Source: Bacillus sp. AZ43 (GTDB lineage: Bacteria; Actinomycetota; Actinomycetes; Mycobacteriales; Geodermatophilaceae). Taken from it: 64,000 bases of DNA. The stretch is from positions 1-64,000 of the forward strand of contig SPQJ01000003.1 of NCBI GenBank assembly GCA_004570425.1. Reading direction: 5' to 3'. Below the pieces are notes generated by a model. The model saw only the letters and a list, made by a program, of their open reading frames with translations, searched no databases and was not told where the DNA came from. How positions within the stretch are numbered: the stretch's first letter is position 1; each line of letters begins with the position of its first letter. Positions 1 through 64,000 of this stretch are shown piece by piece. A program made the translations under genes and the position numbers.

Positions 1-597
1 GCCGGGTCAGGTCGGCGATGTCGGGCAGCAGCGCGAGCTCGACGCGCACCGAGCGCAGCACCTCGGGCCGCGCGTTGGCCACGAACGACAGCGGCACCGG
101 CAGCGGCTCCACGTCCGTCCCGGCGGCAGGTTGAGGACGACGACCCGCCGCGCGTCCCGGGCGCGCGCGACGGCCCCGGCGGCGTCGGCCACCGCCGTCC
201 CGGCGTCGGTGACCCGCACCGGCTCGGCGCCCACGGCCGCCGCCAGGGCCGGCTGGTCGACGAAGAAGTTCGACCGCGGCGAGGTCGCCTCCGCCGTCAG
301 CACGACGAGCGGGGTGCCGCTCTTCGCCGCCTCGGTGATGCCGGTCAGCGCGTTGGTCAGGCCGCAGCCCTGGTGCAGGCTCAGCACGGTGACCTCGCCG
401 GAGATCCGGGCGTACGCATCGGCCATCGTGGCCGCGCCGCCCTCGTGCCGGGCGGCCACGAACCGCGCGCCCGCCGCGACCATCGCGTTGGTCGCGGCGA
501 AGTTGCCCGAGCCGACGACCCCGAAGACCGCCCGCACCCCGCCGGCCACCAGGGCGGCGCCGACGGCCTCGGCGACGGTGCGCGGCGCCTCCGTCAC
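1..597 (-). CDS. Thiamine-diphosphate-dependent enzyme, N-terminal part (leaves window; apparent frameshift)
   Basis: This is the N-terminal Pyr domain of a TPP enzyme of the acetolactate synthase/benzoylformate decarboxylase superfamily. After the GTG start (VTEAPRTVAEAVG) it shows the conserved RHEGGAATMADAYAR segment, whose Glu activates the cofactor, and a GCGLTNALTGITEA segment. The GTG overlaps the TGA of the upstream cyclase (GTGA, 594-597), so the two are translationally coupled. Near position 119-121 the good frame (NLPPG...) breaks. Adding one G to that run restores a sensible continuation (TDVEPLPVPLSF...) off the left edge, whereas the frame as written stops at 7-9. This is either a pseudogene or a one-base sequence error. 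The substrate cannot be told from this fragment. Confidence 0.75.
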
Positions 598-1367
598 CGC
601 TCGACCAGCGCCAGGACCCGGGACGGCGACCCGGAGCCCGAGACGATCGGCAGCGGCGCGGCGATGAGCAGCGCTCCGGTGGCCGGCAGCCGCGCGAGGT
701 TCTGCAGCTGGGTGAGCCCGTACTTCCCGCTGCCCATCAGGGCCGCGTGGCACGGGAAGGGCGGCTCGAAGGAGTGCGCGGCCCCGGCGTCGGTGCCCAC
801 CGTCTCCACCCCCAGCCCCAGGACCGGCGACTCCTCCGCCAGCCACCGCGCGCAGTCCGGGGACAGCCCCGGGGTGTGCGGCCCGGTCTCGTCGGCGTTC
901 AGGTACTCCTGCTGCGAGGCCGACCGGGCGTCCCAGCCGGTGCGGAACAGCAGCCACCCGCCCTCGGGGAGCGGACCGTGCTCGGCCTCCCAGGCGCGGA
1001 CGTGCTCGACCTCGAGCAGGAAGTCGGGGTCGGCCTGCGCCTGGGCGGAGAAGTCGAGCACCACGGCCGGGGCGATCAGCTGCCGGGCCGGGACCGAGGC
1101 GACGTCGGCGCCGTCCCGGCCGGTCACCCAGTGGTTGGGGGCGTCGAAGTGCGTCCCGGTGTGCTCGCCGGTCCGGAAGTTGTTCCAGTACCAGGCCGGG
1201 CCGCGGTCGTCGTAGCGGCTGAGCTCCTCGAGCTCGAAGCGCGCGGTCTGCGCGAACTGTTCCGGGAGCTGGATGACCGGGGTCTCGGCCGACAGCGGCG
1301 CGGTGAGGTCGACGACCTCGATGCGGCCGCCGCTGAGTGCCTCGGCGACGGTGGACAGGATCGACAC
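594..1367 (-). CDS. Cyclase family protein (kynurenine formamidase-like)
   Basis: 257 aa, metal-dependent cyclase/hydrolase fold (PF04199). The family motif HTGTHFDAPNHW is present at about residues 70-81; its His/Asp residues bind metal in kynurenine formamidase and isatin hydrolase. The preceding IDLTAPL-like strand (VVDLTAPLSAETPV) is also typical. I chose GTG at 1367 because AAGGGG lies 5 nt upstream; a TTG at 1406 is in frame but has no ribosome binding site. It overlaps the TPP-enzyme gene by four bases, suggesting a small catabolic operon in which ring opening or hydrolysis precedes a TPP-dependent C-C cleavage. The actual substrate is unknown. Confidence 0.85.
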   Translation of the reverse strand: MSILSTVAEALSGGRIEVVDLTAPLSAETPVIQLPEQFAQTARFELEELSRYDDRGPAWYWNNFRTGEHTGTHFDAPNHWVTGRDGADVASVPARQLIAPAVVLDFSAQAQADPDFLLEVEHVRAWEAEHGPLPEGGWLLFRTGWDARSASQQEYLNADETGPHTPGLSPDCARWLAEESPVLGLGVETVGTDAGAAHSFEPPFPCHAALMGSGKYGLTQLQNLARLPATGALLIAAPLPIVSGSGSPSRVLALVER

Positions 1368-1422
1368 GGGTGCCCCTTCCGACTGGCTGACCAGGCGGGT
1401 AGCCAACCACGGGCCCCGGCGG

Positions 1423-2667
1423 CTACCGCAGCGGGTCGAACGGGCGCAGCTCCGCCGGCGCGGTGCCCTCGAGCACCGTCCGCGCCATCAGCATCCCGGT
1501 GAGCGGTCCGAGGGCGATGCCCCACATGCCGTGCCCACCGGCGACGAACACCCGGGGCGACGTCGTGCCGCCCAGGAGCGGCAGCCCGTCGGCGGTCACC
1601 GGCCGGGAGCCGACCCACTCGTCGCGCCGGTCGTCGAGGTCGACGCCGGTGAGCAGGGGCCGGACGGCGTCGACGATCGCGGCCACCCGCCGGGGGTCGA
1701 GGGGGGCGTCGGGACGGCGGAACTCCATCATCCCGGCGATCCGCAGCCGGTCGCCCAGCGGCGTGCAGGCCACCCGCTGCTGGGGGAAGTAGAGCGGCCC
1801 GCCCGGCATCCGGTCGACGGGCACCGTGAAGCTGTATCCGCGCCCGGCCTGCAGCGGCTGCCGGACGCCGAACCGGCGGGCCAGCGCCGGCAACCACGCC
1901 CCGGTCGCGACGACGACGGCGTCGTGCCGCTGCTCCCCCGCGTCGGTGGCGACGACGACGCCGTCGGCACGGTCCTGGAGGCCGCGCACGCCACTGCCCT
2001 CGGCGACCGTTCCGCCCCGGGCGCGCACCGCGGCGGCCAGCGACGCGACGAACGCCGGTGGGTCGAGGTAGCGCTGGCCGTGGATGCGCACGGCGGCGTG
2101 CACCTCGCCGGTGAGCAGCGGTTCGACCGAGCGCGCCTCCGCGCCGCTCATCGGCGCGAAGTCGACGCCGCGCTGCCCGGCGGCGGCCACCGCGCGCAGC
2201 TCGTGCAGCAGACCGTCGACCTCCTTCGGCGAGCGGTACAGCGCCAGGAACGGTTCGCTGCGGCGGGTCGCGGCGTCGACCCCGCCGGCGGCGAGCGCGT
2301 CGAATGCCTCCAGCGCCCGCTCGTTGAGCGGCACGAAGGCGGCCATGCCGCGCCGCCACTGCCGCGGCGTGCTGTGCCGCACGAACGAGGCGAGGAAGCG
2401 CAGCAGGCCGAGGTCCGCCCGCGGGGGCAGGTAGACCGGGGAGCTCGGGCTGACCACGGCCCGCACCCCGTAGCGCAGGACCGCCGGCTCCGGCAGGGGC
2501 GCCACGAGGCTGGGGGTCAGCCAGCCCGCGTTGCCCCACGACGCGCCGGCCCCGACCCGGTCCCGCTCGTAGACGGTGACCGCTACCCCCGCCTCCTGCA
2601 GGAACCACGCGGTGGCGAGCCCGACCATGCCGCCGCCGACGACGGCGACGTCCCGGGGTGCTGCCAC
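1423..2667 (-). CDS. FAD-dependent D-amino-acid dehydrogenase-like oxidoreductase
   Basis: 414 aa, DAO superfamily (DadA-like). The N-terminal Rossmann signature VAVVGGGMVGLATAW (about residues 6-20) binds the FAD ADP moiety, followed by YERDRVGAGASWGNAGWL, typical of DadA. The C-terminal GSRPVTADGLPLLGGT and GGHGMWGIALGPLTG segments form the FAD-binding end of the family. Likely reaction: oxidative deamination of a D-amino acid or a related secondary amine. GTG at 2667 is used, 5 nt after the stop of the DksA/TraR-like gene, so the two are probably co-transcribed. It terminates in UAG, which matters because the genome encodes a UAG-reading tRNA-Sec. Substrate specificity is not determinable here. 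Confidence 0.85.
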   Translation of the reverse strand: MAAPRDVAVVGGGMVGLATAWFLQEAGVAVTVYERDRVGAGASWGNAGWLTPSLVAPLPEPAVLRYGVRAVVSPSSPVYLPPRADLGLLRFLASFVRHSTPRQWRRGMAAFVPLNERALEAFDALAAGGVDAATRRSEPFLALYRSPKEVDGLLHELRAVAAAGQRGVDFAPMSGAEARSVEPLLTGEVHAAVRIHGQRYLDPPAFVASLAAAVRARGGTVAEGSGVRGLQDRADGVVVATDAGEQRHDAVVVATGAWLPALARRFGVRQPLQAGRGYSFTVPVDRMPGGPLYFPQQRVACTPLGDRLRIAGMMEFRRPDAPLDPRRVAAIVDAVRPLLTGVDLDDRRDEWVGSRPVTADGLPLLGGTTSPRVFVAGGHGMWGIALGPLTGMLMARTVLEGTAPAELRPFDPLR

Positions 2668-2672
2668 GCCGG

Positions 2673-2981
2673 TCAGGCCGCGGCGGTGCAGGCGACGCAG
2701 GTGCCGGCGAACGGGCGCAGCTCGAGCCGCTCCTCGGGGATCTCCGCCTGGCAGCCGGTGCAGCGGCCGTAGGTGCCCGCCTCGATCCGGGCGAGGGCCG
2801 CGTCGATCTGCTCGATGGTGGTCTTCAGGTCCGCGGCGCGGCGCTGGGCGACCGGGTCCGGGACGGACTGGGCGCACTCGGCGAGGGCGTCCTCGCGCTG
2901 CCGGACGCTGTCGGCGCGGTGCTCCTCGAGCAGGGCGCGGAACCGGTCGTGGGTGGACGGGACGGACATGGTGTCGGTCAT
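2673..2981 (-). CDS. TraR/DksA-type C4 zinc finger protein
   Basis: 102 aa. An N-terminal helical region is followed by a zinc finger with Cys at 74, 77, 95 and 98 (CTGC ... CVAC), the arrangement of the DksA/TraR family. These proteins insert a coiled coil into the RNA polymerase secondary channel. The DxxDxA tip of classical DksA is not obvious here, so it may be a general actinobacterial RNAP-binding or stress protein rather than a true DksA. ATG at 2981 is preceded by GAGGAG at good spacing. It lies 5 nt upstream of the DadA-like gene. Confidence 0.85.
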   Translation of the reverse strand: MTDTMSVPSTHDRFRALLEEHRADSVRQREDALAECAQSVPDPVAQRRAADLKTTIEQIDAALARIEAGTYGRCTGCQAEIPEERLELRPFAGTCVACTAAA

Positions 2982-3073
2982 GGTGATCTCCTCGGTGAGG
3001 GAAAGCAGGAAAGACGCGGTCACCGGTGGCGGTGGCGCGTCAGGAAGGGGAAGGCCGGCGGACTCCGGAGGAG

Positions 3074-3247
3074 TCAGATCTGCGGCGGGGCCCGATCCTG
3101 GCTGCGGCGGAGTACGTCGAGCCCGCGCAGCCCTCGAGCGCGGCGATTCATCGCCAGCGCGAGCAACATCCCGCCGGAGACAGCGGGGACGGCGGCGAGC
3201 CGGAGACCGGGAGGGGAGCCCGCCGCACGGGACGCGACTGCGCCCAT
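3074..3247 (-). CDS. Possible small membrane protein (57 aa)
   Basis: A short ORF starting at ATG 3247 with a G-rich GGAGGGGG tract about 9 nt upstream. It has one hydrophobic stretch (LRLAAVPAVSGGMLLALAM) followed by a basic tail. I recognise no family. It is the only plausible coding unit in the gap between the DksA-like gene and the SDR. It could equally be chance, since long open frames are common at this G+C. Confidence 0.25.
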   Translation of the reverse strand: MGAVASRAAGSPPGLRLAAVPAVSGGMLLALAMNRRARGLRGLDVLRRSQDRAPPQI

Positions 3248-3471
3248 GGCCGACCACCCCCTCCGTCGTTCCCGGCGCCGTTGCCGGAATGCCGCACCAT
3301 AGCCCATGTCCCCGGCCCGCACCCCACTCGTCGGGGTGGCTGAAGCCACGGCGCGTCCGACGTGCGACCGCGGGTCCCACTCTGCCAGGCCGTGGACATC
3401 GACGCCGCCCCGTTTCGAGCCCCGCACTGCTCACCTGGACACGGACCGGTCGATCGGCTAGGAGCACGAGG
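3248..3471. other. Intergenic region upstream of the SDR gene
   Basis: Beyond the possible small ORF, I see no RNA gene, clear promoter or strong palindrome in this stretch. The last bases before the SDR contain CTAGGAGCACGAGG, which provides its ribosome binding site and possibly a TAGGAG-like -10. Confidence 0.4.
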
Positions 3472-4257
3472 ATGGACCTGCAGCTGGAGGGCCGGCACTT
3501 CTACGTGACCGGGGCATCGCGCGGCGTCGGACGGGCGATCACGGAGTGCCTGCTCGCCGAGGGGGCTCACGTCCACGGGTGCGCGCGATCCGCCGACGCC
3601 CTCGAGAGCGTCCGTCGCGCCCTGCCCGCCGAGCGGGCGGGACGGCTGACCCTCGACCGCGTCGACGTGCTGGACGAGGAGGCGCTGGCGGCCTCGGTCG
3701 ACTCGGCCGGGGAGGAGGCCGGCCGGCTCGACGGCGTGGTGGCCTGCGCGGGCGCCGGCGTCACCGGCCCGGCGCTCGCCACTCCGAACGCCACGTGGCG
3801 GCAGCAGTTCGACATCAAGGTCGTCGCCGTCCTCAACCTCGTCCGGCCGGCGCTGCCCTGGCTCGAACGGGCCCCGCTCCCGCGGGCGGTCATCGTCAAC
3901 GGCGTCACGGCGCACCACCCCGAACCGTCGATGGCCGCGGTCAGCGCCACCCGCGCGGCGGTGGCCAACCTCGGACGGACGCTCGCGGTGGACCTCGCCG
4001 GGCGGGTCGGGGTGACGGTCGTCAACCTGGGCGCGATCCTCACCGACCGGCAGCGCGCACGCTGGCAGCAGGACGGGTCCGGTGCGTCGTTCGAGGACTG
4101 GTCGGCACGCCAGGTGCACGATCGGGGCATCCTGGCCGGGCGCATGGGCCTGCCGGAGGACGTGGCGCCGGTGGTCGCCTTTCTGCTGTCGCCCCTCGCC
4201 GGATACGTGACCGGCACCAGCATCGACGTGGCCGGAGGCTCGCACGGCCGGCCCTGA
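3472..4257 (+). CDS. SDR-fold protein with degenerate catalytic tetrad
   Basis: 261 aa classical short-chain dehydrogenase/reductase. The cofactor motif TGASRGVG is intact at residues 13-20, the NNAG-equivalent reads ACAGAG, and the C-terminus (YVTGTSIDVAGGSHGRP) is typical. The catalytic residues are not conserved. By alignment with the family, the Tyr of YxxxK is Val157, the Lys is Arg161 (V-S-A-T-R), and the Ser position holds Gly144. Such a protein should bind NAD(P) but not perform the usual alcohol/ketone chemistry. It may be regulatory, use another mechanism, or have lost function. ATG 3472 has a good AGGAG/GAGG site. It stands alone between a divergent gap and the convergent hemW. Confidence 0.85.
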   Translation: MDLQLEGRHFYVTGASRGVGRAITECLLAEGAHVHGCARSADALESVRRALPAERAGRLTLDRVDVLDEEALAASVDSAGEEAGRLDGVVACAGAGVTGPALATPNATWRQQFDIKVVAVLNLVRPALPWLERAPLPRAVIVNGVTAHHPEPSMAAVSATRAAVANLGRTLAVDLAGRVGVTVVNLGAILTDRQRARWQQDGSGASFEDWSARQVHDRGILAGRMGLPEDVAPVVAFLLSPLAGYVTGTSIDVAGGSHGRP

Positions 4258-4277
4258 CGCCCCCGGCAGCCCGGAGG

Positions 4278-5498
4278 TCAGTCCGTCAGGTCACGGACGA
4301 CGGCGTCGGCGAGCAGCCGCCCCCGATCGGTGAGGACGGCGCGGCCGGCCGCGTGGGCACCGGGCTCGAGCAGCCCCCGCGCCACCGCGTCCGCCGCCCG
4401 GGCACGGCCGGTCCCGGACAGCAGGTGGAGCGGCAGGCCCGCCCGCAGGCGCAGACCCAGCATGACGGTCTCCAGCGCCCGATCGGCGTCGTCGAGCAGC
4501 TCGGAGTCCTGGGCGGGGGTGACGCCCGCGGCGAGCCGGTCGGCGTAGGCGGCCGGGTGCTTGACGTTCCACCAGCGCAGGCCGCCCACGTGGCTGTGCG
4601 CCCCCGGACCGATCCCCCACCAGTTCGCGTTGGCCCAGTACAGCTCGTTGTGCCGGCACCGGGCGGCGTCCGAGGTCGCCCAGTTGGACACCTCGTACCA
4701 CTCGAAGCCGGCGTCGCGCAGGGTCGTGTCGGCCTGCTCGTAGCGGTCGGCCAGCACGTCGTCGTCGGGCATCGGCAGCTCGCCGCGGCTGATCCGGCGG
4801 GCCAGCCGGGTGCCCTCCTCGACGATCAGCGCGTACGCGCTCACGTGGTCGACCGGGCCGGACAGCACGGCGTCGAGCGAGGCCGCCCAGTCGGCGTCGG
4901 TCTCCCCCGGTGTGCCGTAGATGAGGTCGAGGTTGACGTGCTCGAAGCCGGCGGCGCGCGCGTCGGCGGCGGCCTGCACCGCCCGACCGGGCGTGTGCCG
5001 CCGGTCGAGGACGGCCAGGACGTGCTCGGCGGCCGACTGCATGCCGAGGCTGACCCGGGTGAACCCGGCCTCCCGCAGCACCGAGAGGTAACGCCGGTCC
5101 ACGGTCTCCGGGTTGGCCTCGGTGGTCACCTCGACGTCGTCGGCGACCGGGAACAGCCGGTGGATCTCCGCGAGGACGGCGGCGAGGTCGGCGGCGGGCA
5201 GCAGCGTGGGCGTGCCGCCCCCGACGAACACGGTGGACACCGTCGGCAGGTCGGGGCCGAGGGTCGCGGCGGCGCGGCGCAGCTCGGCGATCGCCGTCCC
5301 GGCGTACTCGGCGCGGTTGGCGCCGGGACCGAGCTCGTCGGAGGTGTAGGTGTTGAAGTCGCAGTAACCGCAGCGGGTCGCGCAGAAGGGCACGTGCACG
5401 TACAGCCCGAAGGGTGTGCCGGCGATCCCCTCGCGGGCGCTCGCCGGGAGCTCGAACGGCGGGACGGCGCGCTCGACCAGGGGCAGGACGGTGTTCAT
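4278..5498 (-). CDS. hemW: Radical SAM heme chaperone HemW
   Basis: 406 aa. HemW (formerly HemN-like, coproporphyrinogen III oxidase-like) binds heme and a [4Fe-4S] cluster and delivers heme to acceptor proteins. The radical SAM motif CATRCGYCDF (CxxxCxxC) is near residue 38, followed by the SAM-binding FVGGGTPTLL. The HNELYW signature separates this family from most other radical SAM proteins. ATG 5498 is chosen because GGGAGCAG precedes it. The gene is divergent from the enoyl-CoA hydratase gene with about 50 bp between start codons. It lies upstream of lepA in many bacteria, but here lepA is 24 kb away. Confidence 0.92.
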   Translation of the reverse strand: MNTVLPLVERAVPPFELPASAREGIAGTPFGLYVHVPFCATRCGYCDFNTYTSDELGPGANRAEYAGTAIAELRRAAATLGPDLPTVSTVFVGGGTPTLLPAADLAAVLAEIHRLFPVADDVEVTTEANPETVDRRYLSVLREAGFTRVSLGMQSAAEHVLAVLDRRHTPGRAVQAAADARAAGFEHVNLDLIYGTPGETDADWAASLDAVLSGPVDHVSAYALIVEEGTRLARRISRGELPMPDDDVLADRYEQADTTLRDAGFEWYEVSNWATSDAARCRHNELYWANANWWGIGPGAHSHVGGLRWWNVKHPAAYADRLAAGVTPAQDSELLDDADRALETVMLGLRLRAGLPLHLLSGTGRARAADAVARGLLEPGAHAAGRAVLTDRGRLLADAVVRDLTD

Positions 5499-5547
5499 CT
5501 GCTCCCAGTGTGCCGCGCCGCGCCGGGCTCCCGGCAGGATGCGGGGT

Positions 5548-6312
5548 GTGACCTCCGATCGTGTGGTGCAGGTGGCGGTGGCCCACGGGGTCGCGACGCT
5601 GACGCTGGACTCCCCGGCCAACCGCAACGCCCTGTCCCGGGCGATGCGGGCGCAGCTGCGGACGGCGCTCACCGAGGCGCTCGGGGACGACGCGGTGCGC
5701 GCCGTCGTGCTGGACCACGCCGGCCGGGTGTTCTGCTCCGGCATGGACCTGTCCGAGGCGGCGGGCGGCGGCGCGGAGGACCAGGGCGTCCGGGAGTTCC
5801 CCGAGCTGCTGGAGCTGATCTGGTCGGCACCGAAGCCGGTGGTCGCCGTCGTCCGGGGTCCGGCCCGGGCGGGCGGGGTGGGCTTGGCGGCCGCCTGCGA
5901 CGTCGTGGTGGCGGGCAGCTCGGCGACGTTCGCCTTCTCCGAGGTGCGGCTCGGGCTGGTGCCCGCGGTCATCTCCGCCGTCGTCCTGCCCCGGATGGTG
6001 CCGCACGTGGCGCACCGGCTGATGCTCACCGGCCAGGTCTTCGACGCCGGGACCGCCGCGGCCGGCGGTCTGGTCGACCTCGTCGTCCCGGACGCCGACG
6101 TCGACGGCGAGGTGCGGGCCCAGCTGGTCCACCTGACGGCCGGCGCGCCCACCGCGCTGGCGGAGACCAAGCGGCTGCTGCGCGCCGGGACGGCCCTCGA
6201 GTTCGACGAGCTGCTCCAGCTGTCGGCCCGGTTCTTCGCGAGCGAGGAGGGCCAGGAGGGCATCGCGTCCTTCCGCGAGAAGCGCCCTGCCCGCTGGGTG
6301 CCCGACGCCTAG
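5548..6312 (+). CDS. Enoyl-CoA hydratase/isomerase family protein
   Basis: 254 aa crotonase-fold protein. It has the family features DSPANRNALS near the N-terminus, GRVFCSGMDLSEA (oxyanion-hole region) and ACDVVVAGSSATFAFSEVRLGLVPA, in which the Glu of SEVRLGL sits at the second catalytic Glu position. It probably acts on an enoyl-CoA in fatty-acid or amino-acid degradation. The start is uncertain: GTG 5548 follows an AGGA, and ATG 5539 is in frame three codons earlier. Its UAG stop (6310-6312) directly abuts the UAG stop of convergent selB (6313-6315). Confidence 0.85.
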   Translation: MTSDRVVQVAVAHGVATLTLDSPANRNALSRAMRAQLRTALTEALGDDAVRAVVLDHAGRVFCSGMDLSEAAGGGAEDQGVREFPELLELIWSAPKPVVAVVRGPARAGGVGLAAACDVVVAGSSATFAFSEVRLGLVPAVISAVVLPRMVPHVAHRLMLTGQVFDAGTAAAGGLVDLVVPDADVDGEVRAQLVHLTAGAPTALAETKRLLRAGTALEFDELLQLSARFFASEEGQEGIASFREKRPARWVPDA

Positions 6313-8085
6313 CTACCGGAGCCGGCGGGTGTTGTCGGGCAGCCGGACGGTGACGCCGCGGGCGTCGAGCCACTCCATCAGCGGGACGGCGACGCGACGG
6401 GTGGTCCCCCATGCCTCCCGGGCGCGGCTGAGCGGAAACGGCTGGTCGAGCCGCGCGAGGCGGGCGCGCGCCTCCTCGGCGATGCCGGGCGCCAGGTAGA
6501 CGTTGTCGGCGATCCGCACCAGCTGCCCGCTGCGCACGGCGGCGGCCAGCTCGCGGGTGCCGAGCCCGGCCGCGACGAGGTCCGGGGCCTCGGGTGCGGC
6601 GAAGGGGTCCGCGGCCAGGCGCGCCCGGACGGCGTCCACGGCGCGCTGGACCTCCGGCGGCAGCACCGCGGCCTCGTCGACGACCCGGCCGTCGCGCAGC
6701 ACGAGCGGGGGTCGGACCAGGCCGCGCACCAGCTCGTGATCGGGCAGCTCCAGGGCGCGCCGCACCACCTCGACCGGTGGCCCGTCCTCCAGGGGACGAA
6801 GGGTGCGGTAGCGCGCGACGATCCCGGGCACCTGGGCGGCCAGCTCGCCGGCCAGCCCCGGCGCGAGCAGCCACGGCCCGTGCACCGTGGCGGCGTCGGG
6901 CACCGGCCAGCCCATCGCGGCGAAGTCGTCGGCCCGGACGATCCGGCGTCTCGCCAGGTCGGCGGCGGCTCCGGCGGCGCCCCCGGGCTGGGCCGCCAGC
7001 TCGGCGGCGCGCTGCCGGGCGGCGCCCCGGCGACGCAGCTCCGGCGGGTCGACGTCGCGGACGTCGGCGGCGAGCACCCGCCGCGATCCCGGGTCGCGGA
7101 GCAGCAGCCGGTCCCCCACCCGCAGCGGGAGCGCGGTGGCCAGGCGCAGCCGGACGACGAGCCCGTCGAGAGGGCGCAGCCGTGCCCCGACCGTGGCCGA
7201 GCCGACGTGCACCACCGGCTCGGCGGGCAGCCGCCCCTCCGGCTCGGCGGTGAGGGTGACGTCGATCTCGATGGCGGACCGGAAGGCACCCGGCGTGAGC
7301 AGCGCGGCGCCGCGGGAGAGGTCCTCGACGGCGACGTTCCGGAGGTTGAGCGCCACCCGCGCGGTCGCCGTCGCGCGCTCGACCGGGGCGCCGAGCGACT
7401 GGATGCGGCGGACCACCACCTCGTCGTCACCGAGCAGCAGCCGGTCGCCGGTTGCGACCGACCCTGCGGCGAGGGTCCCGGTGACCACGGTGCCGGCCCC
7501 GCGGATGGTGAACGCACGGTCGATCCAGAGCCGCACCGGCGCGTCCGGGTCCGCCGGCGGCAGGCCGGCGAGCAGGGCCTCGAGGGCGGCGCCGAGCTCG
7601 GCGACCCCCGCGCCGGTCACCGCGCTGACCGCCACCGCCGGGACGTCGCCCATCGAGGTGGCGGCGAGCCGCTCGCGGGCGTCGGCAGCGACGGGAGCCG
7701 GGTCGGCGAGGTCGGCCTTGGTGACGGCCAGCAGCGCGTGCCGCACGCCCAGCGCGTCCAGGACCGCGACGTGCTCGGCGGTCTGCGCCGACCAGCCGTC
7801 GTCGGCGGCCACCACCAGCAGGGCGGCCGGCACCGACCCGACGCCGGCCAGCATGTTGCCGACGAACTTCTCGTGCCCCGGGACGTCGACGACCGCGAGG
7901 CGGCGCCCCGAGCGCAGCGTCGTCCACGCGAAGCCCAGGTCGATGGTGAGCCCGCGGCGGCGTTCCTCCAGCCAGCGGTCGGGCTCCATGCCGGTGAGCG
8001 CGCGGACCAGCGCGGACTTGCCGTGGTCGACGTGCCCGGCCGTCGCGACGACGTCCATCGAGTTCACGCCCACGTCGTCGCTCAT
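6313..8085 (-). CDS. selB: Selenocysteine-specific elongation factor SelB
   Basis: 590 aa. SelB replaces EF-Tu for Sec-tRNA-Sec and binds the SECIS hairpin of selenoprotein mRNAs. The EF-Tu-like GTPase domain is at the N-terminus: P-loop GHVDHGKS at 17-24, a RRGLTIDLGFAW switch, DVPGHEKF (G3) and TKADL (G4). Beta-barrel domains and C-terminal winged helices (ending TRRVAVPLMEWLDARGVTVRLPDNTRRLR-like, typical) follow. ATG 8085 overlaps the selA stop (ATGA), fixing the start and showing co-translation. The gene ends in UAG, the very codon the neighbouring tRNA-Sec should read, so ordinary UAG termination must survive in this cell. Confidence 0.96.
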   Translation of the reverse strand: MSDDVGVNSMDVVATAGHVDHGKSALVRALTGMEPDRWLEERRRGLTIDLGFAWTTLRSGRRLAVVDVPGHEKFVGNMLAGVGSVPAALLVVAADDGWSAQTAEHVAVLDALGVRHALLAVTKADLADPAPVAADARERLAATSMGDVPAVAVSAVTGAGVAELGAALEALLAGLPPADPDAPVRLWIDRAFTIRGAGTVVTGTLAAGSVATGDRLLLGDDEVVVRRIQSLGAPVERATATARVALNLRNVAVEDLSRGAALLTPGAFRSAIEIDVTLTAEPEGRLPAEPVVHVGSATVGARLRPLDGLVVRLRLATALPLRVGDRLLLRDPGSRRVLAADVRDVDPPELRRRGAARQRAAELAAQPGGAAGAAADLARRRIVRADDFAAMGWPVPDAATVHGPWLLAPGLAGELAAQVPGIVARYRTLRPLEDGPPVEVVRRALELPDHELVRGLVRPPLVLRDGRVVDEAAVLPPEVQRAVDAVRARLAADPFAAPEAPDLVAAGLGTRELAAAVRSGQLVRIADNVYLAPGIAEEARARLARLDQPFPLSRAREAWGTTRRVAVPLMEWLDARGVTVRLPDNTRRLR

Positions 8086-9392
8086 CGCGGGAGGACCGCC
8101 AGCACCGCCGCGGCGAGGTCGTCGTCGGCGTCGGGCAGCAGGCTGCGCAGGTTCAGCAGCGTCCGGTCGTCCTCCAGGTAGCCGACCACCGGCGGGGCGC
8201 CCTGCCGCAGCGGCTCGGCGAACGACGGCGGCAGCGAGACGGCGGCGCTGGGCAGCGGATGCTCCGGCGCCCCTCCGCCGCCGACCCGCGCCTCGGCGTC
8301 GACGGCGACCGCGTCGACGCCCGCCGCGACCAGCCGCTCGGCCAGCGCCCTGGCCCGGGCGCGGAGCCCGTCGAGGTCGGCGGCGAGCATCCGCTGCACC
8401 GGTGGCAGCGGCCCGCGCAGCGTGGCCTCCAGCGCGGCCAGCGTCGTCTTGTCCACCCGCAGCGCGCGGTAGAGCGGGTGCCGGCGGAGCCGCTGGACCA
8501 GCTCGGCGCGGCCGAGCACGAGCCCGGCCTGCGGTCCGCCGAGCAGCTTGTCGCCGCTCGCGAGCACCAGGTCGGCGCCGGCGGAGAGCGCGCTCTGCAG
8601 GTCGGGCTCGTCGGGCAGCAGCGGGTGCGGGCGCAGCAGCCCGGAGCCCAGGTCGGCCACCAGGGGGGTGCCGGTGCCCGCGAGGGCACCGGCCAGCTCG
8701 CCCACCTCGACCTGCCGGGTGAAGCCCCGGACGACGAAGTTGGACGGGTGCACCTTGAGCACGGCCCCGGTGTCGGGTCCCAGCGCGCCGCGGTAGTCGG
8801 CGAGGGTGACCCGGTTGGTCGTGCCGACCTCGCGGAGCCGGGCGCCCGTGGCCTGCAGCAGCTCCGGGATGCGGAACCCGTCACCGATCTCGACCAGCTC
8901 GCCGCGCGCGAGGACGAGCTCCCGGTCCTGGCCGAGCGCGGTGGCGACCAGCGCGAGGGCCGACGCGCAGTTGTTCACGACGATCGCGGCCTCGGCGGCG
9001 GGGACGGCGTCGAGCAGGGCGGCGACGGCCGCCTCGCCGCGCTGCCCCCGACGCCCGGTGCCGAGGTCCAGCTCGACGTCGGTGGTGCCGGACGCCGCGG
9101 CGACCGCCTCGACGGCGGCGGGTGACAGCGGCGAGCGGCCGAGGTTGGTGTGCACCAGCACCCCGGTGGCGTTGAGCACCGGCCGCAGGCTGCTCGCGGT
9201 GCCGGGCAGCGAGGCCAGCACCGCACCGACCGCGTCCGGCGGGGCGAGCTCGCCGTCCCGGATCCGCTGCTGCACGCGCTGCACCGCGCCCTTCACCACG
9301 CCGCGGCCCAGCCGCTCGCCGGCCGCGGCGAGGCGCGGGTCGGCCAGCAGGGTGTCGGTGCGCGGCACCTGGCGGCGGGGATCGGGCGTCAT
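8082..9392 (-). CDS. selA: L-seryl-tRNA(Sec) selenium transferase SelA
   Basis: 436 aa. This PLP enzyme converts Ser-tRNA-Sec to Sec-tRNA-Sec using selenophosphate. The N-terminal SelA domain precedes VLNATGVLVHTNLGRSPLS (about 72-90). The PLP lysine is Lys282 in ASGDKLLGGPQAG. ATG 9392 lies exactly 7 nt after a TACGCT box, so I infer a leaderless mRNA starting at this ATG. The gene overlaps selB by four bases. It is divergent from a TetR-family operon. With selB, the tRNA-Sec gene at 12.3 kb and selD at 13.0 kb, it completes the selenocysteine pathway. Confidence 0.96.
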   Translation of the reverse strand: MTPDPRRQVPRTDTLLADPRLAAAGERLGRGVVKGAVQRVQQRIRDGELAPPDAVGAVLASLPGTASSLRPVLNATGVLVHTNLGRSPLSPAAVEAVAAASGTTDVELDLGTGRRGQRGEAAVAALLDAVPAAEAAIVVNNCASALALVATALGQDRELVLARGELVEIGDGFRIPELLQATGARLREVGTTNRVTLADYRGALGPDTGAVLKVHPSNFVVRGFTRQVEVGELAGALAGTGTPLVADLGSGLLRPHPLLPDEPDLQSALSAGADLVLASGDKLLGGPQAGLVLGRAELVQRLRRHPLYRALRVDKTTLAALEATLRGPLPPVQRMLAADLDGLRARARALAERLVAAGVDAVAVDAEARVGGGGAPEHPLPSAAVSLPPSFAEPLRQGAPPVVGYLEDDRTLLNLRSLLPDADDDLAAAVLAVLPR

Positions 9393-9399
9393 CGTCCGC

Positions 9400-9405
9400 A
9401 GCGTA
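9400..9405 (-). promoter_or_regulatory. Predicted -10 box of a leaderless selA promoter
   Basis: TACGCT followed by 7 nt (GCGGACG) and then the selA ATG. The same TACGCTGCGG string lies upstream of the tRNA-Sec gene. No convincing -35 is visible. Assignment is by TANNNT-N7-start spacing, common in actinobacteria. Confidence 0.6.
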
Positions 9406-9434
9406 GGCGGAACGACATCGTCCTGACCTGCCCG

Positions 9435-9464
9435 TTGACATACCGAGCGCTCGCTCTCTAAGTT
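9435..9464 (+). promoter_or_regulatory. Promoter with palindromic operator upstream of the TetR gene
   Basis: A consensus -35 TTGACA (9435-9440) and a TAAGTT -10-like box (9459-9464) are 18 nt apart. Between them is the perfect 10-bp palindrome CGAGCGCTCG (9444-9453). Position and symmetry suggest that the TetR-family protein encoded 28 nt downstream represses its own operon here. Confidence 0.6.
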
Positions 9465-9491
9465 CGCCGCACCGATGTGACGGAGGCGACA

Positions 9492-10088
9492 GTGGCGACC
9501 CAGGACGAACGGCGCGCGGCGACCCGTGCCGCGCTGGTCGAGGCGGCCCTCGACTGCCTCGTCGACCTCGGCGTCGCCGGGACGACGACGTCGGCCGTCT
9601 GCGCCCGCGCCGGGGTCTCCTCGGGCGCGCTGTTCAACCACTTCCCCAGCAAGGCCGCACTCCTCGGTGCGGCGGCCGGGCAGGTGCTCGACGCCGCCGT
9701 CGCCGACTACACCGCCCGGTTCACCGAGATGGCCGGCGCGAGCGACGACGTCCTCGGGGACGCGGTGCGGCTGCTCTGGCATACCTACGCCCAGCCGCGG
9801 CTCTCCGCCGTCCTCGAGCTGTTCGTGGCGGCGCGGACCGACCCCGACCTGGCCGCCTCCATCGACGCCGTCAACGCGCCGCACGTCGTCCGGGTGTTCG
9901 AGGCCGCGCACCGGCTGCTGCCCGAGCACGCCCGCCACCCGCAGTTCGACGCGATGGTCGATCTCATCCTCGCCGCCGTCTTCGGCGTCGCGCTCGGCAT
10001 CGACGCGGAGGCCCAGCGCAAGGACCGCGTCGAGACCCTCGTCGCCGTCGTCCGGGCCCAGCTCGGCACCCCCTCCCCCACCCCCTGA
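9492..10088 (+). CDS. TetR/AcrR family transcriptional regulator
   Basis: 198 aa. The N-terminal HTH is TTTSAVCARAGVSSGALFNHFPSKAALLGAAA, the usual TetR recognition helix region. The C-terminal ligand domain is divergent. GTG 9492 is preferred because CGGAGG lies 5-6 nt upstream; GTG 9477 is in frame but has no such site. It is followed 14 nt later by the fatty-acid hydroxylase gene. It likely controls the TetR-hydroxylase-hydrolase operon through the palindrome in its own promoter. The ligand is unknown, perhaps a lipid. Confidence 0.88.
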   Translation: MATQDERRAATRAALVEAALDCLVDLGVAGTTTSAVCARAGVSSGALFNHFPSKAALLGAAAGQVLDAAVADYTARFTEMAGASDDVLGDAVRLLWHTYAQPRLSAVLELFVAARTDPDLAASIDAVNAPHVVRVFEAAHRLLPEHARHPQFDAMVDLILAAVFGVALGIDAEAQRKDRVETLVAVVRAQLGTPSPTP

Positions 10089-10102
10089 AGGAGCACCGCA
10101 CC

Positions 10103-11023
10103 GTGGAACAGTTCCTGCGCGGCTCGCTGGCCGACATGGCCGAGGTCGATCTCATCCTCTGGGCCATCCCGGTCTTCTTCCTGCTCATGCTCCTCGAGGG
10201 CATCGTCCTCACCCGGGAGGCGCGGGAGGACGCCATCGACCGCGCCGGCGAGGAGGCGGCGAAGAAGGGCTACGCCCTCAAGGACACGGTGACCAGCCTG
10301 ACCATGGGGCTGGGCAGCCAGGTGATCCTGGGCATCACCACCCTGCTCGGCCTGGGCGGCTACCTGTTCCTCTGGAACGTCACCCCGTTCGACCTGGGCT
10401 CCGGGTGGGTGGCGTGGACGGTCGCCATCCTCGGCAAGGACTTCGTCTACTACTGGTTCCACCGCGCCTCGCACGAGATGCGGTTCCTGTGGGCGGCGCA
10501 CGTCGTGCACCACTCCAGCGAGCACTACAACCTGTCGACGGCGCTGCGCCAGGCGTGGACCCCGCTGACCGCCTGGCCCTTCGGTGCCGTGCTGATCCTG
10601 CTGGGCGTGAACCCCGCCCTGTTCGTGATGGCCAGCTCGATCAACCTGCTCTACCAGTTCTGGATCCACACCGAGGCGATCGGCAAGCTCTGGCGGCCCA
10701 TCGAGTACGTGTTCAACACCCCGAGCCACCACCGCGTGCACCACGGGATGAACCCGCAGTACCTCGACAAGAACTACGGCGGGATCCTCATCGTCTTCGA
10801 CCGGTGGTTCGGCACCTTCGAGCCCGAGGTCGAGAAGGTCCGCTACGGCATCACCAAGCCGCTCGAGAGCTACAACCCGTTCTGGGTCTTCGCCCACGAG
10901 TACGTCGCCATGGTCCGTGACATGCGTTCCGACCAGCGGTGGTCGCACCGGCTGGCCCGGCTGTGGCGGGGCCCGGGCTGGTCGCCCGCCGTTCCCGCCG
11001 AGGCGTCCGCCGGCGCCCCGTGA
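10103..11023 (+). CDS. Sterol desaturase/fatty acid hydroxylase family membrane protein
   Basis: 306 aa integral membrane di-iron enzyme (PF04116). Hydrophobic segments occur near 14-36, 70-92 and 102-118 and in the 155-185 region. The histidine boxes are complete: HRASH (120-124), HVVHHSSEHYN (from 133) and SHHRVHHG near residue 212. These ligate two irons for hydroxylation or desaturation of a lipid. GTG 10103 follows AAGGAG. The TGA overlaps the GTG of the next gene (GTGA). It sits in an operon with a TetR regulator and an alpha/beta hydrolase, suggesting regulated lipid modification. The substrate is not known. Confidence 0.9.
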   Translation: MEQFLRGSLADMAEVDLILWAIPVFFLLMLLEGIVLTREAREDAIDRAGEEAAKKGYALKDTVTSLTMGLGSQVILGITTLLGLGGYLFLWNVTPFDLGSGWVAWTVAILGKDFVYYWFHRASHEMRFLWAAHVVHHSSEHYNLSTALRQAWTPLTAWPFGAVLILLGVNPALFVMASSINLLYQFWIHTEAIGKLWRPIEYVFNTPSHHRVHHGMNPQYLDKNYGGILIVFDRWFGTFEPEVEKVRYGITKPLESYNPFWVFAHEYVAMVRDMRSDQRWSHRLARLWRGPGWSPAVPAEASAGAP

Positions 11024-12231
11024 CGCCGGTCGCCGCCGAGGAGCACACCACGGCCGACGCCCCGACCCGGCGGCGCCGGCGCCACCGGTGGGCGGTCCGC
11101 GCCGGCGTCGCGCTGGTGCTCGTCCTCGCGGCGCTGCCGCTGGTCCTCGGCTGGGTCGTCGCCGGCGTGGTGCTCACCCCCGAGGGCCAGGCCGACCGGC
11201 CCCTGGAGGGGTCGGTGGTCGCGGCCGGCGACGGCTCCGTCGTCCTGCCCGACGAGCCGGACGCACGGCTGACCGCTGTCGGTCTCGAGACCGACGACGG
11301 CTACTGGCAGCTCACCGGCGCCGTGCGGGAGGTGCCCTGTCCCGACAACCCGGGGACCTGCGTGGAGCGGCGCGCGCACCGGCTGGCCGGTGCCGGCTCA
11401 CCGGCGCCGGGCCCCGCCCGGCTGGACGCCGCCGCGTGGCCCGACGACCCCGCGGTCCTGGGTGGCAGCGCGACGACCGTGGCCGGCGCCGACGGCGACC
11501 TGCCCGCCTGGGTGTTCCCGGCGCGCGGGCCGGCGGGCGACACCTGGGTCGTCTACGCCCACGGCCGCTCGGCGTCCCTGGCCGAGTCGCTGCGCTACGT
11601 CGACCTGCTGACCTCCGCCGGGTACCCGGTGCTGGTGACCAGCCACCGGGGCGACGGGCTGGCCCACGACCCGGCCGACGGGGTGGGCGGCTTCGGCACG
11701 CGCGAGTGGCCCGACCTCGACGCCGCCGTCGCGGCGGCGCTCGACCGGGGCGCCGAGGACGTCGTCCTCTGGGGCACCTCCCAGGGAGCGGCGCTGGCGG
11801 CACGCCAGCTGGAGGTGGGCGCGCACGCCGACGCCGTGCGCGCGGTCGTCTACGACTCCCCCCTGCTCGGCCTCGAGCGGACGCTCGAGCAGCAGGCGGC
11901 CAACCAGGGCATCCCCACGGCCGTGCTGCGGTCCACCTCGGTGGACGCCGCCCTGTGGTGGGCCGGGTTGCGCGGGGATCTCGACGCGGACGCCGCCGAG
12001 CACGCCGAGCGGGCGGGGACGTGGTCCCGTCCGACGCTCGTCGTCCACGGGGCCGACGACGACCAGGTGCCGGCGTCGATCAGCCGGCGGATCGAGGAGC
12101 TCGCCGATCCGGGGCTGGTGCAGGTGGAGGTGCTGCCGGGGGTCGGGCACGTCCGGGGCTGGAACGCCGACCCCGACGGGTACGCCCGCACCGTCACGAC
12201 GTTCCTCGCCCAGGCCCTCGGGAGGGCCTGA
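11020..12231 (+). CDS. Membrane-anchored alpha/beta hydrolase
   Basis: 403 aa. A basic RRRRRHR segment followed by one hydrophobic helix (about 27-50) implies an N-in signal anchor with the catalytic domain outside the membrane. The hydrolase core begins near residue 160 (WVVYAHGRSASL, oxyanion region). It has the nucleophile elbow GTSQG, the acid in VHGADDDQVP and the base in GVGHVRGW. The GTG start overlaps the hydroxylase TGA. A cysteine pair (CPDNPGTC) in the extracytoplasmic part could form a disulfide. It is probably an esterase or peptidase acting with the lipid hydroxylase; the substrate is unknown. Confidence 0.85.
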   Translation: MTPVAAEEHTTADAPTRRRRRHRWAVRAGVALVLVLAALPLVLGWVVAGVVLTPEGQADRPLEGSVVAAGDGSVVLPDEPDARLTAVGLETDDGYWQLTGAVREVPCPDNPGTCVERRAHRLAGAGSPAPGPARLDAAAWPDDPAVLGGSATTVAGADGDLPAWVFPARGPAGDTWVVYAHGRSASLAESLRYVDLLTSAGYPVLVTSHRGDGLAHDPADGVGGFGTREWPDLDAAVAAALDRGAEDVVLWGTSQGAALAARQLEVGAHADAVRAVVYDSPLLGLERTLEQQAANQGIPTAVLRSTSVDAALWWAGLRGDLDADAAEHAERAGTWSRPTLVVHGADDDQVPASISRRIEELADPGLVQVEVLPGVGHVRGWNADPDGYARTVTTFLAQALGRA

Positions 12232-12245
12232 GCGAGGAGCGGGGC

Positions 12246-12341
12246 TGGCGGAGGCGGACGGGAATCGAACCCGCCTGACCGAGCTGCTCGGCCACGTCGG
12301 CTTTAGAGGCCGCGGGGGTCACCAGACACCCTGACGCCTCC
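12246..12341 (-). tRNA. selC: tRNA-Sec with CUA anticodon (predicted to decode UAG)
   Basis: The acceptor arms GGAGGCG (12341 downward) and CGCCTCC pair fully, then G73 and an encoded CCA (12248-12246). It has an extended D stem capped by a UGGU tetraloop and an 8-bp variable arm (TGGCCGAG / CTCGGTCA, CAG loop, one G-T). The T arm is GCGGG-TTCGATT-CCCGT. These long-arm features and the neighbours selA, selB and selD identify tRNA-Sec. The anticodon loop is C-T-C-T-A-A-A (12308-12302), so the anticodon is CTA (12306-12304) instead of the canonical TCA. UAG-directed selenocysteine with such tRNAs has been demonstrated in Geodermatophilus and Blastococcus (Mukai and colleagues, 2016). The eighth acceptor position is a U-C mismatch. 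Confidence 0.93.
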
Positions 12342-12348
12342 GTGCCGC

Positions 12349-12354
12349 AGCGTA
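12349..12354 (-). promoter_or_regulatory. Predicted -10 box of the tRNA-Sec gene
   Basis: TACGCT, then GCGGCAC (7 nt), then the first base of the mature tRNA (12341). The spacing implies transcription starting at or within a base of the mature 5' end. The box and following GCGG are identical to those before selA. Confidence 0.55.
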
Positions 12355-12394
12355 CGTCCCCGGAAATGTCAGGGGCTGCTGCCACCCTCCGCGC

Positions 12395-12974
12395 ATGACC
12401 CGCACCGAGCACCGCACCGACGCGACGCTGCCCCCGGTCACCCTCACCCCGGAGGAGGCGGCCTCCATCGCCGCCGCGCTGGCGGCCCGGCCCGACGGCC
12501 AGTTCGCCGAGGCGGGGCAGTCGGCCCTGGAGAAGGTGCTCACGGCACTGGAGCCCGACCCCGGCAGGCGGGCGCAGATGCTGGCCAGCAGCCGCTGGGT
12601 GGCGGCCGACGCGGCGGGTGGCCGAGCTGCGGGCACGCCTCGAGCGCGGGCTGGCCGAACGGCGGGTCCTGGTGCTCGACTACTGCGACGGGCAGAACAG
12701 GTGGTCCGAACGCGCGGTCGAGCCGCAGCTGCTGGTGCACGACGGCGGGCACCGGTTCCTGGTCGCGTGGTGCCGCGAGCGCCAGGCGCTGCGCTGGTTC
12801 CGCGAGGACCGCATCGGCGACCTCGCGCTCACCGACGAGACCGCCCCCCGTCGTGAGCTGACCGGGCTGGGAGCGCCTCCGTCGTCCGCGCACCCCGCCG
12901 GGCGCCGCCTCCCCCGCTCCCCGGCCGTGCCGGAGGCTCCCCGTCTGCGGCTGCTCCCCGGCGGACGCGCCTAG
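12395..12974 (+). pseudogene. WYL-domain protein, frameshifted and lacking the HTH
   Basis: Two overlapping frames together encode about 190 aa resembling the C-terminal two thirds of a WYL-family transcriptional regulator. Frame one runs from ATG 12395 (LTPEEAASIAAALAARP...SSRWVAADAA). Frame two continues from 12618 with the WYL domain (RVLVLDYCDGQNRW...RWFREDRI). Removing one G from the run at 12616-12618 joins them seamlessly. There is no room for the usual N-terminal HTH, and no ribosome binding site is seen at the ATG. It is therefore a decayed gene, or a truncated gene with a sequencing error. The second frame ends in UAG, whose bases are part of the selD -10 box. Confidence 0.7.
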
Positions 12975-12977
12975 ATT
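12972..12977 (+). promoter_or_regulatory. Predicted -10 box of a leaderless selD promoter
   Basis: TAGATT followed by 7 nt and the selD GTG at 12985. There is no Shine-Dalgarno sequence between them, consistent with a leaderless transcript. Confidence 0.55.
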
Positions 12978-12984
12978 CGACGGC

Positions 12985-13992
12985 GTGACCACCGCACCTG
13001 CCCGCATCCGGCTCACCCAGTTCGCGCACGGCGGCGGCTGCGCCTGCAAGATCCCGCCCGGCGAGCTGGAGTCCGTGGTGGCCGGCCTCACCGCCGCCGG
13101 GCCGGCCTCCCCCCACGCCGAGCTCGTCGTCGGGCTGGACGACGGCGACGACGCGGCCGTCGTGCGGATCCCGGGCGGCCAGGGGCTGGTGCTCACCACC
13201 GACTTCTTCACCCCGGTCGTCGACGACGCGTACACGTTCGGCCGGATCGCCGCGGCGAACGCGCTCTCCGACGTGTACGCCATGGGTGGCACCCCGGTCG
13301 TGGCCGTCAACCTGCTCGGCTGGCCGCGGGACGTGCTGCCCGCCGAGCTCGCCGCGGAGGTGCTGCGCGGGGGGCTGGAGGTGGCGCAGTCGGCCGGCTG
13401 CCACGTCGGCGGCGGCCACTCCATCGACGACCCCGAGCCCAAGTACGGCATGGCCGTCACCGGGCTGGTCGACGTCGACCGGATCATCACCAACTCCGGT
13501 GCGGTTCCGGGGACGCCGCTGTCGCTGTCCAAGCCGCTGGGCGTCGGGGTGCTCAACAGCCGGATGAAGGCGACCGGTGAGGTGTCGGAGGAGGCGGTCG
13601 CCTCGATGACGACGCTGAACCGCGAGGCCGGGCGGGCCGCGGTAGAGGCGGGGATCCGCGCCGGCACCGACGTCACCGGGTTCGGCCTGCTCGGCCACCT
13701 CTACAAGATGGCCCGGGCCAGCGGCGTCACCGCGGTGGTCGACGCCGCCGCCGTCCCGTACCTGACCGGGGCCCGGGAGGCGCTGGCCGACGGGTTCGTC
13801 TCCGGTGGCACGCGGCGCAACCTCGACTGGGTGCGGCCGCACACCGATCTGTCGGCGGTCTCCGAGGACGAGGCGCTGCTGCTCGCCGACGCGCAGACCT
13901 CCGGCGGGCTGCTGCTCGGTGGGGAGATCCCGGGCGCGCCGCTCATCGGGGAGTTCGTGCCGCGCCAGGAGCACGTCGTCGTCGTCCGCTAG
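12985..13992 (+). CDS. selD: Selenide, water dikinase SelD
   Basis: 335 aa. It makes selenophosphate from selenide and ATP, feeding SelA. The N-terminal active loop reads GGGCACKI: Cys19 stands where other SelD proteins carry Sec or Cys, followed by Cys21 and the essential Lys22. SelD is therefore not itself a selenoprotein here. The AIR-synthase-like core includes LTTDFFTPVVDDAYTFGRIAAANALSD-type metal/ATP-binding sequence and VGGGHSIDDPEPKYG. GTG 12985 follows a TAGATT box by 7 nt. The gene ends in UAG and is convergent with the patatin gene, 3 nt apart. Confidence 0.96.
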   Translation: MTTAPARIRLTQFAHGGGCACKIPPGELESVVAGLTAAGPASPHAELVVGLDDGDDAAVVRIPGGQGLVLTTDFFTPVVDDAYTFGRIAAANALSDVYAMGGTPVVAVNLLGWPRDVLPAELAAEVLRGGLEVAQSAGCHVGGGHSIDDPEPKYGMAVTGLVDVDRIITNSGAVPGTPLSLSKPLGVGVLNSRMKATGEVSEEAVASMTTLNREAGRAAVEAGIRAGTDVTGFGLLGHLYKMARASGVTAVVDAAAVPYLTGAREALADGFVSGGTRRNLDWVRPHTDLSAVSEDEALLLADAQTSGGLLLGGEIPGAPLIGEFVPRQEHVVVVR

Positions 13993-13995
13993 CGG

Positions 13996-14841
13996 TCAGG
14001 TCCAGAACCGGCGGAGCTCCTCCAGGGTGGCCTCCGCCTGCCGACGCCCGGCGCGCGCCGCGGGCTCGCGGGTGGCCGGGTCGAGGGGGTTGGTTCCGAA
14101 CGCCGCCAGTGCCCGGTCGTCGGCGACCACCACGTGCACCTCCGCGTGCTGCCGCAGGTGGTCCACCTCCTGCTGGAGCGTGGGTCCCAGGGAGCTCTCC
14201 GGGAAGCCGCGCACCGGGGCGACGACGAGCACCACCTCGTACCCCTCCGCCAGGTCCGCGTTGGTCACCGACCGCATGCCGCCGTCCATGAAGCGGCGCC
14301 GCCCCACGGTGATCGGCGGCCAGACGCCGGGGACCGCGCAACTGGCCGCCACCGCGTCGAGCAGGCGCACCCCGGCCGACGCGTCGAAGGCGACGAACTC
14401 CCCGTCCGCGGTGTCGACCGCGGTGACGAGCAGACGCCGGCCGGGCCAGTCGGGGTCCCCGATCCGGCCGCGGATGACGGCCCGGCGCTCGCCCTCGGGC
14501 ACCGTGGCCGCGCCCAGCGCCATCGCGCCGATGCGAGCCCGCGCCTCGCGCTCGCCGGCCACCCCCGCGACGGCCTCGCCGAACGCGGTCATCATCGCCG
14601 TGGCGTCGACGACGACCCGGGGTTCGGTCGGCGGGACCGGCCCGAGCTGGCGCGCGTACAGCGCCTCGAGGTCGCCCGACGTGCGCACCAGCGTCCCGAC
14701 GACGGAGCCGGCCGAGGTGCCGACGACCAGGTCGGCGTCCCGGACGTCGACGCCGTGGGCGGCCCAGCCGCTGAGCAGGCCGACCTCCCAGGCGGCACCG
14801 GCGATGCCGCCACCGCCGAGGACCAGCGCACGCGTGGGCAC
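13996..14841 (-). CDS. Patatin-like phospholipase family protein
   Basis: 281 aa. The patatin fold is shown by the oxyanion loop LVLGGGGIAGAAWEVG at the N-terminus, the nucleophile motif GTSAGS (about 41-46) and the catalytic Asp in FMDGGMRS. It has no signal peptide, so it probably acts as a cytoplasmic or membrane-peripheral lipid acyl hydrolase. GTG 14841 has GGGAGGGAG upstream, somewhat distant (about 12 nt). It lies 42 nt downstream of the EamA transporter start region on the opposite side of selD. Its physiological lipid is unknown. Confidence 0.88.
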   Translation of the reverse strand: MPTRALVLGGGGIAGAAWEVGLLSGWAAHGVDVRDADLVVGTSAGSVVGTLVRTSGDLEALYARQLGPVPPTEPRVVVDATAMMTAFGEAVAGVAGEREARARIGAMALGAATVPEGERRAVIRGRIGDPDWPGRRLLVTAVDTADGEFVAFDASAGVRLLDAVAASCAVPGVWPPITVGRRRFMDGGMRSVTNADLAEGYEVVLVVAPVRGFPESSLGPTLQQEVDHLRQHAEVHVVVADDRALAAFGTNPLDPATREPAARAGRRQAEATLEELRRFWT

Positions 14842-14883
14842 GGAGCGACTCCCTCCCCGACGGCGACCGGGACGCCCGCCACG

Positions 14884-15771
14884 CTAGGAAGGCACTCCGG
14901 TCGGTGCAACGGCCCGGCGGAGCGCCAGCGCGACCCCGACCGCGCAGACGAGCACGCCGGGCAGCGCCGTCGGGCCGGGCGCCTGACCGAACATCGCCCA
15001 CGCCCACACCGCGGTCGCCGGCGGTGTCAGGTAGAGCAGGGTGCTCGCGGTCGTCGCACCCGACCAGCGCACCACGAGGAAGTAGCTGCCGTAACCGCCG
15101 ACGGTCGACAGCAGGACCAGCCAGGCCATCGCGCCCCAGAACACCGGGTCGGCCGGAGGCGCGAACTCGCCCCGCGCGCCGGCGACCACCCCGAACACCA
15201 GCGCCGCCACCGCGGACTGGAGGGCGAGGGAGACGACGAGCGACTCCGGCGGCGCCCACCGGCGCTCCAGGACCGTGCCCGCCGACAGGGCCACGAGGGC
15301 GGCTACCGGCAGCAGGAAGGCCACGGCTGCCGCACCGCCGGTGCCGAGATCGCCCGCGACCACCAGGGCCACGCCGCTCGCCCCGATCAGCAGTCCCAGC
15401 CGCTGGCGACCGGAGGTCCGCTCCCCCAGCAGCCGACCCGCCAGGGCCGCGACGAGCAGGGGCTGGAGCGCCGCGACCAGGGCCGAGGTGCCGGCCGACA
15501 CGCCCGCGCCCGCCGCGGCGAAGACGCCGCCCAGGTACAGCACCTGGACCAGCAGGCCCAGGGACGCCTGGCGCGCCAGCGACCCCGTGCGCAGGCGCTC
15601 ACCGTGCAGAAGGGCCCAGCCGCCGATGAGGCCGGCGGCGAGGAGGGTCCGCCAGGCCAGCACGGTCGACACCGCGGCGTCCTGCGTCGCGAGCTCGGCC
15701 CCGACGAACCCGGAGGACCAGCACACGACGAAGACGGCGGCGACCACGGCGTCGGTGTGCTGGCGGCTCAT
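14884..15771 (-). CDS. EamA/DMT family transporter
   Basis: 295 aa with about ten hydrophobic helices in two EamA repeats (VFVVCWSSGFVGAELA start of the first, ALVALSAGTVLERRW at the second). The family exports amino acids or other metabolites and drugs. ATG 15771 (MSRQHTDAVV) is preferred over an upstream in-frame GTG. It is divergent from a TetR gene, and the shared 40-bp intergenic region carries a perfect operator, so efflux is probably inducible by the TetR ligand. The gene ends in UAG. Confidence 0.88.
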   Translation of the reverse strand: MSRQHTDAVVAAVFVVCWSSGFVGAELATQDAAVSTVLAWRTLLAAGLIGGWALLHGERLRTGSLARQASLGLLVQVLYLGGVFAAAGAGVSAGTSALVAALQPLLVAALAGRLLGERTSGRQRLGLLIGASGVALVVAGDLGTGGAAAVAFLLPVAALVALSAGTVLERRWAPPESLVVSLALQSAVAALVFGVVAGARGEFAPPADPVFWGAMAWLVLLSTVGGYGSYFLVVRWSGATTASTLLYLTPPATAVWAWAMFGQAPGPTALPGVLVCAVGVALALRRAVAPTGVPS

Positions 15772-15786
15772 CGACGCCAGGTAACC

Positions 15787-15803
15787 ATACCGGTCGGTAT
15801 ACT
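15787..15803. promoter_or_regulatory. TetR operator and divergent -10 boxes
   Basis: ATACCG-GT-CGGTAT (15787-15800) is a perfect 6-2-6 inverted repeat. Its right half overlaps TATACT (15798-15803), an excellent -10 for the TetR gene, whose ATG follows 8 nt later (leaderless). On the other strand its left half overlaps TATGGT, a -10 candidate for the EamA gene. One bound repressor dimer could shut both promoters. Confidence 0.75.
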
Positions 15804-15811
15804 CGCAGTGG

Positions 15812-16366
15812 ATGACCACCTCTCTCACGCCCGCGGGCCGGCGACTGCTCGCCGCGGCCTCCGAGCTCTTCTACGCGCACGGCATCCGAGCCGTCGGCGT
15901 CGACGCCATCGCCGAGGCGGCCGGCACCACGAAGAAGACGCTCTACGACCGGTTCGGCTCCAAGGACGCCCTCGTCGCGCTGTACCTGGACGACCGGGCG
16001 CACCGGTGGCAGCAGGACCTGGAGGAGGAGATCGCCCGCCGTTCCCCCGGGCCCGACCGGATCCGCACCGTCTTCGACACCGCCCACCGGTGGCTGGCCG
16101 GGACGACCCGCGGGTGCGCGTTCGTGAACGCCTACGCAGAGGTGGGCGGCACCGACCACCCCGCCGTCCCGGTCATCCGCGCGGAGAAGGAGTGGATGCG
16201 CCGGCGCCTCGCCGAGCTCGTCGACGAGGCCGGCGTGGCCGACCCCGGACCGATCGCGGCGACGATCCACCTCCTCTACGAAGGTGCCCTCGTCACCGCC
16301 ACGGTGGGGAACGATCCCGAGGCGCTCGCCACGGCACGTGAGGCAGCGGTCCGCCTGCTCGGTTAG
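15812..16366 (+). CDS. TetR/AcrR family regulator of the divergent EamA transporter
   Basis: 184 aa. The HTH segment GVDAIAEAAGTTKKTLYDRFGSKDALVALYL is at about 31-61. The C-terminal half (AHRWLAGTTRGCAFVNAYAEVG) matches the TetR_C group common near efflux genes, including a Cys in RGCAF. ATG 15812 is 8 nt after a TATACT -10, so the message is probably leaderless. It is predicted to autorepress and to repress the EamA gene through the inverted repeat at 15787-15800. The UAG stop (16364-16366) doubles as the start of the next gene's TAGGTT -10. Confidence 0.9.
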   Translation: MTTSLTPAGRRLLAAASELFYAHGIRAVGVDAIAEAAGTTKKTLYDRFGSKDALVALYLDDRAHRWQQDLEEEIARRSPGPDRIRTVFDTAHRWLAGTTRGCAFVNAYAEVGGTDHPAVPVIRAEKEWMRRRLAELVDEAGVADPGPIAATIHLLYEGALVTATVGNDPEALATAREAAVRLLG

Positions 16367-16369
16367 GTT
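16364..16369 (+). promoter_or_regulatory. Predicted -10 box of a leaderless promoter
   Basis: TAGGTT followed by 7 nt and ATG 16377 of the MDR-family oxidoreductase gene. It overlaps the UAG stop of the TetR gene. Confidence 0.5.
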
Positions 16370-16376
16370 CGCGATC

Positions 16377-17342
16377 ATGCTCGCTGCTTTCGTCTCCACG
16401 CCCGCCCCGAAGGACCCGCTCTCCGTGCTGGAGGTGGGTGACCGACCCGAGCCGGAGGCGCCGGAGGGCTGGACGACGATCCAGGTCAAGGCGGCGTCGC
16501 TGAACCACCACGACCTGTTCAGCCTGCGCGGCATCGGTCTGCCTGCCGAGAAGATGCCGATGATCCTGGGCTGCGACGCCGCGGGCATCGACGAGGACGG
16601 CAACGAGGTCGTCGTCCACGCCGTCATCTCCAGCCCCGACTGGACCGGCGACGAGACGATGGACCCGAAGCGCTCGCTGCTGTCGGAGGTCCACCAGGGC
16701 ACCCTCGCCGAGCGGGTCGCCGTCCCGAGGCGGAACCTGCTGCCCAAGCCGGCCGGCCTGACCTTCGCCGAGGCCGCATGCCTGCCCACCGCCTGGCTGA
16801 CGGCCTACCGGATGCTCTTCGTCCGCTCGGGCCTGCGCCCCGGTCAGACCGTGCTGGTCCAGGGGGCCAGCGGCGGGGTCGCGACGGCACTGGTCGTGCT
16901 GGGCCGCGCCGCGGGTTACCGGATGTGGGTCACCGGCCGCAGCGAGGAGAAGCGGGCCGCCGCGCTCGAGCTCGGCGCCGACCAGGCCTTCGAGACCGGC
17001 GCCCGGCTGCCCGAGCGGGTCGACGGCGTGATGGAGACCGTCGGCGAGGCCACCTGGGCCCACAGCGTCAAGTCCCTGAAGCCCGGTGGCGTGATCGTCA
17101 CCTCCGGCGCCACGACGGGTTTCAACCCCGGGGCCGAGCTCAACCGGATCTTCTTCACCCAGCTCTCGGTGATCGGCTCCACCATGGGCACCCGCGCCGA
17201 GCTCGAGTCGCTGATCCAGATGTGCAGCGTGACCGGCGTCCGCCCGCTGATCGACGTCGAGCTGCCGCTGGACCGGGCGCGCGAGGGCTTCGAGCGCATG
17301 CTCGAGGGCCGCACCGCCGGCAAGATCGTCTTCACCCTGTAG
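16377..17342 (+). CDS. MDR-family zinc-type alcohol dehydrogenase/quinone oxidoreductase-like protein
   Basis: 321 aa medium-chain dehydrogenase/reductase. The N-terminal GroES-like domain includes VKAASLNHHDLFSLRGIG and MILGCDAAG. The NAD(P)-binding fold has VLVQGASGGVATALVVLGRAAG (about 160-182) and the typical GKIVFTL C-terminus. The structural four-Cys zinc site is absent, so it resembles zinc-independent quinone or enoyl reductases of the family. It is adjacent to an ABM-domain gene 9 nt downstream, suggesting joint redox handling of quinones. It ends in UAG. Confidence 0.88.
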   Translation: MLAAFVSTPAPKDPLSVLEVGDRPEPEAPEGWTTIQVKAASLNHHDLFSLRGIGLPAEKMPMILGCDAAGIDEDGNEVVVHAVISSPDWTGDETMDPKRSLLSEVHQGTLAERVAVPRRNLLPKPAGLTFAEAACLPTAWLTAYRMLFVRSGLRPGQTVLVQGASGGVATALVVLGRAAGYRMWVTGRSEEKRAAALELGADQAFETGARLPERVDGVMETVGEATWAHSVKSLKPGGVIVTSGATTGFNPGAELNRIFFTQLSVIGSTMGTRAELESLIQMCSVTGVRPLIDVELPLDRAREGFERMLEGRTAGKIVFTL

Positions 17343-17351
17343 GCGGGCACC

Positions 17352-17660
17352 GTGATCGCGCGGATGTGGCGAGGCTGGGTCCGCACCGAGGACCGCGACG
17401 CCTACGTCGCCTACATCGAGGACACCGGCATGGCCGAGTACCGGCGGACGCCGGGCAACCGTGCGGCGCACATGCTCACGCGCGACCTGGGCGACGGGCG
17501 GACCGAGATCGTCACCCTCAGCTTCTGGGAGTCGCTCGACGCGATCACCGGCTTCGCCGGCGACGACATCTCCCGTGCGGTCTTCTACCCGGAGGACGAC
17601 CGGTACCTGGTCGACCGGGAGACCACGGTGACGCACTTCGAGGTCGCCGAGCCGGGCTGA
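17352..17660 (+). CDS. Antibiotic biosynthesis monooxygenase (ABM) domain protein
   Basis: 102 aa single-domain ferredoxin-like protein. The pattern MIARMWRGWV...YVAYIEDTGMAEYRRTPGNRAAHML...EIVTLSFWESLDAITGFAG matches the ABM/dimeric alpha-beta barrel fold, which includes cofactor-free monooxygenases and many proteins of unknown role. GTG 17352 lies 9 nt after the oxidoreductase stop, and AGGCGGG may serve as a weak binding site. Function beyond the fold is unknown. Confidence 0.75.
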   Translation: MIARMWRGWVRTEDRDAYVAYIEDTGMAEYRRTPGNRAAHMLTRDLGDGRTEIVTLSFWESLDAITGFAGDDISRAVFYPEDDRYLVDRETTVTHFEVAEPG

Positions 17661-17664
17661 CCGG

Positions 17665-17973
17665 TCAGACGAAGACGCGCGCGGCCGGGACGACGAGGCC
17701 GCGCGGCTCGAACTCCTCGATCGCCGGATCCGTCGGCGGTGGCTGCCCGCCCGCGAGCTCGGCCATCGCGGGGTTCACCAGCTCGGCGGTGTAGCGGTCG
17801 CACTGCTCCTTCGACTCCCACACCTCGAGGATCTGGAAACCGGCGTCCGTCTGCCGGGCGACGTGCACGAGCAGGCCCTCGACGTCGCCAGAGGTCCGGC
17901 GGGCGAGCTCGGCGTGCAACGCGTCGTAGAAGTGGATCGGTGCCGGTACGTCCATGACGAAGCCGTAGGCCAT
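17665..17973 (-). CDS. Small dimeric alpha/beta-barrel (ABM-like) protein
   Basis: 102 aa, not assigned to a named family with certainty. The central segment EGLLVHVARQTDAGFQILEVWESKEQCDRYTAELVNPAM resembles ABM-type stress-responsive barrels. ATG 17973 has GGAGG at good spacing. It is convergent with the preceding ABM gene; the two stop codons lie in the palindrome CTGACCGGTCAG. Two small barrel proteins head to head suggests related roles, but I infer nothing more specific. Confidence 0.65.
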   Translation of the reverse strand: MAYGFVMDVPAPIHFYDALHAELARRTSGDVEGLLVHVARQTDAGFQILEVWESKEQCDRYTAELVNPAMAELAGGQPPPTDPAIEEFEPRGLVVPAARVFV

Positions 17974-18072
17974 GACGCCCTCCGCTCGGACAGCGGGCGG
18001 CCCGGTCTGCTCCCGGACCGGGGGCGAACCTAGTCCGCGCGGATGCCGCGCACAGCGGTCGAAGGACCCACG

Positions 18073-18119
18073 TGTCAATCGCGGTTGACAGCACCGGCGA
18101 CGCAACCTAGGTTGACAGC
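18073..18119 (+). promoter_or_regulatory. Near-consensus promoter with two overlapping palindromes (HTH/Clp-N operon)
   Basis: TTGACA (18085-18090), a 17-nt spacer and TAGGTT (18108-18113) give an almost ideal sigma-70-type promoter; ATG 18121 follows 7 nt later, so it is leaderless. Two operators overlap it: TGTCAA-N6-TTGACA (18073-18090) over the -35 and CAACCTAGGTTG (18103-18114) over the -10. The decamer GGTTGACAGC occurs at 18083-18092 and again at 18110-18119, 27 bp apart. The layout suggests tight repression, probably by the HTH protein encoded next. Confidence 0.75.
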
Positions 18120-18120
18120 C

Positions 18121-18369
18121 ATGGCGGACACGGCACAGGTGGCGACCGCCGCCGGGAGCAAGGACCCGTCGATCGGGCTGAAGGCCGTCCGGTCGCTGCG
18201 GGTGCTGGTCGAGCGCCTCGAGGCGCTCCAGGTCGAGAACGCCCGCGACCACGGCTGGACCTGGGAGCAGATCGCGGAGCAGCTCGGCGTCACGCGCCAG
18301 GCGGTGCACAAGAAGTACGCGCGCGGCAGGTCCCTCGGCGGCAGGGCGCCGCTCCGGCGGAAGGACTGA
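18121..18369 (+). CDS. Small helix-turn-helix protein
   Basis: 82 aa. The helix-turn-helix is GWTWEQIAEQLGVTRQAVHKKYARGR near the C-terminus, preceded by a leucine-rich helix (LRVLVERLEALQVENARDHG). ATG 18121 follows its -10 box by 7 nt. It is 2 nt upstream of the Clp-N gene. HTH plus Clp-N pairs of this type recur in actinobacteria. The likely role is autoregulation through the palindromes in its promoter, perhaps in response to protein damage sensed by the partner; this is inferred from context. Confidence 0.85.
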   Translation: MADTAQVATAAGSKDPSIGLKAVRSLRVLVERLEALQVENARDHGWTWEQIAEQLGVTRQAVHKKYARGRSLGGRAPLRRKD

Positions 18370-18371
18370 GC

Positions 18372-18899
18372 ATGTTCGAACGGTTCACGCGCGAGGCCCG
18401 CGAGGTGGTCGTCGGCGCGCAGCACGAGGCGCGGTCGCTGCGCCACGAGCGGATCGGCACCGAGCACCTGCTGCTCGGCCTGCTGGCCCAGCCGGCCACG
18501 ACGTCGGCCCGCGTGCTGGCCCGGCACGGCGTCACCAAGCCGGTCGTGGTGCAGGCGGTCCGCGGCTTCGTCGGCGACGACCTCGATGCCGACGCGCTCG
18601 CCGGCCTGGGCATCGACCTCGACGTCGTCCGGGAACGGGTGGAAGGCGCCTTCGGACCCGGCGCCCTCGACGGCCCCGCCGGCCGGAAGGGGCACCTCCC
18701 GTTCACCCCGCGGGCCAAGAAGGTGCTGGAGCTGTCGCTGCGCGAGGCGATCGCCCTGAAGCAGAAGACCATCACCGACGGGCACATCACCCTCGGCCTG
18801 ATCCGCGAGGGCGAGGGGCTGGCGATGAAGGTGCTGCACGACCGGGGCGTGGACCTCCCCGCCCTGCGCGACGACCTGCGGCTGGCGCTGGACCCCTGA
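18372..18899 (+). CDS. Stand-alone Clp N-terminal domain protein
   Basis: 175 aa made of two Clp-N repeats: FERFTREAREVVVGAQHEARSLRHERIGTEHLLLGLL (residues 2-38) and FTPRAKKVLELSLREAIALKQKTITDGHITLGLI (about 115-148). ClpA and ClpC use this module to bind substrates and adaptors; here there are no AAA+ ATPase domains. ATG 18372 has GGAAGGA upstream. Co-expression with the HTH protein suggests a sensor or adaptor that could link Clp-type substrates to transcription. Exact function is unknown. Confidence 0.88.
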   Translation: MFERFTREAREVVVGAQHEARSLRHERIGTEHLLLGLLAQPATTSARVLARHGVTKPVVVQAVRGFVGDDLDADALAGLGIDLDVVRERVEGAFGPGALDGPAGRKGHLPFTPRAKKVLELSLREAIALKQKTITDGHITLGLIREGEGLAMKVLHDRGVDLPALRDDLRLALDP

Positions 18900-18937
18900 C
18901 GCGGGGCCGCCGCCGGTCAGGGACTTCCTGCACCGGA

Positions 18938-18972
18938 GGTCCGGGGACTTCCGGTGCGGAAGTCCCCGGACC
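18938..18972. terminator. Bidirectional hairpin terminator
   Basis: A perfect 15-bp stem (18938-18952 with 18958-18972) and 5-nt GGTGC loop lie between the convergent Clp-N and FAD oxidoreductase genes. A third partial copy of the GGACTTCC half is at 18921-18928. There is no U-tract, as is usual in actinobacteria. Confidence 0.75.
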
Positions 18973-18983
18973 GCGGCTGGGGG

Positions 18984-20372
18984 TCAGTCGAGCGCCCGCA
19001 GGTAGTGCCCGGCCTGCAGGACACCCCGCGGGTCGTAGGTGTCCACGATCCGGCGCAGCCGGGCCAGCGTGGGCCCGTCGTAGCAGCGGCGGGCCGAGAC
19101 CGCGTCGTGCGGGACGCCGAAGTTCGGCCAGCAGCCGCCGGTGTCCCAGGGCGCCAGGGCGGCGAACACCTCGTGCGCGTGCGGGAGGGACCGGGGGTCC
19201 GGGGCCATCCCGACGGCCAGCACGCTGTACCGCGCCGCCCGGTGCGAGAACGCGCTGGGCGCGCGCCCCTCGCGGGCGTACTCGCCGCCGATGTGGCGCA
19301 CCTCGACGATCACCTGCGGCGAGCCGGACCCCTCCCCGGCCACGGCGAACAGCCGGTCGGCGGCCTCGGCCGGGAAGTCCGACAGCAGGATCGCCGGGTC
19401 GACGACCGGCATCGGGTCCACCGGGTCCGCGTGCACCGAGTCGATCGCGGTGTAGGGCTTGAGCGCCGCGTCGTCGAGGATCACCGGCGCCACGGCCCGC
19501 AGCTCGTTCAGCAGCCGCGCGCCCTCGCCGGGCTCGCCGGTCCACAGGAACCGCACGCCCAGGGACATCCGGCCGGCCAGCGGCGCGGGGATCTCGGGCA
19601 GCGGCGGCAGCTGGAACAGCGCGAAGGACGTCGTCCCCTGCTCCGGCAGCGCGTCGGCCCACTCCCGCCACCGCGCGACGACCGCCGGGGCGTCGGCGGC
19701 CGCGAAGTAGATCGCGCCGCCGTAGAAGGTCGGCATGTGGACCAGGTCGAACTCCAGGGCGGTCACGATGCCGGCCGCGCCCTTCCCGCCGCGCAGCGCG
19801 AAGAACAGGTCGGGGTGCTCGTCCGCGGTGACCCGGCGGAAGACGCCGTCACCGGTGACCACCTCGAACGCACGGACGCGGTCGGCGTTGATGCCGAACG
19901 TCCGGGCCATGGGGCCGACGCCCCCGCCGGTCGTGTAGCCGACGATGCCGACGTCGGTGGTGGAGCCGTTGACGCCGGCCAGGCCGTGCGCCGCCGCCTC
20001 CGGCACGAGCCGCGACCACTTCACGCCGGCGCCCACGCGGGCCCAGCCCTCGGGGTGCACCGTGCACTCGTCGAGGTGGCGGGTGACCACCAGCAGGTGG
20101 CCGGCCAGGGAGCTCTCCGCGCCGTGCCCCGTCGCCTGGACGCCGGCGGTGAGGCCGTGGTCGCCGGCGAACCGCACCGCGGCCACGACGTCGTCGGCGG
20201 TGCGGACGGCGACGACGGCCGCCGGCCGCATCGCCACGGCGAGGTTCCAGGGGCTGACGAGCGCGTCGTACTCGGCCTCGCCGGGGGTGTGCAGGGAGCC
20301 GGTCAGCTCGGCGCGCAGGGCGTCGAACGGGATCGTCGAGTCGACGGAGCGGGCGTCGAGGGTGAGGGTCAC
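18984..20372 (-). CDS. FAD-linked oxidoreductase, BBE type (first of two)
   Basis: 462 aa. The PCMH-type FAD domain includes RTADDVVAAVRFAGDHGL and QATGHG; the His there is the usual site of 8-alpha-histidyl FAD linkage. DVGIVGYTTGGGVGPMARTFG is the phosphate-binding region. A berberine-bridge-enzyme C-terminus (YDPRGVLQAGHYLRALD) follows. GTG 20372 has GGAGG 5 nt upstream. It is downstream of a second paralogue (20470-21861) and a large regulator, likely oxidising small alcohols, sugars or aromatics. No obvious secretion signal is seen. Confidence 0.88.
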   Translation of the reverse strand: MTLTLDARSVDSTIPFDALRAELTGSLHTPGEAEYDALVSPWNLAVAMRPAAVVAVRTADDVVAAVRFAGDHGLTAGVQATGHGAESSLAGHLLVVTRHLDECTVHPEGWARVGAGVKWSRLVPEAAAHGLAGVNGSTTDVGIVGYTTGGGVGPMARTFGINADRVRAFEVVTGDGVFRRVTADEHPDLFFALRGGKGAAGIVTALEFDLVHMPTFYGGAIYFAAADAPAVVARWREWADALPEQGTTSFALFQLPPLPEIPAPLAGRMSLGVRFLWTGEPGEGARLLNELRAVAPVILDDAALKPYTAIDSVHADPVDPMPVVDPAILLSDFPAEAADRLFAVAGEGSGSPQVIVEVRHIGGEYAREGRAPSAFSHRAARYSVLAVGMAPDPRSLPHAHEVFAALAPWDTGGCWPNFGVPHDAVSARRCYDGPTLARLRRIVDTYDPRGVLQAGHYLRALD

Positions 20373-20453
20373 GGGGTCCTCCAGGTCGGATCTGACTGAT
20401 GGGGGAACCGTGGCGCCGGGGGCTTGACGCGGGACTGCGGCGGGCTTGAGGCC

Positions 20454-20477
20454 CGACCTGAGACCGGTCTCAGGTCG
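20454..20477. repeat. Perfect 24-bp palindrome overlapping a stop codon
   Basis: The palindrome is centred on ACCGGT and spans the TGA of the second FAD oxidoreductase (20470-20472). It lies 82 bp upstream of the start of the first. It could act as a terminator between the two, or as a binding site for a dimeric regulator of the downstream gene. Confidence 0.6.
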
Positions 20478-21861
20478 CGTCGTGCGCGGCGAGGAACAGG
20501 TTGCCGGGGTCGACGGCCCGCCGGACGGCGGAGAGGCGGGCGTGCACGCCGGGCGGGAAGACCTTCCGGGTGTCGGTGCGGGCGTCGAGCATCGGCAGGT
20601 ACTGCCGTCCGGTCGCCCACGGCTCGACCGCCGCGAGGAACCGCGCCGCGTCCTCCCGCTGCCGCGCCCAGTGCCCGTCGTCGCCGCCGCCGAGACCCAG
20701 TCCGAGAGCGAGGAACCGGCCGTCGAGCGAGGCCAGCGCGCCCCCGTCGGGGTGCGGCCGGGCCAGGGCCCCCCCGAGCTGGCGCAGCTCGGCGGCGGCC
20801 AGGCGGGTGCCCGAGCCGGGCCCGACCGCCGCGAGGATCCCGGCGATGGCGGCGTCCGGCAGCCCGGACACCAGCGTGCTGCTGGCGTAGGCCGGCGTCG
20901 GCCCCTCGGGGTCGAGGTGCAGCCGCACCAGCGAGGCCGCGGGCACGCGGGCGACCGTGTCGAACTCGGGTCGCAGCGCGCGCAGGGGGGCCAGCACCTC
21001 GGCGGCGGAGGCGTCGTCGCCGAGCACGGCTCCGTCGATCATCGCGATGCGCCGTCCCCGCAGCTCCGCGGGGACCGCCTCGTCGGACGGGACGTCCAGC
21101 AACCGGAACGCCGTCGTGACCTCCTCGGGGGCCTCGGCGCACCAGGCCACCCAGGCGGGCAGGACGCGCTCGGCCGCCGTCCAGTCCCAGGACAGGTGGC
21201 CGGCGACGACGGTCTCCAGCGGGAAGAGCCCGAACTCCAGCGCCGTGACGACGCCGAGCGGGGCGGCACCGCCGCGCAGCGCCCAGAACAGCTCCGGCTC
21301 GACGTCGGCGGACGCGCGCACGAGGCTCCCGTCGGCCAGCACGAGCTCGACCGCGGTGACCGCGTTGCACTGCAGCCCGAGCTTCCGGGCGTACCAGCCG
21401 ATGCCACCGCCGAGCGTGTAGCCCACGACGCCGACGTCCGGCGACGACGGGTGGCGGGCGGCCAGGCCGTGCGCCCCCGCGGCCTCCGCGAGGTCGCCCC
21501 ACAGGACGCCGGCGCCCGCGCGGACGATGCGGCGGTCGACGTCGAGCTCCAGCTCGGTCATGGCCGAGGTGCGCAGCAGCACGGCGTCGGACAGCCGGCC
21601 CTCGAGCGGCGGGGCGCCGTGCCCGGTCCCCTGGGCGGCGACCCGGAGCCCGGCCTGCGCCGCCGCCACCAGGACCTCGGCCACCTCGTCGGGGAACGCC
21701 GGGTACGCCACCGCGGCCGGGTGGTCGCGACTGTGGAGGTTCCACGGCGAGCGCGCCATGTCGTAGGCCGGGTCGCCGGGCAGCTGCACCGAGCCACCGC
21801 AGAGGCCGCGCAGCCCCGCGGCCCGGGCCGGCGTCGCCGTCGACATCTGCTGCTGCGTCAC
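20470..21861 (-). CDS. FAD-linked oxidoreductase, BBE type (second)
   Basis: 463 aa paralogue of the adjacent oxidoreductase. The PCMH domain carries AAQGTGHGAPPLEG (candidate FAD-linked His) and DVGVVGYTLGGGIGWYARKLG. The C-terminus reads VDPGNLFLAAHDAT. GTG 21861 is fixed by a four-base GTGA overlap with the stop of the SARP/LuxR-like regulator and by GGGAGG upstream. Being cotranscribed with its probable regulator, it may be the main target of that system. Several residues of the BBE second cofactor-linking Cys site are not apparent, suggesting single covalent attachment. Substrate unknown. Confidence 0.88.
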   Translation of the reverse strand: MTQQQMSTATPARAAGLRGLCGGSVQLPGDPAYDMARSPWNLHSRDHPAAVAYPAFPDEVAEVLVAAAQAGLRVAAQGTGHGAPPLEGRLSDAVLLRTSAMTELELDVDRRIVRAGAGVLWGDLAEAAGAHGLAARHPSSPDVGVVGYTLGGGIGWYARKLGLQCNAVTAVELVLADGSLVRASADVEPELFWALRGGAAPLGVVTALEFGLFPLETVVAGHLSWDWTAAERVLPAWVAWCAEAPEEVTTAFRLLDVPSDEAVPAELRGRRIAMIDGAVLGDDASAAEVLAPLRALRPEFDTVARVPAASLVRLHLDPEGPTPAYASSTLVSGLPDAAIAGILAAVGPGSGTRLAAAELRQLGGALARPHPDGGALASLDGRFLALGLGLGGGDDGHWARQREDAARFLAAVEPWATGRQYLPMLDARTDTRKVFPPGVHARLSAVRRAVDPGNLFLAAHDAT

Positions 21862-24800
21862 GGGACCCTCCCGGTTGCCGGTGACCGAGCATCGATCGGC
21901 GGACTTGAGGACAACTTGAGGCCGTCGCCGGACGCCGACTCCAGGACCGCCTGCACCGTCCCCGGCGTCAGGAACAGCCGCTGCGCGACGTCCCGGACCC
22001 CGTGCCCGGCCACGGCCAGCTCGAGGATCCGGCGCTCGGTCGACGTCGGGAACCGCTCCGAGAGGCGCCCGCCGTCGTCGGGACGGCCACGGCGGGCCAG
22101 ACCGGCCCGGGCCCGGCGCTGGATGCCGAGCGCGCCGCGGTCGAGGGCGGTGTCGAGCGCGGTCCGCAGCAGCTCGACCGCCTCGTCGTCCGGCAGCTGC
22201 TCGCGCAGGCCGAGCAGGCAGCGCGCCCGTGCCAGCTCGACGGCGGCGGGGGTCGGCGTCAGCACCTCCACCGCCTCGCGCGCGTCGTCCAGGCCGTCCC
22301 CGCCGCGGAGCTCGCCGAGCCGGCACAGCGCCGTCCCGAGGTAGCTCGGCGCGCCCCACCTCCGCAGTCGGCGGACCTCCTCCTCCATGAGGGAGACGGC
22401 CTGATCGCGCCGGCCGAGCCGGTCGAGCGCGATCGCCGCGGTGGTCAGCCACGGGTTCCACGCCGGGTTGCGCACGGGAACCGGCATCGGGATGGCGTCC
22501 AGCCGGGCCAGTGCGTCGGCCGGCCGGCCCTCGACGGCGAGCAGCCGGGACACGGCGTGCTCCAGCAACCGGCCCCCCTCGCCCGACGTCGGCCCCTCGA
22601 CCGCCGCGTCGGCCACCCGCCGGGCGGCGGCGACGTCGCCGCGGTCGAGGTGGCAGCCGATCTGGAAGGAGCGCGTGTACGGCAGCGCGATGCCCGTCCC
22701 ACCCCACATGCGGTCCTGGTCGAGCGCGGCGGTCAGGCAGGCCAGGGCCTCGTCGAGCTCTCCCCTGCGCCAGCGCCAGTACCCCTCCCACACGCTCACC
22801 GACAGGGCCATGAACAGCGAGCCGCGAGCATGCGCCGTGGCCCGCGCACGGGTCCAGAAGTCGCCGAGGTCGTCGTCGGCCAGCATCCGCGCGGTCGCCG
22901 CGACCACCCAGAGGCCGTCGTCCACGGCCCACAGCCGGTCGCCCGCCAGCGCGGAGCGGGCCAGCGCGACCGCACGGGGGCGGTCGACGCCGTCGATGGT
23001 CGCCTCGAAGGCGAGGGTGGCGGCGAGCATCCGGGCACCGGGGCCCGCCCCGCTGGGCTCCCCCGGGTCCGTCGTCGCCCAGGCGTCGGGCTCCAGCCCG
23101 TGCAGGTAGCCGCTGGTCCGCTCGAGGGCCAGCAGCGCCTGCCGGTGGTCGGTGAGCTCCGGCGACATCCCGGCCGCCGCATCGCGGGCGAAGGCCGTGG
23201 CGACGCCCGGTGGGCTGGTGAACACCTCGCTGCGGGCGATCGCCACGGCGATGTCGGCGCGGGTCCGGGGCTCCTCGTGCAGCTCGTAGGCCTGCAGCAG
23301 GTGCTCGGTGCTGGCCGCGCCGTCGACCCGGGCCTCGATCAGGCCCAGCTCGGTGAGCACGTCGCGGCGCAGGTCGTCGCCCATCCGCACCTCCGCGAGG
23401 GCCCGGCGGAGCAGGGTGACGGCGCTGTCGGCGGCGCCGCGGTCGGCCGCCGTGCGCGCGGCCCGGCGGAGGGTGTGCACCGTCTCGGGGTCCGCCCGAC
23501 TCGGTGCCCGCAGCAGGTGGGCCGCGACCTGCTCGTCGGTCGCCCCGGCGGCCCTCAGCAGCCGGGCCGCCCGCTCGTGCCGCAGGGCCCGTTCCGCCGC
23601 GGGCAGGTCGCGGTACACCGCCTCGCGGACGAGCGGGTGCACGAACGCCATCGGCTGCTCGTCCCTGAGCACCTCGCAGCGCGCCAGCGCGGCCAGGGCG
23701 GCGGCGGTCTCCGGTTCCGGCAGCCCCGCCAGCGCGGCGACGGCGGGCAGGGGCGCCCCGTCACCCAGGACCGCCGCGGCGCGGGCGACGTCGGCCGCGG
23801 GGCCCGGCAGTCGCCGCAGCCGCATCAGGACCATGCTCGAGACTGCCCGCGAGCCGACGGCCACCACCATGTCGGCGTGCGCGGCGTCCGGCCGGACGCC
23901 GTCGGCCTCCAGGCCGCGCAGGAGCTGGCGCAGCAGCAGCGGGTTGCCCGAGGTGGTGCGGTGGCCGGCCAGCGCGAACAGCGGTGACACGGGCCCGCCG
24001 AGCCGGCGCTCCACCAGGTCCGCGACGGCGTCCAGCGACAGCGCCTCGGGCCGGAGGACCACGGAGAGCGGTTCGAGCGAGAGCTCGGCCAGCAGCTCCT
24101 CGTCGGGGTGCTGCTCCCCCGTGCGGACGGTCCCCAGGACCAGGATCTGCAGCGCGTCCAGCCGCCGGGCCAGGTATGCCAGCCAGCGCAGCGACGCGCT
24201 GTCGCACCACTGCAGGTCGTCGACGGCCAGCATCAGCGGGCCGTCCCCGCTGAGGTCGACCGCGAGCCAGTACAGCCCGTGCAGGACCGCGAACGACCCC
24301 TCGGGCGAGTCGCCGGGCGTCACGTCGAACACCGGAGCCGCGCTCGCGGCGGCGCCGTCCAGCAGCGCGGACCGACGCTCGGCCGTCGCGAGCTCCGGCT
24401 CGAACAGCTGCCGGACGACGCCGAAGCCGAAGGACCTCTCCAGCGGGCTGCCGCGGGCGGTGAGCACCCGCACCGACCGCTCCGCCGCCAGCCGGCGCGC
24501 CTCGGTGAGCAGCCGGGTCTTCCCGATGCCCGCCGGCCCCTCCACCAGCAGCAGCCGGGGCTCGCCGGCCACCAGGTCGTCCAGCGCGCCGCGCACCGCC
24601 CGCAGCTCGCGGTCCCGGTCGAGGAGGTCGTCGGGCACCGGCCCTGACGCCGGCGCGGGCGGCGCAGGAGCGCGCGTCCGCTGCGCCGGGACGGCGAGTG
24701 CGGGCGACTGGGCGAGCACCTGCTCCTCGAGCTCGCGCAGCGCGGGCCCCGGGTCGACGCCGAGCTCCTCGGCGAGGGTCGCGCGGGCCCGCCGCAGCGC

Positions 24801-25460
24801 GGCCAGTGCGTCGGCCTGCCGGTTCGCGCGGTAGAGCGCCAGCACCAGCAGCCGCCACCGCTCCTCGCGGAGCGGCTCGTCCCCGGTCATCGACTCGAGG
24901 TCCGGGACGAGCAGGGCCGCCTCGCCGCGCTCCAGCCGGGCGGCCATCAGCCGTTCACGAGCCGCCGCACGGAGCTCCGCGAGACGGGCGATCTCCGCCT
25001 CCGCCCACGGCTCGTCGGCCCACTCCGCCAGCGGCGGTCCGCGCCACAGCCCGAGCGCCTCGCCGACCAGCTGCGCCGTCTCCGGGGCGGAGGCGGTCCC
25101 CGCGCGGTCGAGCAGCCGCTCGAACCGCCAGATGTCGACGGCGTCGTCCGGGAGACGGACGTCGTACCCCGGGCCTTCGCGGGCGATCACCGAGGAGCGG
25201 CTGCGGGCGGCGCTGCCCGGCTCGAGCCGGCGGCGGAGATGGGACACGTAGGCCTGCAGGGCGCCGACGCCGTCGGCCGGCGGCTCGTCCCCCCACACGG
25301 CGGAGACGAGGCTCTCCACCGGGACCACCTCGCCGCGGGCCAGCACGAGCACGGCGAGGACCGCGCGCTGGCGTGGGCCGCCCAGGTCGAGCGGCCTGCC
25401 CCCGCAGGTCGCCGCGAAGGGCCCCAGCAGTGCGATCCGCACGTCGGTCGGACCGTCCAC
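21858..25460 (-). CDS. Large SARP-BTAD/ATPase/LuxR-like transcriptional regulator
   Basis: 1200 aa. The order is an OmpR-type winged helix (RIALLGPFAATCGGRPLDLGG, about 8-100), a bacterial transcriptional activation domain to about 250, and a STAND-type ATPase with Walker A GPAGIGKTRLL and Walker B LMLAVDDLQWCD. Tetratricopeptide-like helices follow, and finally a LuxR-type HTH (STERRILELAVAGHGVRDVAQRLFLTPGTVQAVL). In that HTH the usual NREIA reads VRDVA. GTG 25460 has GGGGAGG upstream. Such AfsR/LAL hybrids activate secondary-metabolite or catabolic genes. The GTGA overlap with the flavin oxidoreductase makes that gene and its paralogue the probable targets. Confidence 0.9.
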   Translation of the reverse strand: MDGPTDVRIALLGPFAATCGGRPLDLGGPRQRAVLAVLVLARGEVVPVESLVSAVWGDEPPADGVGALQAYVSHLRRRLEPGSAARSRSSVIAREGPGYDVRLPDDAVDIWRFERLLDRAGTASAPETAQLVGEALGLWRGPPLAEWADEPWAEAEIARLAELRAAARERLMAARLERGEAALLVPDLESMTGDEPLREERWRLLVLALYRANRQADALAALRRARATLAEELGVDPGPALRELEEQVLAQSPALAVPAQRTRAPAPPAPASGPVPDDLLDRDRELRAVRGALDDLVAGEPRLLLVEGPAGIGKTRLLTEARRLAAERSVRVLTARGSPLERSFGFGVVRQLFEPELATAERRSALLDGAAASAAPVFDVTPGDSPEGSFAVLHGLYWLAVDLSGDGPLMLAVDDLQWCDSASLRWLAYLARRLDALQILVLGTVRTGEQHPDEELLAELSLEPLSVVLRPEALSLDAVADLVERRLGGPVSPLFALAGHRTTSGNPLLLRQLLRGLEADGVRPDAAHADMVVAVGSRAVSSMVLMRLRRLPGPAADVARAAAVLGDGAPLPAVAALAGLPEPETAAALAALARCEVLRDEQPMAFVHPLVREAVYRDLPAAERALRHERAARLLRAAGATDEQVAAHLLRAPSRADPETVHTLRRAARTAADRGAADSAVTLLRRALAEVRMGDDLRRDVLTELGLIEARVDGAASTEHLLQAYELHEEPRTRADIAVAIARSEVFTSPPGVATAFARDAAAGMSPELTDHRQALLALERTSGYLHGLEPDAWATTDPGEPSGAGPGARMLAATLAFEATIDGVDRPRAVALARSALAGDRLWAVDDGLWVVAATARMLADDDLGDFWTRARATAHARGSLFMALSVSVWEGYWRWRRGELDEALACLTAALDQDRMWGGTGIALPYTRSFQIGCHLDRGDVAAARRVADAAVEGPTSGEGGRLLEHAVSRLLAVEGRPADALARLDAIPMPVPVRNPAWNPWLTTAAIALDRLGRRDQAVSLMEEEVRRLRRWGAPSYLGTALCRLGELRGGDGLDDAREAVEVLTPTPAAVELARARCLLGLREQLPDDEAVELLRTALDTALDRGALGIQRRARAGLARRGRPDDGGRLSERFPTSTERRILELAVAGHGVRDVAQRLFLTPGTVQAVLESASGDGLKLSSSPPIDARSPATGRVP

Positions 25461-25526
25461 GGCGCCTCCCCTCGCGGGGCAACGTAGACGAGCCACCCGC
25501 CGCGCGGGAGGGCTCGTGCCGTGGCG

Positions 25527-25841
25527 TCAGTGGGCCAGCTTCAGCCCCACCACGCAGCCGACGATCCCGGCCAGCAGGAGGAGCTTGACCAGCGACACCG
25601 ACTCCGCGCCGGTGACCATCGCGTAGACCACGGTGAGCACCGCGCCGATGCCGACCCACACGGCGTACGACGTGCCGACGGGCAGCTCCCGCATGGCGTA
25701 GGCGAGGCCGGCCATGCTCAGCGCGAGCGCGACGACGAACAGCACGGAGGGACCCAGCCGGCTGAAGCCCTGGGAGCGGTCGAGCGCGGTGGCCCACACC
25801 GCCTCGAGCACTCCGGACACGACGAGGACGAACCAGGACAC
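25527..25841 (-). CDS. gdx: Guanidinium exporter of the SMR family (Gdx/SugE type)
   Basis: 104 aa with four transmembrane helices. The essential Glu in VSGVLEAVWATAL (about residue 13) and the following GFSRLGPS match the Gdx/SugE branch of small multidrug resistance proteins, rather than EmrE. These export guanidinium in exchange for protons as dual-topology dimers. GTG 25841 is used, with GGGAGG 7 nt before it. A guanidine-III riboswitch lies immediately upstream, which independently supports the guanidinium assignment. Confidence 0.92.
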   Translation of the reverse strand: MSWFVLVVSGVLEAVWATALDRSQGFSRLGPSVLFVVALALSMAGLAYAMRELPVGTSYAVWVGIGAVLTVVYAMVTGAESVSLVKLLLLAGIVGCVVGLKLAH

Positions 25842-25855
25842 GACGGACCTCCCAC

Positions 25856-25897
25856 GGGCCGTCTTGTCGCTGGCCGGGTACGGCACCCCTCGTCCGG
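25856..25897 (-). ncRNA. Guanidine-III (ykkC-III) riboswitch
   Basis: The leader RNA, read on the minus strand from 25897, contains CCGGACGAGG, then GCCGTACCCGG and ACAAGACGGC in the order and spacing of the class III guanidine aptamer. It differs by only a few positions from the well-known Thermobifida fusca example. It ends about 8 nt before the GGGAGG ribosome binding site of the SMR gene, so control is probably at translation initiation by ligand-dependent exposure of that site. Recognition is from memory of the motif. Confidence 0.9.
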
Positions 25898-25915
25898 GAG
25901 CCGGTTCACGGCTCC
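25897..25915 (-). terminator. Hairpin terminator after the MFS gene
   Basis: GGAGCCG-GTTCA-CGGCTCC forms a 7-bp stem starting 4 nt beyond the MFS stop codon. It directly abuts the riboswitch, insulating the lprG-MFS operon from the guanidinium exporter. Confidence 0.6.
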
Positions 25916-25918
25916 TCC

Positions 25919-27655
25919 TCAGGCTCTCACGGATCCCGCGTCGCGAAGCAGCAGCAGGGCGGCGACCGCGGCCAGCCCGGCGGCGACGGCCGCCCCGGCG
26001 AAGACCGTGTGCAGCTGAGTGAGGACCGCCGCGTCCGTGGCGGCCTCGTAGGCCGCGCAGTCGGTGGGCGCCTCCGGGCACAGCTCGAACGGGCTGCCGA
26101 TCGCCTCGACCTCGGCGGTGAACCGGCGCAGGGCGACGGCGGTCAGCAGGGAGAGCCCGACCAGCATGCCGACCGTGCGGGCGACGACGGCCAGCGCGCT
26201 CGCGCTGCCGTGGACCGCGGCGACGGTGACCCCGAGCAGCACGGCGTTGACCGGGGCGATCGCCAGGCCGAAGCCCAGGCCCGCGGTGAGCAGCACCGCC
26301 GTCGACCAGGCACCGTCGAGCGACGTGGCGTCCCAGCCGGTCATCGCGACGAAGGCCGTGGAGGCCAGGGCCATCCCGCCCGCGGCGACGAACCGTGCGG
26401 GCACGGCCCGGCACAGCCAGCCACCGGCCACCGCGCCCACGGGGACCGCCACGAGCAGCCGGAGCAGCACGAGCGCCGCGCCCAGCTGGTCCCCCGGCGT
26501 GGTCGTGCTGCGGGCGAACAGCGGGATGTCGACCAGCGCGGCCACGAGGGCCACGCCGACCAGGAGGTTCACGAGCAGCGCACCCCACGCGCCCACCGGC
26601 CGCAGCGCGGCCAACGGCAGCACCGGGTCGGCCGCGCGGCGCTCGTGCCACACGAACACCACGGCCGCGATCGCCGCCAGCGGGAGCAGCACCGGCCCGT
26701 GGGCGACCAGCTGGACGGCCGGGTCCGCGGCGGCGAAGGCCCAGACCAGGCAACCGAGGGCGACGACGACCAAAGCCGACCCGGTGACGTCGACCTCGCG
26801 GCCGAGCTGCCGGAGTCCGCGCAGGGGCAGGACGGCGCCGTCGGGGCGTGCCACGCTGCGGGCGACCAGCCCGGCGCCGGCCGCGACCGCGACGAGGACC
26901 AGCGGCGTCGTCCAGCCGACCGGGTCGACCACGGGCACGTAGAGCAGCCCGAGGGTCACGTCCTCGGCCAGCGCGTCCGGGGCGGCCAGCTGCAGCGCGG
27001 CGGCGGCGAGGGCCACCGCGGCCAGCCCCAGGCCCACTGGGTCCGGTCGCCGGACCTCCCCCGTGACCACGGCGCCGACGGCGAGCGCGAGACCGAGCAG
27101 CAGGTTGAGCCAGAAGATCGCCCGCCAGTCGGAGACGGCCAGCACGGCGGCGCCGGCGAGGGGCCCCAGGACCGCGCCCGCCTCCTGCACCGCGCCGACC
27201 ACCCCGAGCGGCACGGCCCGCCGCTCGGGCGGCCAGCGGTCGGCGACCAGCGCCAGCGTGGCCGGCACCAGGCCACCGGCGCCGACACCCTGCACGGCCC
27301 TGCCCAGGACCGCCGGGCCGAGCGCGTCCGCCGTGGCGGTCAACAGGGACCCGAGCGCGAAGAGCAGCAGGCAGCCGACGAGGACGGGGACCCGCCCACG
27401 CAGGTCGGCCAGCCGGCCCAGCAGCGGCAGCGTGGCCGTGTAGCCGAGGAGGAAGCCGCCGACGATGGGCGTGGCCCGCTGCAGCTCGTCCAGCGAGACG
27501 CCGACCCCGGTGAGGACGTCGGGGAGCGCGAGGACGACGACGTAGGTGTCGGCGGCGGTGACCAGCACCGCGAGGGTCGCGAGGACGACCAGCGGCAGGC
27601 CGGGCGGCGTCCCCGCGGCCCGCTCAGCCGGTGGCCGGTGCGGTGATCTCGACAT
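25919..27655 (-). CDS. MFS transporter of the DHA2 family (P55-like)
   Basis: 578 aa, with the hydrophobicity of a 14-helix EmrB/QacA-type permease. The cytoplasmic loop motif LGRLADLRGRVPVLVG (motif A) and motif C (VQEAGAVLGPLAGAAVL) are evident. Its ATG overlaps the 3' end of an LprG-like lipoprotein gene by 32 nt. In mycobacteria the lprG (Rv1411c)-P55 (Rv1410c) pair exports triacylglycerides and contributes to drug tolerance. The same architecture here argues for a lipid-export role rather than generic drug efflux; this is inferred from synteny. Confidence 0.87.
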   Translation of the reverse strand: MSRSPHRPPAERAAGTPPGLPLVVLATLAVLVTAADTYVVVLALPDVLTGVGVSLDELQRATPIVGGFLLGYTATLPLLGRLADLRGRVPVLVGCLLLFALGSLLTATADALGPAVLGRAVQGVGAGGLVPATLALVADRWPPERRAVPLGVVGAVQEAGAVLGPLAGAAVLAVSDWRAIFWLNLLLGLALAVGAVVTGEVRRPDPVGLGLAAVALAAAALQLAAPDALAEDVTLGLLYVPVVDPVGWTTPLVLVAVAAGAGLVARSVARPDGAVLPLRGLRQLGREVDVTGSALVVVALGCLVWAFAAADPAVQLVAHGPVLLPLAAIAAVVFVWHERRAADPVLPLAALRPVGAWGALLVNLLVGVALVAALVDIPLFARSTTTPGDQLGAALVLLRLLVAVPVGAVAGGWLCRAVPARFVAAGGMALASTAFVAMTGWDATSLDGAWSTAVLLTAGLGFGLAIAPVNAVLLGVTVAAVHGSASALAVVARTVGMLVGLSLLTAVALRRFTAEVEAIGSPFELCPEAPTDCAAYEAATDAAVLTQLHTVFAGAAVAAGLAAVAALLLLRDAGSVRA

Positions 27656-28319
27656 CGGCCCCGAAGTCGCTGAGCTCGAGGATGTAGGTGGCGTCCTCCT
27701 CGGCGCTGAAGAACCGGCCGGTCAGCTCCGCGCGGAGCAGCTCGCCGCTCTCCTCGGCGACGGAGAAGCGCGCCCGCACCGGGCTGCTGGGGTCCTCGCT
27801 GGTGAGCAGCTGCTCGACCAGCTCGCCGGGCAGGTCGGCGGTGACCTCGCGGACGACCGCCCCGTCGACCCGGCGCTCCTCCCCCAGCTCGGCGTTCTCG
27901 GCCTCGGACAGCAGCTGGGAGATGCCGGTCTCGGGATCGATCAGCGCACCCGGGTCGCCGAACCCGAACTGCGCCGGGTCGACGACGCGGAACCCGGTCG
28001 TGAAGGGCAGCTGGGCGTAGACGGTGCCGTCGACCGAGACGACGTCCAGGTCGAGCGTCGAGCCCATCGCGAGCACCTCCAGGGTGCCCTCGAAGGAGGC
28101 GGGCCGGGCGATGTCGCCCTCGCCGCCGACGAGCTCCGTGCCGCTGTCGGGAGCGTTCTCGCTGGTCAGCAGGAAGTGCACGCTGTCGGTCTCGTCGAGC
28201 GTGTGCTTGGCGTGGGCGAGCAGGTCGACGGCGGACTCGCCGTCGTCACCACCGTTCCCGCTGCAGCCGGCGAGCAGGGCGAGCGCGAGCAGCGGCGCGG
28301 CGGATCGGCGCAGCGGCAT
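27624..28319 (-). CDS. LppX/LprAFG family lipoprotein (LprG-like)
   Basis: 231 aa. The signal peptide MPLRRSAAPLLALALLAGC ends in a lipobox (LAGC), so it is secreted and lipidated on Cys19. The body (DLLAHAKHTLDETDSVHFLLTSE...GEGDIARPASFEGTLEV...) matches the LppX_LprAFG fold, a half-barrel that carries acylated lipids across the periplasm-like space. ATG 28319 has GGGGAGG upstream. It overlaps the MFS gene, as lprG and P55 are paired in mycobacteria. It likely hands lipids to or from that transporter. Confidence 0.87.
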   Translation of the reverse strand: MPLRRSAAPLLALALLAGCSGNGGDDGESAVDLLAHAKHTLDETDSVHFLLTSENAPDSGTELVGGEGDIARPASFEGTLEVLAMGSTLDLDVVSVDGTVYAQLPFTTGFRVVDPAQFGFGDPGALIDPETGISQLLSEAENAELGEERRVDGAVVREVTADLPGELVEQLLTSEDPSSPVRARFSVAEESGELLRAELTGRFFSAEEDATYILELSDFGADVEITAPATG

Positions 28320-28383
28320 GAGGACCTCCCCGTGGGCCGGGCGGCCCCGGCCTACCGCGGCGGACACTAGCGCGCCACCGTCC

Positions 28384-29040
28384 TCAGAGGCGGGCGCCGG
28401 CCCGTTCGGCGACCGCCGCGTCGACCGCGGGCCGGTTGCGGGCGGGCAGGGCCTCGCGCGCCGGGGCCAGCTCGGCGAGCAGCGCCCGCTCCGTGGTGAA
28501 GGCCCGGAAGGCCGTGCCGATGGTGAGGCCGTGACCGGGCCGCTCGACGACCTCGACCGGATCGCCGGCGCCGATGGCGCCGGTCTCCAGGACGCGCAGG
28601 TACGCGCCGCTGGCGCCGTGCTCGGTGAAGCGCTTGATCAGCCGGGGCACACCCCAGTGGGCCTGCAGCTTCGCGCACGGGGTGCGCGGGGCGGTGACCT
28701 CGACCAGGACGTCCCCGATGCGCCAGCGCTCGCCGAGGACGGCGCCGGTGAGGTCGATGCCGCTGGTCCGGAGGTTCTCGCCGAACCGGCCGGCCGGGAG
28801 CTCGCGGTCGAGCTCGGCGGCCCACCAGTCGGCGTCCTCCTGGGCGTACGCGTAGAGCGCCTGGCCCTCACCGCCGTGGAACCTGCGGTTGACCTGCACG
28901 TCGCCGTCCAGGCCGAGCGGGTGGACGGCGATGCGCCCGGTGACGGGCCGCTTGTCGATGGCGCTGGTGGTGTCCCCTGCCCGCGGGAGGCGGATCGGGC
29001 GCGGCCCGGACACGCAGACCGCGTCGACCCTGGCGCTCAC
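28384..29040 (-). CDS. MOSC domain-containing protein (YiiM-like)
   Basis: 218 aa. MOSC domain with the conserved segments [23 protein letters not shown] and [23 protein letters not shown], and the characteristic Cys in [10 protein letters not shown] (about residue 121), the presumed sulfur or molybdenum-cofactor contact. YiiM-type proteins reduce N-hydroxylated bases with molybdenum cofactor. GTG 29040 overlaps the stop of lepA (GTGA), so translation is coupled to lepA, probably without functional relation. Confidence 0.88.
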
Positions 29041-30866
29041 TTCTTGGAGGCGGTGGACTCGTTGGTGGAGAGCGCGGCGACGAACGCCTCCTGGGGGACC
29101 TCGACGCGGCCGACCATCTTCATCCGCTTCTTGCCCTCCTTCTGCTTCTCCAGCAGCTTCCGCTTGCGGGTGATGTCACCGCCGTAGCACTTGGCGAGGA
29201 CGTCCTTGCGGATGGCGCGGACCGTCTCGCGGGCGATGACCCGGGAGCCGACGGCGGCCTGGATGGGCACCTCGAACTGCTGCCGCGGGATGAGCTCGCG
29301 GAGCTTGCCGGCCATCATCACGCCGTAGCTGTAGGCCTTGTCCTTGTGCACGATGGCGCTGAAGGCGTCGACGGCCTCGCCCTGCAGCAGGATGTCGACC
29401 TTCACCAGCGCCGACTCCTGCTCGCCGGCCTCCTGGTAGTCCAGGCTCGCGTACCCCCGGGTCCGCGACTTCAGGGCGTCGAAGAAGTCGAAGATGATCT
29501 CGCCCAGGGGCAGCGTGTAGCGCAGCTCGACGCGGGACTCGCTGAGGTAGTCCATGCCGCCGAGCTGGCCCCGCCGGCTCTGGCAGAGCTCCATGATCGC
29601 GCCGGTGTAGTCGCTGGGCGCGATGATCGTGGCGTTGACGACCGGCTCGTAGACCCTGTCGATCTTGCCCTCGGGCCAGTCGCTCGGGTTGGTCACGGTG
29701 ATCTCGGAGCGGTCCTCCATGACCACGCGGTAGACGACGTTGGGCGCGGTGGAGATCAGGCTGATGCCGGCCTCGCGCTCGAGCCGCTCGCGGACGATCT
29801 CGAGGTGCAGGAGGCCGAGGAAGCCGACGCGGAATCCGAAGCCGAGGGCCGCCGACGTCTCGGGCTCGTAGGTGAGCGCCGCGTCGTTGAGCAGCAGCTT
29901 GTCCAGGGCCTCGCGCAGCAGCGGGTAGTCGCTGCCGTCGATCGGGTAGAGGCCGGAGTAGACCATCGGCTTGGGGTCGCTGTACCCACCGATCGGCTCG
30001 GCGGCCGGCTTGTGCTGCAACGTGACGGTGTCGCCGACGCGCGACTGGCGGACGTCCTTCACGCCGGTGATGAAGTAGCCGACCTCGCCCACGCCGAGGG
30101 AGTCGACCGGCTTCGGCTCGGGCGAGATGACGCCGATCTCCAGCAGCTCGTGCGTGGCGCCGGTGGACATCATCTTGATCCGCTCGCGGGCGGAGATCCG
30201 GCCGTCGACGACGCGGACGTAGGTGATGACGCCCCGGTAGATGTCGTAGACGGAGTCGAAGATCATCGCCCGTGCCGGGCCGTCGGCCTCGCCCTCGGGG
30301 GCGGGGATCTGCTCGACGATGGCGTCGAGCAGGGCCGGCACGCCCTCGCCGGTCTTGCCGCTCACGCGCAGGACGTCGTCCGGGTCGCAGCCGATGATGT
30401 GCGCGATCTCGGCGGCGTACTTCTCCGGCTGGGCGGCCGGCAGGTCGATCTTGTTGAGGACCGGGATGATCGTGAGGTCGTTCTCCATGGCCAGGTAGAG
30501 GTTGGCCAGGGTCTGCGCCTCGATGCCCTGCGCGGCGTCGACCAGCAGCACGGCGCCCTCGCAGGCGGCGAGCGAGCGGGACACCTCGTAGGTGAAGTCG
30601 ACGTGCCCCGGGGTGTCGATCATGTCGAGGACGTACTCGGTGTCCCCGACCTTCCAGGGCAGGCGCACGTTCTGCGCCTTGATGGTGATGCCCCGCTCCC
30701 GCTCGATGTCCATGCGGTCGAGGTACTGGGCGCGCATCTGCCGTGCCTCGATGATCCCGGTGACCTCGAGCATCCGGTCGGCCAGCGTCGACTTCCCGTG
30801 GTCGATGTGGGCGATGATGCAGAAGTTCCGGATGAGGGCCGGATCGGTGGTGGCAGGTGTCGTCAC
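29037..30866 (-). CDS. lepA: Elongation factor 4 (LepA)
   Basis: 609 aa translational GTPase. P-loop [13 protein letters not shown] is at about 19-31, followed by [14 protein letters not shown] (switch I), DTPGHVDF (G3) and NKIDLP (G4). Domains II, III and V follow, then the LepA-specific C-terminal domain with [23 protein letters not shown]. It affects initiation and assembly of ribosomes. GTG start at 30866. It is divergent from rpsT, as in many actinobacteria. Confidence 0.97.
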
Positions 30867-30947
30867 AGTGCCGCCATCGTCCCACGGCGGCCGAGCGGCC
30901 GGGGAACCGCCGCACGAACAGGCCTGTCGGACCTCACAGGACGCGGG

Positions 30948-30977
30948 TTGGGCTCCGGTGACCGGCGCTGGTATCTT
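30948..30977 (+). promoter_or_regulatory. Candidate rpsT promoter
   Basis: TATCTT (30972-30977) is a good -10, with a weak TTGGGC -35 (30948-30953) 18 nt upstream. This would leave a leader of about 80 nt before the rpsT GTG. Confidence 0.45.
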
Positions 30978-31065
30978 TGCAGACCGGTCCGCCGGCGCGG
31001 CGATGCGCTGCGCCCGGACGCACTGTCAGAAGTACTCCCCTCCTGCGAGACACCGAGGCTCACGC

Positions 31066-31326
31066 GTGGCGAACATCAAGTCCCAGATGAAGCGGATCAA
31101 GACCAACGAGAAGGCGCGTCAGCGCAACGTTGCCGTCAAGTCCGCCCTGAAGACGGCCGTCCGGCGCGTCCGCACCGCCGCCGAGGCCGGGGACGCCGCT
31201 GCTGCGGCCACCGCGCTCGCGACCGCCACCAAGGCGCTCGACAAGGCCGCGAGCAAGGGCATCATCCACAAGAACCAGGCCGCGAACCGCAAGTCGGGTC
31301 TGGCCAAGCAGGTCGCCGGCCTCTGA
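31066..31326 (+). CDS. rpsT: 30S ribosomal protein S20
   Basis: 86 aa, very basic, with the S20 N-terminus [21 protein letters not shown] and helical C-terminus ending [10 protein letters not shown]. It binds 16S rRNA early in small-subunit assembly. GTG 31066 begins the conserved sequence. Codon use is strongly biased (AAG/AAC/CGT), as expected for a highly expressed gene. It is convergent with holA, with a strong hairpin between. Confidence 0.97.
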
Positions 31327-31357
31327 GCCGGCGTCCCGCGCTCCGGCGCGGACCGAA

Positions 31358-31388
31358 CGAGCCCCTGTCCCTCCGGGACGGGGGCTCG
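31358..31388. terminator. Bidirectional terminator between rpsT and holA
   Basis: A 14-bp stem (31358-31371 with 31375-31388, one T-G wobble) has a three-base loop. It lies 32 nt after the rpsT stop and 20 nt after the holA stop. There is no long U-tract. Confidence 0.75.
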
Positions 31389-31407
31389 TCGCTGTTCCGG
31401 GCCCGGG

Positions 31408-32412
31408 TCAGTAGCCGGCGCGGGCCCGGCTGCCCCGGCCGGTCTCGGCCCGGATGGTGACGATCCGCCGGACCGCCCGCTCGAGCGCGTAGTCGGCGCT
31501 GGCCGCGGCGCCCTTGACGTCGGCATTGAGCTCGGCGGCCACGCCGATCGCCTGCTGCAGCCCGTCGATGCTCCAGCCCCGTGACTGGGCCTGGGCCTTC
31601 TTGACCTTCCACGGCGGCATCTTCAGCGTGCGGGCCAGTTCGCCGGGGTTGGTGGAGCTGAGCGAGGCGACGCGGGCGGCGGTACGGACGCCGTCGGCGA
31701 TCGCGTCGGCGATGAGCACGTGGGCGACCCCGCGTTCGAGGGCCCAGCGCAGCATCTCGATGGAGCCGGCGCGGTCGCCGACGAGCACCCGCTCGGCCAC
31801 GGTGAAGCCGGTGACCTCGGCCTGGCCCCGGTGGAACCGCGCGACGGCGTCGGCGTCGATGCTGCCGCCGAAGTCGGAGACCAGCTGGCTGGCCGCGGCC
31901 GACAGCTGCCGCAGGTCGTTGCCGATGGCGTCGACCAGCGCGACGACGGCGTCGGGCGCGATGCGGCCGCCGAGCTGCCGGACCTCGTTGCGGACGAAGC
32001 CGGCCAGGTCGCCGGGCGACTTGAGCTTGGGGCACTCGTCGAGCGCCGCCCCCGCGGCGGTGAAGGCCTTGACCAGGGCCTCGTTGCGCTTGCCGCCGAA
32101 GTGGACGATGACCAGCGTCAGGTCGGGGTCGGGGTCCTTCGCGTAGCTCACGAGCGAGTCGGCCAGGGCGGCGGCGCACTCCTGCACGCCGGTGACCACC
32201 ACGAGCCGGTGCCCGCCGAACAGCGAGGGCGCCAGGACGTCGGCCAGCTGGCCGAGCGGCAGCCCGGCGGCGGCGAGCTCGTAGACCTCGGTGTCGGGGT
32301 GGCGGCCGAGCACGGCGTTGCGGACGGCGCCGACCGCGCGGGAGCGCAGCAGCTCCTCCTCGCCCATCACGACGCGCAGCCGGGAGGTGGGTTCCACGGG
32401 TTGGGCCGGCAC
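31408..32412 (-). CDS. holA: DNA polymerase III subunit delta
   Basis: 334 aa. The clamp-loader delta subunit opens the beta clamp. The N-terminal GEEELLRSRAV (nucleotide-binding-like but ATPase-less), LTLVIVHFGGKRNEALVKAF, and C-terminal collar region (WKVKKAQAQSRGWSIDGLQQAIGVAAELNADVKG) match the actinobacterial family. GTG 32412 is the first start in frame. The comEC reading frame as written runs on through this gene in another frame, which is unlikely to be real. The position opposite rpsT is conserved in mycobacteria. Confidence 0.93.
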   Translation of the reverse strand: MPAQPVEPTSRLRVVMGEEELLRSRAVGAVRNAVLGRHPDTEVYELAAAGLPLGQLADVLAPSLFGGHRLVVVTGVQECAAALADSLVSYAKDPDPDLTLVIVHFGGKRNEALVKAFTAAGAALDECPKLKSPGDLAGFVRNEVRQLGGRIAPDAVVALVDAIGNDLRQLSAAASQLVSDFGGSIDADAVARFHRGQAEVTGFTVAERVLVGDRAGSIEMLRWALERGVAHVLIADAIADGVRTAARVASLSSTNPGELARTLKMPPWKVKKAQAQSRGWSIDGLQQAIGVAAELNADVKGAAASADYALERAVRRIVTIRAETGRGSRARAGY

Positions 32413-32465
32413 CCCTGCATGGTGTCACGCGGGGCCGACGATCCGACGCGACGGCGAGGGCCCGG

Positions 32466-34789
32466 TCACCGCTCCCCCGCGCGGCCACGCCCCACCCCTC
32501 GCCGGAGCCGACGACTGCCAGGTCCCCGTCGGTGTCGGTGCGGTGCACGCGCATGCCCGCGCCGGTGAGCCAGGACAGCAGCCGGCCCGCCGGGTGGCCG
32601 TAGGTGTTGCCGGCGCCGACGGAGATGAGCGCGACCCTGGCGCCGCCGGCGGCGAGGAAGTCCGCATCGGCGTCGCCGCTGCCGTGGTGCGGCACCTTGA
32701 GGACGTCGGCCCGGAGGTCGGTGCCCTCGGCGACCAGCCGGGCCTGCGCCTCGGCGCCGAGGTCCCCGGTGAACAGGATGCGCAGGCCGTTCGTCGTGAT
32801 CCGCACGACCAGGGAGAGGTCGTTCGGTTCGGCGGCCGCCACCGCCCGGCCGGGCTCCGGGGCCAGCACCTCCACCGCGACACCGCCGACGGCCCGCCGG
32901 TCGCCGGGCACCAGGACCGCGCGCTGCCCTCCCGCGCGCCGGACGAGGGCGTCGAACGCGCCCGCCCGGTCGTCGGCCGGGGAGAGCGTGCCGGTGGCGA
33001 CCTCGCCGACCGACCGTCCGCTCAGTGCGCCGGCCAGCCCGCCCACGTGGTCGGCGTCCAGGTGCGAGACCAGGACCAGCGGCAAGGTGTCGACGCCCAG
33101 CCGGTCCAGGCACCGGTCCACCGCGCCCACGTCGGGCCCGGCGTCGACGAGCACCCCGGCTCCCGGCCCGGTCGGCAGCAGGAAGGCGTCGCCCTGCCCG
33201 ACGTCGCAGGCGATCGCCACCGCGTCGTCCGGGGGCCAGCCGCGGACGGCCTGCCGGGCCGGCCAGCCCAGGACGACCAGGCCCAGCAGGACCGCGAGGG
33301 CCAGGGGCCGGAGCCGGCGGAACCGCCACAGCGCCCAGCCCACGGCGAGGAGCAGGACGGTCAGGAGCACCGCCCCGCCGGTCCCGGCGACCCAGCCGAC
33401 CGCGCCGTCCGGGACATCCGCCGCACGTGCGGCGACGACGACCAGCCACCGCGTCGGCCACCCCGCGAGCCACACCAGGACGTCGGCGGCGACCGGCAGG
33501 GGCACCCCCACCACCGCGGCCAGCAGGCCGAGCACGGTGGCCGCGGGAACGGCCGGGGCGGCGAGCAGGTTCGCCGGCAGCGAGACGAGGCTGACGGTGC
33601 CCGACAGCCCCGCCACGAGCGGGGCGGTCACCACCCCGGCGGCCGCGCTCACGGCGACCGCGTCGGCCAGCAGCGCCCAGCAGCCACGGTCGCGCAGTAC
33701 CCGGGACCAACCCGGCGCGAGCAGCACGATGCCGCCCGTTGCCGCGACCGACAGGGCGAAGCCCGGATCGACGGCCAACCCCGGATCGAGCAGGAGCAGC
33801 ACGCACACCGCGGCGCAGAGGGACGGGATCGCCGCCCGGGACCTCCCGGAGGCGAGGGCCACGAGGGTCACCGCACCCATGGCCGCGGCGCGCAGCACGC
33901 TCGGTTCCGGCCGGGCGAGAACGACGAACCCGACCAGCGCCAGCCCGGCGACCGCGGCCTGGACCCGCCGGTCGACGGCCCACCGTCGCAGCGGCAGCAG
34001 GACCCCCGCGAGCACGATCGCGACGTTGGCCCCGGACACCGCCGTGAGATGCGCCAGGCCGGCGCGACGGAAGTCCTCCTCCAGGACCGGGTCCATCGCC
34101 GACGTGTCCCCCACGACGAGTCCGGGCAGCAGCCCGGCGGGCCTCGGCTCCAGCACTCGTCGCGCCGAGTCGGCCAGCGCCTCCCGGAGGTCACCCGCGG
34201 CCCCCTGCACCCTGCCGGGGCCGCCCAGGAGGTCGGGCGGTCCGCGGGCGGAGAGCACCGCGACCGCCCCGTCCCCCCGCTCCGGCAGTCCGACGGCGAC
34301 CCGTACGCGTGCCCGCTGGCCCGGCAGCAGCTCGCGCCAGTCCCCGGTGGAGCCGAAGAGCAGGACGGGATCCCGCAGGCCGTACGACTTCTCCGGCCCG
34401 TCGAGACGGCGCACGGTCGCGTCGACGACCACCCGCGGGCCGCCCGGCCCGCCGATCACGTGGGGATCGGCGTCGAGCTCGAGATCGACGGTGACCACCC
34501 GCTCGTCGGCGGCGACCGCTCGCAGCGGCGACCCGTCGCGGTCCCAGCCCCGCACCGCTCCCGACGCGCCGGCGACGGACACACCCGCCAGCACCGTGAG
34601 CGCGAGCGCCGCGACCGGACCGCGCCGGCGGAGGAGCGGAACGGCACCGGCGCAGGCCAGACCCGCCGCGCCGGCCAGCCCTTCCGGCGCGACCCAGGGT
34701 GCGCAGATCGTCGTCACCCACAGCGTGAGGGCGGCCGGGGCGAGCCGGAGGTCCAGCCAGCTCCACCGCGGTTCCGGTGACCGGGTCAC
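32466..34789 (-). CDS. comEC: ComEC/Rec2 family competence protein (3' end ambiguous)
   Basis: About 775 aa. An N-terminal OB-like region and many membrane helices form the Competence domain (HLTAVSGANVAIVLAGVLLPLRR). A C-terminal metallo-beta-lactamase domain (LVSHLDADHVGG, HHGSGDADADF) completes it. It forms the DNA-uptake channel. GTG 34789 overlaps the comEA stop (GTGA). No stop occurs in this frame near the expected end; it stays open to 31262 through all of holA. One extra G in the five-C run at 32474-32478 would bring TGA 32466-32468 into frame right after GWGVAAR. I therefore end it there and suspect a one-base deletion or sequence error. Confidence 0.85.
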
Positions 34790-35589
34790 ACCGTCACCAG
34801 CTCCGCCAGCTCGGCCGCGATCGCCGGGCCGATGCCCGGGACGTCGTCGAGCTCGTCGACGCTGCGGAACGGGCCCTGCCGCTGGCGGTGCTCGACGATC
34901 CGCTGCGCGAGCACCGGCCCGATCCCGGGGAGGGCGTCCAGGTCGGCGACCCCGGCGGTGTTGAGGTCGACCAGGCCGCCCGGCCCGCTCGCCGCTGCAG
35001 CACCACCGGCCGACGGTGGGCCGGGCACCCCGACCGCGAGCTGCTCGCCGTCCGCCACGACGGCGGCGAGGTTGACCGAGGCCGGGTCCGCGTCGGGCAG
35101 GAGCCCGCCGGCGGCGGCGATCGCGTCCGCCACGCGGGACCCCGACGGCAAGGTCACGAGCCCCGGGGTGACGACCTGCCCGACCACCGAGACCACGACG
35201 GTCGGCGACGTCTCGGCGACCTCTCCCACGGTGGGGCTGGCAGGAGTGCTCGAGACCACCGGTGCCCCCCGCACGGGTTCCACCCGCGGACGGTCCAGCC
35301 ATGTCCAGCCGGCCAGCAGGGCTGCAGCCAGCAACGCAGCGACCCAGAGGGAGCGCGCTCCCGGTCGCCCCGGGTCCCAGCGGGTCTCCGGCCCGGGCGC
35401 GCGGTGCCGCCCGATGCCCGTGGGCAGGCCCGGATCGGCCTCCTCCCCCGTGGTCAGCGGCTCGGTGACCACCGCGTCGTCCGGGTCCTCCGGGACCCAC
35501 CCGCCGGGACCCGTCCGCTCGTCGAGCAGGAGCCGCAGGCGTGCCCGGATGACGTCGGCGTCGTCGCTGCGGCGGGAGGAGAAGGGCAC
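34786..35589 (-). CDS. comEA: ComEA family helix-hairpin-helix DNA-binding protein
   Basis: 267 aa. A charged cytoplasmic N-terminus is followed by one membrane helix (SLWVAALLAAALLAGWTWL, about 80-98), an SLBB domain (VVVSVVGQVVTPGLVTLPSGSRVADAI) and a C-terminal double helix-hairpin-helix (VDLNTAGVADLDALPGIGPVLAQRIVEHR). This is the layout of the DNA receptor for transformation. It overlaps comEC by four bases. In actinobacteria natural competence is rarely shown, so activity is uncertain. GTG 35589 start. Confidence 0.92.
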   Translation of the reverse strand: MPFSSRRSDDADVIRARLRLLLDERTGPGGWVPEDPDDAVVTEPLTTGEEADPGLPTGIGRHRAPGPETRWDPGRPGARSLWVAALLAAALLAGWTWLDRPRVEPVRGAPVVSSTPASPTVGEVAETSPTVVVSVVGQVVTPGLVTLPSGSRVADAIAAAGGLLPDADPASVNLAAVVADGEQLAVGVPGPPSAGGAAAASGPGGLVDLNTAGVADLDALPGIGPVLAQRIVEHRQRQGPFRSVDELDDVPGIGPAIAAELAELVTV

Positions 35590-35686
35590 GTCCGGGACGC
35601 TAGGGAGCCCGGCACCCCACGACCGCCGCGCGAGCGGATCTGTGGACGGGGCGTGCGGCTGTGGACGACGGGCGGTGTGCCGTCGG

Positions 35687-35709
35687 GCCCGGGGAGCAGG
35701 CTCCCGGGC
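35687..35709 (-). terminator. Hairpin downstream of degV
   Basis: GCCCGGGGAG and CTCCCGGGC pair around a CAGG loop with one bulged G. It lies 22 nt past the degV stop codon, separating degV from comEA. Confidence 0.55.
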
Positions 35710-35730
35710 ATGCCGTACCGCTGCCTGCGC

Positions 35731-36615
35731 TCAGCCGCCCGTCGGCTGCGACGCCTCGTCGGGCTCCCGCCAGAACGGCGCCACGACGATGCCCACCGCC
35801 CCCGGCCCGACGTGCGCCCCGATGGCGGCGCCGAGCTCGCTCACGTGCAGCTCGCGCAGCTGGGGCAGCCGGTCCCGGACCTCGGCGGCGAGCCGCTCGG
35901 CACGCTCGGGAGCGGCCAGGTGGTGCACGGCGACGGAGACCGGCCCCTCGCCGGCGAACTCGACCGCGCGCTGGACGAGCCGGTGCATGGCGCGGGCGGA
36001 CGTGCGGACCTTCTCCAGCGGGACGACGCGCCCGTCCTGGACGTGGAGGACGGGCTTCACCGCGAGAGCCGAGCCGAGCACCGCGGCCGCCGAGCCGATC
36101 CGGCCGCCCCGCCGCAGGTGCTCCAGGGTGTCGACGACGAAGAGCGTGCGGGTCGCCGCCGCGGTCTCGCGGGCGGAGCGGGCCACCGTGGCGGCGTCGG
36201 CATCCGCGGCCGCCGAGCGGGCGGCCGCCAGGACGGCGAACCCCGATCCCATGGCCGCCGAGCGGGAGTCGACGACGGTGACGATGTGCTCACCGACCTG
36301 GGAGGCGGCCAGGCGCGCGGCATCCGCCGTGCTGGACAGCTCCGACGACAGGTGGATCGACACCAGCTGGTCGGCGCCCTCGTCCAGCGCCTTGCGGTAG
36401 GCCGCCACGAAGTCGCCCGGCGTCGGCCGCGATGTCGAGACGGTCTGCCCGCGCACCGACAAGGCGCGGGAGACGTCGTCCGGCGCGATGTCCCAGCCTT
36501 CCCGGCCCGAGCGCCCGGCGAGCACCACGTACAGCGGGACGACGTGGATGCCGTAGCCCTCGACGAGTTCGGCCGGGAGGTACGCCGTCGAATCGGTGAC
36601 TACGGCGACGGACAC
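35731..36615 (-). CDS. DegV family fatty-acid-binding protein
   Basis: 294 aa. The N-terminal VAVVTDSTAYLP, STSRPTPGDF and IHLSSELSSTADAA segments are the DegV signature. The family binds a long-chain fatty acid and supplies it to fatty-acid kinase (FakB role). A GGRIG segment (RRGGRIGSAAAVLGSALAVKPVL) in the C-terminal half contacts the lipid tail. GTG 36615 start. A gene for FakA is not in the window. It sits downstream of the histidine phosphatase with a 65-nt gap. Confidence 0.9.
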   Translation of the reverse strand: MSVAVVTDSTAYLPAELVEGYGIHVVPLYVVLAGRSGREGWDIAPDDVSRALSVRGQTVSTSRPTPGDFVAAYRKALDEGADQLVSIHLSSELSSTADAARLAASQVGEHIVTVVDSRSAAMGSGFAVLAAARSAAADADAATVARSARETAAATRTLFVVDTLEHLRRGGRIGSAAAVLGSALAVKPVLHVQDGRVVPLEKVRTSARAMHRLVQRAVEFAGEGPVSVAVHHLAAPERAERLAAEVRDRLPQLRELHVSELGAAIGAHVGPGAVGIVVAPFWREPDEASQPTGG

Positions 36616-36680
36616 CGGGCGAGGCTAACCCCCGACGGCCGGCCGCCCGCCGGAGGTGCACGCGGCGGGTCCGCAGCGGC

Positions 36681-37403
36681 TCACGGGACGGCGTCGGCGT
36701 CCTGGGCCGGCGGTGGCGCGTCCTCGGGGGTGGTGGACCCGGCGGACCCCTCCCGCAGGCGCCCCTCCGGGCGGGGCTGGACGCCGACGTTGTGCCGCAG
36801 CAGCCGCCAGCGCCCGCCCTGGACCACCAGCTCGCTCCAGGCGCAGTTGGCGAGCGGGCCGAACACCCGGCGGTGGTCGGACCCGAGGTCCAGGAGCCGC
36901 TCGATCAGGCGACCGGCCGTGCCCCCGTGGGTGACCACGACGGCCACACCGGCCGGAGGCAGGTCGGCCAGGGCCTCGATCACCCGCTCGGACACCGCCG
37001 CGGGCTCCTCGCCTCCGCGGCCGCGCACCGGGCGGCCGGCGGTCCAGTCGGCGTACTGCTCTGGGAAGCGGTCGGCCACCTCGGCGCGCGTCAGTCCCTC
37101 CCAGGAGCCCATGCCGTGCTCGCGGAGGCGCTCGTCGAGCCGGAGTGGCACACCGAGCAGCCCGGCGAGCGTCCCGGCCGTCTCGGCGGCACGGCTGAGG
37201 TCGCTGGAGGCCACCACGGTGTCCTCCGGCACGAGCCCGGCCGCCAGGTACGGCGCGGCCTCGGCGGCCTGCCGGCGGCCGGTGGCGTCCAGCGGCGGGT
37301 CCAGCTGGCCCTGGAAGCGCCCCGCGGCGTTCCACTCCGTGCGGCCGTGCCGCCACAGGAGCAGCCGGGGCACCGGGAGGTCGGGCAGGGGGCCGGCGGT
37401 CAC
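36681..37403 (-). CDS. Histidine phosphatase family protein
   Basis: 240 aa. The catalytic motif LLLWRHGRTEWN (phospho-acceptor His in RHG) is near residue 18. The second His is in VVVTHGGTAG and an acid in LREHGMGSWEG. In mycobacteria the gene at this position after rsfS (Rv2419c) is glucosyl-3-phosphoglycerate phosphatase, so a similar role is possible, but the next gene of that pathway is not seen here. GTG 37403 overlaps the rsfS stop (GTGA). The last 30 residues are Pro/Glu-rich and probably disordered. Confidence 0.88.
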   Translation of the reverse strand: MTAGPLPDLPVPRLLLWRHGRTEWNAAGRFQGQLDPPLDATGRRQAAEAAPYLAAGLVPEDTVVASSDLSRAAETAGTLAGLLGVPLRLDERLREHGMGSWEGLTRAEVADRFPEQYADWTAGRPVRGRGGEEPAAVSERVIEALADLPPAGVAVVVTHGGTAGRLIERLLDLGSDHRRVFGPLANCAWSELVVQGGRWRLLRHNVGVQPRPEGRLREGSAGSTTPEDAPPPAQDADAVP

Positions 37404-37807
37404 CGGCCGGCCGTCTCCCCGTCGCCGCTCGCGGGGGACGGCGGGGCCGCGCTGTCCTCGAACGGGATGGTCGGGCAGTCCTTCCACAGCCGCTCGAGGG
37501 CGTAGTAGGCGCGCTCCTCGGCGTGCTGCACGTGCACCACCACGTCGACGAAGTCGAGCAGGACCCACCGGGCCTCGTTGACGCCCTCGCGGCGCACCGG
37601 CTTGACGCCGTGCTTGCGGAGGCGTGCCTCCACCTCGTCGACGATGGCCTGGACCTGGCGCTCGTTGGGCGCCGAGGCCAGCACGAAGGCGTCGGTGATG
37701 GCGAGCCGGTCGCTCACGTCGACGATCGAGACGTCGGTGGCGAGCTTGTCCGCAGCCGCCTGAGCGGCGAGCAGCGCGGTGTCCCGCGCCTCGGCCGAGG
37801 CGGTCAT
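37400..37807 (-). CDS. rsfS: Ribosomal silencing factor RsfS
   Basis: 135 aa. It binds L14 and blocks subunit joining in slow growth. The core [38 protein letters not shown] and the [21 protein letters not shown] end are diagnostic (old names YbeB, Iojap). ATG 37807 overlaps the nadD stop (ATGA), with GGAGG upstream. It is in the conserved nadD-rsfS-phosphatase operon. Confidence 0.95.
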
Positions 37808-38472
37808 CGGGGTACCTCCTGGAGGGAGTCGTCGGGGGGCTGGCTGTCGGGGTGGCGGGTGGCGTCCGGAGTGGGCCGGCGCGGCACCTCGCGGTAGAGC
37901 GCCCGCTTCTCGATGTACTGGACGACGCCGTCCGGCACGAGGTACCAGACCGGCATCCCGCGGCCGACCCGGTCGCGGCAGTCGGTGGAGCTGATCGCGA
38001 GCGCCGGCACCTCGACCAGGCTCACGACACCCTCGGGCAGGTGCGCGTCCGCGAGGTGGAACCCGGGCCGGGTCACCCCGATGAAGTGGGCCAGGTCGAA
38101 CAACTGCTGGTTGTCCCGCCAGCTGACGATCTGGGCCAGGGCGTCGGCGCCGGTGATGAAGAACAGCTCGGCGTCGGGCCGCTGCTGGCGGAGGTCGGTC
38201 AGCGTGTCGATGGTGTAGGTCGGTCCGCCGCGGTCGATGTCCACCCGGCTCACCGAGAACCGCGGGTTCGACGCCGTCGCGATGACGGTCATGAGGTAAC
38301 GGTCCTCGGCGGGGCTGACCGCGCGCTCGCTCTTCTGCCACGGCTGGCCGGTCGGCACGAAGATGACCTCGTCCAGGCCGAACAGCCCGGCGACCTCGCT
38401 GGCCGCCACGAGGTGCCCGTGGTGGATCGGGTCGAACGTCCCGCCCATGATCCCGACCCGGCCACCTGCCAC
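37804..38472 (-). CDS. nadD: Nicotinate-nucleotide adenylyltransferase
   Basis: 222 aa. The nucleotidyltransferase motif [15 protein letters not shown] (H-x-G-H type) opens the protein, and [14 protein letters not shown] (ISSTxxR) closes the active site. It converts nicotinate mononucleotide to deamido-NAD. GTG 38472 start. The C-terminal 30 residues ([18 protein letters not shown]) extend beyond the fold and look disordered. First gene of a tightly overlapping operon. Confidence 0.96.
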
Positions 38473-38705
38473 CGGGAAAGCCTATCCGGCACCGCCGGGG
38501 CCGGCCCCGTCAGGACCGGCCCCGGACGGCGACGCCGGTCCCGGGAGGGTCGCGCCGCCGCGACCGGCTCCCCCGTGCAGCCGGTCACGATCCGGCCGTG
38601 CGTCGCCGCACGGATGGTGCAGCGCGGTCAGCTGCCCCGGCGCCGTCCTGCCCAACGCACGACTGCGCGCGGGGTTACGACCGGCCCGGCGAGTCGCGGT
38701 GTGTC

Positions 38706-38760
38706 GGTCGACACGGCGACAGGTCGACAGGGCGCCTCGTCGACGAGGCGACCGGTCGAC
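38706..38760. repeat. Four GTCGAC cores at exact 16-bp spacing, with an 18-bp palindrome
   Basis: GTCGAC occurs at 38707, 38723, 38739 and 38755, each 16 bp apart. The third is the centre of a perfect palindrome (38733-38750, CGCCTCG-based arms). The array lies just after the VWA gene stop (38769) and about 235 bp upstream of nadD. It may be a terminator plus tandem repeat, or a set of same-face binding sites. The remaining 38473-38705 shows nothing I can name. Confidence 0.65.
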
Positions 38761-38768
38761 CCGTCGTC

Positions 38769-40196
38769 TCAGAGCGTGGTGACGAAGTCGGCGAGCTGGG
38801 CGGCGTTCCGGCACTCCACCATGTCGATGACCTCGCCGTACCGGGTGGCCGCGGAGTCCCCGCTCCCCCACAGCCGCCGCGGCTCGGGGTTGAGCCAGTG
38901 CGCCGAGCGGGACCGGCGCACCAGGTCGGCCAGGACCGGGAGTCCCGGCTGGCGGTAGTTGGTCCGGCCGTCACCGAGCACCAGCAGCGACGTCTTCGGC
39001 CCCACGGCCGAGGCCCACCGGTCGGCGAACACCTCGAACGCGGTGCCGTAGTCGCTGTGCCCGTCGAACCCGACGACGTCGGCCTCCCGGCCGATCCGGG
39101 CGATCGCGTCGGCGACGTCCACCCCCGGCCGGAAGAACCGGGTCACCTCGTCGGTGCTGTCGACGAAGGCGAAGGCCCGCACGCCGGTGAAGTGCTCGCG
39201 GAGCGCCTGGGTCAGCATCAGCGTGAAGTGGCTGAAGCCGGCGACCGAGCCGCTGACGTCGCAGAGCACCACGAGCTCGGGCTTGTGCACCTTGCGCGGC
39301 CGGTGGTGGGTCACGACGGGCACCCCACCGGTGCCCAGGGACGCGCGGACGGTCTTGCGGAAGTCCAGCCGGCCCTCCCGGCCCAGCCGCCGGCGGGCCG
39401 ACAGCCGCACCGCCAGCCGCCGCGCCAGCGGGGCCACCGCCCGGCGCAGCTCGGCCAGGTCGCTCGCCTGCGCGCGCAGGAAGTCGACCTGGTCGGCCAG
39501 CGGGCGCACGGCGTTCTTCGCGACCTTGTCCCGCCCCTTCTCCGCCGCCGTCCGCCGGCGCACCTCCGACTCGATCGCGCCCTTGAGCGCGGCCAGCCGC
39601 TCACGGATCGTCTGCCGGGCCACCTGCTCCGCCAGCCCGCCGCGGTCGCCCTCGGCGAGCAGCCCGACCAGCAGCTGGGAGACCAGCGTGTCCGGCGACA
39701 GCGCCCGCAGCACGCGGTAGCTGAAGAACGACTGGCCCGAGGGCGAGGGCTGTCCCCGGCCGAGCAGCTCCACGGCCTGCCGGGCGAACCGGCGCAGCTC
39801 CTCCTCGTCCCCGTCCAGCAGCAGCTGCAGCAGCCGGTCGCGCATCAGGGCGGCCAGGTCGGCGTCCGACCCCGGCACGTCCAGCGTCGACTCCCCCGGC
39901 TCCCCGTCCGGCTCGCCGTCCCCGTCGGCGGCCTCCGCCGTCCGGGGGCGGTCCGACAGCGGCCACCACAGGTCGAAGAGGACGTCGTACGTGGGGCGCT
40001 GCGCGGCCCGCTGGAGCAGGACGGCGGCCAGCCCGTGCCGCAGCTGCTCGCGGTCGAGCAGGTCGACCACGGTCAGGATCTCCGCGGCGTCGACCGCCTG
40101 GCTGATGCCGACCGGGATGCCCGCCTCCCGCACCGCCCGGACGAAGCCGTCCAGGTGCCCGGCCAGACCTCCGGACGACGTCGCCGGCGCGGACAT
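38769..40196 (-). CDS. VWA domain (CoxE-like) protein
   Basis: 475 aa. An N-terminal helical region is followed by the VWA_CoxE domain with a complete metal site start DVSGSVAGFS (DxSxS) and GHSDYGTAFEVF. The middle has a long basic helical segment. With MoxR ATPases, such proteins act as chaperone pairs that mature metalloenzymes or other complexes, as in carbon monoxide dehydrogenase maturation. ATG 40196 overlaps the MoxR stop by one base (TGATG). No client enzyme is adjacent. Confidence 0.88.
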   Translation of the reverse strand: MSAPATSSGGLAGHLDGFVRAVREAGIPVGISQAVDAAEILTVVDLLDREQLRHGLAAVLLQRAAQRPTYDVLFDLWWPLSDRPRTAEAADGDGEPDGEPGESTLDVPGSDADLAALMRDRLLQLLLDGDEEELRRFARQAVELLGRGQPSPSGQSFFSYRVLRALSPDTLVSQLLVGLLAEGDRGGLAEQVARQTIRERLAALKGAIESEVRRRTAAEKGRDKVAKNAVRPLADQVDFLRAQASDLAELRRAVAPLARRLAVRLSARRRLGREGRLDFRKTVRASLGTGGVPVVTHHRPRKVHKPELVVLCDVSGSVAGFSHFTLMLTQALREHFTGVRAFAFVDSTDEVTRFFRPGVDVADAIARIGREADVVGFDGHSDYGTAFEVFADRWASAVGPKTSLLVLGDGRTNYRQPGLPVLADLVRRSRSAHWLNPEPRRLWGSGDSAATRYGEVIDMVECRNAAQLADFVTTL

Positions 40197-41077
40197 CAGT
40201 TGAGCCGCAGCTCGGCGGCGGCCCGGTCCTGGTCGCTCGCGTGCTTGAGCACCACGCCCAGGGTCGCGCTGACCGCGGACTCGTCCAGGGTGTCCAGGCC
40301 CAGCTCGAGCAGCGTCTGCGCCCAGTCGAGGGTCTCCGAGATCGACGGCGACTTCTTCAGCTCCAGCGCCCGCAGCGCGCGCACGGTGCGCACCAGCTGC
40401 TCGGCGAGGCCGGGCGCCAGGTCCGGCACGCGGGAGAGCACGATCTCCTGCTCCCGCTCGGCCGACGGGTAGTCCAGCGCGAGGTAGAGGCAGCGCCGCT
40501 TGAGCGCCTCGGACAGCTCGCGCGTGGCGTTGGACGTGAGCACCACCATCGGGCGCCGGGTGGCCACGACGGTGCCGAGCTCGGGGATGGTCACCTGGAA
40601 GTCGGACAGGACCTCGAGCAGCAGGCCCTCGACCTCGACGTCGGCCTTGTCGGTCTCGTCGATGAGCAGGACGGTGGGGTCGGTGCGCCGGATCGCCGTC
40701 AGCAGCGGCCGGGAGAGCAGGAACTCCTCGCCGAAGATGTCGTCGTGCACGGTGTCCCAGTCGGCGCCGTCGGTGCCCTGCGAGGCCTGGATGCGCAGCA
40801 GCTGCTTCTTGTAGTTCCACTCGTAGAGCGCCCGCGCCTCGTCGAGGCCCTCGTAGCACTGCAGCCGGATGAGCTCCGAGCCGGTCGCGGTCGCCAGCGC
40901 CTTGGCCAGCTCGGTCTTGCCCGTGCCGGCCGGGCCCTCCACCAGCAGCGGCTTGCCGAGCCGGTCGGCCAGGAAGACCGTGGTGGCGATCTGCGCGTCG
41001 GGCAGGTAGCCGGCGGTCGCCAGCCGCTTGCCGACGTCGGCGACCGAGGAGAACTGCGGGGACTGCAGGCGGGGCAT
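40196..41077 (-). CDS. MoxR family AAA+ ATPase
   Basis: 293 aa. Walker A GPAGTGKTELAKALA is at about 49-62 and Walker B VLLIDETDKAD at about 136. Sensor 1 is LTSNATRELSEALKRRC with the arginine finger region, followed by the small lid domain. This subgroup pairs with CoxE-type VWA proteins, and the VWA gene follows with a one-base overlap. ATG 41077 start. It lies 30 nt downstream of proA but is likely a separate unit in function. Confidence 0.92.
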   Translation of the reverse strand: MPRLQSPQFSSVADVGKRLATAGYLPDAQIATTVFLADRLGKPLLVEGPAGTGKTELAKALATATGSELIRLQCYEGLDEARALYEWNYKKQLLRIQASQGTDGADWDTVHDDIFGEEFLLSRPLLTAIRRTDPTVLLIDETDKADVEVEGLLLEVLSDFQVTIPELGTVVATRRPMVVLTSNATRELSEALKRRCLYLALDYPSAEREQEIVLSRVPDLAPGLAEQLVRTVRALRALELKKSPSISETLDWAQTLLELGLDTLDESAVSATLGVVLKHASDQDRAAAELRLN

Positions 41078-41107
41078 GGGGCTCCTCGGCTCGCGCGGGG
41101 TGGGACG

Positions 41108-42361
41108 TCAGCGGGTGTGGCCGTTGCCCGTGACGACGTAGGTGGTGGAGGTCAGCTCCGGCAGGCCGAGCGGACCGCGGGCGTGCAGCTTCTGGGTGGA
41201 GATGCCGATCTCGGCGCCGAAGCCGAACTCGCCCCCGTCGGTGAACCGGGTCGAGGCGTTGACCATGACGGCGGCGGCGTCGACCCCGGCGGTGAAGGCG
41301 GCGATGGCGGACGCCGAGTCGGCGACGATCGCCTCGGTGTGCCCGGTGCTCCAGCGTTCGATGTGGTCCAGCGCCTCCTGCAGGTCGTCGACCACGCGCA
41401 CCGCCATGTCCATCGACAGGTACTCGGTCGCCCAGTCCTCGTCGCCGGCCGGGACGACGCTCTCGTGGGCGGCGCGCGCGGCGTCGTCCCCGTGCAGCGC
41501 GACGCCGGAGCCCGACAGCGCCGAGAGCAGCCGACCCAGGTGCGGGTAGTCGCGGTGCACCAGGAGCGTCTCGGCGGAGTTGCAGACGCTGACCCGGTGG
41601 GTCTTCGAGTTCAGCACGACGGCCTCGGCGATCGCCGGATCGGCGGAGGCGTCGACGTAGACGTGGACGTTGCCCTCCCCCGTCTCGATCACCGGCACCC
41701 GCGACTCCTGGACGACGCGCTGGATCAGCGAGGCGCCCCCGCGCGGGATCACGACGTCGACCAGGCCGCGCGCGTTGAGCAGCTCGCCCACGGAGGCGCG
41801 GTCGGCGGGCAGCAGCTCCACCGATCCCGCTGGCAGGCCGGCCTTCTCCGCGGTCTCGGTGAGGATCGCGACCAGCGCGGTGTTGGTCCGGAACGCCGAG
41901 GCCGAGCCGCGCAGGAGCGCCGCGTTGCCGCTCTTCAGGCACAGCCCGGCGGCATCCACGGTCACGTTCGGCCGGGCCTCGTAGACGATGCCGACCACGC
42001 CCAGCGGGACGCGCACCTGACGCAGCTGCAACCCGTTGGGCAGCCGCGAGCCGCGCACGACGTCCCCCACGGGGTCGGGCAGGGCGACGAGGTCGCGCAG
42101 CGCGTCGGCCACGCCGGCCACGCGCCCGGCATCCAGGCGCAGCCGGTCGAGCACCGACTCGGGCGTCCCGTCCGCCGCGGCGGCCTCGACGTCCGCGGCG
42201 TTGGCGGCCAGCACCTCGTCGGTGCGGTCGACCAGCGCGTCGGCCATCGCGGCGAGCGCGGCGTCCTTCACGTCCGTCGGCAGGGTGCGCAGGACCCGGG
42301 CCGCCGCCCGCGCACGCAGCGCGGCGGCACCGATCAGCGGCAGCGAGGAGACGTCGGACAC
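41108..42361 (-). CDS. proA: Gamma-glutamyl phosphate reductase
   Basis: 417 aa. Second step of proline synthesis, reducing glutamyl phosphate to the semialdehyde with NADPH. The catalytic Cys is in [12 protein letters not shown], and IPRGGASLI and [10 protein letters not shown] are family signatures. GTG 42361 follows a TACTCT -10 by exactly 7 nt, so translation probably begins at the 5' end of the mRNA. proB is 6 kb to the right on the same strand, not adjacent. It is divergent from the zinc-uptake operon. Confidence 0.95.
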
Positions 42362-42368
42362 GCCCGTG

Positions 42369-42374
42369 AGAGTA
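42369..42374 (-). promoter_or_regulatory. Predicted -10 box of a leaderless proA promoter
   Basis: TACTCT, then CACGGGC (7 nt), then the proA GTG at 42361. Confidence 0.55.
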
Positions 42375-42435
42375 CGCGCGAGGCGTCCCTGCCCTCGCGC
42401 GTCGCACCCACCACCGCCCGCCACGGGAATCGTGC

Positions 42436-42448
42436 GAGAATGATTCTC
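42436..42448 (+). promoter_or_regulatory. Zur box overlapping the znuA start
   Basis: GAGAATGATTCTC is a 6-1-6 inverted repeat of the Fur/Zur type (ATGATT core), directly before ATG 42449. A -10-like GAGAAT (42436-42441) lies inside it, 7 nt before the ATG. Zn-bound Zur would cover the promoter and the start codon. The matching regulator gene is the last in this operon. Confidence 0.82.
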
Positions 42449-43414
42449 ATGAACGCCACGGCCGCCCGCTGGACCGCCCTCACCGCTCTGTCGGCCACCG
42501 CGCTGCTCGCGACGGGATGCGGCGGCGGGGACGACGGCGGCGGGGCGGACGACGGCATCTCGGTCGTGGCCGGCTTCTACCCCCTCGAGTGGGCGGCCCG
42601 GCAGGTCGGCGGCGACCGGGTGTCGGTCTCCTCGCTCACCCCGCCCGGCGCGGAGGCGCACGACCTGGAACTGGCACCGAGGGACGTCGCCGCCGTCGGC
42701 GAGGCGGACCTGCTCGTCTACCTGGAGGGCTTCCAGCCCGCGCTCGACGAGGCCGCGGAGAACGAGGGCGGCGACCACGCCTGGGACGCCGGGCAGGCGG
42801 CCGACCTGGTCGCCGGGGAGGGCCACGAGCACGGCGAGGACGAGCACGCCGAGGAGGAGCACGCCGAGGACGAGCACGGCCACGCCGACGAGGCCGTCGA
42901 CCCGCACTTCTGGCTGGACCCGACCCGCCTGGCCTCGGTCGGCGACGCCCTGGCCGAGCGGCTCGCCGAGCTCGACCCGGAGGGTGCGGCGGCCTACGAG
43001 GACAACGCGGCCACGTTCCGGGCCGAGCTGGAGGCCCTGGACGAGGAGATGGCGGCCGGCCTCGCGAACTGCGCCGTCGACACCCTGGTCACCGGCCACG
43101 AGGCGTTCGGCTACCTCGCCGAGCGCTACGGCCTCGAGGTGGTCGGCATCAGCGGCCTGAGCCCGTCGCAGGAGCCCGACCCCGCCCAGCTCGCCGAGAT
43201 CGCCGGTCTGGTGCAGGAGCGCGGGGTGACCACCGTCTACACCGAGACGCTGGTCGACCCGGCGGTCGCCGAGACCGTGGCCGAGGAGGCCGGCGTGCGC
43301 ACCGCCGTCCTCGACCCGCTGGAGGGGCTGACGGACGAGTCGGCGGGCGAGGACTATCTGCAGGTGATGCGCGCGAACCTCGACACCCTGCGGGAAGGCC
43401 AGTCCTGCTCATGA
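42449..43414 (+). CDS. znuA: Zinc ABC transporter substrate-binding lipoprotein
   Basis: 321 aa. The signal peptide ends in a lipobox (LLATGC, Cys24). The cluster A-I fold is shown by [32 protein letters not shown] (first metal His) and [10 protein letters not shown] (second). A histidine/acid-rich loop at about 125-147 (nine His) is the classic zinc-sensing loop of ZnuA. ATG 42449 is preferred over ATG 42440, which lies inside the Zur box. The stop overlaps the next ATG (ATGA). It captures Zn(II) outside the membrane for the ZnuCB transporter. Confidence 0.93.
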
Positions 43415-44205
43415 CCTCCAGCGACCGGGTCGCCGTCCGCCTCCGGGACGCGACCATCGGCTACGACGACGTGCCGATCGTCCAGGGCGTCGACCTGACC
43501 GTGCGGCACGGTGAGGCCGTCGCCGTCCTCGGGTCCAACGGATCGGGCAAGACGACGCTGGCCCGCGGCCTGCTCGGGCTCGCCCCGCTGCTCGGTGGCG
43601 AGATCGAGCTGCTCGGCGCCCCGGTGGGCCGGCTGCGCGACCCCGGCCGCGTGGGCTACGTGCCCCAGCGGCACACCGTCAGCGGCGCCGTCCCCGCGAC
43701 CGTGCGCGAGGTCGTCTCGGTGGGCCGCCTGGCCCGCCTCGGCCTCCTCCGCCGGCTCGGCGCGGCCGACCGCGCCGCCGTCGGCGAGGCGGTCGCCGCC
43801 GTCGGGCTGGCCGACCGGATGGAGGAGCCGGTCGCCTCGCTGTCGGGAGGGCAGCAGCGGCGCGTGCTGGTCGCGCGGGCCCTGGCCGCCCAGCCGGAGC
43901 TGCTGATCATGGACGAGCCGACCGCCGGCGTGGACGCGCCGAGCCAGGAGGCCCTGGCCGAGGTGCTGGCCCGCATCTCGGCCGCCGGCACCACCCTGCT
44001 GGTGGTCACCCACGAGACCGGCCCGCTGGAGGGCGTGCTGGGCCGGGCCGTGGTCGTCGACCAGGGGTGCATCCGCTACGACGGCCCGCTGGCCGGTGCC
44101 GAGCAGGCGCACGGCGACCACCACTGCGGCGACCCGCAGGACGACGTCCGCACCCGGTACCGCCTCGACCAGCCCACCGTGACGACCCGGACCGGGAGCC
44201 GCTGA
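43411..44205 (+). CDS. znuC: Zinc ABC transporter ATP-binding protein
   Basis: 264 aa. Walker A GSNGSGKTTLARGLLG is at about 44-57, a Q-loop in YVPQRH, the signature LSGGQQRRVLVARAL, Walker B LLIMDEPTAGVD and an H-loop His in VVTHE. A short His/Cys-containing tail (AHGDHHCGDPQDD) could bind metal. It overlaps znuA by four bases and is one base from znuB. It powers zinc import. Confidence 0.93.
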   Translation: MTSSDRVAVRLRDATIGYDDVPIVQGVDLTVRHGEAVAVLGSNGSGKTTLARGLLGLAPLLGGEIELLGAPVGRLRDPGRVGYVPQRHTVSGAVPATVREVVSVGRLARLGLLRRLGAADRAAVGEAVAAVGLADRMEEPVASLSGGQQRRVLVARALAAQPELLIMDEPTAGVDAPSQEALAEVLARISAAGTTLLVVTHETGPLEGVLGRAVVVDQGCIRYDGPLAGAEQAHGDHHCGDPQDDVRTRYRLDQPTVTTRTGSR

Positions 44206-44206
44206 C

Positions 44207-45229
44207 GTGGAGGTCCTCGAGTACGGCTTCATGCAGCGGGCGCTGCTCGCCTCGCTGATGGTCGGCCTGGTCGCCCCGGCGGTCGGCATCTTCCTCGTCC
44301 AGCGGCGGCTGTCGCTGCTGGGCGACGGCCTGGGCCACGTCGCGCTGACCGGCGTCGCGATCGGGGTGCTCACCTCGACCGCACCGGTCGGGGCCGCCCT
44401 GCTCGCCGCCGTCCTCGGCGCGGTGCTCATCGAGCTCGTCCGGGCACGCGGGCGCACCAGCGGGGACGTCGCCCTCGCCGTCCTCTTCTACGGCGGCATC
44501 GCCGGCGGCGTGGTGCTGCTGAGCCTCGCGCCTCGCGGGCAGGCGACCAACCTGGAGGCGTACCTCTTCGGCGCGATCACCACGACGGCGGTCGGCGACC
44601 TGGCCGTGTTCGCCGCCATCACCGTCGCCGTGCTCGCCGTGGTCGGCCTGCTGGGCCAGCGGCTCTACGCGGTCAGCGACGACGAGGAGTACGCCCGCGC
44701 CGTCGGCCTGCCGGTGCTGGCGCTCAACATCGTGCTCGCCGCCCTGGTGGCGGCGACGGTGGTGCTCTCCATGCGGGTGGTCGGGCTGCTGCTCATCAGC
44801 GCGCTGATGATCGTCCCGGCCGCGGTGGCCCAGCTCGTGGCGCGCAGCTTCCGGCAGGCGCTGTACCTGGCGTGCGCCATCGGCCTGGTCGTCAGCGTCT
44901 CCGGGACGACGGCGTCGTACTACACCGGGACGCCGTCGGGCGGGACCATCGTGCTGCTGGCCATCGCGCTGTTCCTGCTCGTCTCCGCCTCGGTGGCGGT
45001 GCGGGAGGCGACTGCCCGCCGCCGGCACCGCCGGCGCGGGGAGATCCACGGCGCGCACCCGCACGAGCACGGCACGGGCTGCGGGCACCAGCCCGTCCGC
45101 CACGGCGACCACGTCGACTACGACCACGACGGGCACCTGCACGCGCCGCACCTGACCAGCGCCGGGGTCCACTACGACGAGCACGGCACGCACACGGCGT
45201 CCCGGGCCGGGGAAGGAGCGTCCTCGTGA
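44207..45229 (+). CDS. znuB: Zinc ABC transporter permease
   Basis: 340 aa. ABC-3 family permease with about eight to nine helices; the conserved RRLSLLGDGLGHVALTGVAIG coupling region is at about 33-53. After the last helix (near 260) there is an unusual histidine-rich cytoplasmic tail of some 70 residues (HPHEHGTGCGH, HGDHVDYDHDGHLHAPH), probably a metal-binding or sensing extension. GTG 44207 start. The GTGA overlap with zur couples the operon. Confidence 0.93.
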   Translation: MEVLEYGFMQRALLASLMVGLVAPAVGIFLVQRRLSLLGDGLGHVALTGVAIGVLTSTAPVGAALLAAVLGAVLIELVRARGRTSGDVALAVLFYGGIAGGVVLLSLAPRGQATNLEAYLFGAITTTAVGDLAVFAAITVAVLAVVGLLGQRLYAVSDDEEYARAVGLPVLALNIVLAALVAATVVLSMRVVGLLLISALMIVPAAVAQLVARSFRQALYLACAIGLVVSVSGTTASYYTGTPSGGTIVLLAIALFLLVSASVAVREATARRRHRRRGEIHGAHPHEHGTGCGHQPVRHGDHVDYDHDGHLHAPHLTSAGVHYDEHGTHTASRAGEGASS

Positions 45230-45642
45230 GCTCAGCGGAGCAGGTCGAGGGGACGACGCGGCGCCCGAGCCGGCAGCGCAGCGCCGTGCTCGCCCTCCTG
45301 GACGGACTCGACGGCTTCCGCAGCGCCCAGGAGCTGCACGCCCTGCTGCGCGAGCGGGGCGACTCCGTCGGCCTGGCGACCGTCTACCGCGCCCTGCAGG
45401 CGCTGGTCGACGAGGGGCAACTGGACGTGCTGCGCTCCGCCGAGGGCGAGGCCGCCTACCGCCGGTGCTCCCCCAGCCACCACCACCACCTGGTCTGCCG
45501 CTCGTGCGGCCGGACCGTGGAGGTCGCCGACCCGCCGGTCGAGCGCTGGGCCGCCCGCATCGCGACCGAGCACGGTTTCACCGACGTCCAGCACCAGGTG
45601 GAGGTCTTCGGCACCTGCGCCGAGTGCGCGGCCCGCGCCTGA
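45226..45642 (+). CDS. zur: Fur family zinc uptake regulator Zur
   Basis: 138 aa. Winged helix with the Fur recognition helix VGLATVYRALQALVDEGQLD at about 45-64. The regulatory site is CSPSHHHHLVCRSCG, and the structural zinc Cys pairs are CRSC and CAEC. The operon position behind znuACB and the Zur box before znuA support Zur over Fur. GGAAGGAG precedes GTG 45226. It probably represses its own operon when zinc is replete. Confidence 0.93.
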   Translation: MSSAEQVEGTTRRPSRQRSAVLALLDGLDGFRSAQELHALLRERGDSVGLATVYRALQALVDEGQLDVLRSAEGEAAYRRCSPSHHHHLVCRSCGRTVEVADPPVERWAARIATEHGFTDVQHQVEVFGTCAECAARA

Positions 45643-45648
45643 CGGACG

Positions 45649-46254
45649 TCAGGCGGGAGCGCCGAGCGGCGGGTGCTCGAGCACGCGAGGCTCGTACTCC
45701 ACCAACTGGATGCGGCCGTCGAAGGTGCGGTGATCGATCATCTCGAGGGCGACGTCCGGATAGCCGTCGTAGATGCGCTCCTCGCCCGTGGCCCCGGTGA
45801 TCACCGGGAACATCACGACCCGGAAGCGGTCGATGAGTCCGGCTCGGAGCAGGGACCGGCACAGGCTGATGCTGCCGATCGTGCTGAGGAGTCCGGAGCC
45901 GGTCGACTTCATGGCGCGGACCGCCTCGACGGCGTCGTCGCGGACCAGCGTGCAGTTGGCCCAGGTCAGTGGCTCCTCGAGCGAGGAGGAGAACACCACC
46001 TTGGACGCCTGGGTCAGCTCGTCGACGGACGCCTCCTCCTCGGGCCTGAACTCGGCCTGGCCGGTCGGGACCTCGCCGGCGGCGAAGCCCGACATCAGGC
46101 GGTAGGTGTTCGCTCCCATGAGGTAGGTGGCCGCGGGCTGCTCGGCGAGCCAGGCCAGGTACTCCGGGCCCTCGAGACCCCAGAACCCGGGCCATCCCTC
46201 TCCGGATGCGTAGCCGTCGAGGGAGGTGATGAAGTCGACGAGGAGCTCCGACAT
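45649..46254 (-). CDS. Dihydrofolate reductase family (RibD C-terminal-like) protein
   Basis: 201 aa. The N-terminal LLVDFITSLDGYASGEGWPGFWGLEG and the GANTYRLMSGF and LDRFRVVMFPVITGATG-like segments match the RibD_C/DHFR-like fold found in many actinobacterial proteins of unknown substrate. It should bind NADPH; true DHFR activity is not implied. ATG 46254 has AGGAAGG upstream. It is convergent with zur, with 6 nt between stops. Confidence 0.85.
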   Translation of the reverse strand: MSELLVDFITSLDGYASGEGWPGFWGLEGPEYLAWLAEQPAATYLMGANTYRLMSGFAAGEVPTGQAEFRPEEEASVDELTQASKVVFSSSLEEPLTWANCTLVRDDAVEAVRAMKSTGSGLLSTIGSISLCRSLLRAGLIDRFRVVMFPVITGATGEERIYDGYPDVALEMIDHRTFDGRIQLVEYEPRVLEHPPLGAPA

Positions 46255-46307
46255 GGCGATGTCCTTCCTGGGGGGTCATCACCTCTAACCGCCCGGGAGC
46301 CACGAAC

Positions 46308-46910
46308 TCATCGATCGTCCGCCGGCGAGCGCAGTCGGTGCTCCAGCCCGGCCCGGACGGCGGGCCACTCCGCCTGGAGGATCGAGAAGACGACGGTGTC
46401 CCGCAGCGAGCCGTCGGGCATCCGCCGGTGGCTGCGCAGGACGCCGTCCTGCTTGGCGCCGAGCCGGGCGATCGCGCCCCGGGACTGCTGGTTGTGCCAG
46501 TGCGTCCGGAACTCCACCGCCACGCAGCCGAGGACCTCGAAGGCGTGCGCGAGCAGCAGCAGCTTGCTGTCGGCGTTGACGCCGGTGCGCTGCGCCGACC
46601 GCGCCGTCCAGGTGTAGCCGATCTCCACGCGCGGGGTCCGGGCGTCGACGTTGCAGTACGTCGTCGCCCCCACCACGACGCCGTCGAACCGTCGGCGGAC
46701 GACGAACGGCAGCATCTCCCCCGCGTCCCGCCGGGCCAACCGGTCGGCGACGTCGGCGGCCATCGCCTCCGGCGCGGGCACGGAGGTGTACCAGAGCTCC
46801 CACAGCCGGCCGTCGGACGCGGCGGTGACCAGCTCGTCGTGGTGACCGGTGGTCAGCGGCTCGAGGGTGACCAGGGACCCGGTGAGCGTCACCGGCTCCA
46901 GGAACGCCAC
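46308..46910 (-). CDS. GNAT family N-acetyltransferase (RimJ/RimL type)
   Basis: 200 aa. The start MAFLEPVTLTGSLVTLEPLTTGHHDEL and the RVEIGYTWTARSAQRTGVNADSKLLLLAHAFEVLGCVAVEFRTHWHNQQSRGAIARLGAKQDGVLR core are typical of RimJ/RimL-like acetyltransferases; the acetyl-CoA loop corresponds to RTGVNA. Such proteins acetylate N-termini or small molecules. It is 2 nt downstream of def, so likely co-transcribed; a link to N-terminal protein processing is tempting but unproven. Confidence 0.87.
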   Translation of the reverse strand: MAFLEPVTLTGSLVTLEPLTTGHHDELVTAASDGRLWELWYTSVPAPEAMAADVADRLARRDAGEMLPFVVRRRFDGVVVGATTYCNVDARTPRVEIGYTWTARSAQRTGVNADSKLLLLAHAFEVLGCVAVEFRTHWHNQQSRGAIARLGAKQDGVLRSHRRMPDGSLRDTVVFSILQAEWPAVRAGLEHRLRSPADDR

Positions 46911-46912
46911 GG

Positions 46913-47395
46913 TCAGCGGTCCCGCAGCGCCCGCAGGGCGGACTTGCGCGCCTCCCCGGTGAGCCGGTCGAGGAAGAGCTTGCCGTCGAGGTGGTCCACC
47001 TCGTGCTGCAGGCAGCGGGCCATGAGGCCCTCGCCCTCCACGCGCAGCGGCTTGCCGTCGACGTCGAAGCCCTCGACGACGGCATGCATGGCGCGCACCG
47101 TCGGCGCCCAGATGCCGGGGACCGACAGGCAGCCCTCGTCGCCGTCCTGGGTCTCGTCGGACAGCTCGACGATCCGCGGGTTCACCACGTGCCCGATGAC
47201 GCCGTCGATGTTGTAGGAGAAGACGCGCAGGCTCACCCCGATCTGGGTGGCCGCCAGGCCGGCCCGGCCGGGGTGGTCGACGGTCTCGACGAGGTCGCGG
47301 ACCAGCGCGGCGAGGTCGGAGTCGAAGTCCTTCACCTCGTCGGCCGGCGTGCGCAGCACCGGGTCACCGACTTCGCGGATGGGGCGGATCGTCAC
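46913..47395 (-). CDS. def: Peptide deformylase
   Basis: 160 aa. It removes the N-formyl group from nascent proteins. All three motifs are present: [14 protein letters not shown] (metal Cys) and QHEVDHLDG (HExDH, metal His pair and catalytic Glu). GTG 47395 begins the conserved [14 protein letters not shown]. It is downstream of the TetR gene by 13 nt and followed by a GNAT gene. A second def gene elsewhere would be usual but cannot be judged here. Confidence 0.95.
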
Positions 47396-47408
47396 GGCGG
47401 TCAGTCTC

Positions 47409-48041
47409 TCAGCCGCTCCCCGGCGCGCTGACCTCCCCCGTCGAGGTCCACCCCAGCCGAACCGACTCGCGGCAGCGGACGGGGTCGTCGCCCGCGGCCA
47501 GGAAGACTCCGACACCGAGTTCCTGACCGTGCGCCGCGACCGCCTCGGGCGGCAGCACCCCGGTCAGCACGAGCATCGCCAGGCCGTGCCCGGTCATCCA
47601 GAAGCGCGTCGCCACGTCCAGGGCGGCGTCCGCGAGGCGGCCCTCCGCCCGCGCTCGTTCGGCCGCTCCGACGATCAGGCCGAACGTCTGATCGGCGGCG
47701 GCCGGGTCGTCCAGGTCCGCGGCGGCGTCGAACATCGCCCGGTACAGGTAGGGCTCGCTGCGGGCGGAGGCCACGTAGGCGGCGCCGAGAGCGGCCAGGT
47801 CGCGGACGGGATCGTCCGTCCGCGGGACGTCCGCCAGCCGCCGGCCCAGCCGGGTGAACCCCTCCTGCCGGACGGCGCGCCAGAGGCCGGGCATGCCGCC
47901 GAAGTGCGTGTAGAGCGCGGTGGTCGAGGTCCCCGCCCGGTCCGCGAGGGAACGCGCGGTGACCGGCTCGCGCTGGGCGAGCATCCGCGCCGCGGCCTCG
48001 ACCAGCGCGGTGCGGACGGCGGGATCGGCGGCGCGGGGCAC
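47409..48041 (-). CDS. TetR family transcriptional regulator
   Basis: 210 aa. HTH region [31 protein letters not shown] and a TetR_C_33-like C-terminal domain ([17 protein letters not shown]). GTG 48041 is preferred to GTG 48050 because TATAGT (48054-48049) precedes it by exactly 7 nt, implying a leaderless mRNA. It is divergent from a RidA gene, with an inverted repeat GTAAC-GGT-GTTAC between, the likely operator. It probably represses the RidA-like gene and itself. Confidence 0.88.
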
Positions 48042-48048
48042 GTTGTCC

Positions 48049-48068
48049 ACTATAACGTAACGGTGTTA
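48049..48068. promoter_or_regulatory. TetR operator and -10 in the TetR/RidA divergent region
   Basis: GTAAC-GGT-GTTAC (48056-48068) is a perfect 5-3-5 inverted repeat. It lies 2 nt upstream of the TATAGT -10 (48054-48049, minus strand) of the TetR gene. Flanking ATAACG copies (48052-48057 and 48070-48075) extend the symmetry loosely. Confidence 0.7.
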
Positions 48069-48104
48069 CATAACGGTCCTCGGCTCACACCACTGGAGGA
48101 CACC

Positions 48105-48512
48105 ATGACCGTCGAACTGCTCAACCCGCCCGGGATCCCGGCACCGGAGTTCTACCGCCAGATGGCCGTCACCCGCGGCTCGCGCACGGTCTACCTCGCC
48201 GGACAGGTGGCCCGCGATGCCGACGGCACACCCGTGGGCGCCGGCGACCTCGCCGCCCAGGTGGAGCAGGCCTACGTCAACGTGGCCACGGCGCTGGCCG
48301 CCGTCGGCGGCACGTTCGACCACGTCGCCAAGCTGACCGTCTACGTCGTGGACTGGACGCAGGACAAGCTGGCCGACCTCGGAGCCGGGGTGGCGCGCGC
48401 CGCCGAGCGGCTCGGCGTCGACCCGACCAAGCCCGTGACCCTGATCAGCGTCGCGGGGCTGGGCGAGCCGGACCTGCTGATCGAGGTCGACGCCGTCGCC
48501 GTCCTGCCGTAG
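48105..48512 (+). CDS. RidA/YjgF family protein
   Basis: 135 aa. Rid-fold protein with SRTVYLAGQVARDADGTPVG, AQVEQAYVNVATALAAVGGTFDHVAKLTVYVVDW and the C-terminal DLLIEVDAVAVLP. The archetypal RidA Arg that holds the imine substrate, in a C-terminal P-x-R-x-t motif, is not evident (KPVTLISVAGL), so it may belong to a Rid subgroup without imine deaminase activity. ATG 48105 has GGAGGA. Likely repressed by the divergent TetR protein. Ends in UAG. Confidence 0.88.
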   Translation: MTVELLNPPGIPAPEFYRQMAVTRGSRTVYLAGQVARDADGTPVGAGDLAAQVEQAYVNVATALAAVGGTFDHVAKLTVYVVDWTQDKLADLGAGVARAAERLGVDPTKPVTLISVAGLGEPDLLIEVDAVAVLP

Positions 48513-48515
48513 CGC

Positions 48516-49631
48516 TCAGCGGCGGCCGACGAGCACCATCTCGTCGCGGTGCACGACCTCCCGGCGGTACTCCGGCGGCAGGTCGCCGGTCTTGCGGCCC
48601 ATGAGCGGCGGCATCTCCCGCGCGTCGTAGGCCACCAGGCCGCGGGCGACGACGACGCCGTCCGGGCCGACCAGCTCCACCGGGTCGTCGGCGAGGAAGT
48701 CGCCCGTGACGCCGGTGATGCCGGCGGAGAGCAGCGAGGCGTGCCGCTCGCGGACCGCCCGCACCGCGCCCTCGTCGAGCAGTACCCGGCCGCGCGGCCG
48801 GCTGGCGTAGCGCAGCCAGAACTGGCGGGCGCTGGGCCGCCGGCCCATCGGGCTGAACAGCGTGCCGACCTGCTCCCCGGCCAGCGCGGCGGCGGCCTGC
48901 GGGGTGGAGGTGACGACGACCGGCACGCCGGCGTGGGCGGCGATGAACGCGGCCTCCACCTTGGTGGCCATCCCGCCGGTGCCGACGCCGTTGCGCTTCG
49001 CCGTCCCCAGGGTGACGGCGGCGAGGTCGGCCGGGGTGGTCACCGTGTGCACGAGCTGCGCGGGCCCGACCCGCGGGTCGCCGTCGTAGACGCCGTCGAC
49101 GTCGGAGAGCAGCACCAGCGCGTCGGCCTGCGCGACGTGCGCGACCAGCGCAGCCAGCCGGTCGTTGTCGCCGAACCGGATCTCCTCGGTGGCCACGGTG
49201 TCGTTCTCGTTGACGATCGGCAGCGCGCCCAGGGCGAGCAGCCGCTCCATCGTGGAGTGCGCGTTGCGATAGTGGCTGCGGCGGGTGAGGTCGTCGGCGG
49301 TCAGCAGCACCTGGCCGACGGTGATGTCGTGCTTGGCGAACGCGTCGGCATAGGTCTGCACGAGGCGCAGCTGGCCGACGCTGGCCGCGGCCTGCGCCGT
49401 GGCGAGGTCGCGCGGGCGGCCGGTCACGCCCAGCGGCGCGAGCCCCGCGGCGATGGCACCGGAGGACACGAGCACGACCTCGCGGCCCGCGGCACGCACG
49501 GCGCCGAGCACGTCCACGAGCGCCGACAGCTTGTCGGCGTCCAGGCCGCCGGGCAGCGTCGTCAGCGACGAGGAGCCGACCTTGACCACGACCCGGCGGG
49601 CCGTGGCGATCTCCGGACGGACGACGGTCAC
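48516..49631 (-). CDS. proB: Glutamate 5-kinase
   Basis: 371 aa. First step of proline synthesis. The amino-acid kinase domain has [11 protein letters not shown] and [12 protein letters not shown] near the N-terminus and [18 protein letters not shown] for nucleotide binding. A C-terminal PUA domain ([27 protein letters not shown]...) follows, as in full-length proline-feedback-regulated enzymes. GTG 49631 overlaps the obgE stop (GTGA). proA is separate, 6 kb to the left. Confidence 0.96.
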
Positions 49632-51115
49632 GGCTCGTCGTCCGGGATCTCGTCGTCCGACCAGCCGTCCTCACCGAGCTCGTAGGGCGTCCGGCGGGCC
49701 TTCTTGGCGGCGAGGCGCTCGGCGGCGCGGACGCGGTGCGGCGCGTCGATGCGCGCGTCCGTGCCGCGACCGCCCAGGCCCGCGGACTCCTCGACGGTGA
49801 GCGTGCCCGCGGGGAGCGTGGGCTCCCAGTCGAACGTGACGCCGCCGATGGTGACCGGGTCGCCCTCGCGGGCGCCGGCCTTGGCCAGCTCCTCCTCGAC
49901 CCCGAGCCGGTTCAGCCGGTCGGCGAGGAAGCCGACGGCCTCGTCGTTGGTGAAGTCGGTCTGCCGGACCCATCGCTCCACGCGGACACCGCGCACCACG
50001 AACCCGTCCGGGTCCTCCGGGTCGCGCTCCACGGTGAAGCCGGTGTCGTCGACGGCCTTGGGCGTGACGGTGACGCGCGCGGGCTCCATCGGCGGCAGGC
50101 TGGCGCGGTGGGCCTCGACGGCGGCGGCCAGGGCGAAGCCGAACTCCTTGAGCCCCTCGCCGGTCGCCGCGCTCACCGGGTAGACGTCCAGGCCGCGCTT
50201 CTCCAGCGAGGCGCGGACCAGGTCGACCAGCTCGCGGGCGTCGGGCACGTCGATCTTGTTGAGGACGGCGATCCGCAGCCGCCCGACGAGGTCGAGCTCG
50301 TCCCCGCCGTACTCGGCGAGCTCGTGCTCGAGGGCCTCGATGTCGCTCTCCGGGTCGCGGCCCGGCTCCATCGTCGCCATGTCGACGACGTGCACCAGGA
50401 CGGCGCAGCGCTCGACGTGCCGGAGGAACTGGACCCCGAGGCCCTTGCCGGTGGAGGCCCCGGGGATCAGGCCGGGGACGTCGGCCATCGTGTAGACGGT
50501 GTCGCCGGAGCGGATGACGCCGAGGTTGGGCACCAGCGTGGTGAACGGGTAGTCGGCGATCTTCGGGCGAGCCGCCGACATGGCCGAGATCAGCGACGAC
50601 TTCCCCGCCGACGGGAAGCCCACCAGGCCGACGTCGGCGATGCTCTTCAGCTCGATGACCGCGTCGAACGCCTCGCCCTCCTCACCGAGGAGCGCGAAGC
50701 CGGGCGCCTTGCGGCGCGAGTTGGCGAGCGCGGCGTTGCCCAGCCCGCCCTTGCCGCCCTTGGCGAGCACCACGCGGGTGCCCGCACCCACGAGGTCGGC
50801 GATGACGCGGCCGTCCGGGGTGCTGACGACAGTGCCCGCGGGCACGTGCAGGACCTTGTCCTCGCCCTTGGCGCCGTGCCGGTTGCTGCCCTCGCCCGGC
50901 CGGCCGTTGCCGGCCTTCTGGTGCGGGCGGTGATGGAAGTCCAGGAGCGTGTGCACGCTGGGATCGACCTCGAGGACGATGTCCCCGCCGTCGCCGCCGT
51001 TGCCGCCGTCGGGCCCGCCGAGGGGCTTGAACTTCTCCCGGTGGATCGAGGACACGCCGTGCCCGCCGTTGCCGGCAGCGACGTGGATGACCACGCGATC
51101 GACGAATGCCGCCAT
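49628..51115 (-). CDS. obgE: GTPase ObgE/CgtA
   Basis: 495 aa. The N-terminal glycine-rich Obg fold ([33 protein letters not shown]) is followed by the G domain: [32 protein letters not shown] and NKIDVPDA. The Obg C-terminal domain (OCT) follows with an acidic tail. It acts in 50S assembly and the stringent response. ATG 51115. Its leader carries GAGGAGG followed by tandem GTAG repeats that lengthen the spacing to the start codon. Conserved rplU-rpmA-obgE-proB order. Confidence 0.97.
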
Positions 51116-51143
51116 GTCTACCTACCTACCTCCTCAACGACAG

Positions 51144-51175
51144 CGAGCGCACGGGCCGTGCGGCCCGTGCGCTCG
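51144..51175 (-). terminator. Strong hairpin between rpmA and obgE
   Basis: A perfect 14-bp stem (51144-51157 with 51162-51175) with a GTGC loop lies 22 nt after the rpmA stop and 28 nt before the obgE start. It could partially terminate ribosomal protein transcripts or protect their 3' end, lowering obgE expression. Confidence 0.65.
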
Positions 51176-51197
51176 TCTGCGCGTGTCAGAGAGGTGC

Positions 51198-51455
51198 TCA
51201 GGCCTCGACGGCCGAGATGGAGACGGTCTTGCGTCCCCGCCGCGTACCGAAGGTGACCGCACCCGGCTCGAGGGCGAACAGCGTGTCGTCGCCACCGCGA
51301 CCGACACCGAGACCCGGGTGGAAGTGGGTCCCGCGCTGACGCACGATGATCTCACCGGCCTTGACGACCTGGCCGCCGAAGCGCTTCACGCCGAGGCGCT
51401 GCGCGTTGGAGTCACGACCGTTGCGGGACGACGAAGCGCCCTTCTTGTGTGCCAT
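51198..51455 (-). CDS. rpmA: 50S ribosomal protein L27
   Basis: 85 aa. N-terminus [28 protein letters not shown] is diagnostic; there is no Firmicutes-type cleavable extension. It contacts the peptidyl transferase centre. ATG 51455, 7 nt after rplU. Confidence 0.97.
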
Positions 51456-51462
51456 GTCGGCG

Positions 51463-51774
51463 TCAGCCCTTCGAGATGTCGCGGACCACGACGCTGGTCA
51501 GGGGCTGACGGTGCCCCTGCCGCTTGTGGTAGCCGGTCTTGTTCTTGAACTTGTGGATGCGGATCTTCGGGCCCTTGCCGTGCTCGACGATCTCACCGGT
51601 CACGGTCACCTTGGCCAGGGCCTTGGCGTCGCTGGTGACGGTGTCGCCGTCGACCAGCAGGATGGCCGGGAGGGCGACGGTGTCGCCGGCCGCACCCTGC
51701 AGGCGGTTGATCGTGAACGTGTCGCCCACGGCCACCTTGTGCTGGCTGCCACCGGCCTTCACCACTGCGTACAC
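51463..51774 (-). CDS. rplU: 50S ribosomal protein L21
   Basis: 103 aa, with [17 protein letters not shown] at the N-terminus and the basic [19 protein letters not shown] near the end. Two adjacent GTG codons could start it; GTG 51774 is chosen because GAGGAG lies 6 nt upstream, against 3 nt for GTG 51777. The region upstream (51775-51951) must hold the operon promoter; no near-consensus boxes stand out. Confidence 0.96.
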
Positions 51775-51951
51775 CACTGACTCCTCGTTGCTTTCGTGTC
51801 TAGCTCTGTGTTCCGGTGCGCAGACCGGTGCGATCGCCGGGTGCTGGACGGGCTGCGTTCGCCTGACCCGGCGGCACCCGAAGGCGCCCGCGCAGGGGCG
51901 GTGCAACCCGACCAGCGTACCTGAGGCGGCCCGGCCAGGTCGATGTGGCCC

Positions 51952-54804
51952 TCAGGACACCGGCGGTCCGGCCGGACGGCTGGCCGCGCGGCGACGCCGC
52001 GGCCGGGCCGGCGCCTCCGGCTCCGCCGGGGCGGCCACGGCCTGCTCCTCCACCGGGGGCTCCGCGGCGGCCTCCTCGACGACCGGCGCCTCGACGACCG
52101 GCGCCTCGACCACCGGCTCCTGTGCCAGCGGCTCCTCGACTGCCGGGACCTCGGCCGCCGGCACCTCGACCGCGGCGACGTCGGGCTGCGCCGTCACCGG
52201 CTCCTCGGTCGCCGGCCCGGCGTCCGGAGCGGTGAGCACCGCGGCGTCCTCCGCCGCGCGCTCCTCGCCCGCCTGCCCGCGACCGCGACGTCCCCGGTTC
52301 CGGCGCCCACCGCTGCGGGTGCCCTCGCCGGCCTCGCCGTCCGCGGACCCGGCGGCCGCCGGCTCCACGGTCGGCTCGGCGTCCTTGGCCGCCTCCTTGG
52401 CGCCGTTGTCCTTGGCGCCGCTGTCCTTCGCGCCGTCGTCCTTGGCGTCGTTCCGCGACCTGTCGCGGCCCTTGCTCCCGCCGCCGTTCCCGCCGCCGGA
52501 GTTGCCGCCACCACCGCCGCCGCGGCGCTTCTCGTCGACCGGGTCGGTGCTGACGAGGATGCCGCGCCCGCGGCAGTGCTCGCAGGGCTCGGAGAAGACC
52601 TCGAGCAGGCCCTGGCCGACGCGCTTGCGGGTCATCTGGACCAGGCCGAGCGAGGTGACCTCGGCGACCTGGTGCTTGGTGCGGTCGCGGCCGAGGCACT
52701 CGGTGAGCCGCCGCAGCACGAGGTCGCGGTTGCTCTCGAGGACCATGTCGATGAAGTCGATGACGATGATGCCGCCGATGTCGCGCAGCCGGAGCTGGCG
52801 GACGATCTCCTCCGCGGCCTCCATGTTGTTGCGCGTGACGGTCTGCTCGAGGTTGCCGCCCGAGCCGACGAACTTGCCGGTGTTGACGTCGACGACGGTC
52901 ATCGCCTCGGTGCGGTCGATGACCAGCGAGCCGCCCGAGGGCAGCCACACCTTGCGGTCGAGCGCCTTGGCCAGCTGCTCGTCGATGCGCAGGTCGTGGA
53001 AGACGTCGCCCTCGCCGGTGTAGCGCGACAGCCGCCCGGTGAGCTCCGGGGAGACGTGCGCGACGTAGGCCTCGACGGTGTCCCAGGCGTCGTCGCCCTG
53101 GACGACGAGCTCCTTGAAGTCCTCGTTGAAGACGTCGCGGATGACCCGGATCGCGAGGTCGGGCTCGCCGTAGAGCAGAGTCGGCGCGCTGGAGGTCGAC
53201 TCGGCCTTCTTCTGGATGACGTCCCACTGCGCGGTCAGCCGGTTGACGTCGCGGGTGAGCTCCTCCTCCGAGGCGCCCTCCGCGGCGGTCCGGATGATCA
53301 CGCCGGCGTCCTCGGGGACGATCTTCTTGAGGATGTCCTTGAGCCGCTGCCGCTCGGTGTCGGGCAGCTTGCGGCTGATGCCGGTCATCGACCCGCCGGG
53401 CACGAAGACCAGGAAGCGGCCGGGCAGGTTGATCTGCTGCGTCAGCCGGGCGCCCTTGTGGCCGATCGGGTCCTTGGTGACCTGCACCAGCACCTTGTCG
53501 CCGGACTTCAGCGCCGACTCGATGGAGCGCTGCTTGCCCGACAGGCCGGCGGCGTCCCAGTTGACCTCACCGGCGTAGAGGACGGCGTTGCGCCCCTTGC
53601 CGATGTCGATGAACGCGGCCTCCATGCTGGGCAGCACGTTCTGCACCCGGCCGAGGTAGACGTTGCCGGCGAACGACGTCGCCTGCGCCTGGGTCACGTA
53701 GTGCTCGACCAGCACGTCGTCCTCGAGGACGGCGATCTGCGTGCGCTCGCCCCGCTGGCGGATGACCATCTTGCGGTCGACGGACTCGCGGCGGGCGAGG
53801 AACTCGCTCTCGGTCAGGATCGGCGCGCGGCGGCGGCCGGTGTCGCGGCCGTCCCGGCGGCGCTGGCGCTTGGCCTCCAGGCGGGTGGAGCCCGAGACGC
53901 CGCGGACGTCGTCGTCACTGGTGAGCCGGCCGTTGCGGCCGGCGCGCTCGGGACGGTCGTCGTCGTCCGAGTCGTCGGCGGAGGCGTCCCCGCCTCCCCC
54001 GCCGCTGCGGCGGCGACGGCGACGGCGGCGGCGCGTGCTCGAGCCACCCTCGGCCTCGTCGGAGTCGCTGTCGCCGGCGTCGTCGGAGGACTCGGCGTCC
54101 TCGTCGTCGGCTTCCGTGTCGTCGGAGGACTCGCTGTCCTCGTCACCGGAGTCCTCACCGGTGCGGCCACGGCCACGACCGCGGCGGCCGCGGCGGCGGC
54201 GCCGGCTGCCCGTGCCGCCCTCCTCGCGGTCCTCCGCCTCGTCGGACTCGGCGTCCTCGGAGCCGGTCTCCTCGTCGCCGGTCTCGTCGGCGTCGGACGG
54301 CTCGGCCGGACGGCGGCTGCGCGACCGGCTGCGGCGCGGGCGGGCGGGCGCGTCGTCGGCGTCGTCGTCGGCCTCGACGTCCAGGGCGTCGTCGGCCTCC
54401 TCCGGCTCGACGACCGGCTCGGCCGGGCGCCGGCTGCGACGGCGGGGCGGCGGGGCGTCGGTCTCGCTGGGCGCTACGAAGCTGACGAACGCGGGAGCCG
54501 CCGGCGCCGGGGGCGCAGGCGCGGGGGCCTCGACCGAGTCGGGGTCGGCGGCGATGACCGACCGGGTGGCGCGCCGGCGCGGGCGGGCCACTACGGCGGT
54601 CGGCTCGGGCGAGCTGAACGGTGCGGCGAACCGCGGCAGCTCGTGCTCGGGCTCCGGTTCGGGCTCCTCGGCCGGGGCCTCCTCCTCGGGGATCGAGGAG
54701 TCCTCGGACACGGCCGGGACCTCGCTCACCGCGTCCTCGGGACGGGCGCCGGCCTCGGCCGCGGTCTCGTCGGTGGTGGTGCTGTCGTTGTCGTTGTCGG
54801 CCAC
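51952..54804 (-). CDS. rne: Ribonuclease E/G
   Basis: About 950 aa. A long acidic, Arg/Ser-rich disordered N-terminus (to about residue 320) contains RG-type blocks. The catalytic core follows: S1 domain with GNVYLGRVQNVLPSMEAAFIDIG, the DNase-like fold with DVNTGKFVG and DFIDM (metal Asp residues), and the Zn-link CEHCRGRG. A low-complexity C-terminus has VVEAP repeats and a second basic RRNRGRRGRG block. It is the main mRNA decay and rRNA-processing endonuclease and degradosome scaffold. The start is uncertain: GTG 54804 with GAGGAG 10 nt upstream, or ATG 54822. Lone gene downstream of a 325-bp gap. Confidence 0.94.
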   Translation of the reverse strand: MADNDNDSTTTDETAAEAGARPEDAVSEVPAVSEDSSIPEEEAPAEEPEPEPEHELPRFAAPFSSPEPTAVVARPRRRATRSVIAADPDSVEAPAPAPPAPAAPAFVSFVAPSETDAPPPRRRSRRPAEPVVEPEEADDALDVEADDDADDAPARPRRSRSRSRRPAEPSDADETGDEETGSEDAESDEAEDREEGGTGSRRRRRGRRGRGRGRTGEDSGDEDSESSDDTEADDEDAESSDDAGDSDSDEAEGGSSTRRRRRRRRRSGGGGGDASADDSDDDDRPERAGRNGRLTSDDDVRGVSGSTRLEAKRQRRRDGRDTGRRRAPILTESEFLARRESVDRKMVIRQRGERTQIAVLEDDVLVEHYVTQAQATSFAGNVYLGRVQNVLPSMEAAFIDIGKGRNAVLYAGEVNWDAAGLSGKQRSIESALKSGDKVLVQVTKDPIGHKGARLTQQINLPGRFLVFVPGGSMTGISRKLPDTERQRLKDILKKIVPEDAGVIIRTAAEGASEEELTRDVNRLTAQWDVIQKKAESTSSAPTLLYGEPDLAIRVIRDVFNEDFKELVVQGDDAWDTVEAYVAHVSPELTGRLSRYTGEGDVFHDLRIDEQLAKALDRKVWLPSGGSLVIDRTEAMTVVDVNTGKFVGSGGNLEQTVTRNNMEAAEEIVRQLRLRDIGGIIVIDFIDMVLESNRDLVLRRLTECLGRDRTKHQVAEVTSLGLVQMTRKRVGQGLLEVFSEPCEHCRGRGILVSTDPVDEKRRGGGGGGNSGGGNGGGSKGRDRSRNDAKDDGAKDSGAKDNGAKEAAKDAEPTVEPAAAGSADGEAGEGTRSGGRRNRGRRGRGQAGEERAAEDAAVLTAPDAGPATEEPVTAQPDVAAVEVPAAEVPAVEEPLAQEPVVEAPVVEAPVVEEAAAEPPVEEQAVAAPAEPEAPARPRRRRAASRPAGPPVS

Positions 54805-55129
54805 GAGGGCTCGTCTCCTCATGTGCTCCCGGGCGCCGATCGGTTGCGACTGGCGGCCGCGCAGGAGCACGGGTTGGGCGGGACGGGCCGTCGCACGGGG
54901 TACGGCGGGTGTGGCTCGTCCTGCGGAAGTCTGATGTCGGTCGCCGCGCGACGGTTGCCGCGGCGGTGACCGCACTGCTGGTGGTGCGCGTCCCGGCGGG
55001 GCCGGGGCGGTGGTGCTGGTCTTCGGTGGTGCTGTGGTCTCGTGGTCCGGACCGGCTGGCCCGGATCGGATGCGTCACGCCTGGCAGCCGTGCCGCTCGA
55101 CGGCGCGGTGCCTCCGGGGACCCACCTGG
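54805..55129 (-). other. Long leader region of the RNase E/G gene
   Basis: 325 bp without a supported gene. The upstream part of the transcript would be C/A-rich with CACCACC-type repeats (CAGCACCACCG twice). Known rne genes are autoregulated through their 5' leader, and such a role is possible here, but I see no recognisable conserved element. An in-frame extension of rne across this region is open but has no coding character. Confidence 0.4.
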
Positions 55130-55891
55130 TCAGATCGCCGCGTGCTCCCGGAGGGGGCGCGCCGCGCGGTCAGGACCGAGCGGATCGGCCACGGTCCCGC
55201 TGTCGTCGAGCCGGCCCTGCGCCTCACGCACGGCCCGGGGGGGCAACGGCGGGTGCAGGTCGGCGACGGCAGCCAGAGCGGCCAACACGTCGTCAGGTCG
55301 TACAGCGGGCGTCAGCTGCCGGACGACCATGTGCAGTATGGCACAACCCGACTCCTCGGCCGCCGACGCGCTGGCGACCGACGCCCGGGCGTCGATGTCC
55401 TTGAGACCGTTCTTCGTGCGCTTGGCGACGGTCACGACGTCGCGGGCCAGGAACTCGGCGACCGCGCGCTCCAGGTCGGCCGGGTCCACCCCGGGCAGCT
55501 CCACGCGCCAGACCGAGGTGTCGATCCGGTCGGCCAGCGAGCCGGTGCCCTCGGCCGCCGCCACGCACTCGAGGATCGCCACCTCGTCCGGCAGCGAGGC
55601 GTCCAGGGCCGCCCGCACCGCCTCCGGGTCGCAGGCGACCGCGAGCCCGATCTCCACGTACTCGGCCTCGCTGGCCGCGCCGGTGGGCGCGGCGCCGATG
55701 TAGCTGATCTTCGGGTGCGGGCTGAAGCCGGCCGAGAACGCCATCGGCACCCGGGCGCGGCGCAGCGCCCGCTCGAGCGTGCGGGCGAGGTCGCGGTGGC
55801 TGGCGAACCGGAGCCGGCCGCGCTTGGCGTAGCGGATGCGCAGCTTCTGGACGGTCGGCGGCGGGGGCGGGCCCTCGGGCTGGCGGGCCAT
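55130..55891 (-). CDS. TIGR03936 family (DUF2344) radical SAM-associated protein
   Basis: 253 aa. The core KLRIRYAKRGRLRFASHRDLARTLERALRRARVPMAFSAGFSPHPKISYIGAAPTG defines the family, whose function is unknown. It is nearly always next to, or fused with, the TIGR03960 radical SAM protein, and here its ATG overlaps that gene's stop by one base (TGATG). The C-terminal 40 residues are poorly conserved. Likely a partner subunit in a tRNA or rRNA modification, which is inference from the pairing. Confidence 0.88.
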   Translation of the reverse strand: MARQPEGPPPPPTVQKLRIRYAKRGRLRFASHRDLARTLERALRRARVPMAFSAGFSPHPKISYIGAAPTGAASEAEYVEIGLAVACDPEAVRAALDASLPDEVAILECVAAAEGTGSLADRIDTSVWRVELPGVDPADLERAVAEFLARDVVTVAKRTKNGLKDIDARASVASASAAEESGCAILHMVVRQLTPAVRPDDVLAALAAVADLHPPLPPRAVREAQGRLDDSGTVADPLGPDRAARPLREHAAI

Positions 55892-57813
55892 CAGACGACG
55901 GTGAGCGGCAGCAGGCTGCGCCCCGTGGGACCGATCTGGATCTCGGTCCCCATCGTCGGGCAGACGCCGCAGTCGTAGCAGGGGGTCCACCGGCAGTCGG
56001 CGACCTCCTCCTCGTTGATCGCCTCCTGCCAGTCCTCCCAGAGCCACTCCTTGTCCAGCCCCGAGTCGAGGTGGTCCCAGGGCAGCACCTCGTGCTCGGT
56101 GCGCTCGCGGGTGGTGAACCAGTCGAGGTCGACGCCGAACGGGGCGAGCTCCTCGGCGGCCGCCGTCGTCCAGCGGTCGTAGGAGAAGTGCTCGCTCCAG
56201 CCGTCGAACTTGCCGCCGTCGCGCCAGACCCGCTCGATGACCCGGCCGACGCGACGGTCGCCGCGGGAGAGCAGTCCCTCGATCACGCCGGGCTTGCCGT
56301 CGTGGTAGCGCAGGCCGATGGAGCGGCCGATCCGCCGGTCGGCGTTGATCGCCTGACGGAGAACCCTCAACCGGTGATCGATGGTCTCGGCGCTGGCCTG
56401 GCCGGCCCACTGGAAGGGGGTGTGCGGCTTGGGCACGAACCCACCGATGGACACGGTGCAGCGGATGTCCTTGCGGCCGCTGGCCTCGCGCCCGGCGCGG
56501 ATGACCTCGACCGCGAGCTCGGCGATCTCCAGGACGTCCTCGTCGGTCTCCGTGGGGAGCCCGCACATGAAGTAGAGCTTCACCTGCGTCCAGCCGTTGG
56601 CGTACGCGGTGGTGACCGTGCGGACGAGGTCCTCCTTGGACACCGTCTTGTTGATCACCCGGCGGATGCGCTCGCTGCCGCCCTCGGGGGCGAAGGTGAG
56701 GCCGGAGCGGCGCCCGTTGCGGGACAGCTCGTTGGCCAGGGTGACGTTGAAGGCATCGACCCGGGTGCTGGGCAGGCTGAGGCTGGTGTTGGTGCCCTCG
56801 TACCGGTCGGCGAGCTGCTTGGCCAGCTGACCGATCTCCGAGTGGTCGGCGGACGACAGCGACAGCAGGCCGACCTCCTCGTAGCCGGTCGCCTTGAGTC
56901 CCTGCTCGACCATCGAGCCGATGCCGGTGATGGTCCGCTCGCGCACCGGGCGGGTGATCATCCCGGCCTGGCAGAAGCGGCAGCCGCGGGTGCAGCCGCG
57001 GAAGATCTCGACGCTCATCCGCTCGTGCACGCTCTCGGCCAGCGGCACGATCGGCGTCTTCGGGTACGGCCACTCGTCGAGGTCCATGACGGTGCGCTTC
57101 GCGACCTTCACCGGGACGTCGTCCCGCAGGCGGAGCACCTCGGCGATGGCGCCGTCCTGGCCGTAGGTGACGGCGTAGAAGCCGGGGACGTAGACGCCCT
57201 CGACACGGGCCAGGCGGGCGAGCAGCTCGACGCGGCCGCCCGGCTTCCCCTGCGCCTTCCACGCCTTGACGACGTCGGTGATGTCGCCGACGACCTGCTC
57301 CCCGTCGCCCAGGACGGCGCAGTCGACGAAGTCGGCGACCGGCTCGGGGTTGAAGGCCGCGTGACCGCCGGCGACGACGACCGGGTGGGTCTCGTCGCGG
57401 TCGGCGGCGTGGATCGGGACACCGGCGAGGTCGAGGGCCTCGAGCAGGTTGGTGTAGCCCAGCTCGGTGGCGAAGCTGACGCCGAGCAGGTCGAAGTCGC
57501 CGACGGCGCGGTGCCCGTCGACGGTGAACTGCGGGACGCCGTTCGCGCGCATGAGGGCGGCGAGGTCGGGCCAGACGGCGTAGGTGCGCTCGGCCAGGGC
57601 GTCGGGGCGCTCGTTGAGCACCTCGTACAGGATCATCAGACCCTGGTTGGGCAGCCCCACCTCGTAGGCGTCGGGGTACATGAGCGCCCAGTGGACGTCG
57701 GCGTCCTCCCAGGGCTTCACCTGCGAGTTCAGTTCACCGCCGACGTACTGGATCGGCTTCTGGATCTGAGCCAGCAGCGGCTCGAGGCGGGGGTACAGGC
57801 TCTGACCAGTCAT
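55891..57813 (-). CDS. TIGR03960 family B12-binding/radical SAM protein
   Basis: 640 aa. An N-terminal B12-binding-like domain (HWALMYPDAYEVGLPNQGLMILYEVLNE) precedes the radical SAM core with FRGCTRGCRFCQAGM (CxxxCxxC) and KLYFMCGLPTETDED. The C-terminus has a Cys cluster (CRWTPCYDCGVC) that could bind another Fe-S cluster or zinc. Its biochemical role is unproven. ATG 57813 is 9 nt after a TACCCT box and directly behind a long hairpin. Paired with the DUF2344 gene. Confidence 0.9.
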   Translation of the reverse strand: MTGQSLYPRLEPLLAQIQKPIQYVGGELNSQVKPWEDADVHWALMYPDAYEVGLPNQGLMILYEVLNERPDALAERTYAVWPDLAALMRANGVPQFTVDGHRAVGDFDLLGVSFATELGYTNLLEALDLAGVPIHAADRDETHPVVVAGGHAAFNPEPVADFVDCAVLGDGEQVVGDITDVVKAWKAQGKPGGRVELLARLARVEGVYVPGFYAVTYGQDGAIAEVLRLRDDVPVKVAKRTVMDLDEWPYPKTPIVPLAESVHERMSVEIFRGCTRGCRFCQAGMITRPVRERTITGIGSMVEQGLKATGYEEVGLLSLSSADHSEIGQLAKQLADRYEGTNTSLSLPSTRVDAFNVTLANELSRNGRRSGLTFAPEGGSERIRRVINKTVSKEDLVRTVTTAYANGWTQVKLYFMCGLPTETDEDVLEIAELAVEVIRAGREASGRKDIRCTVSIGGFVPKPHTPFQWAGQASAETIDHRLRVLRQAINADRRIGRSIGLRYHDGKPGVIEGLLSRGDRRVGRVIERVWRDGGKFDGWSEHFSYDRWTTAAAEELAPFGVDLDWFTTRERTEHEVLPWDHLDSGLDKEWLWEDWQEAINEEEVADCRWTPCYDCGVCPTMGTEIQIGPTGRSLLPLTVV

Positions 57814-57844
57814 GACCCACCCAGGGTAGACCGGCCCGGACCGG

Positions 57845-57901
57845 CGAGATCCGCACACTCGTGGCCATCAGACGCTGATCGCCACGAGTGTGCAGATCTC
57901 G
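57845..57901. repeat. Long imperfect hairpin between ndk and the radical SAM gene
   Basis: Arms 57845-57865 and 57881-57901 pair over 21 bp with one C-A mismatch. The 15-nt interior folds further as ATCAG-ACG-CTGAT. The whole 57-nt unit is thus an almost continuous 27-bp hairpin. It sits 8 nt after the ndk stop and 32 nt upstream of the radical SAM ATG. Likely a terminator; its length also fits a dispersed palindromic repeat. Confidence 0.75.
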
Positions 57902-57908
57902 CGGGGCT

Positions 57909-58319
57909 TCAGCCCAGGTCGGGGAAGAAGAGCGCCACCTCGCGCGCGGCCGACTCGGGCGAGTCCGAGCCGTGCACGATGTTGTTCTGCACCTCGAGGG
58001 CGAAGTCGCCGCGGATGGTGCCGGGGGCGGCCTTCACGGGGTCGGTGGCGCCGGCCAGGGCGCGGAACGCCTCGATCGCCCGCGGGCCCTCGACGACCAG
58101 CGCCATCAGCGGGCCGCCGGTGATGAACTCGACGAGCGAGCCGAAGAACGGCCGCTCCCGGTGCTCGGCGTAGTGGGTCTCGGCGGTCTCCCGGCTCAGC
58201 GTGCGCAGCTCGGCGGCGACGAGGCGCAGGCCCTTCCGCTCGAGACGGGTGATCACCTCGCCGACGAGTCCACGGGCGACGCCGTCGGGCTTGACGAGGA
58301 CGAGAGTGCGTTCGGTCAC
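57909..58319 (-). CDS. ndk: Nucleoside diphosphate kinase
   Basis: 136 aa. N-terminus [22 protein letters not shown] and the phosphohistidine motif [12 protein letters not shown] (His about 116) are diagnostic. It equilibrates nucleoside triphosphates. GTG 58319 start. It lies 11 nt after the DUF4233 gene in the folC-DUF4233-ndk cluster typical of actinobacteria. Confidence 0.97.
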
Positions 58320-58330
58320 GGGGCGGCAGC

Positions 58331-58738
58331 CTACGGGGTGGGCGCCGCGCCCCCGTCGCCGTCGTCCTGGACCGCCGCCGCCGGCGGGCCGAACGGCGAG
58401 CCGAGCAGCTCCTTGCGCACCTGCAGCAGGTAGAGCCAGATGAGCACGAACGCCCCGGCGACGAACCACATCACGCTGTTGAGCAGGCCGGTGAGCAGCA
58501 GCGGGACCTGCAGCACGGTGCCGATCAGCACGCCGCGCTCCCGGCGCTGCACACCGGCGGCCAGGATGAGGACGAGGGCGAGCACCAGCAAATACGCCAG
58601 CCGCCCGCCGGTCAGCCCCTCCCCGTCCTGGGCGATGCCGCGCGGGACGAACAGCGTCGCGATGCCCTCGAGCACGAGGATGCCCGCGGCCGCGCCGCCC
58701 AGGGCCCGCGCTGCCCGGACCGGGTCCGGCGCGGTCAC
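58331..58738 (-). CDS. DUF4233 membrane protein
   Basis: 135 aa with four hydrophobic helices ([67 protein letters not shown]). DUF4233 proteins are found between folC and ndk across actinobacteria, with no known function. GTG 58738 overlaps the folC stop (GTGA). Ends in UAG. The conserved position could mean a role tied to nucleotide or folate metabolism, or simply syntenic inheritance. Confidence 0.88.
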
Positions 58739-60090
58739 GAGCGCCGCCCCGCCATGAGGGTGCGGGCCTCGCCGGCGGTGATCACGCTGCCGGTGACCAG
58801 CACGCCGGAGCCGCCGAGCGCGTCGTCCGGGCCGGCCTCGGCCAGCTCGATCGCCTCGGTGATCGCGTCGGCCAGGCGCGGCTGGACGCTGACCCGGTCG
58901 GCGCCGAAGACGTCGACGGCCAGCGCCCCCAGCTCGTCGGCCGGCATCGCCCGCGGCGAGGTGTTCTGGGTGACCACGAGCTCGGCGCAGACGTCCTCGA
59001 GGGCGGCCAGCATCCCGGCGACGTCCTTGCCGTGGACGACCCCGACCACGCCGACCAGCCGGGTGAAGTCGAAGGACTCCTTGATCGCGTCCACCGTCGC
59101 CGCCATGCCGGCCGGGTTGTGCGCGGCGTCGACCAGCACCGTCGGGCTGGTGCGGACGCGCTCCAGGCGGCCGGGCGACCGGACGCCGGCGAAGGCCGCG
59201 CGCACCGTCTCCTGCTCGATGGGGCCGGTCGCGGCTCCCGCGCCCAGGAACGCCTCGACCGCGGCGAGGGCGGTGACGGCGTTCTGCGCCTGGTGCGCGC
59301 CGAACAGGGGGAGAAAGACCTCCTCGTACTCGCCGCCGAGGCCCTGCAGGCGGACCTGCTGCCCGCCGACGGCGACCCGCCGCTCCAGGACGCCGAACTC
59401 GGTGCCCTCGCGGGCGACGACGGCCTCGACGTCGACCGCGCGGCGCACCAGCGAGTCGAGCGCCGCGGGCTCCTGGTGGGCCAGGACGGCGATCGAGTCG
59501 GCCTTGATGATCCCGGCCTTCTCCCCCGCGATCGTGCCGACGTCCGGGCCCAGGTACTCGGCGTGGTCCAGCGCGACCGGGGTGACGACGGCGACGCGCG
59601 CCTCGGCGACGTTGGTGGCGTCCCAGGTGCCGCCCATGCCGACCTCGATGACGGCGACGTCGACCGGGGCGTCGGCGAACAGCGCGTACGCCATGCCGAC
59701 CATGACCTCGAAGAAGCTCATCGGGTGGTCGCCGGCGGCGTCGACCATCTGCACGTAGGGCGCGATGTCGTCGTAGGTCTCGACGAAGCGCTCGGCGCTC
59801 ACCGGCTCGCCGTCGAGCACGATCCGCTCGCGGATCTCCTGCAGGTGCGGGCTGGTGAAGCGGCCCACGCGCAGGCCGAAGCCGCGCAGCAGCTCGTCGA
59901 TCATCCGCGCCGTCGTCGTCTTGCCGTTGGTGCCCGCGACCTGGACGACCGGCATCGCGCGGTGCGGCGAACCGAGGAGGTCGACCAGCGCCGTGATGCG
60001 GGTCAGCGACGGCTCCAGGCGGCTCTCCGGCCAGCGCGCCAGCAGCTCCTTCTCGACCCGGGCCATGTCACCGGTACTGCTGCTGCTCAT
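58735..60090 (-). CDS. folC: Bifunctional folylpolyglutamate/dihydrofolate synthase
   Basis: 451 aa. Mur-ligase fold with the P-loop [20 protein letters not shown] (about 48-67), [13 protein letters not shown] and [13 protein letters not shown]. It adds glutamate to folates. ATG 60090 is chosen; a second ATG eight codons in (MARVEKELL) is possible. CATCCT lies 7 nt upstream of 60090, so this too may be leaderless. Divergent from valS, with only 42 bp between start codons. Confidence 0.95.
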
Positions 60091-60119
60091 CCCGCCCAGG
60101 ATGCCAGCCGCAGGCTTCC

Positions 60120-60125
60120 TAGACT
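60120..60125 (+). promoter_or_regulatory. Predicted -10 box of a leaderless valS promoter
   Basis: TAGACT, then GAGGCAC (7 nt), then the valS ATG at 60133. The GAGG in the spacer is too close to the ATG for normal Shine-Dalgarno use. No leader long enough for a T-box riboswitch exists. Confidence 0.6.
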
Positions 60126-60132
60126 GAGGCAC

Positions 60133-62718
60133 ATGGCTGCCGACTTCGCGACCCCGGACACCTCTGCCCCGGGAACGACCGCCGGCGTACCCGAGAAGCC
60201 GAGCCTCGACGGGCTCGAGGACAAGTGGATCGAGCGGTGGGCAGCCGAGGACACCTACGGCTTCGACCGCGCGGCGGCGCTGCGGGCCCCGCGCGAGCAG
60301 ATCTACTCGATCGACACCCCTCCGCCGACCGCCAGCGGCTCGCTGCACGTGGGGCACGTCTTCAGCTACACCCACACCGACATCGTGGCCCGCTACCAGC
60401 GGATGCGCGGCAAGCACGTCTTCTACCCGATGGGCTGGGACGACAACGGGCTGCCGACCGAGCGGCGGGTGCAGAACTACTACGGCGTGCGGTGCGACCC
60501 CTCGCTCCCCTACGACCCCGCCTTCGAGCCGCCGGCCAAGCCGGACAAGAACCAGCTGCCGATCTCCCGGCGCAACTTCGTCGAGCTGTGCATGCAGCTG
60601 ACGGAGGAGGACGAGGCGGAGTACGAGAAGCTCTGGCGCCGCGTCGGCCTGTCGGTGGACTGGTCGAACGTCTACCGGACGATCTCGGAGACCTCCCGCG
60701 CCACCGCGCAGCGGATGTTCCTGCACAACCTGGCCCGCGGCGAGGCGTACGCGCAGGAGGCGCCGACCCTCTGGGACGTCACCTTCCGCACCGCCGTCGC
60801 CCAGGCCGAGCTCGAGGACCGCGAGCGGCCCGGCGCCTACCACCGCATCGGGTTCTCCGGCCGCGAGGGCGTCGTCTACATCGAGACCACCCGGCCCGAG
60901 CTGCTGCCCGCGTGCGTGGCCCTCGTCGCCCACCCCGACGACGAGCGGTACCAGCCGCTGTTCGGCACGACCGTCCGGACGCCGCTGTTCGACGTCGAGG
61001 TCCCGGTCGTGGCCCACCGCCTCGCCGAGCCGGACAAGGGCTCGGGCATCGCGATGATCTGCACCTTCGGCGACCTCAACGACGTCACCTGGTGGCGCGA
61101 GCTGCAGCTGCCGACCCGGGCGATCGTCGGCTGGGACGGCCGGATCCTGGCCGACCCGCCGCCCGGCGTGCCCGCGAAGCCCTACGACGAGCTGGCCGGC
61201 AAGACCGTCTTCAGCGCGCAGCAGCGGATCGTCGAGCTGCTCAAGGAGTCGGGCCACCTCGACGGCGAGCCGAAGCCGATCACCCACCCGGTGAAGTTCT
61301 TCGAGAAGGGCGAGCGCCCGCTCGAGATCGTCACCACGCGCCAGTGGTACATCCGCAACGGCGGCCGGGACGCTTCGCTCCGCGACGACCTGATCGCCCG
61401 CGGCCGCGAGATCCAGTGGGTGCCCGAGCACATGCGGCACCGGTACGAGAACTGGGTCGAGGGCCTCAACGGCGACTGGCTGATCAGCCGTCAGCGGTTC
61501 TTCGGCGTCCCGTTCCCGGTCTGGTACCGCCTCGACGCCGAGGGCGAGCCCGACTACGAGAACCCGATCCTCGCGCCGGAGGAGTCGCTGCCGGTCGACC
61601 CGTCGTCCGACGTCCCGCCGGGGTTCGACGAGTCGCAGCGCGGCAAGCCGGGCGGGTTCATGGCCGACCCCGACGTCATGGACACGTGGGCGACGTCGTC
61701 GCTGTCGCCGCAGGTGGCCTCGGGCTGGGACACCGACCCGGAGCTGTTCGCGCACGTCTTCCCGATGGACCAGCGGCCGCAGGCGCACGACATCATCCGC
61801 ACCTGGCTGTTCTCGACCGTCGTCCGGGCGCACTTCGAGCACGGCACGGTGCCGTGGACGCACGCCACGATCTCCGGCTTCGTGGTCGACCCCGACCGCA
61901 AGAAGATGTCGAAGTCGAAGGGCAACGCGACGACGCCCATCGACGTGCTCGAGCGGTACGGCACCGACGCCGTGCGCTGGCGTGCGGCCGGTGCTCGCCC
62001 GGGTGCCGACTCGCCGTTCGACGAGGCGCAGATGAAGGTCGGCCGCCGGCTGGCCATGAAGATCCTCAACGTCGGCAAGTTCGTGCTGGGGCTGGGCGCG
62101 TCGGCGTCGCTGACCGCCTCCGACGTCACCGAGCCGATCGACCGCGCGCTGCTCGCCGGGCTGACCCGCGTCGTCGACGAGGCCACGACGGCGCTCGACG
62201 CCTACAACTACACCCGGGCGCTCGAGGTGGCCGAGACCTTCTTCTGGTCGTTCTGCGACGACTACGTGGAGCTGGTGAAGTCCCGGGCCTACCAGTCCGA
62301 CGACGCCGCCCGCTCGGCGCAGGCCGCGCTGGCGATCGCCATCGACGTGCAGCTGCGGCTGTTCGCGCCGGTGCTGCCGTTCGTCACCGAGGAGGTCTGG
62401 TCGTGGTGGCAGACCGGCTCGGTGCACCGCGCGCCGTGGCCGGTCACCTCGGAGCTGCCCGCGGGCGGCGACCCCGCGGTCGTGACGGCGACGGCCGAGG
62501 CGCTGGCCGGCGTCCGCAAGGCGAAGTCGGATGCCAAGGTCTCCATGCGGGCCGACGTCCAGACCGCGACGGTGATCGCGCCCGAGGCGCAGGTTCCGCT
62601 GATCGAGGCGGCTCGCGCCGACCTGATCGACGCCGGCCGCATCGCCACGCTGTCGGTGCTCGCCGGGGAGGGCCCGCTGACCGTCGACGTCGTCCTCGCC
62701 CCCGTCCCGGAAGCCTGA
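60133..62718 (+). CDS. valS: Valine--tRNA ligase (archaeal-type)
   Basis: 861 aa class I synthetase. HIGH motif SLHVGHV is at about 71-77 and KMSKS in [12 protein letters not shown] near 594. The N-terminal region ([55 protein letters not shown]) matches the archaeal/rickettsial ValS form rather than the standard bacterial form with its GTDHAGIATQ segment. The CP1 editing domain is present ([16 protein letters not shown]). The C-terminal coiled coil is short or absent. ATG 60133 follows a TAGACT box by 7 nt. Confidence 0.94.
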
Positions 62719-62723
62719 GCGTG

Positions 62724-62768
62724 TGCGCTGACGCCCGGTTCTGAGCACCGGAACCGGGCGTCAGCGCA
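62724..62768. repeat. Palindromic repeat, copy 1 (terminator of valS; supplies abiEi stop)
   Basis: TGCGCTGACGCCCGGTTC (62724-62741) pairs perfectly over 18 bp with 62751-62768, leaving a 9-nt loop. It begins 6 nt after the valS stop, and its right arm contains the TGA of the convergent AbiEi/DUF559 gene (62761-62763). A related copy is at 63753-63797. Confidence 0.8.
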
Positions 62769-63678
62769 CCCCGTCGAGTCCCATGAGCCGGCGGCGGGCG
62801 GCGTATGCGGCCAGGATGTCCCGCCGACAGAGCTCCGGCGCGCCCGTGAGCCGGCGGAACCCGAAGCGGAGGGTCTGCCATCCGATGGTGGCGGACAGCG
62901 CGTCGCGCCGGATGTCGCGCTCCCGCTGGTCGCGTGACCCGTGCCAGGCGGCGCCGTCCATCTCGACGGCGAGCTTCACCTCGTCGTAGGCGGCATCCAG
63001 CACGAACGTCTCACCGCCCACGAGGACGCGTCGCTGTTGCACGTACGGAGGCATGCCCGGTCCCCTCAGCACGGTGAGGCAACCCCAGATCTCCAGTTCG
63101 CTCTGGCAGCCGTCCGACAGGAGGCCCACGAGTTCAGCCAGTGCCCCGCGGGAGCGGAGGGTGGGGCGTCGTTCCAGCTCGGCGAACAGATCGGCGGGCC
63201 GGCAGAGCCGACGACGCACTGCGCCGATGGCGGCAGCCCGGATGTCCGCCCGGGTCAGCCCGGCCGAGGCGCCCCATGTGTCGACGACAGCACGCTCCAC
63301 ACAGGAGACCGGGAGACCTTCGACGCGTCGGACGCTGTCGTCGAGCGCCCGTGTCCGGTGGAGGACGATGCCCGCGGTCCCCCGCCCGCTGCGCGCGTGC
63401 CCCACGGTGAGGTGGATAGGACCTCCCGGAGGCGCCAGCTCCCAGAGGGCGAGGGCGGATCGGTGGCTCACGACGCCGCCGGTGGCGTGCACCGCGGCCT
63501 CGAGCCGGATCCGCCACTCCCCCGCGGCGGAGGGCAGGGCGTAGATCCCGGGCTGGATTCGGCGGAGCCGCCCACCGCCGACCCAGCTCGCCACCGTCTT
63601 GCGGTCGACGCGCGCGATCAACGCCTCCCAGGTGGTCCATCCGTCCGGTCCGACCACCGCTTCGACCTCGTGCGCCAC
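62761..63678 (-). CDS. AbiEi-like/DUF559 domain protein
   Basis: 305 aa. The N-terminal half (TTWEALIARVDRKTVASWVGGGRLRRIQPGIYALPS; VSHRSALALWELAPPGGPIHLTVGHARSGRGTAGIVLHRTRAL) resembles AbiEi-type antitoxin winged helices. The C-terminal half is DUF559, a Vsr/restriction-endonuclease-like fold with FVLDAAYDEVKLAVEMDG (Asp...Glu-x-Asp) and the QRERDIRRDALSATIGWQTLRFGFRRL motif. These orphan genes are common in actinobacteria and have no proven function; no AbiEii toxin is adjacent. GTG 63678 start. Its last codons and stop lie inside a palindromic repeat, and another repeat copy lies upstream, suggesting a mobile or inserted unit between clpX and valS. Confidence 0.85.
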   Translation of the reverse strand: MAHEVEAVVGPDGWTTWEALIARVDRKTVASWVGGGRLRRIQPGIYALPSAAGEWRIRLEAAVHATGGVVSHRSALALWELAPPGGPIHLTVGHARSGRGTAGIVLHRTRALDDSVRRVEGLPVSCVERAVVDTWGASAGLTRADIRAAAIGAVRRRLCRPADLFAELERRPTLRSRGALAELVGLLSDGCQSELEIWGCLTVLRGPGMPPYVQQRRVLVGGETFVLDAAYDEVKLAVEMDGAAWHGSRDQRERDIRRDALSATIGWQTLRFGFRRLTGAPELCRRDILAAYAARRRLMGLDGVR

Positions 63679-63752
63679 GGCGTCGAGCTTCGGCCGCGGC
63701 GGCCCTCCTCAGGCTGCTCAACGAGCATCTGTGGACAGCGGCACCCAGCGTG

Positions 63753-63797
63753 TGCGCTGACGCCCAGTTTTGCCTTGCCGAACCGGGCGTGAGCGCA
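63753..63797. repeat. Palindromic repeat, copy 2
   Basis: Same family and orientation as 62724-62768, 1029 bp away. Arms 63753-63769 and 63781-63797 pair with two mismatches. The two copies share AGCGTGTGCGCTGACGCCC at the left and AACCGGGCGT-AGCGCAC at the right. They bracket the AbiEi/DUF559 gene. Confidence 0.8.
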
Positions 63798-63818
63798 CGC
63801 ACTCCGGCCCAGAACGCA

Positions 63819-63850
63819 ACGAGCCCGCCCCCGGACGGGGACGGGCTCGT
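63819..63850 (-). terminator. clpX terminator hairpin
   Basis: ACGAGCCCG pairs with CGGGCTCGT, extended by CCCC/GGGG past one bulged A. It starts 13 nt after the clpX stop. Confidence 0.75.
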
Positions 63851-63862
63851 CGACGTGTCAGA

Positions 63863-64000
63863 TCAGGCGGACTTCTCGCGGCGCTCGCGGGTGGGCTTGC
63901 GCGGCACGATGGTCGGGTTCACGTGCTCCAGCACGACCTCCTTGGTGATCACCACGGAGGCGACGTCGTCCCGGCTGGGGACGTCGTACATCACCGACTG
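63863..64000 (-). CDS. clpX: ATP-dependent Clp protease ATP-binding subunit ClpX, C-terminal end (partial)
   Basis: The last 45 residues of a protein running off the right edge. [32 protein letters not shown] is the ClpX C-terminus, from the small AAA+ subdomain. The TGA is at 63863-63865, followed by a hairpin terminator. Identification rests on this short conserved end and on the clpX-valS-folC order usual in actinobacteria. Confidence 0.88.

Follow-up and report, generated by a model that had tools for sequence, protein, structure and literature searches.

UAG-programmed selenocysteine (Sec) in Geodermatophilaceae was reportedly described by Mukai et al. in 2016, with 75Se and mass-spectrometry evidence. 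A tRNA-Sec with a CUA anticodon is documented in three genomes of this family, together with formate dehydrogenase (FDH), UGSC and AhpC selenoproteins (PMC5330540), and passages of PMC10778597 and PMC8124441 mention UAG as a Sec codon. The locus analyzed here is like the published one in its CUA tRNA-Sec, in the TAG at the FDH Sec site and in its bacterial family, and nothing essential differs. The UAG-Sec system of the window is already known for Geodermatophilaceae, and the published precedent cited in the earlier note holds at the family level (PMC5330540). Beyond that precedent, we counted the trait over 112 genomes and found sister genera that keep UCA. Canonical actinobacterial UGA-Sec systems resemble this one in keeping selA, selB, selD, tRNA-Sec and fdh together, as on plasmids of Tsukamurella (NZ_LR134459) and Arthrobacter (NZ_CP110115), and the UGA-fdhA genes of the order have the loops GGTCT and AGTCT of the Sec insertion hairpin (SECIS) in common with the UAG genes. 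They differ in the anticodon, UCA, and in the codon, UGA, the latter as read in fdhA genes of the order. The two plasmid modules (L199, L200) comprise fdh, selD, a UCA tRNA-Sec, selA and selB, and the Arthrobacter plasmid was typed as conjugative. Pyrrolysine systems, too, combine a CUA tRNA with in-frame UAG, whereas the tRNA architecture, the neighbouring genes and the target site of the window are of the Sec type.

The window, that is, the whole 64-kb stretch of DNA that was analyzed, belongs to contig C44 in a draft genome of 4.06 Mb (78 contigs, 99.99% complete). According to ARAGORN it contains a single tRNA gene, at 12246-12341 on the minus strand, where the letters read GGAGGCGTCAGGGTGTCTGGTGACCCCCGCGGC-CTCTAAA-GCCG... 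with the anticodon loop at 12308-12302. The anticodon at 12304-12306 is CTA, which pairs with UAG, whereas the canonical tRNA-Sec has TCA. Rfam, for which only the best family within the tRNA clan is given, called the gene tRNA-Sec (RF01852; 66.8 bits, cut-off 47, E 1.9e-11). The letters, ARAGORN and the Rfam score thus confirm the CTA anticodon in a tRNA-Sec that the earlier note had described, and the further traits it listed (a UGGU D tetraloop, an 8-bp variable arm and an encoded 3' GCCA end) are all present. In the variable arm, TGGCCGAG pairs with CTCGGTCA, forming eight pairs, one of which is G-U. ARAGORN labelled the gene tRNA-Pyl because of its CTA anticodon, and the gene could on these two points be taken for a pyrrolysine tRNA. 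However, the short variable loop of tRNA-Pyl is absent and a long arm stands in its place, the CCA end is encoded, tRNA-Sec is the best family of the clan, and the gene lies among selA, selB and selD in an organism with UAG at the Sec site of FdhA, which makes this assignment extremely unlikely. The CTA tRNA pattern was also seen in 55 viral contigs (L201-L255), in several of them within large tRNA arrays; no tRNA-Sec was present in the 20 of these 55 that were checked against Rfam.

A second tRNA-Sec gene with a UCA anticodon had been named in the earlier note as an argument against its own reading. In the 99.99% complete draft genome, RF01852 and ARAGORN revealed no second tRNA-Sec of any kind. 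ARAGORN identified the other seven RF01852 matches of the genome as tRNA-Ser (three), tRNA-Tyr, tRNA-Leu, tRNA-Met and tRNA-Arg. The highest-scoring of the seven, tRNA-Ser(tga), reached 49.7 bits, above the RF01852 cut-off, and was rejected as tRNA-Sec, being a serine tRNA according to ARAGORN. Across the family, RF01852 matched in 108 of 112 genomes; the four without a match (G067, G071, G097, G098) are 72-82% complete. The CTA tRNA-Sec is present in all 16 genomes of the genus to which the window belongs, and its pattern in 101 of the 112 family genomes. Seven genomes (G066, G068, G069, G070, G072, G073 and G074, of the genera g5, g6 and g7; loci L035-L040 and L043) have TCA instead. Because the CTA anticodon is recurrent, its occurrence by chance is ruled out. 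The same recurrence refutes the view that a normal UCA tRNA-Sec was misread as CTA in sequencing or assembly; this view is also at odds with the loop-closing stem pair, which differs along with the anticodon (TCTTCAAAA with UCA, CCTCTAAAG with CUA), and with the target codon, which is TAG. We consider such an error vanishingly improbable.

The genes for Sec synthesis and delivery lie within 6 kb of the tRNA gene, as the earlier note had stated, and their matches exceed the NCBIfam equivalog cut-offs. On one side, at 0.6 kb, is selD (selenide water dikinase, 335 aa; 12985-13992, plus strand; TIGR00476, 389 bits), with no stop inside its reading frame. On the other side, at 2.9-6 kb, are selA (L-seryl-tRNA(Sec) selenium transferase, 436 aa; about 8082-9392, minus strand; TIGR00474, 421 bits), for which we inferred the ATG of MTPDPRR as the start codon, and selB (Sec-specific elongation factor, 590 aa; 6313-8085, minus strand; TIGR00475, 290 bits). 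SelA is 82% identical to SelA of Geodermatophilus sp. LHW52908. Both selB (6313-6315) and selD (13990-13992) end in UAG, the same codon that the system recodes; in Geodermatophilus sp. LHW52908 the stop of selB is also UAG and that of selD is TGA. Elsewhere in the window, a Guanidine-III riboswitch (25853-25917, minus strand; 67.7 bits) is located just upstream of a gene for an SMR family exporter (25527-25844, minus strand; Pfam, 78.4 bits).

The client gene is not in the window. The "complete machinery" that had been ascribed to this stretch holds for selA, selB, selD and the tRNA, but not for fdhA, which is on contig C38 (L017:2382-5675). This formate dehydrogenase gene is one frame with a single in-frame stop, a TAG at residue 187, and its product matches formate_DH_Act of NCBIfam with 1923 bits. 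In the alignment to 1H0H_A, QARI-C-HSATV of the query (C written for U) stands against QARI-X-HSATV, so that residue 187 corresponds to X, which we take to be the Sec of the solved D. gigas formate dehydrogenase. UGA at Sec positions would have spoken against UAG as the Sec codon; in fdhA the codon is TAG and not UGA. FdhA is present in 100 of the 112 family genomes, and among the matches listed each family FdhA covering residue 187 has one TAG. Of the 46 family loci that we read, 44 reach residue 187 and all 44 have TAG there; with three more loci, TAG occupies the site in 47 of 47 distinct family genes, and TGA in none of these 47. Seven family rows flagged as having both TGA and TAG turned out to have TAG, not TGA, at residue 187. 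Two of these rows have their TGA at query residues 1088 and 1090, and the other five alignments end at 1087 without an earlier TGA.

Outside the family, 24 FdhA genes examined codon by codon had TGA (17) or a Cys codon (7) at this position. In an order-wide sample, FdhA was found in 206 of 298 genomes (E ≤ 1e-200). Among the 150 matches listed, counted by eye, the 27 from the family had one TAG each, while the 123 from outside it comprised 115 with one TGA, seven without a stop and one with both (G321). Eighteen regions around UGA-fdhA genes outside the family were examined for a tRNA-Sec; ten hold one, and its anticodon is UCA in all ten. The FdhA with both stops (G321:C4, L273) has TGA at residue 187 and an extra in-frame TAG eight codons upstream. 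Two unusual copies occur in G079, one (C12, L100) without residues 171-200, the Sec site included, and the other (C4) a fragment (198-952) bearing a TAG. A further regularity concerns the Ile codon 186 directly before the Sec-UAG (L017:2937-2939 in the window organism), which is ATA in 47 of 47 family fdhA genes, although ATA accounts for only 36 of the 1828 other Ile codons of these genes, and residue 152 alone contributes 29 of these 36. Before the Sec-UGA outside the family, the Ile codon is ATT in 14 of 17 genes. From codon usage, ATA at codon 186 looks as if the sequence just 5' of the recoded stop had been under selection.

Directly 3' of the fdhA TAG is a SECIS hairpin whose stem covaries. 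In 38 distinct TAG and TGA segments, 97.4% of the cells of the 7-pair stem were paired and 20 were double-changed, and none of 500 shuffles attained the observed covariation score (related sequences can, however, beat shuffles without any structure). Sliding the stem reduced pairing to 31-64%. The double changes fell mostly on one pair, columns 18/30, formed by the third base of a Val codon and that of a Gly codon. Among the 47 TAG genes, 46 have the loop GGTCT and one has AGTCT; in the 17 TGA genes it is GGTCT (8), AGTTT (6) or AGTCT (3), whereas the middle T of the loop is lost in all seven Cys homologues. The stability of the hairpin is not unusual for its composition (z -0.47), and the folding energy does not stand out; the support for the hairpin comes from covariation and from the comparison with the Cys homologues. 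The loop being common to TAG and TGA genes, the SECIS was evidently retained through the codon change. A model of the FdhA-type SECIS, which is blind to SECIS elements of other shape, gave one strong match in the genome of the window, the fdhA site (72.5 bits; the next match had 17.1 bits), and fdhA is the sole client found there with this model. A search of the same genome with the UGSC profile (NF041046) yielded no match, and neither did the control.

We conclude that UAG almost certainly encodes Sec in the organism of the window, through a sole tRNA-Sec with a changed anticodon: the tRNA-Sec that we found reads UAG, the single in-frame TAG of fdhA is at the Sec site, and a covarying hairpin follows it. 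The assertion of the earlier note that UAG rather than UGA is the Sec codon is supported by these three observations. Charging, delivery and insertion are inferred from the gene content, as follows. The sole tRNA-Sec, its anticodon changed from UCA to CUA, would be charged with serine, which SelA and SelD would turn into selenocysteine; SelB would then deliver the Sec-tRNA to the ribosome by binding the SECIS just 3' of the fdhA UAG. Sec would be inserted at the UAG followed by a SECIS, and other UAGs would still terminate, since SelB binding to the SECIS after one UAG would confine Sec to that UAG and leave UAG a stop elsewhere.

A tRNA-Sec retains serine identity for SerRS. Together with the CTA anticodon, this could make the gene a general amber suppressor that places serine (or Sec) at any UAG regardless of context. 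Yet in a rough ORF count, 28 of 35 likely genes of the window end in TGA and seven, selB and selD among them, in TAG, so that UAG seems to remain an ordinary stop, and its reassignment does not look general. This stop codon use fits a context-bound recoding, and the covariation of the hairpin at the only in-frame UAG and the loss of its loop in Cys homologues also speak against general suppression, which we judge very unlikely. As for the advantage of UAG-directed Sec insertion, we suggest that a move of Sec away from UGA, which is the more frequent stop here, may have eased competition with release factor 2.

Codon and anticodon match across the family. With CTA in 101 of 112 genomes, UCA in three sister genera and TAG in 47 of 47 fdhA genes, the two appear to have changed together inside Geodermatophilaceae. 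We infer vertical descent and a switch of fdhA from TGA to TAG within the family. The ancestral TGA state is deduced from other families, because no FdhA of this type was found in the UCA genera g5, g6 and g7 at E ≤ 1e-100. Over the gene, identity between the CUA tRNA and the UCA tRNAs from the sister genera is 83-91% (five of seven compared, one of them cut at a contig end). In the SelA tree, two CUA and three UCA sequences from this family cluster together (99/98). This cluster is absent from the SelB tree, and the sister of the CUA clade is resolved by SelA only. In both trees, the two CUA sequences sit at the end of long stem branches (0.41-0.44), as if the Sec machinery had evolved faster after the codon switch.

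One relative, Geodermatophilus sp. LHW52908 (G058), may carry parts for both Sec codons, which may be new: passages of the open-licence PMC literature contained no report of two Sec codons or anticodons in one genome. Genomes with several tRNA-Sec genes have been reported (PMC5330540), and differing anticodons are not named in the excerpts of that paper. Strain LHW52908 has a CUA tRNA-Sec with selA, selB and selD on contig C11 and an fdhA with TAG. Its second tRNA-Sec, with UCA (81.8 bits; 76% identity to the resident CUA one), is on contig C17 (NZ_QVQH01000024.1), in an island at L058:1169-5476 (also L059, L101). The GC content of the stretch L058:1150-5600 is 61%, compared with 72-73% in the L058 flanks and 75-77% elsewhere on C17. 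Transposase genes flank it, a DDE-type fragment (L058:271-834) on one side and IS110 (6089-6865) on the other, with rve and Mu-type genes beyond, and an ALIL element is nearby (L058:9125-9253). The contig starts inside a DDE-type transposase fragment. C17 contains no N, and its far part is chromosomal, bearing the sole dxs match of the strain (E ≤ 1e-50), with 84-88% identity to ten other genomes of the genus. The join, however, runs through transposons, where a misassembly may have occurred.

An AhpD-like gene of the island (TIGR01926, 112.6 bits) contains a single UGA ahead of its terminal stop codon. This UGA is at residue 98, and in 2OYO, 6K40 and 2PFX the position aligned with it is the second Cys of CxxC. 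By this alignment, the UGA replaces a conserved active-site Cys. The hairpin after it has the apex AGUUU, which is the loop of six of the 17 UGA-fdhA genes. Relatives of this gene occur in 73 of the 112 family genomes, with the stop confined to the island copy. The second island gene, P0002 (L058:4496-5467, minus strand), has 324 codons with one in-frame UGA at codon 49; codon-position GC is alike on both sides of the UGA, and a Shine-Dalgarno-like sequence precedes the first ATG. Its hairpin, with an apex AGUU recognized by eye, is not the RNAfold minimum. P0002 had no match in Pfam, NCBIfam, PDB, plasmids or viral contigs, and a scan of genome contigs that reaches close relatives only returned its own record; a single-sequence AlphaFold model was unusable (pLDDT 35.7). 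We regard P0002 as a candidate for a new selenoprotein family or else two adjacent genes, the latter because an ATG follows the UGA. Neither island hairpin is unusually stable (z -0.29 and -0.43). P0003, between the two genes, gave only a sub-threshold match to RPE65. The island protein P0001 has no close relative in the viral contigs and distant relatives in 130 plasmid records.

One SelB was recognized in strain LHW52908. A second candidate (C1:333556, 206 bits) was rejected by eye as an EF-Tu beside EF-G, and a third, weaker match is on C13 (94.5 bits). No second SelA or SelD was found on C17. A similar tRNA occurs in six plasmid records; the best two of these have a full set of selA, selB and selD alongside it, unlike the island. 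With slightly less belief than doubt, we propose from gene content that LHW52908 could be a two-codon cell, in which the resident CUA tRNA-Sec would serve the UAG-fdhA, and a horizontally acquired island with a divergent UCA tRNA-Sec and UGA genes (for an AhpD-like peroxidase and perhaps for a new protein family) would use the resident SelA, SelB and SelD.

To summarize, in the system of the window a stop codon has changed its meaning in nature; anticodon and target codon would have moved together while the hairpin and the machinery stayed. For annotation, a pipeline expecting UGA would end FdhA at the UAG, and ARAGORN miscalls the tRNA as pyrrolysine. The sister genera that keep UCA make the switch datable. 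If the reading of the LHW52908 island is true, a mobile tRNA-Sec travelling with its clients would account for the entry of UGA selenoproteins into a lineage in which UGA has ceased to mean Sec. If confirmed, it would mean two Sec codons per cell and a route by which gene transfer re-expands the code.
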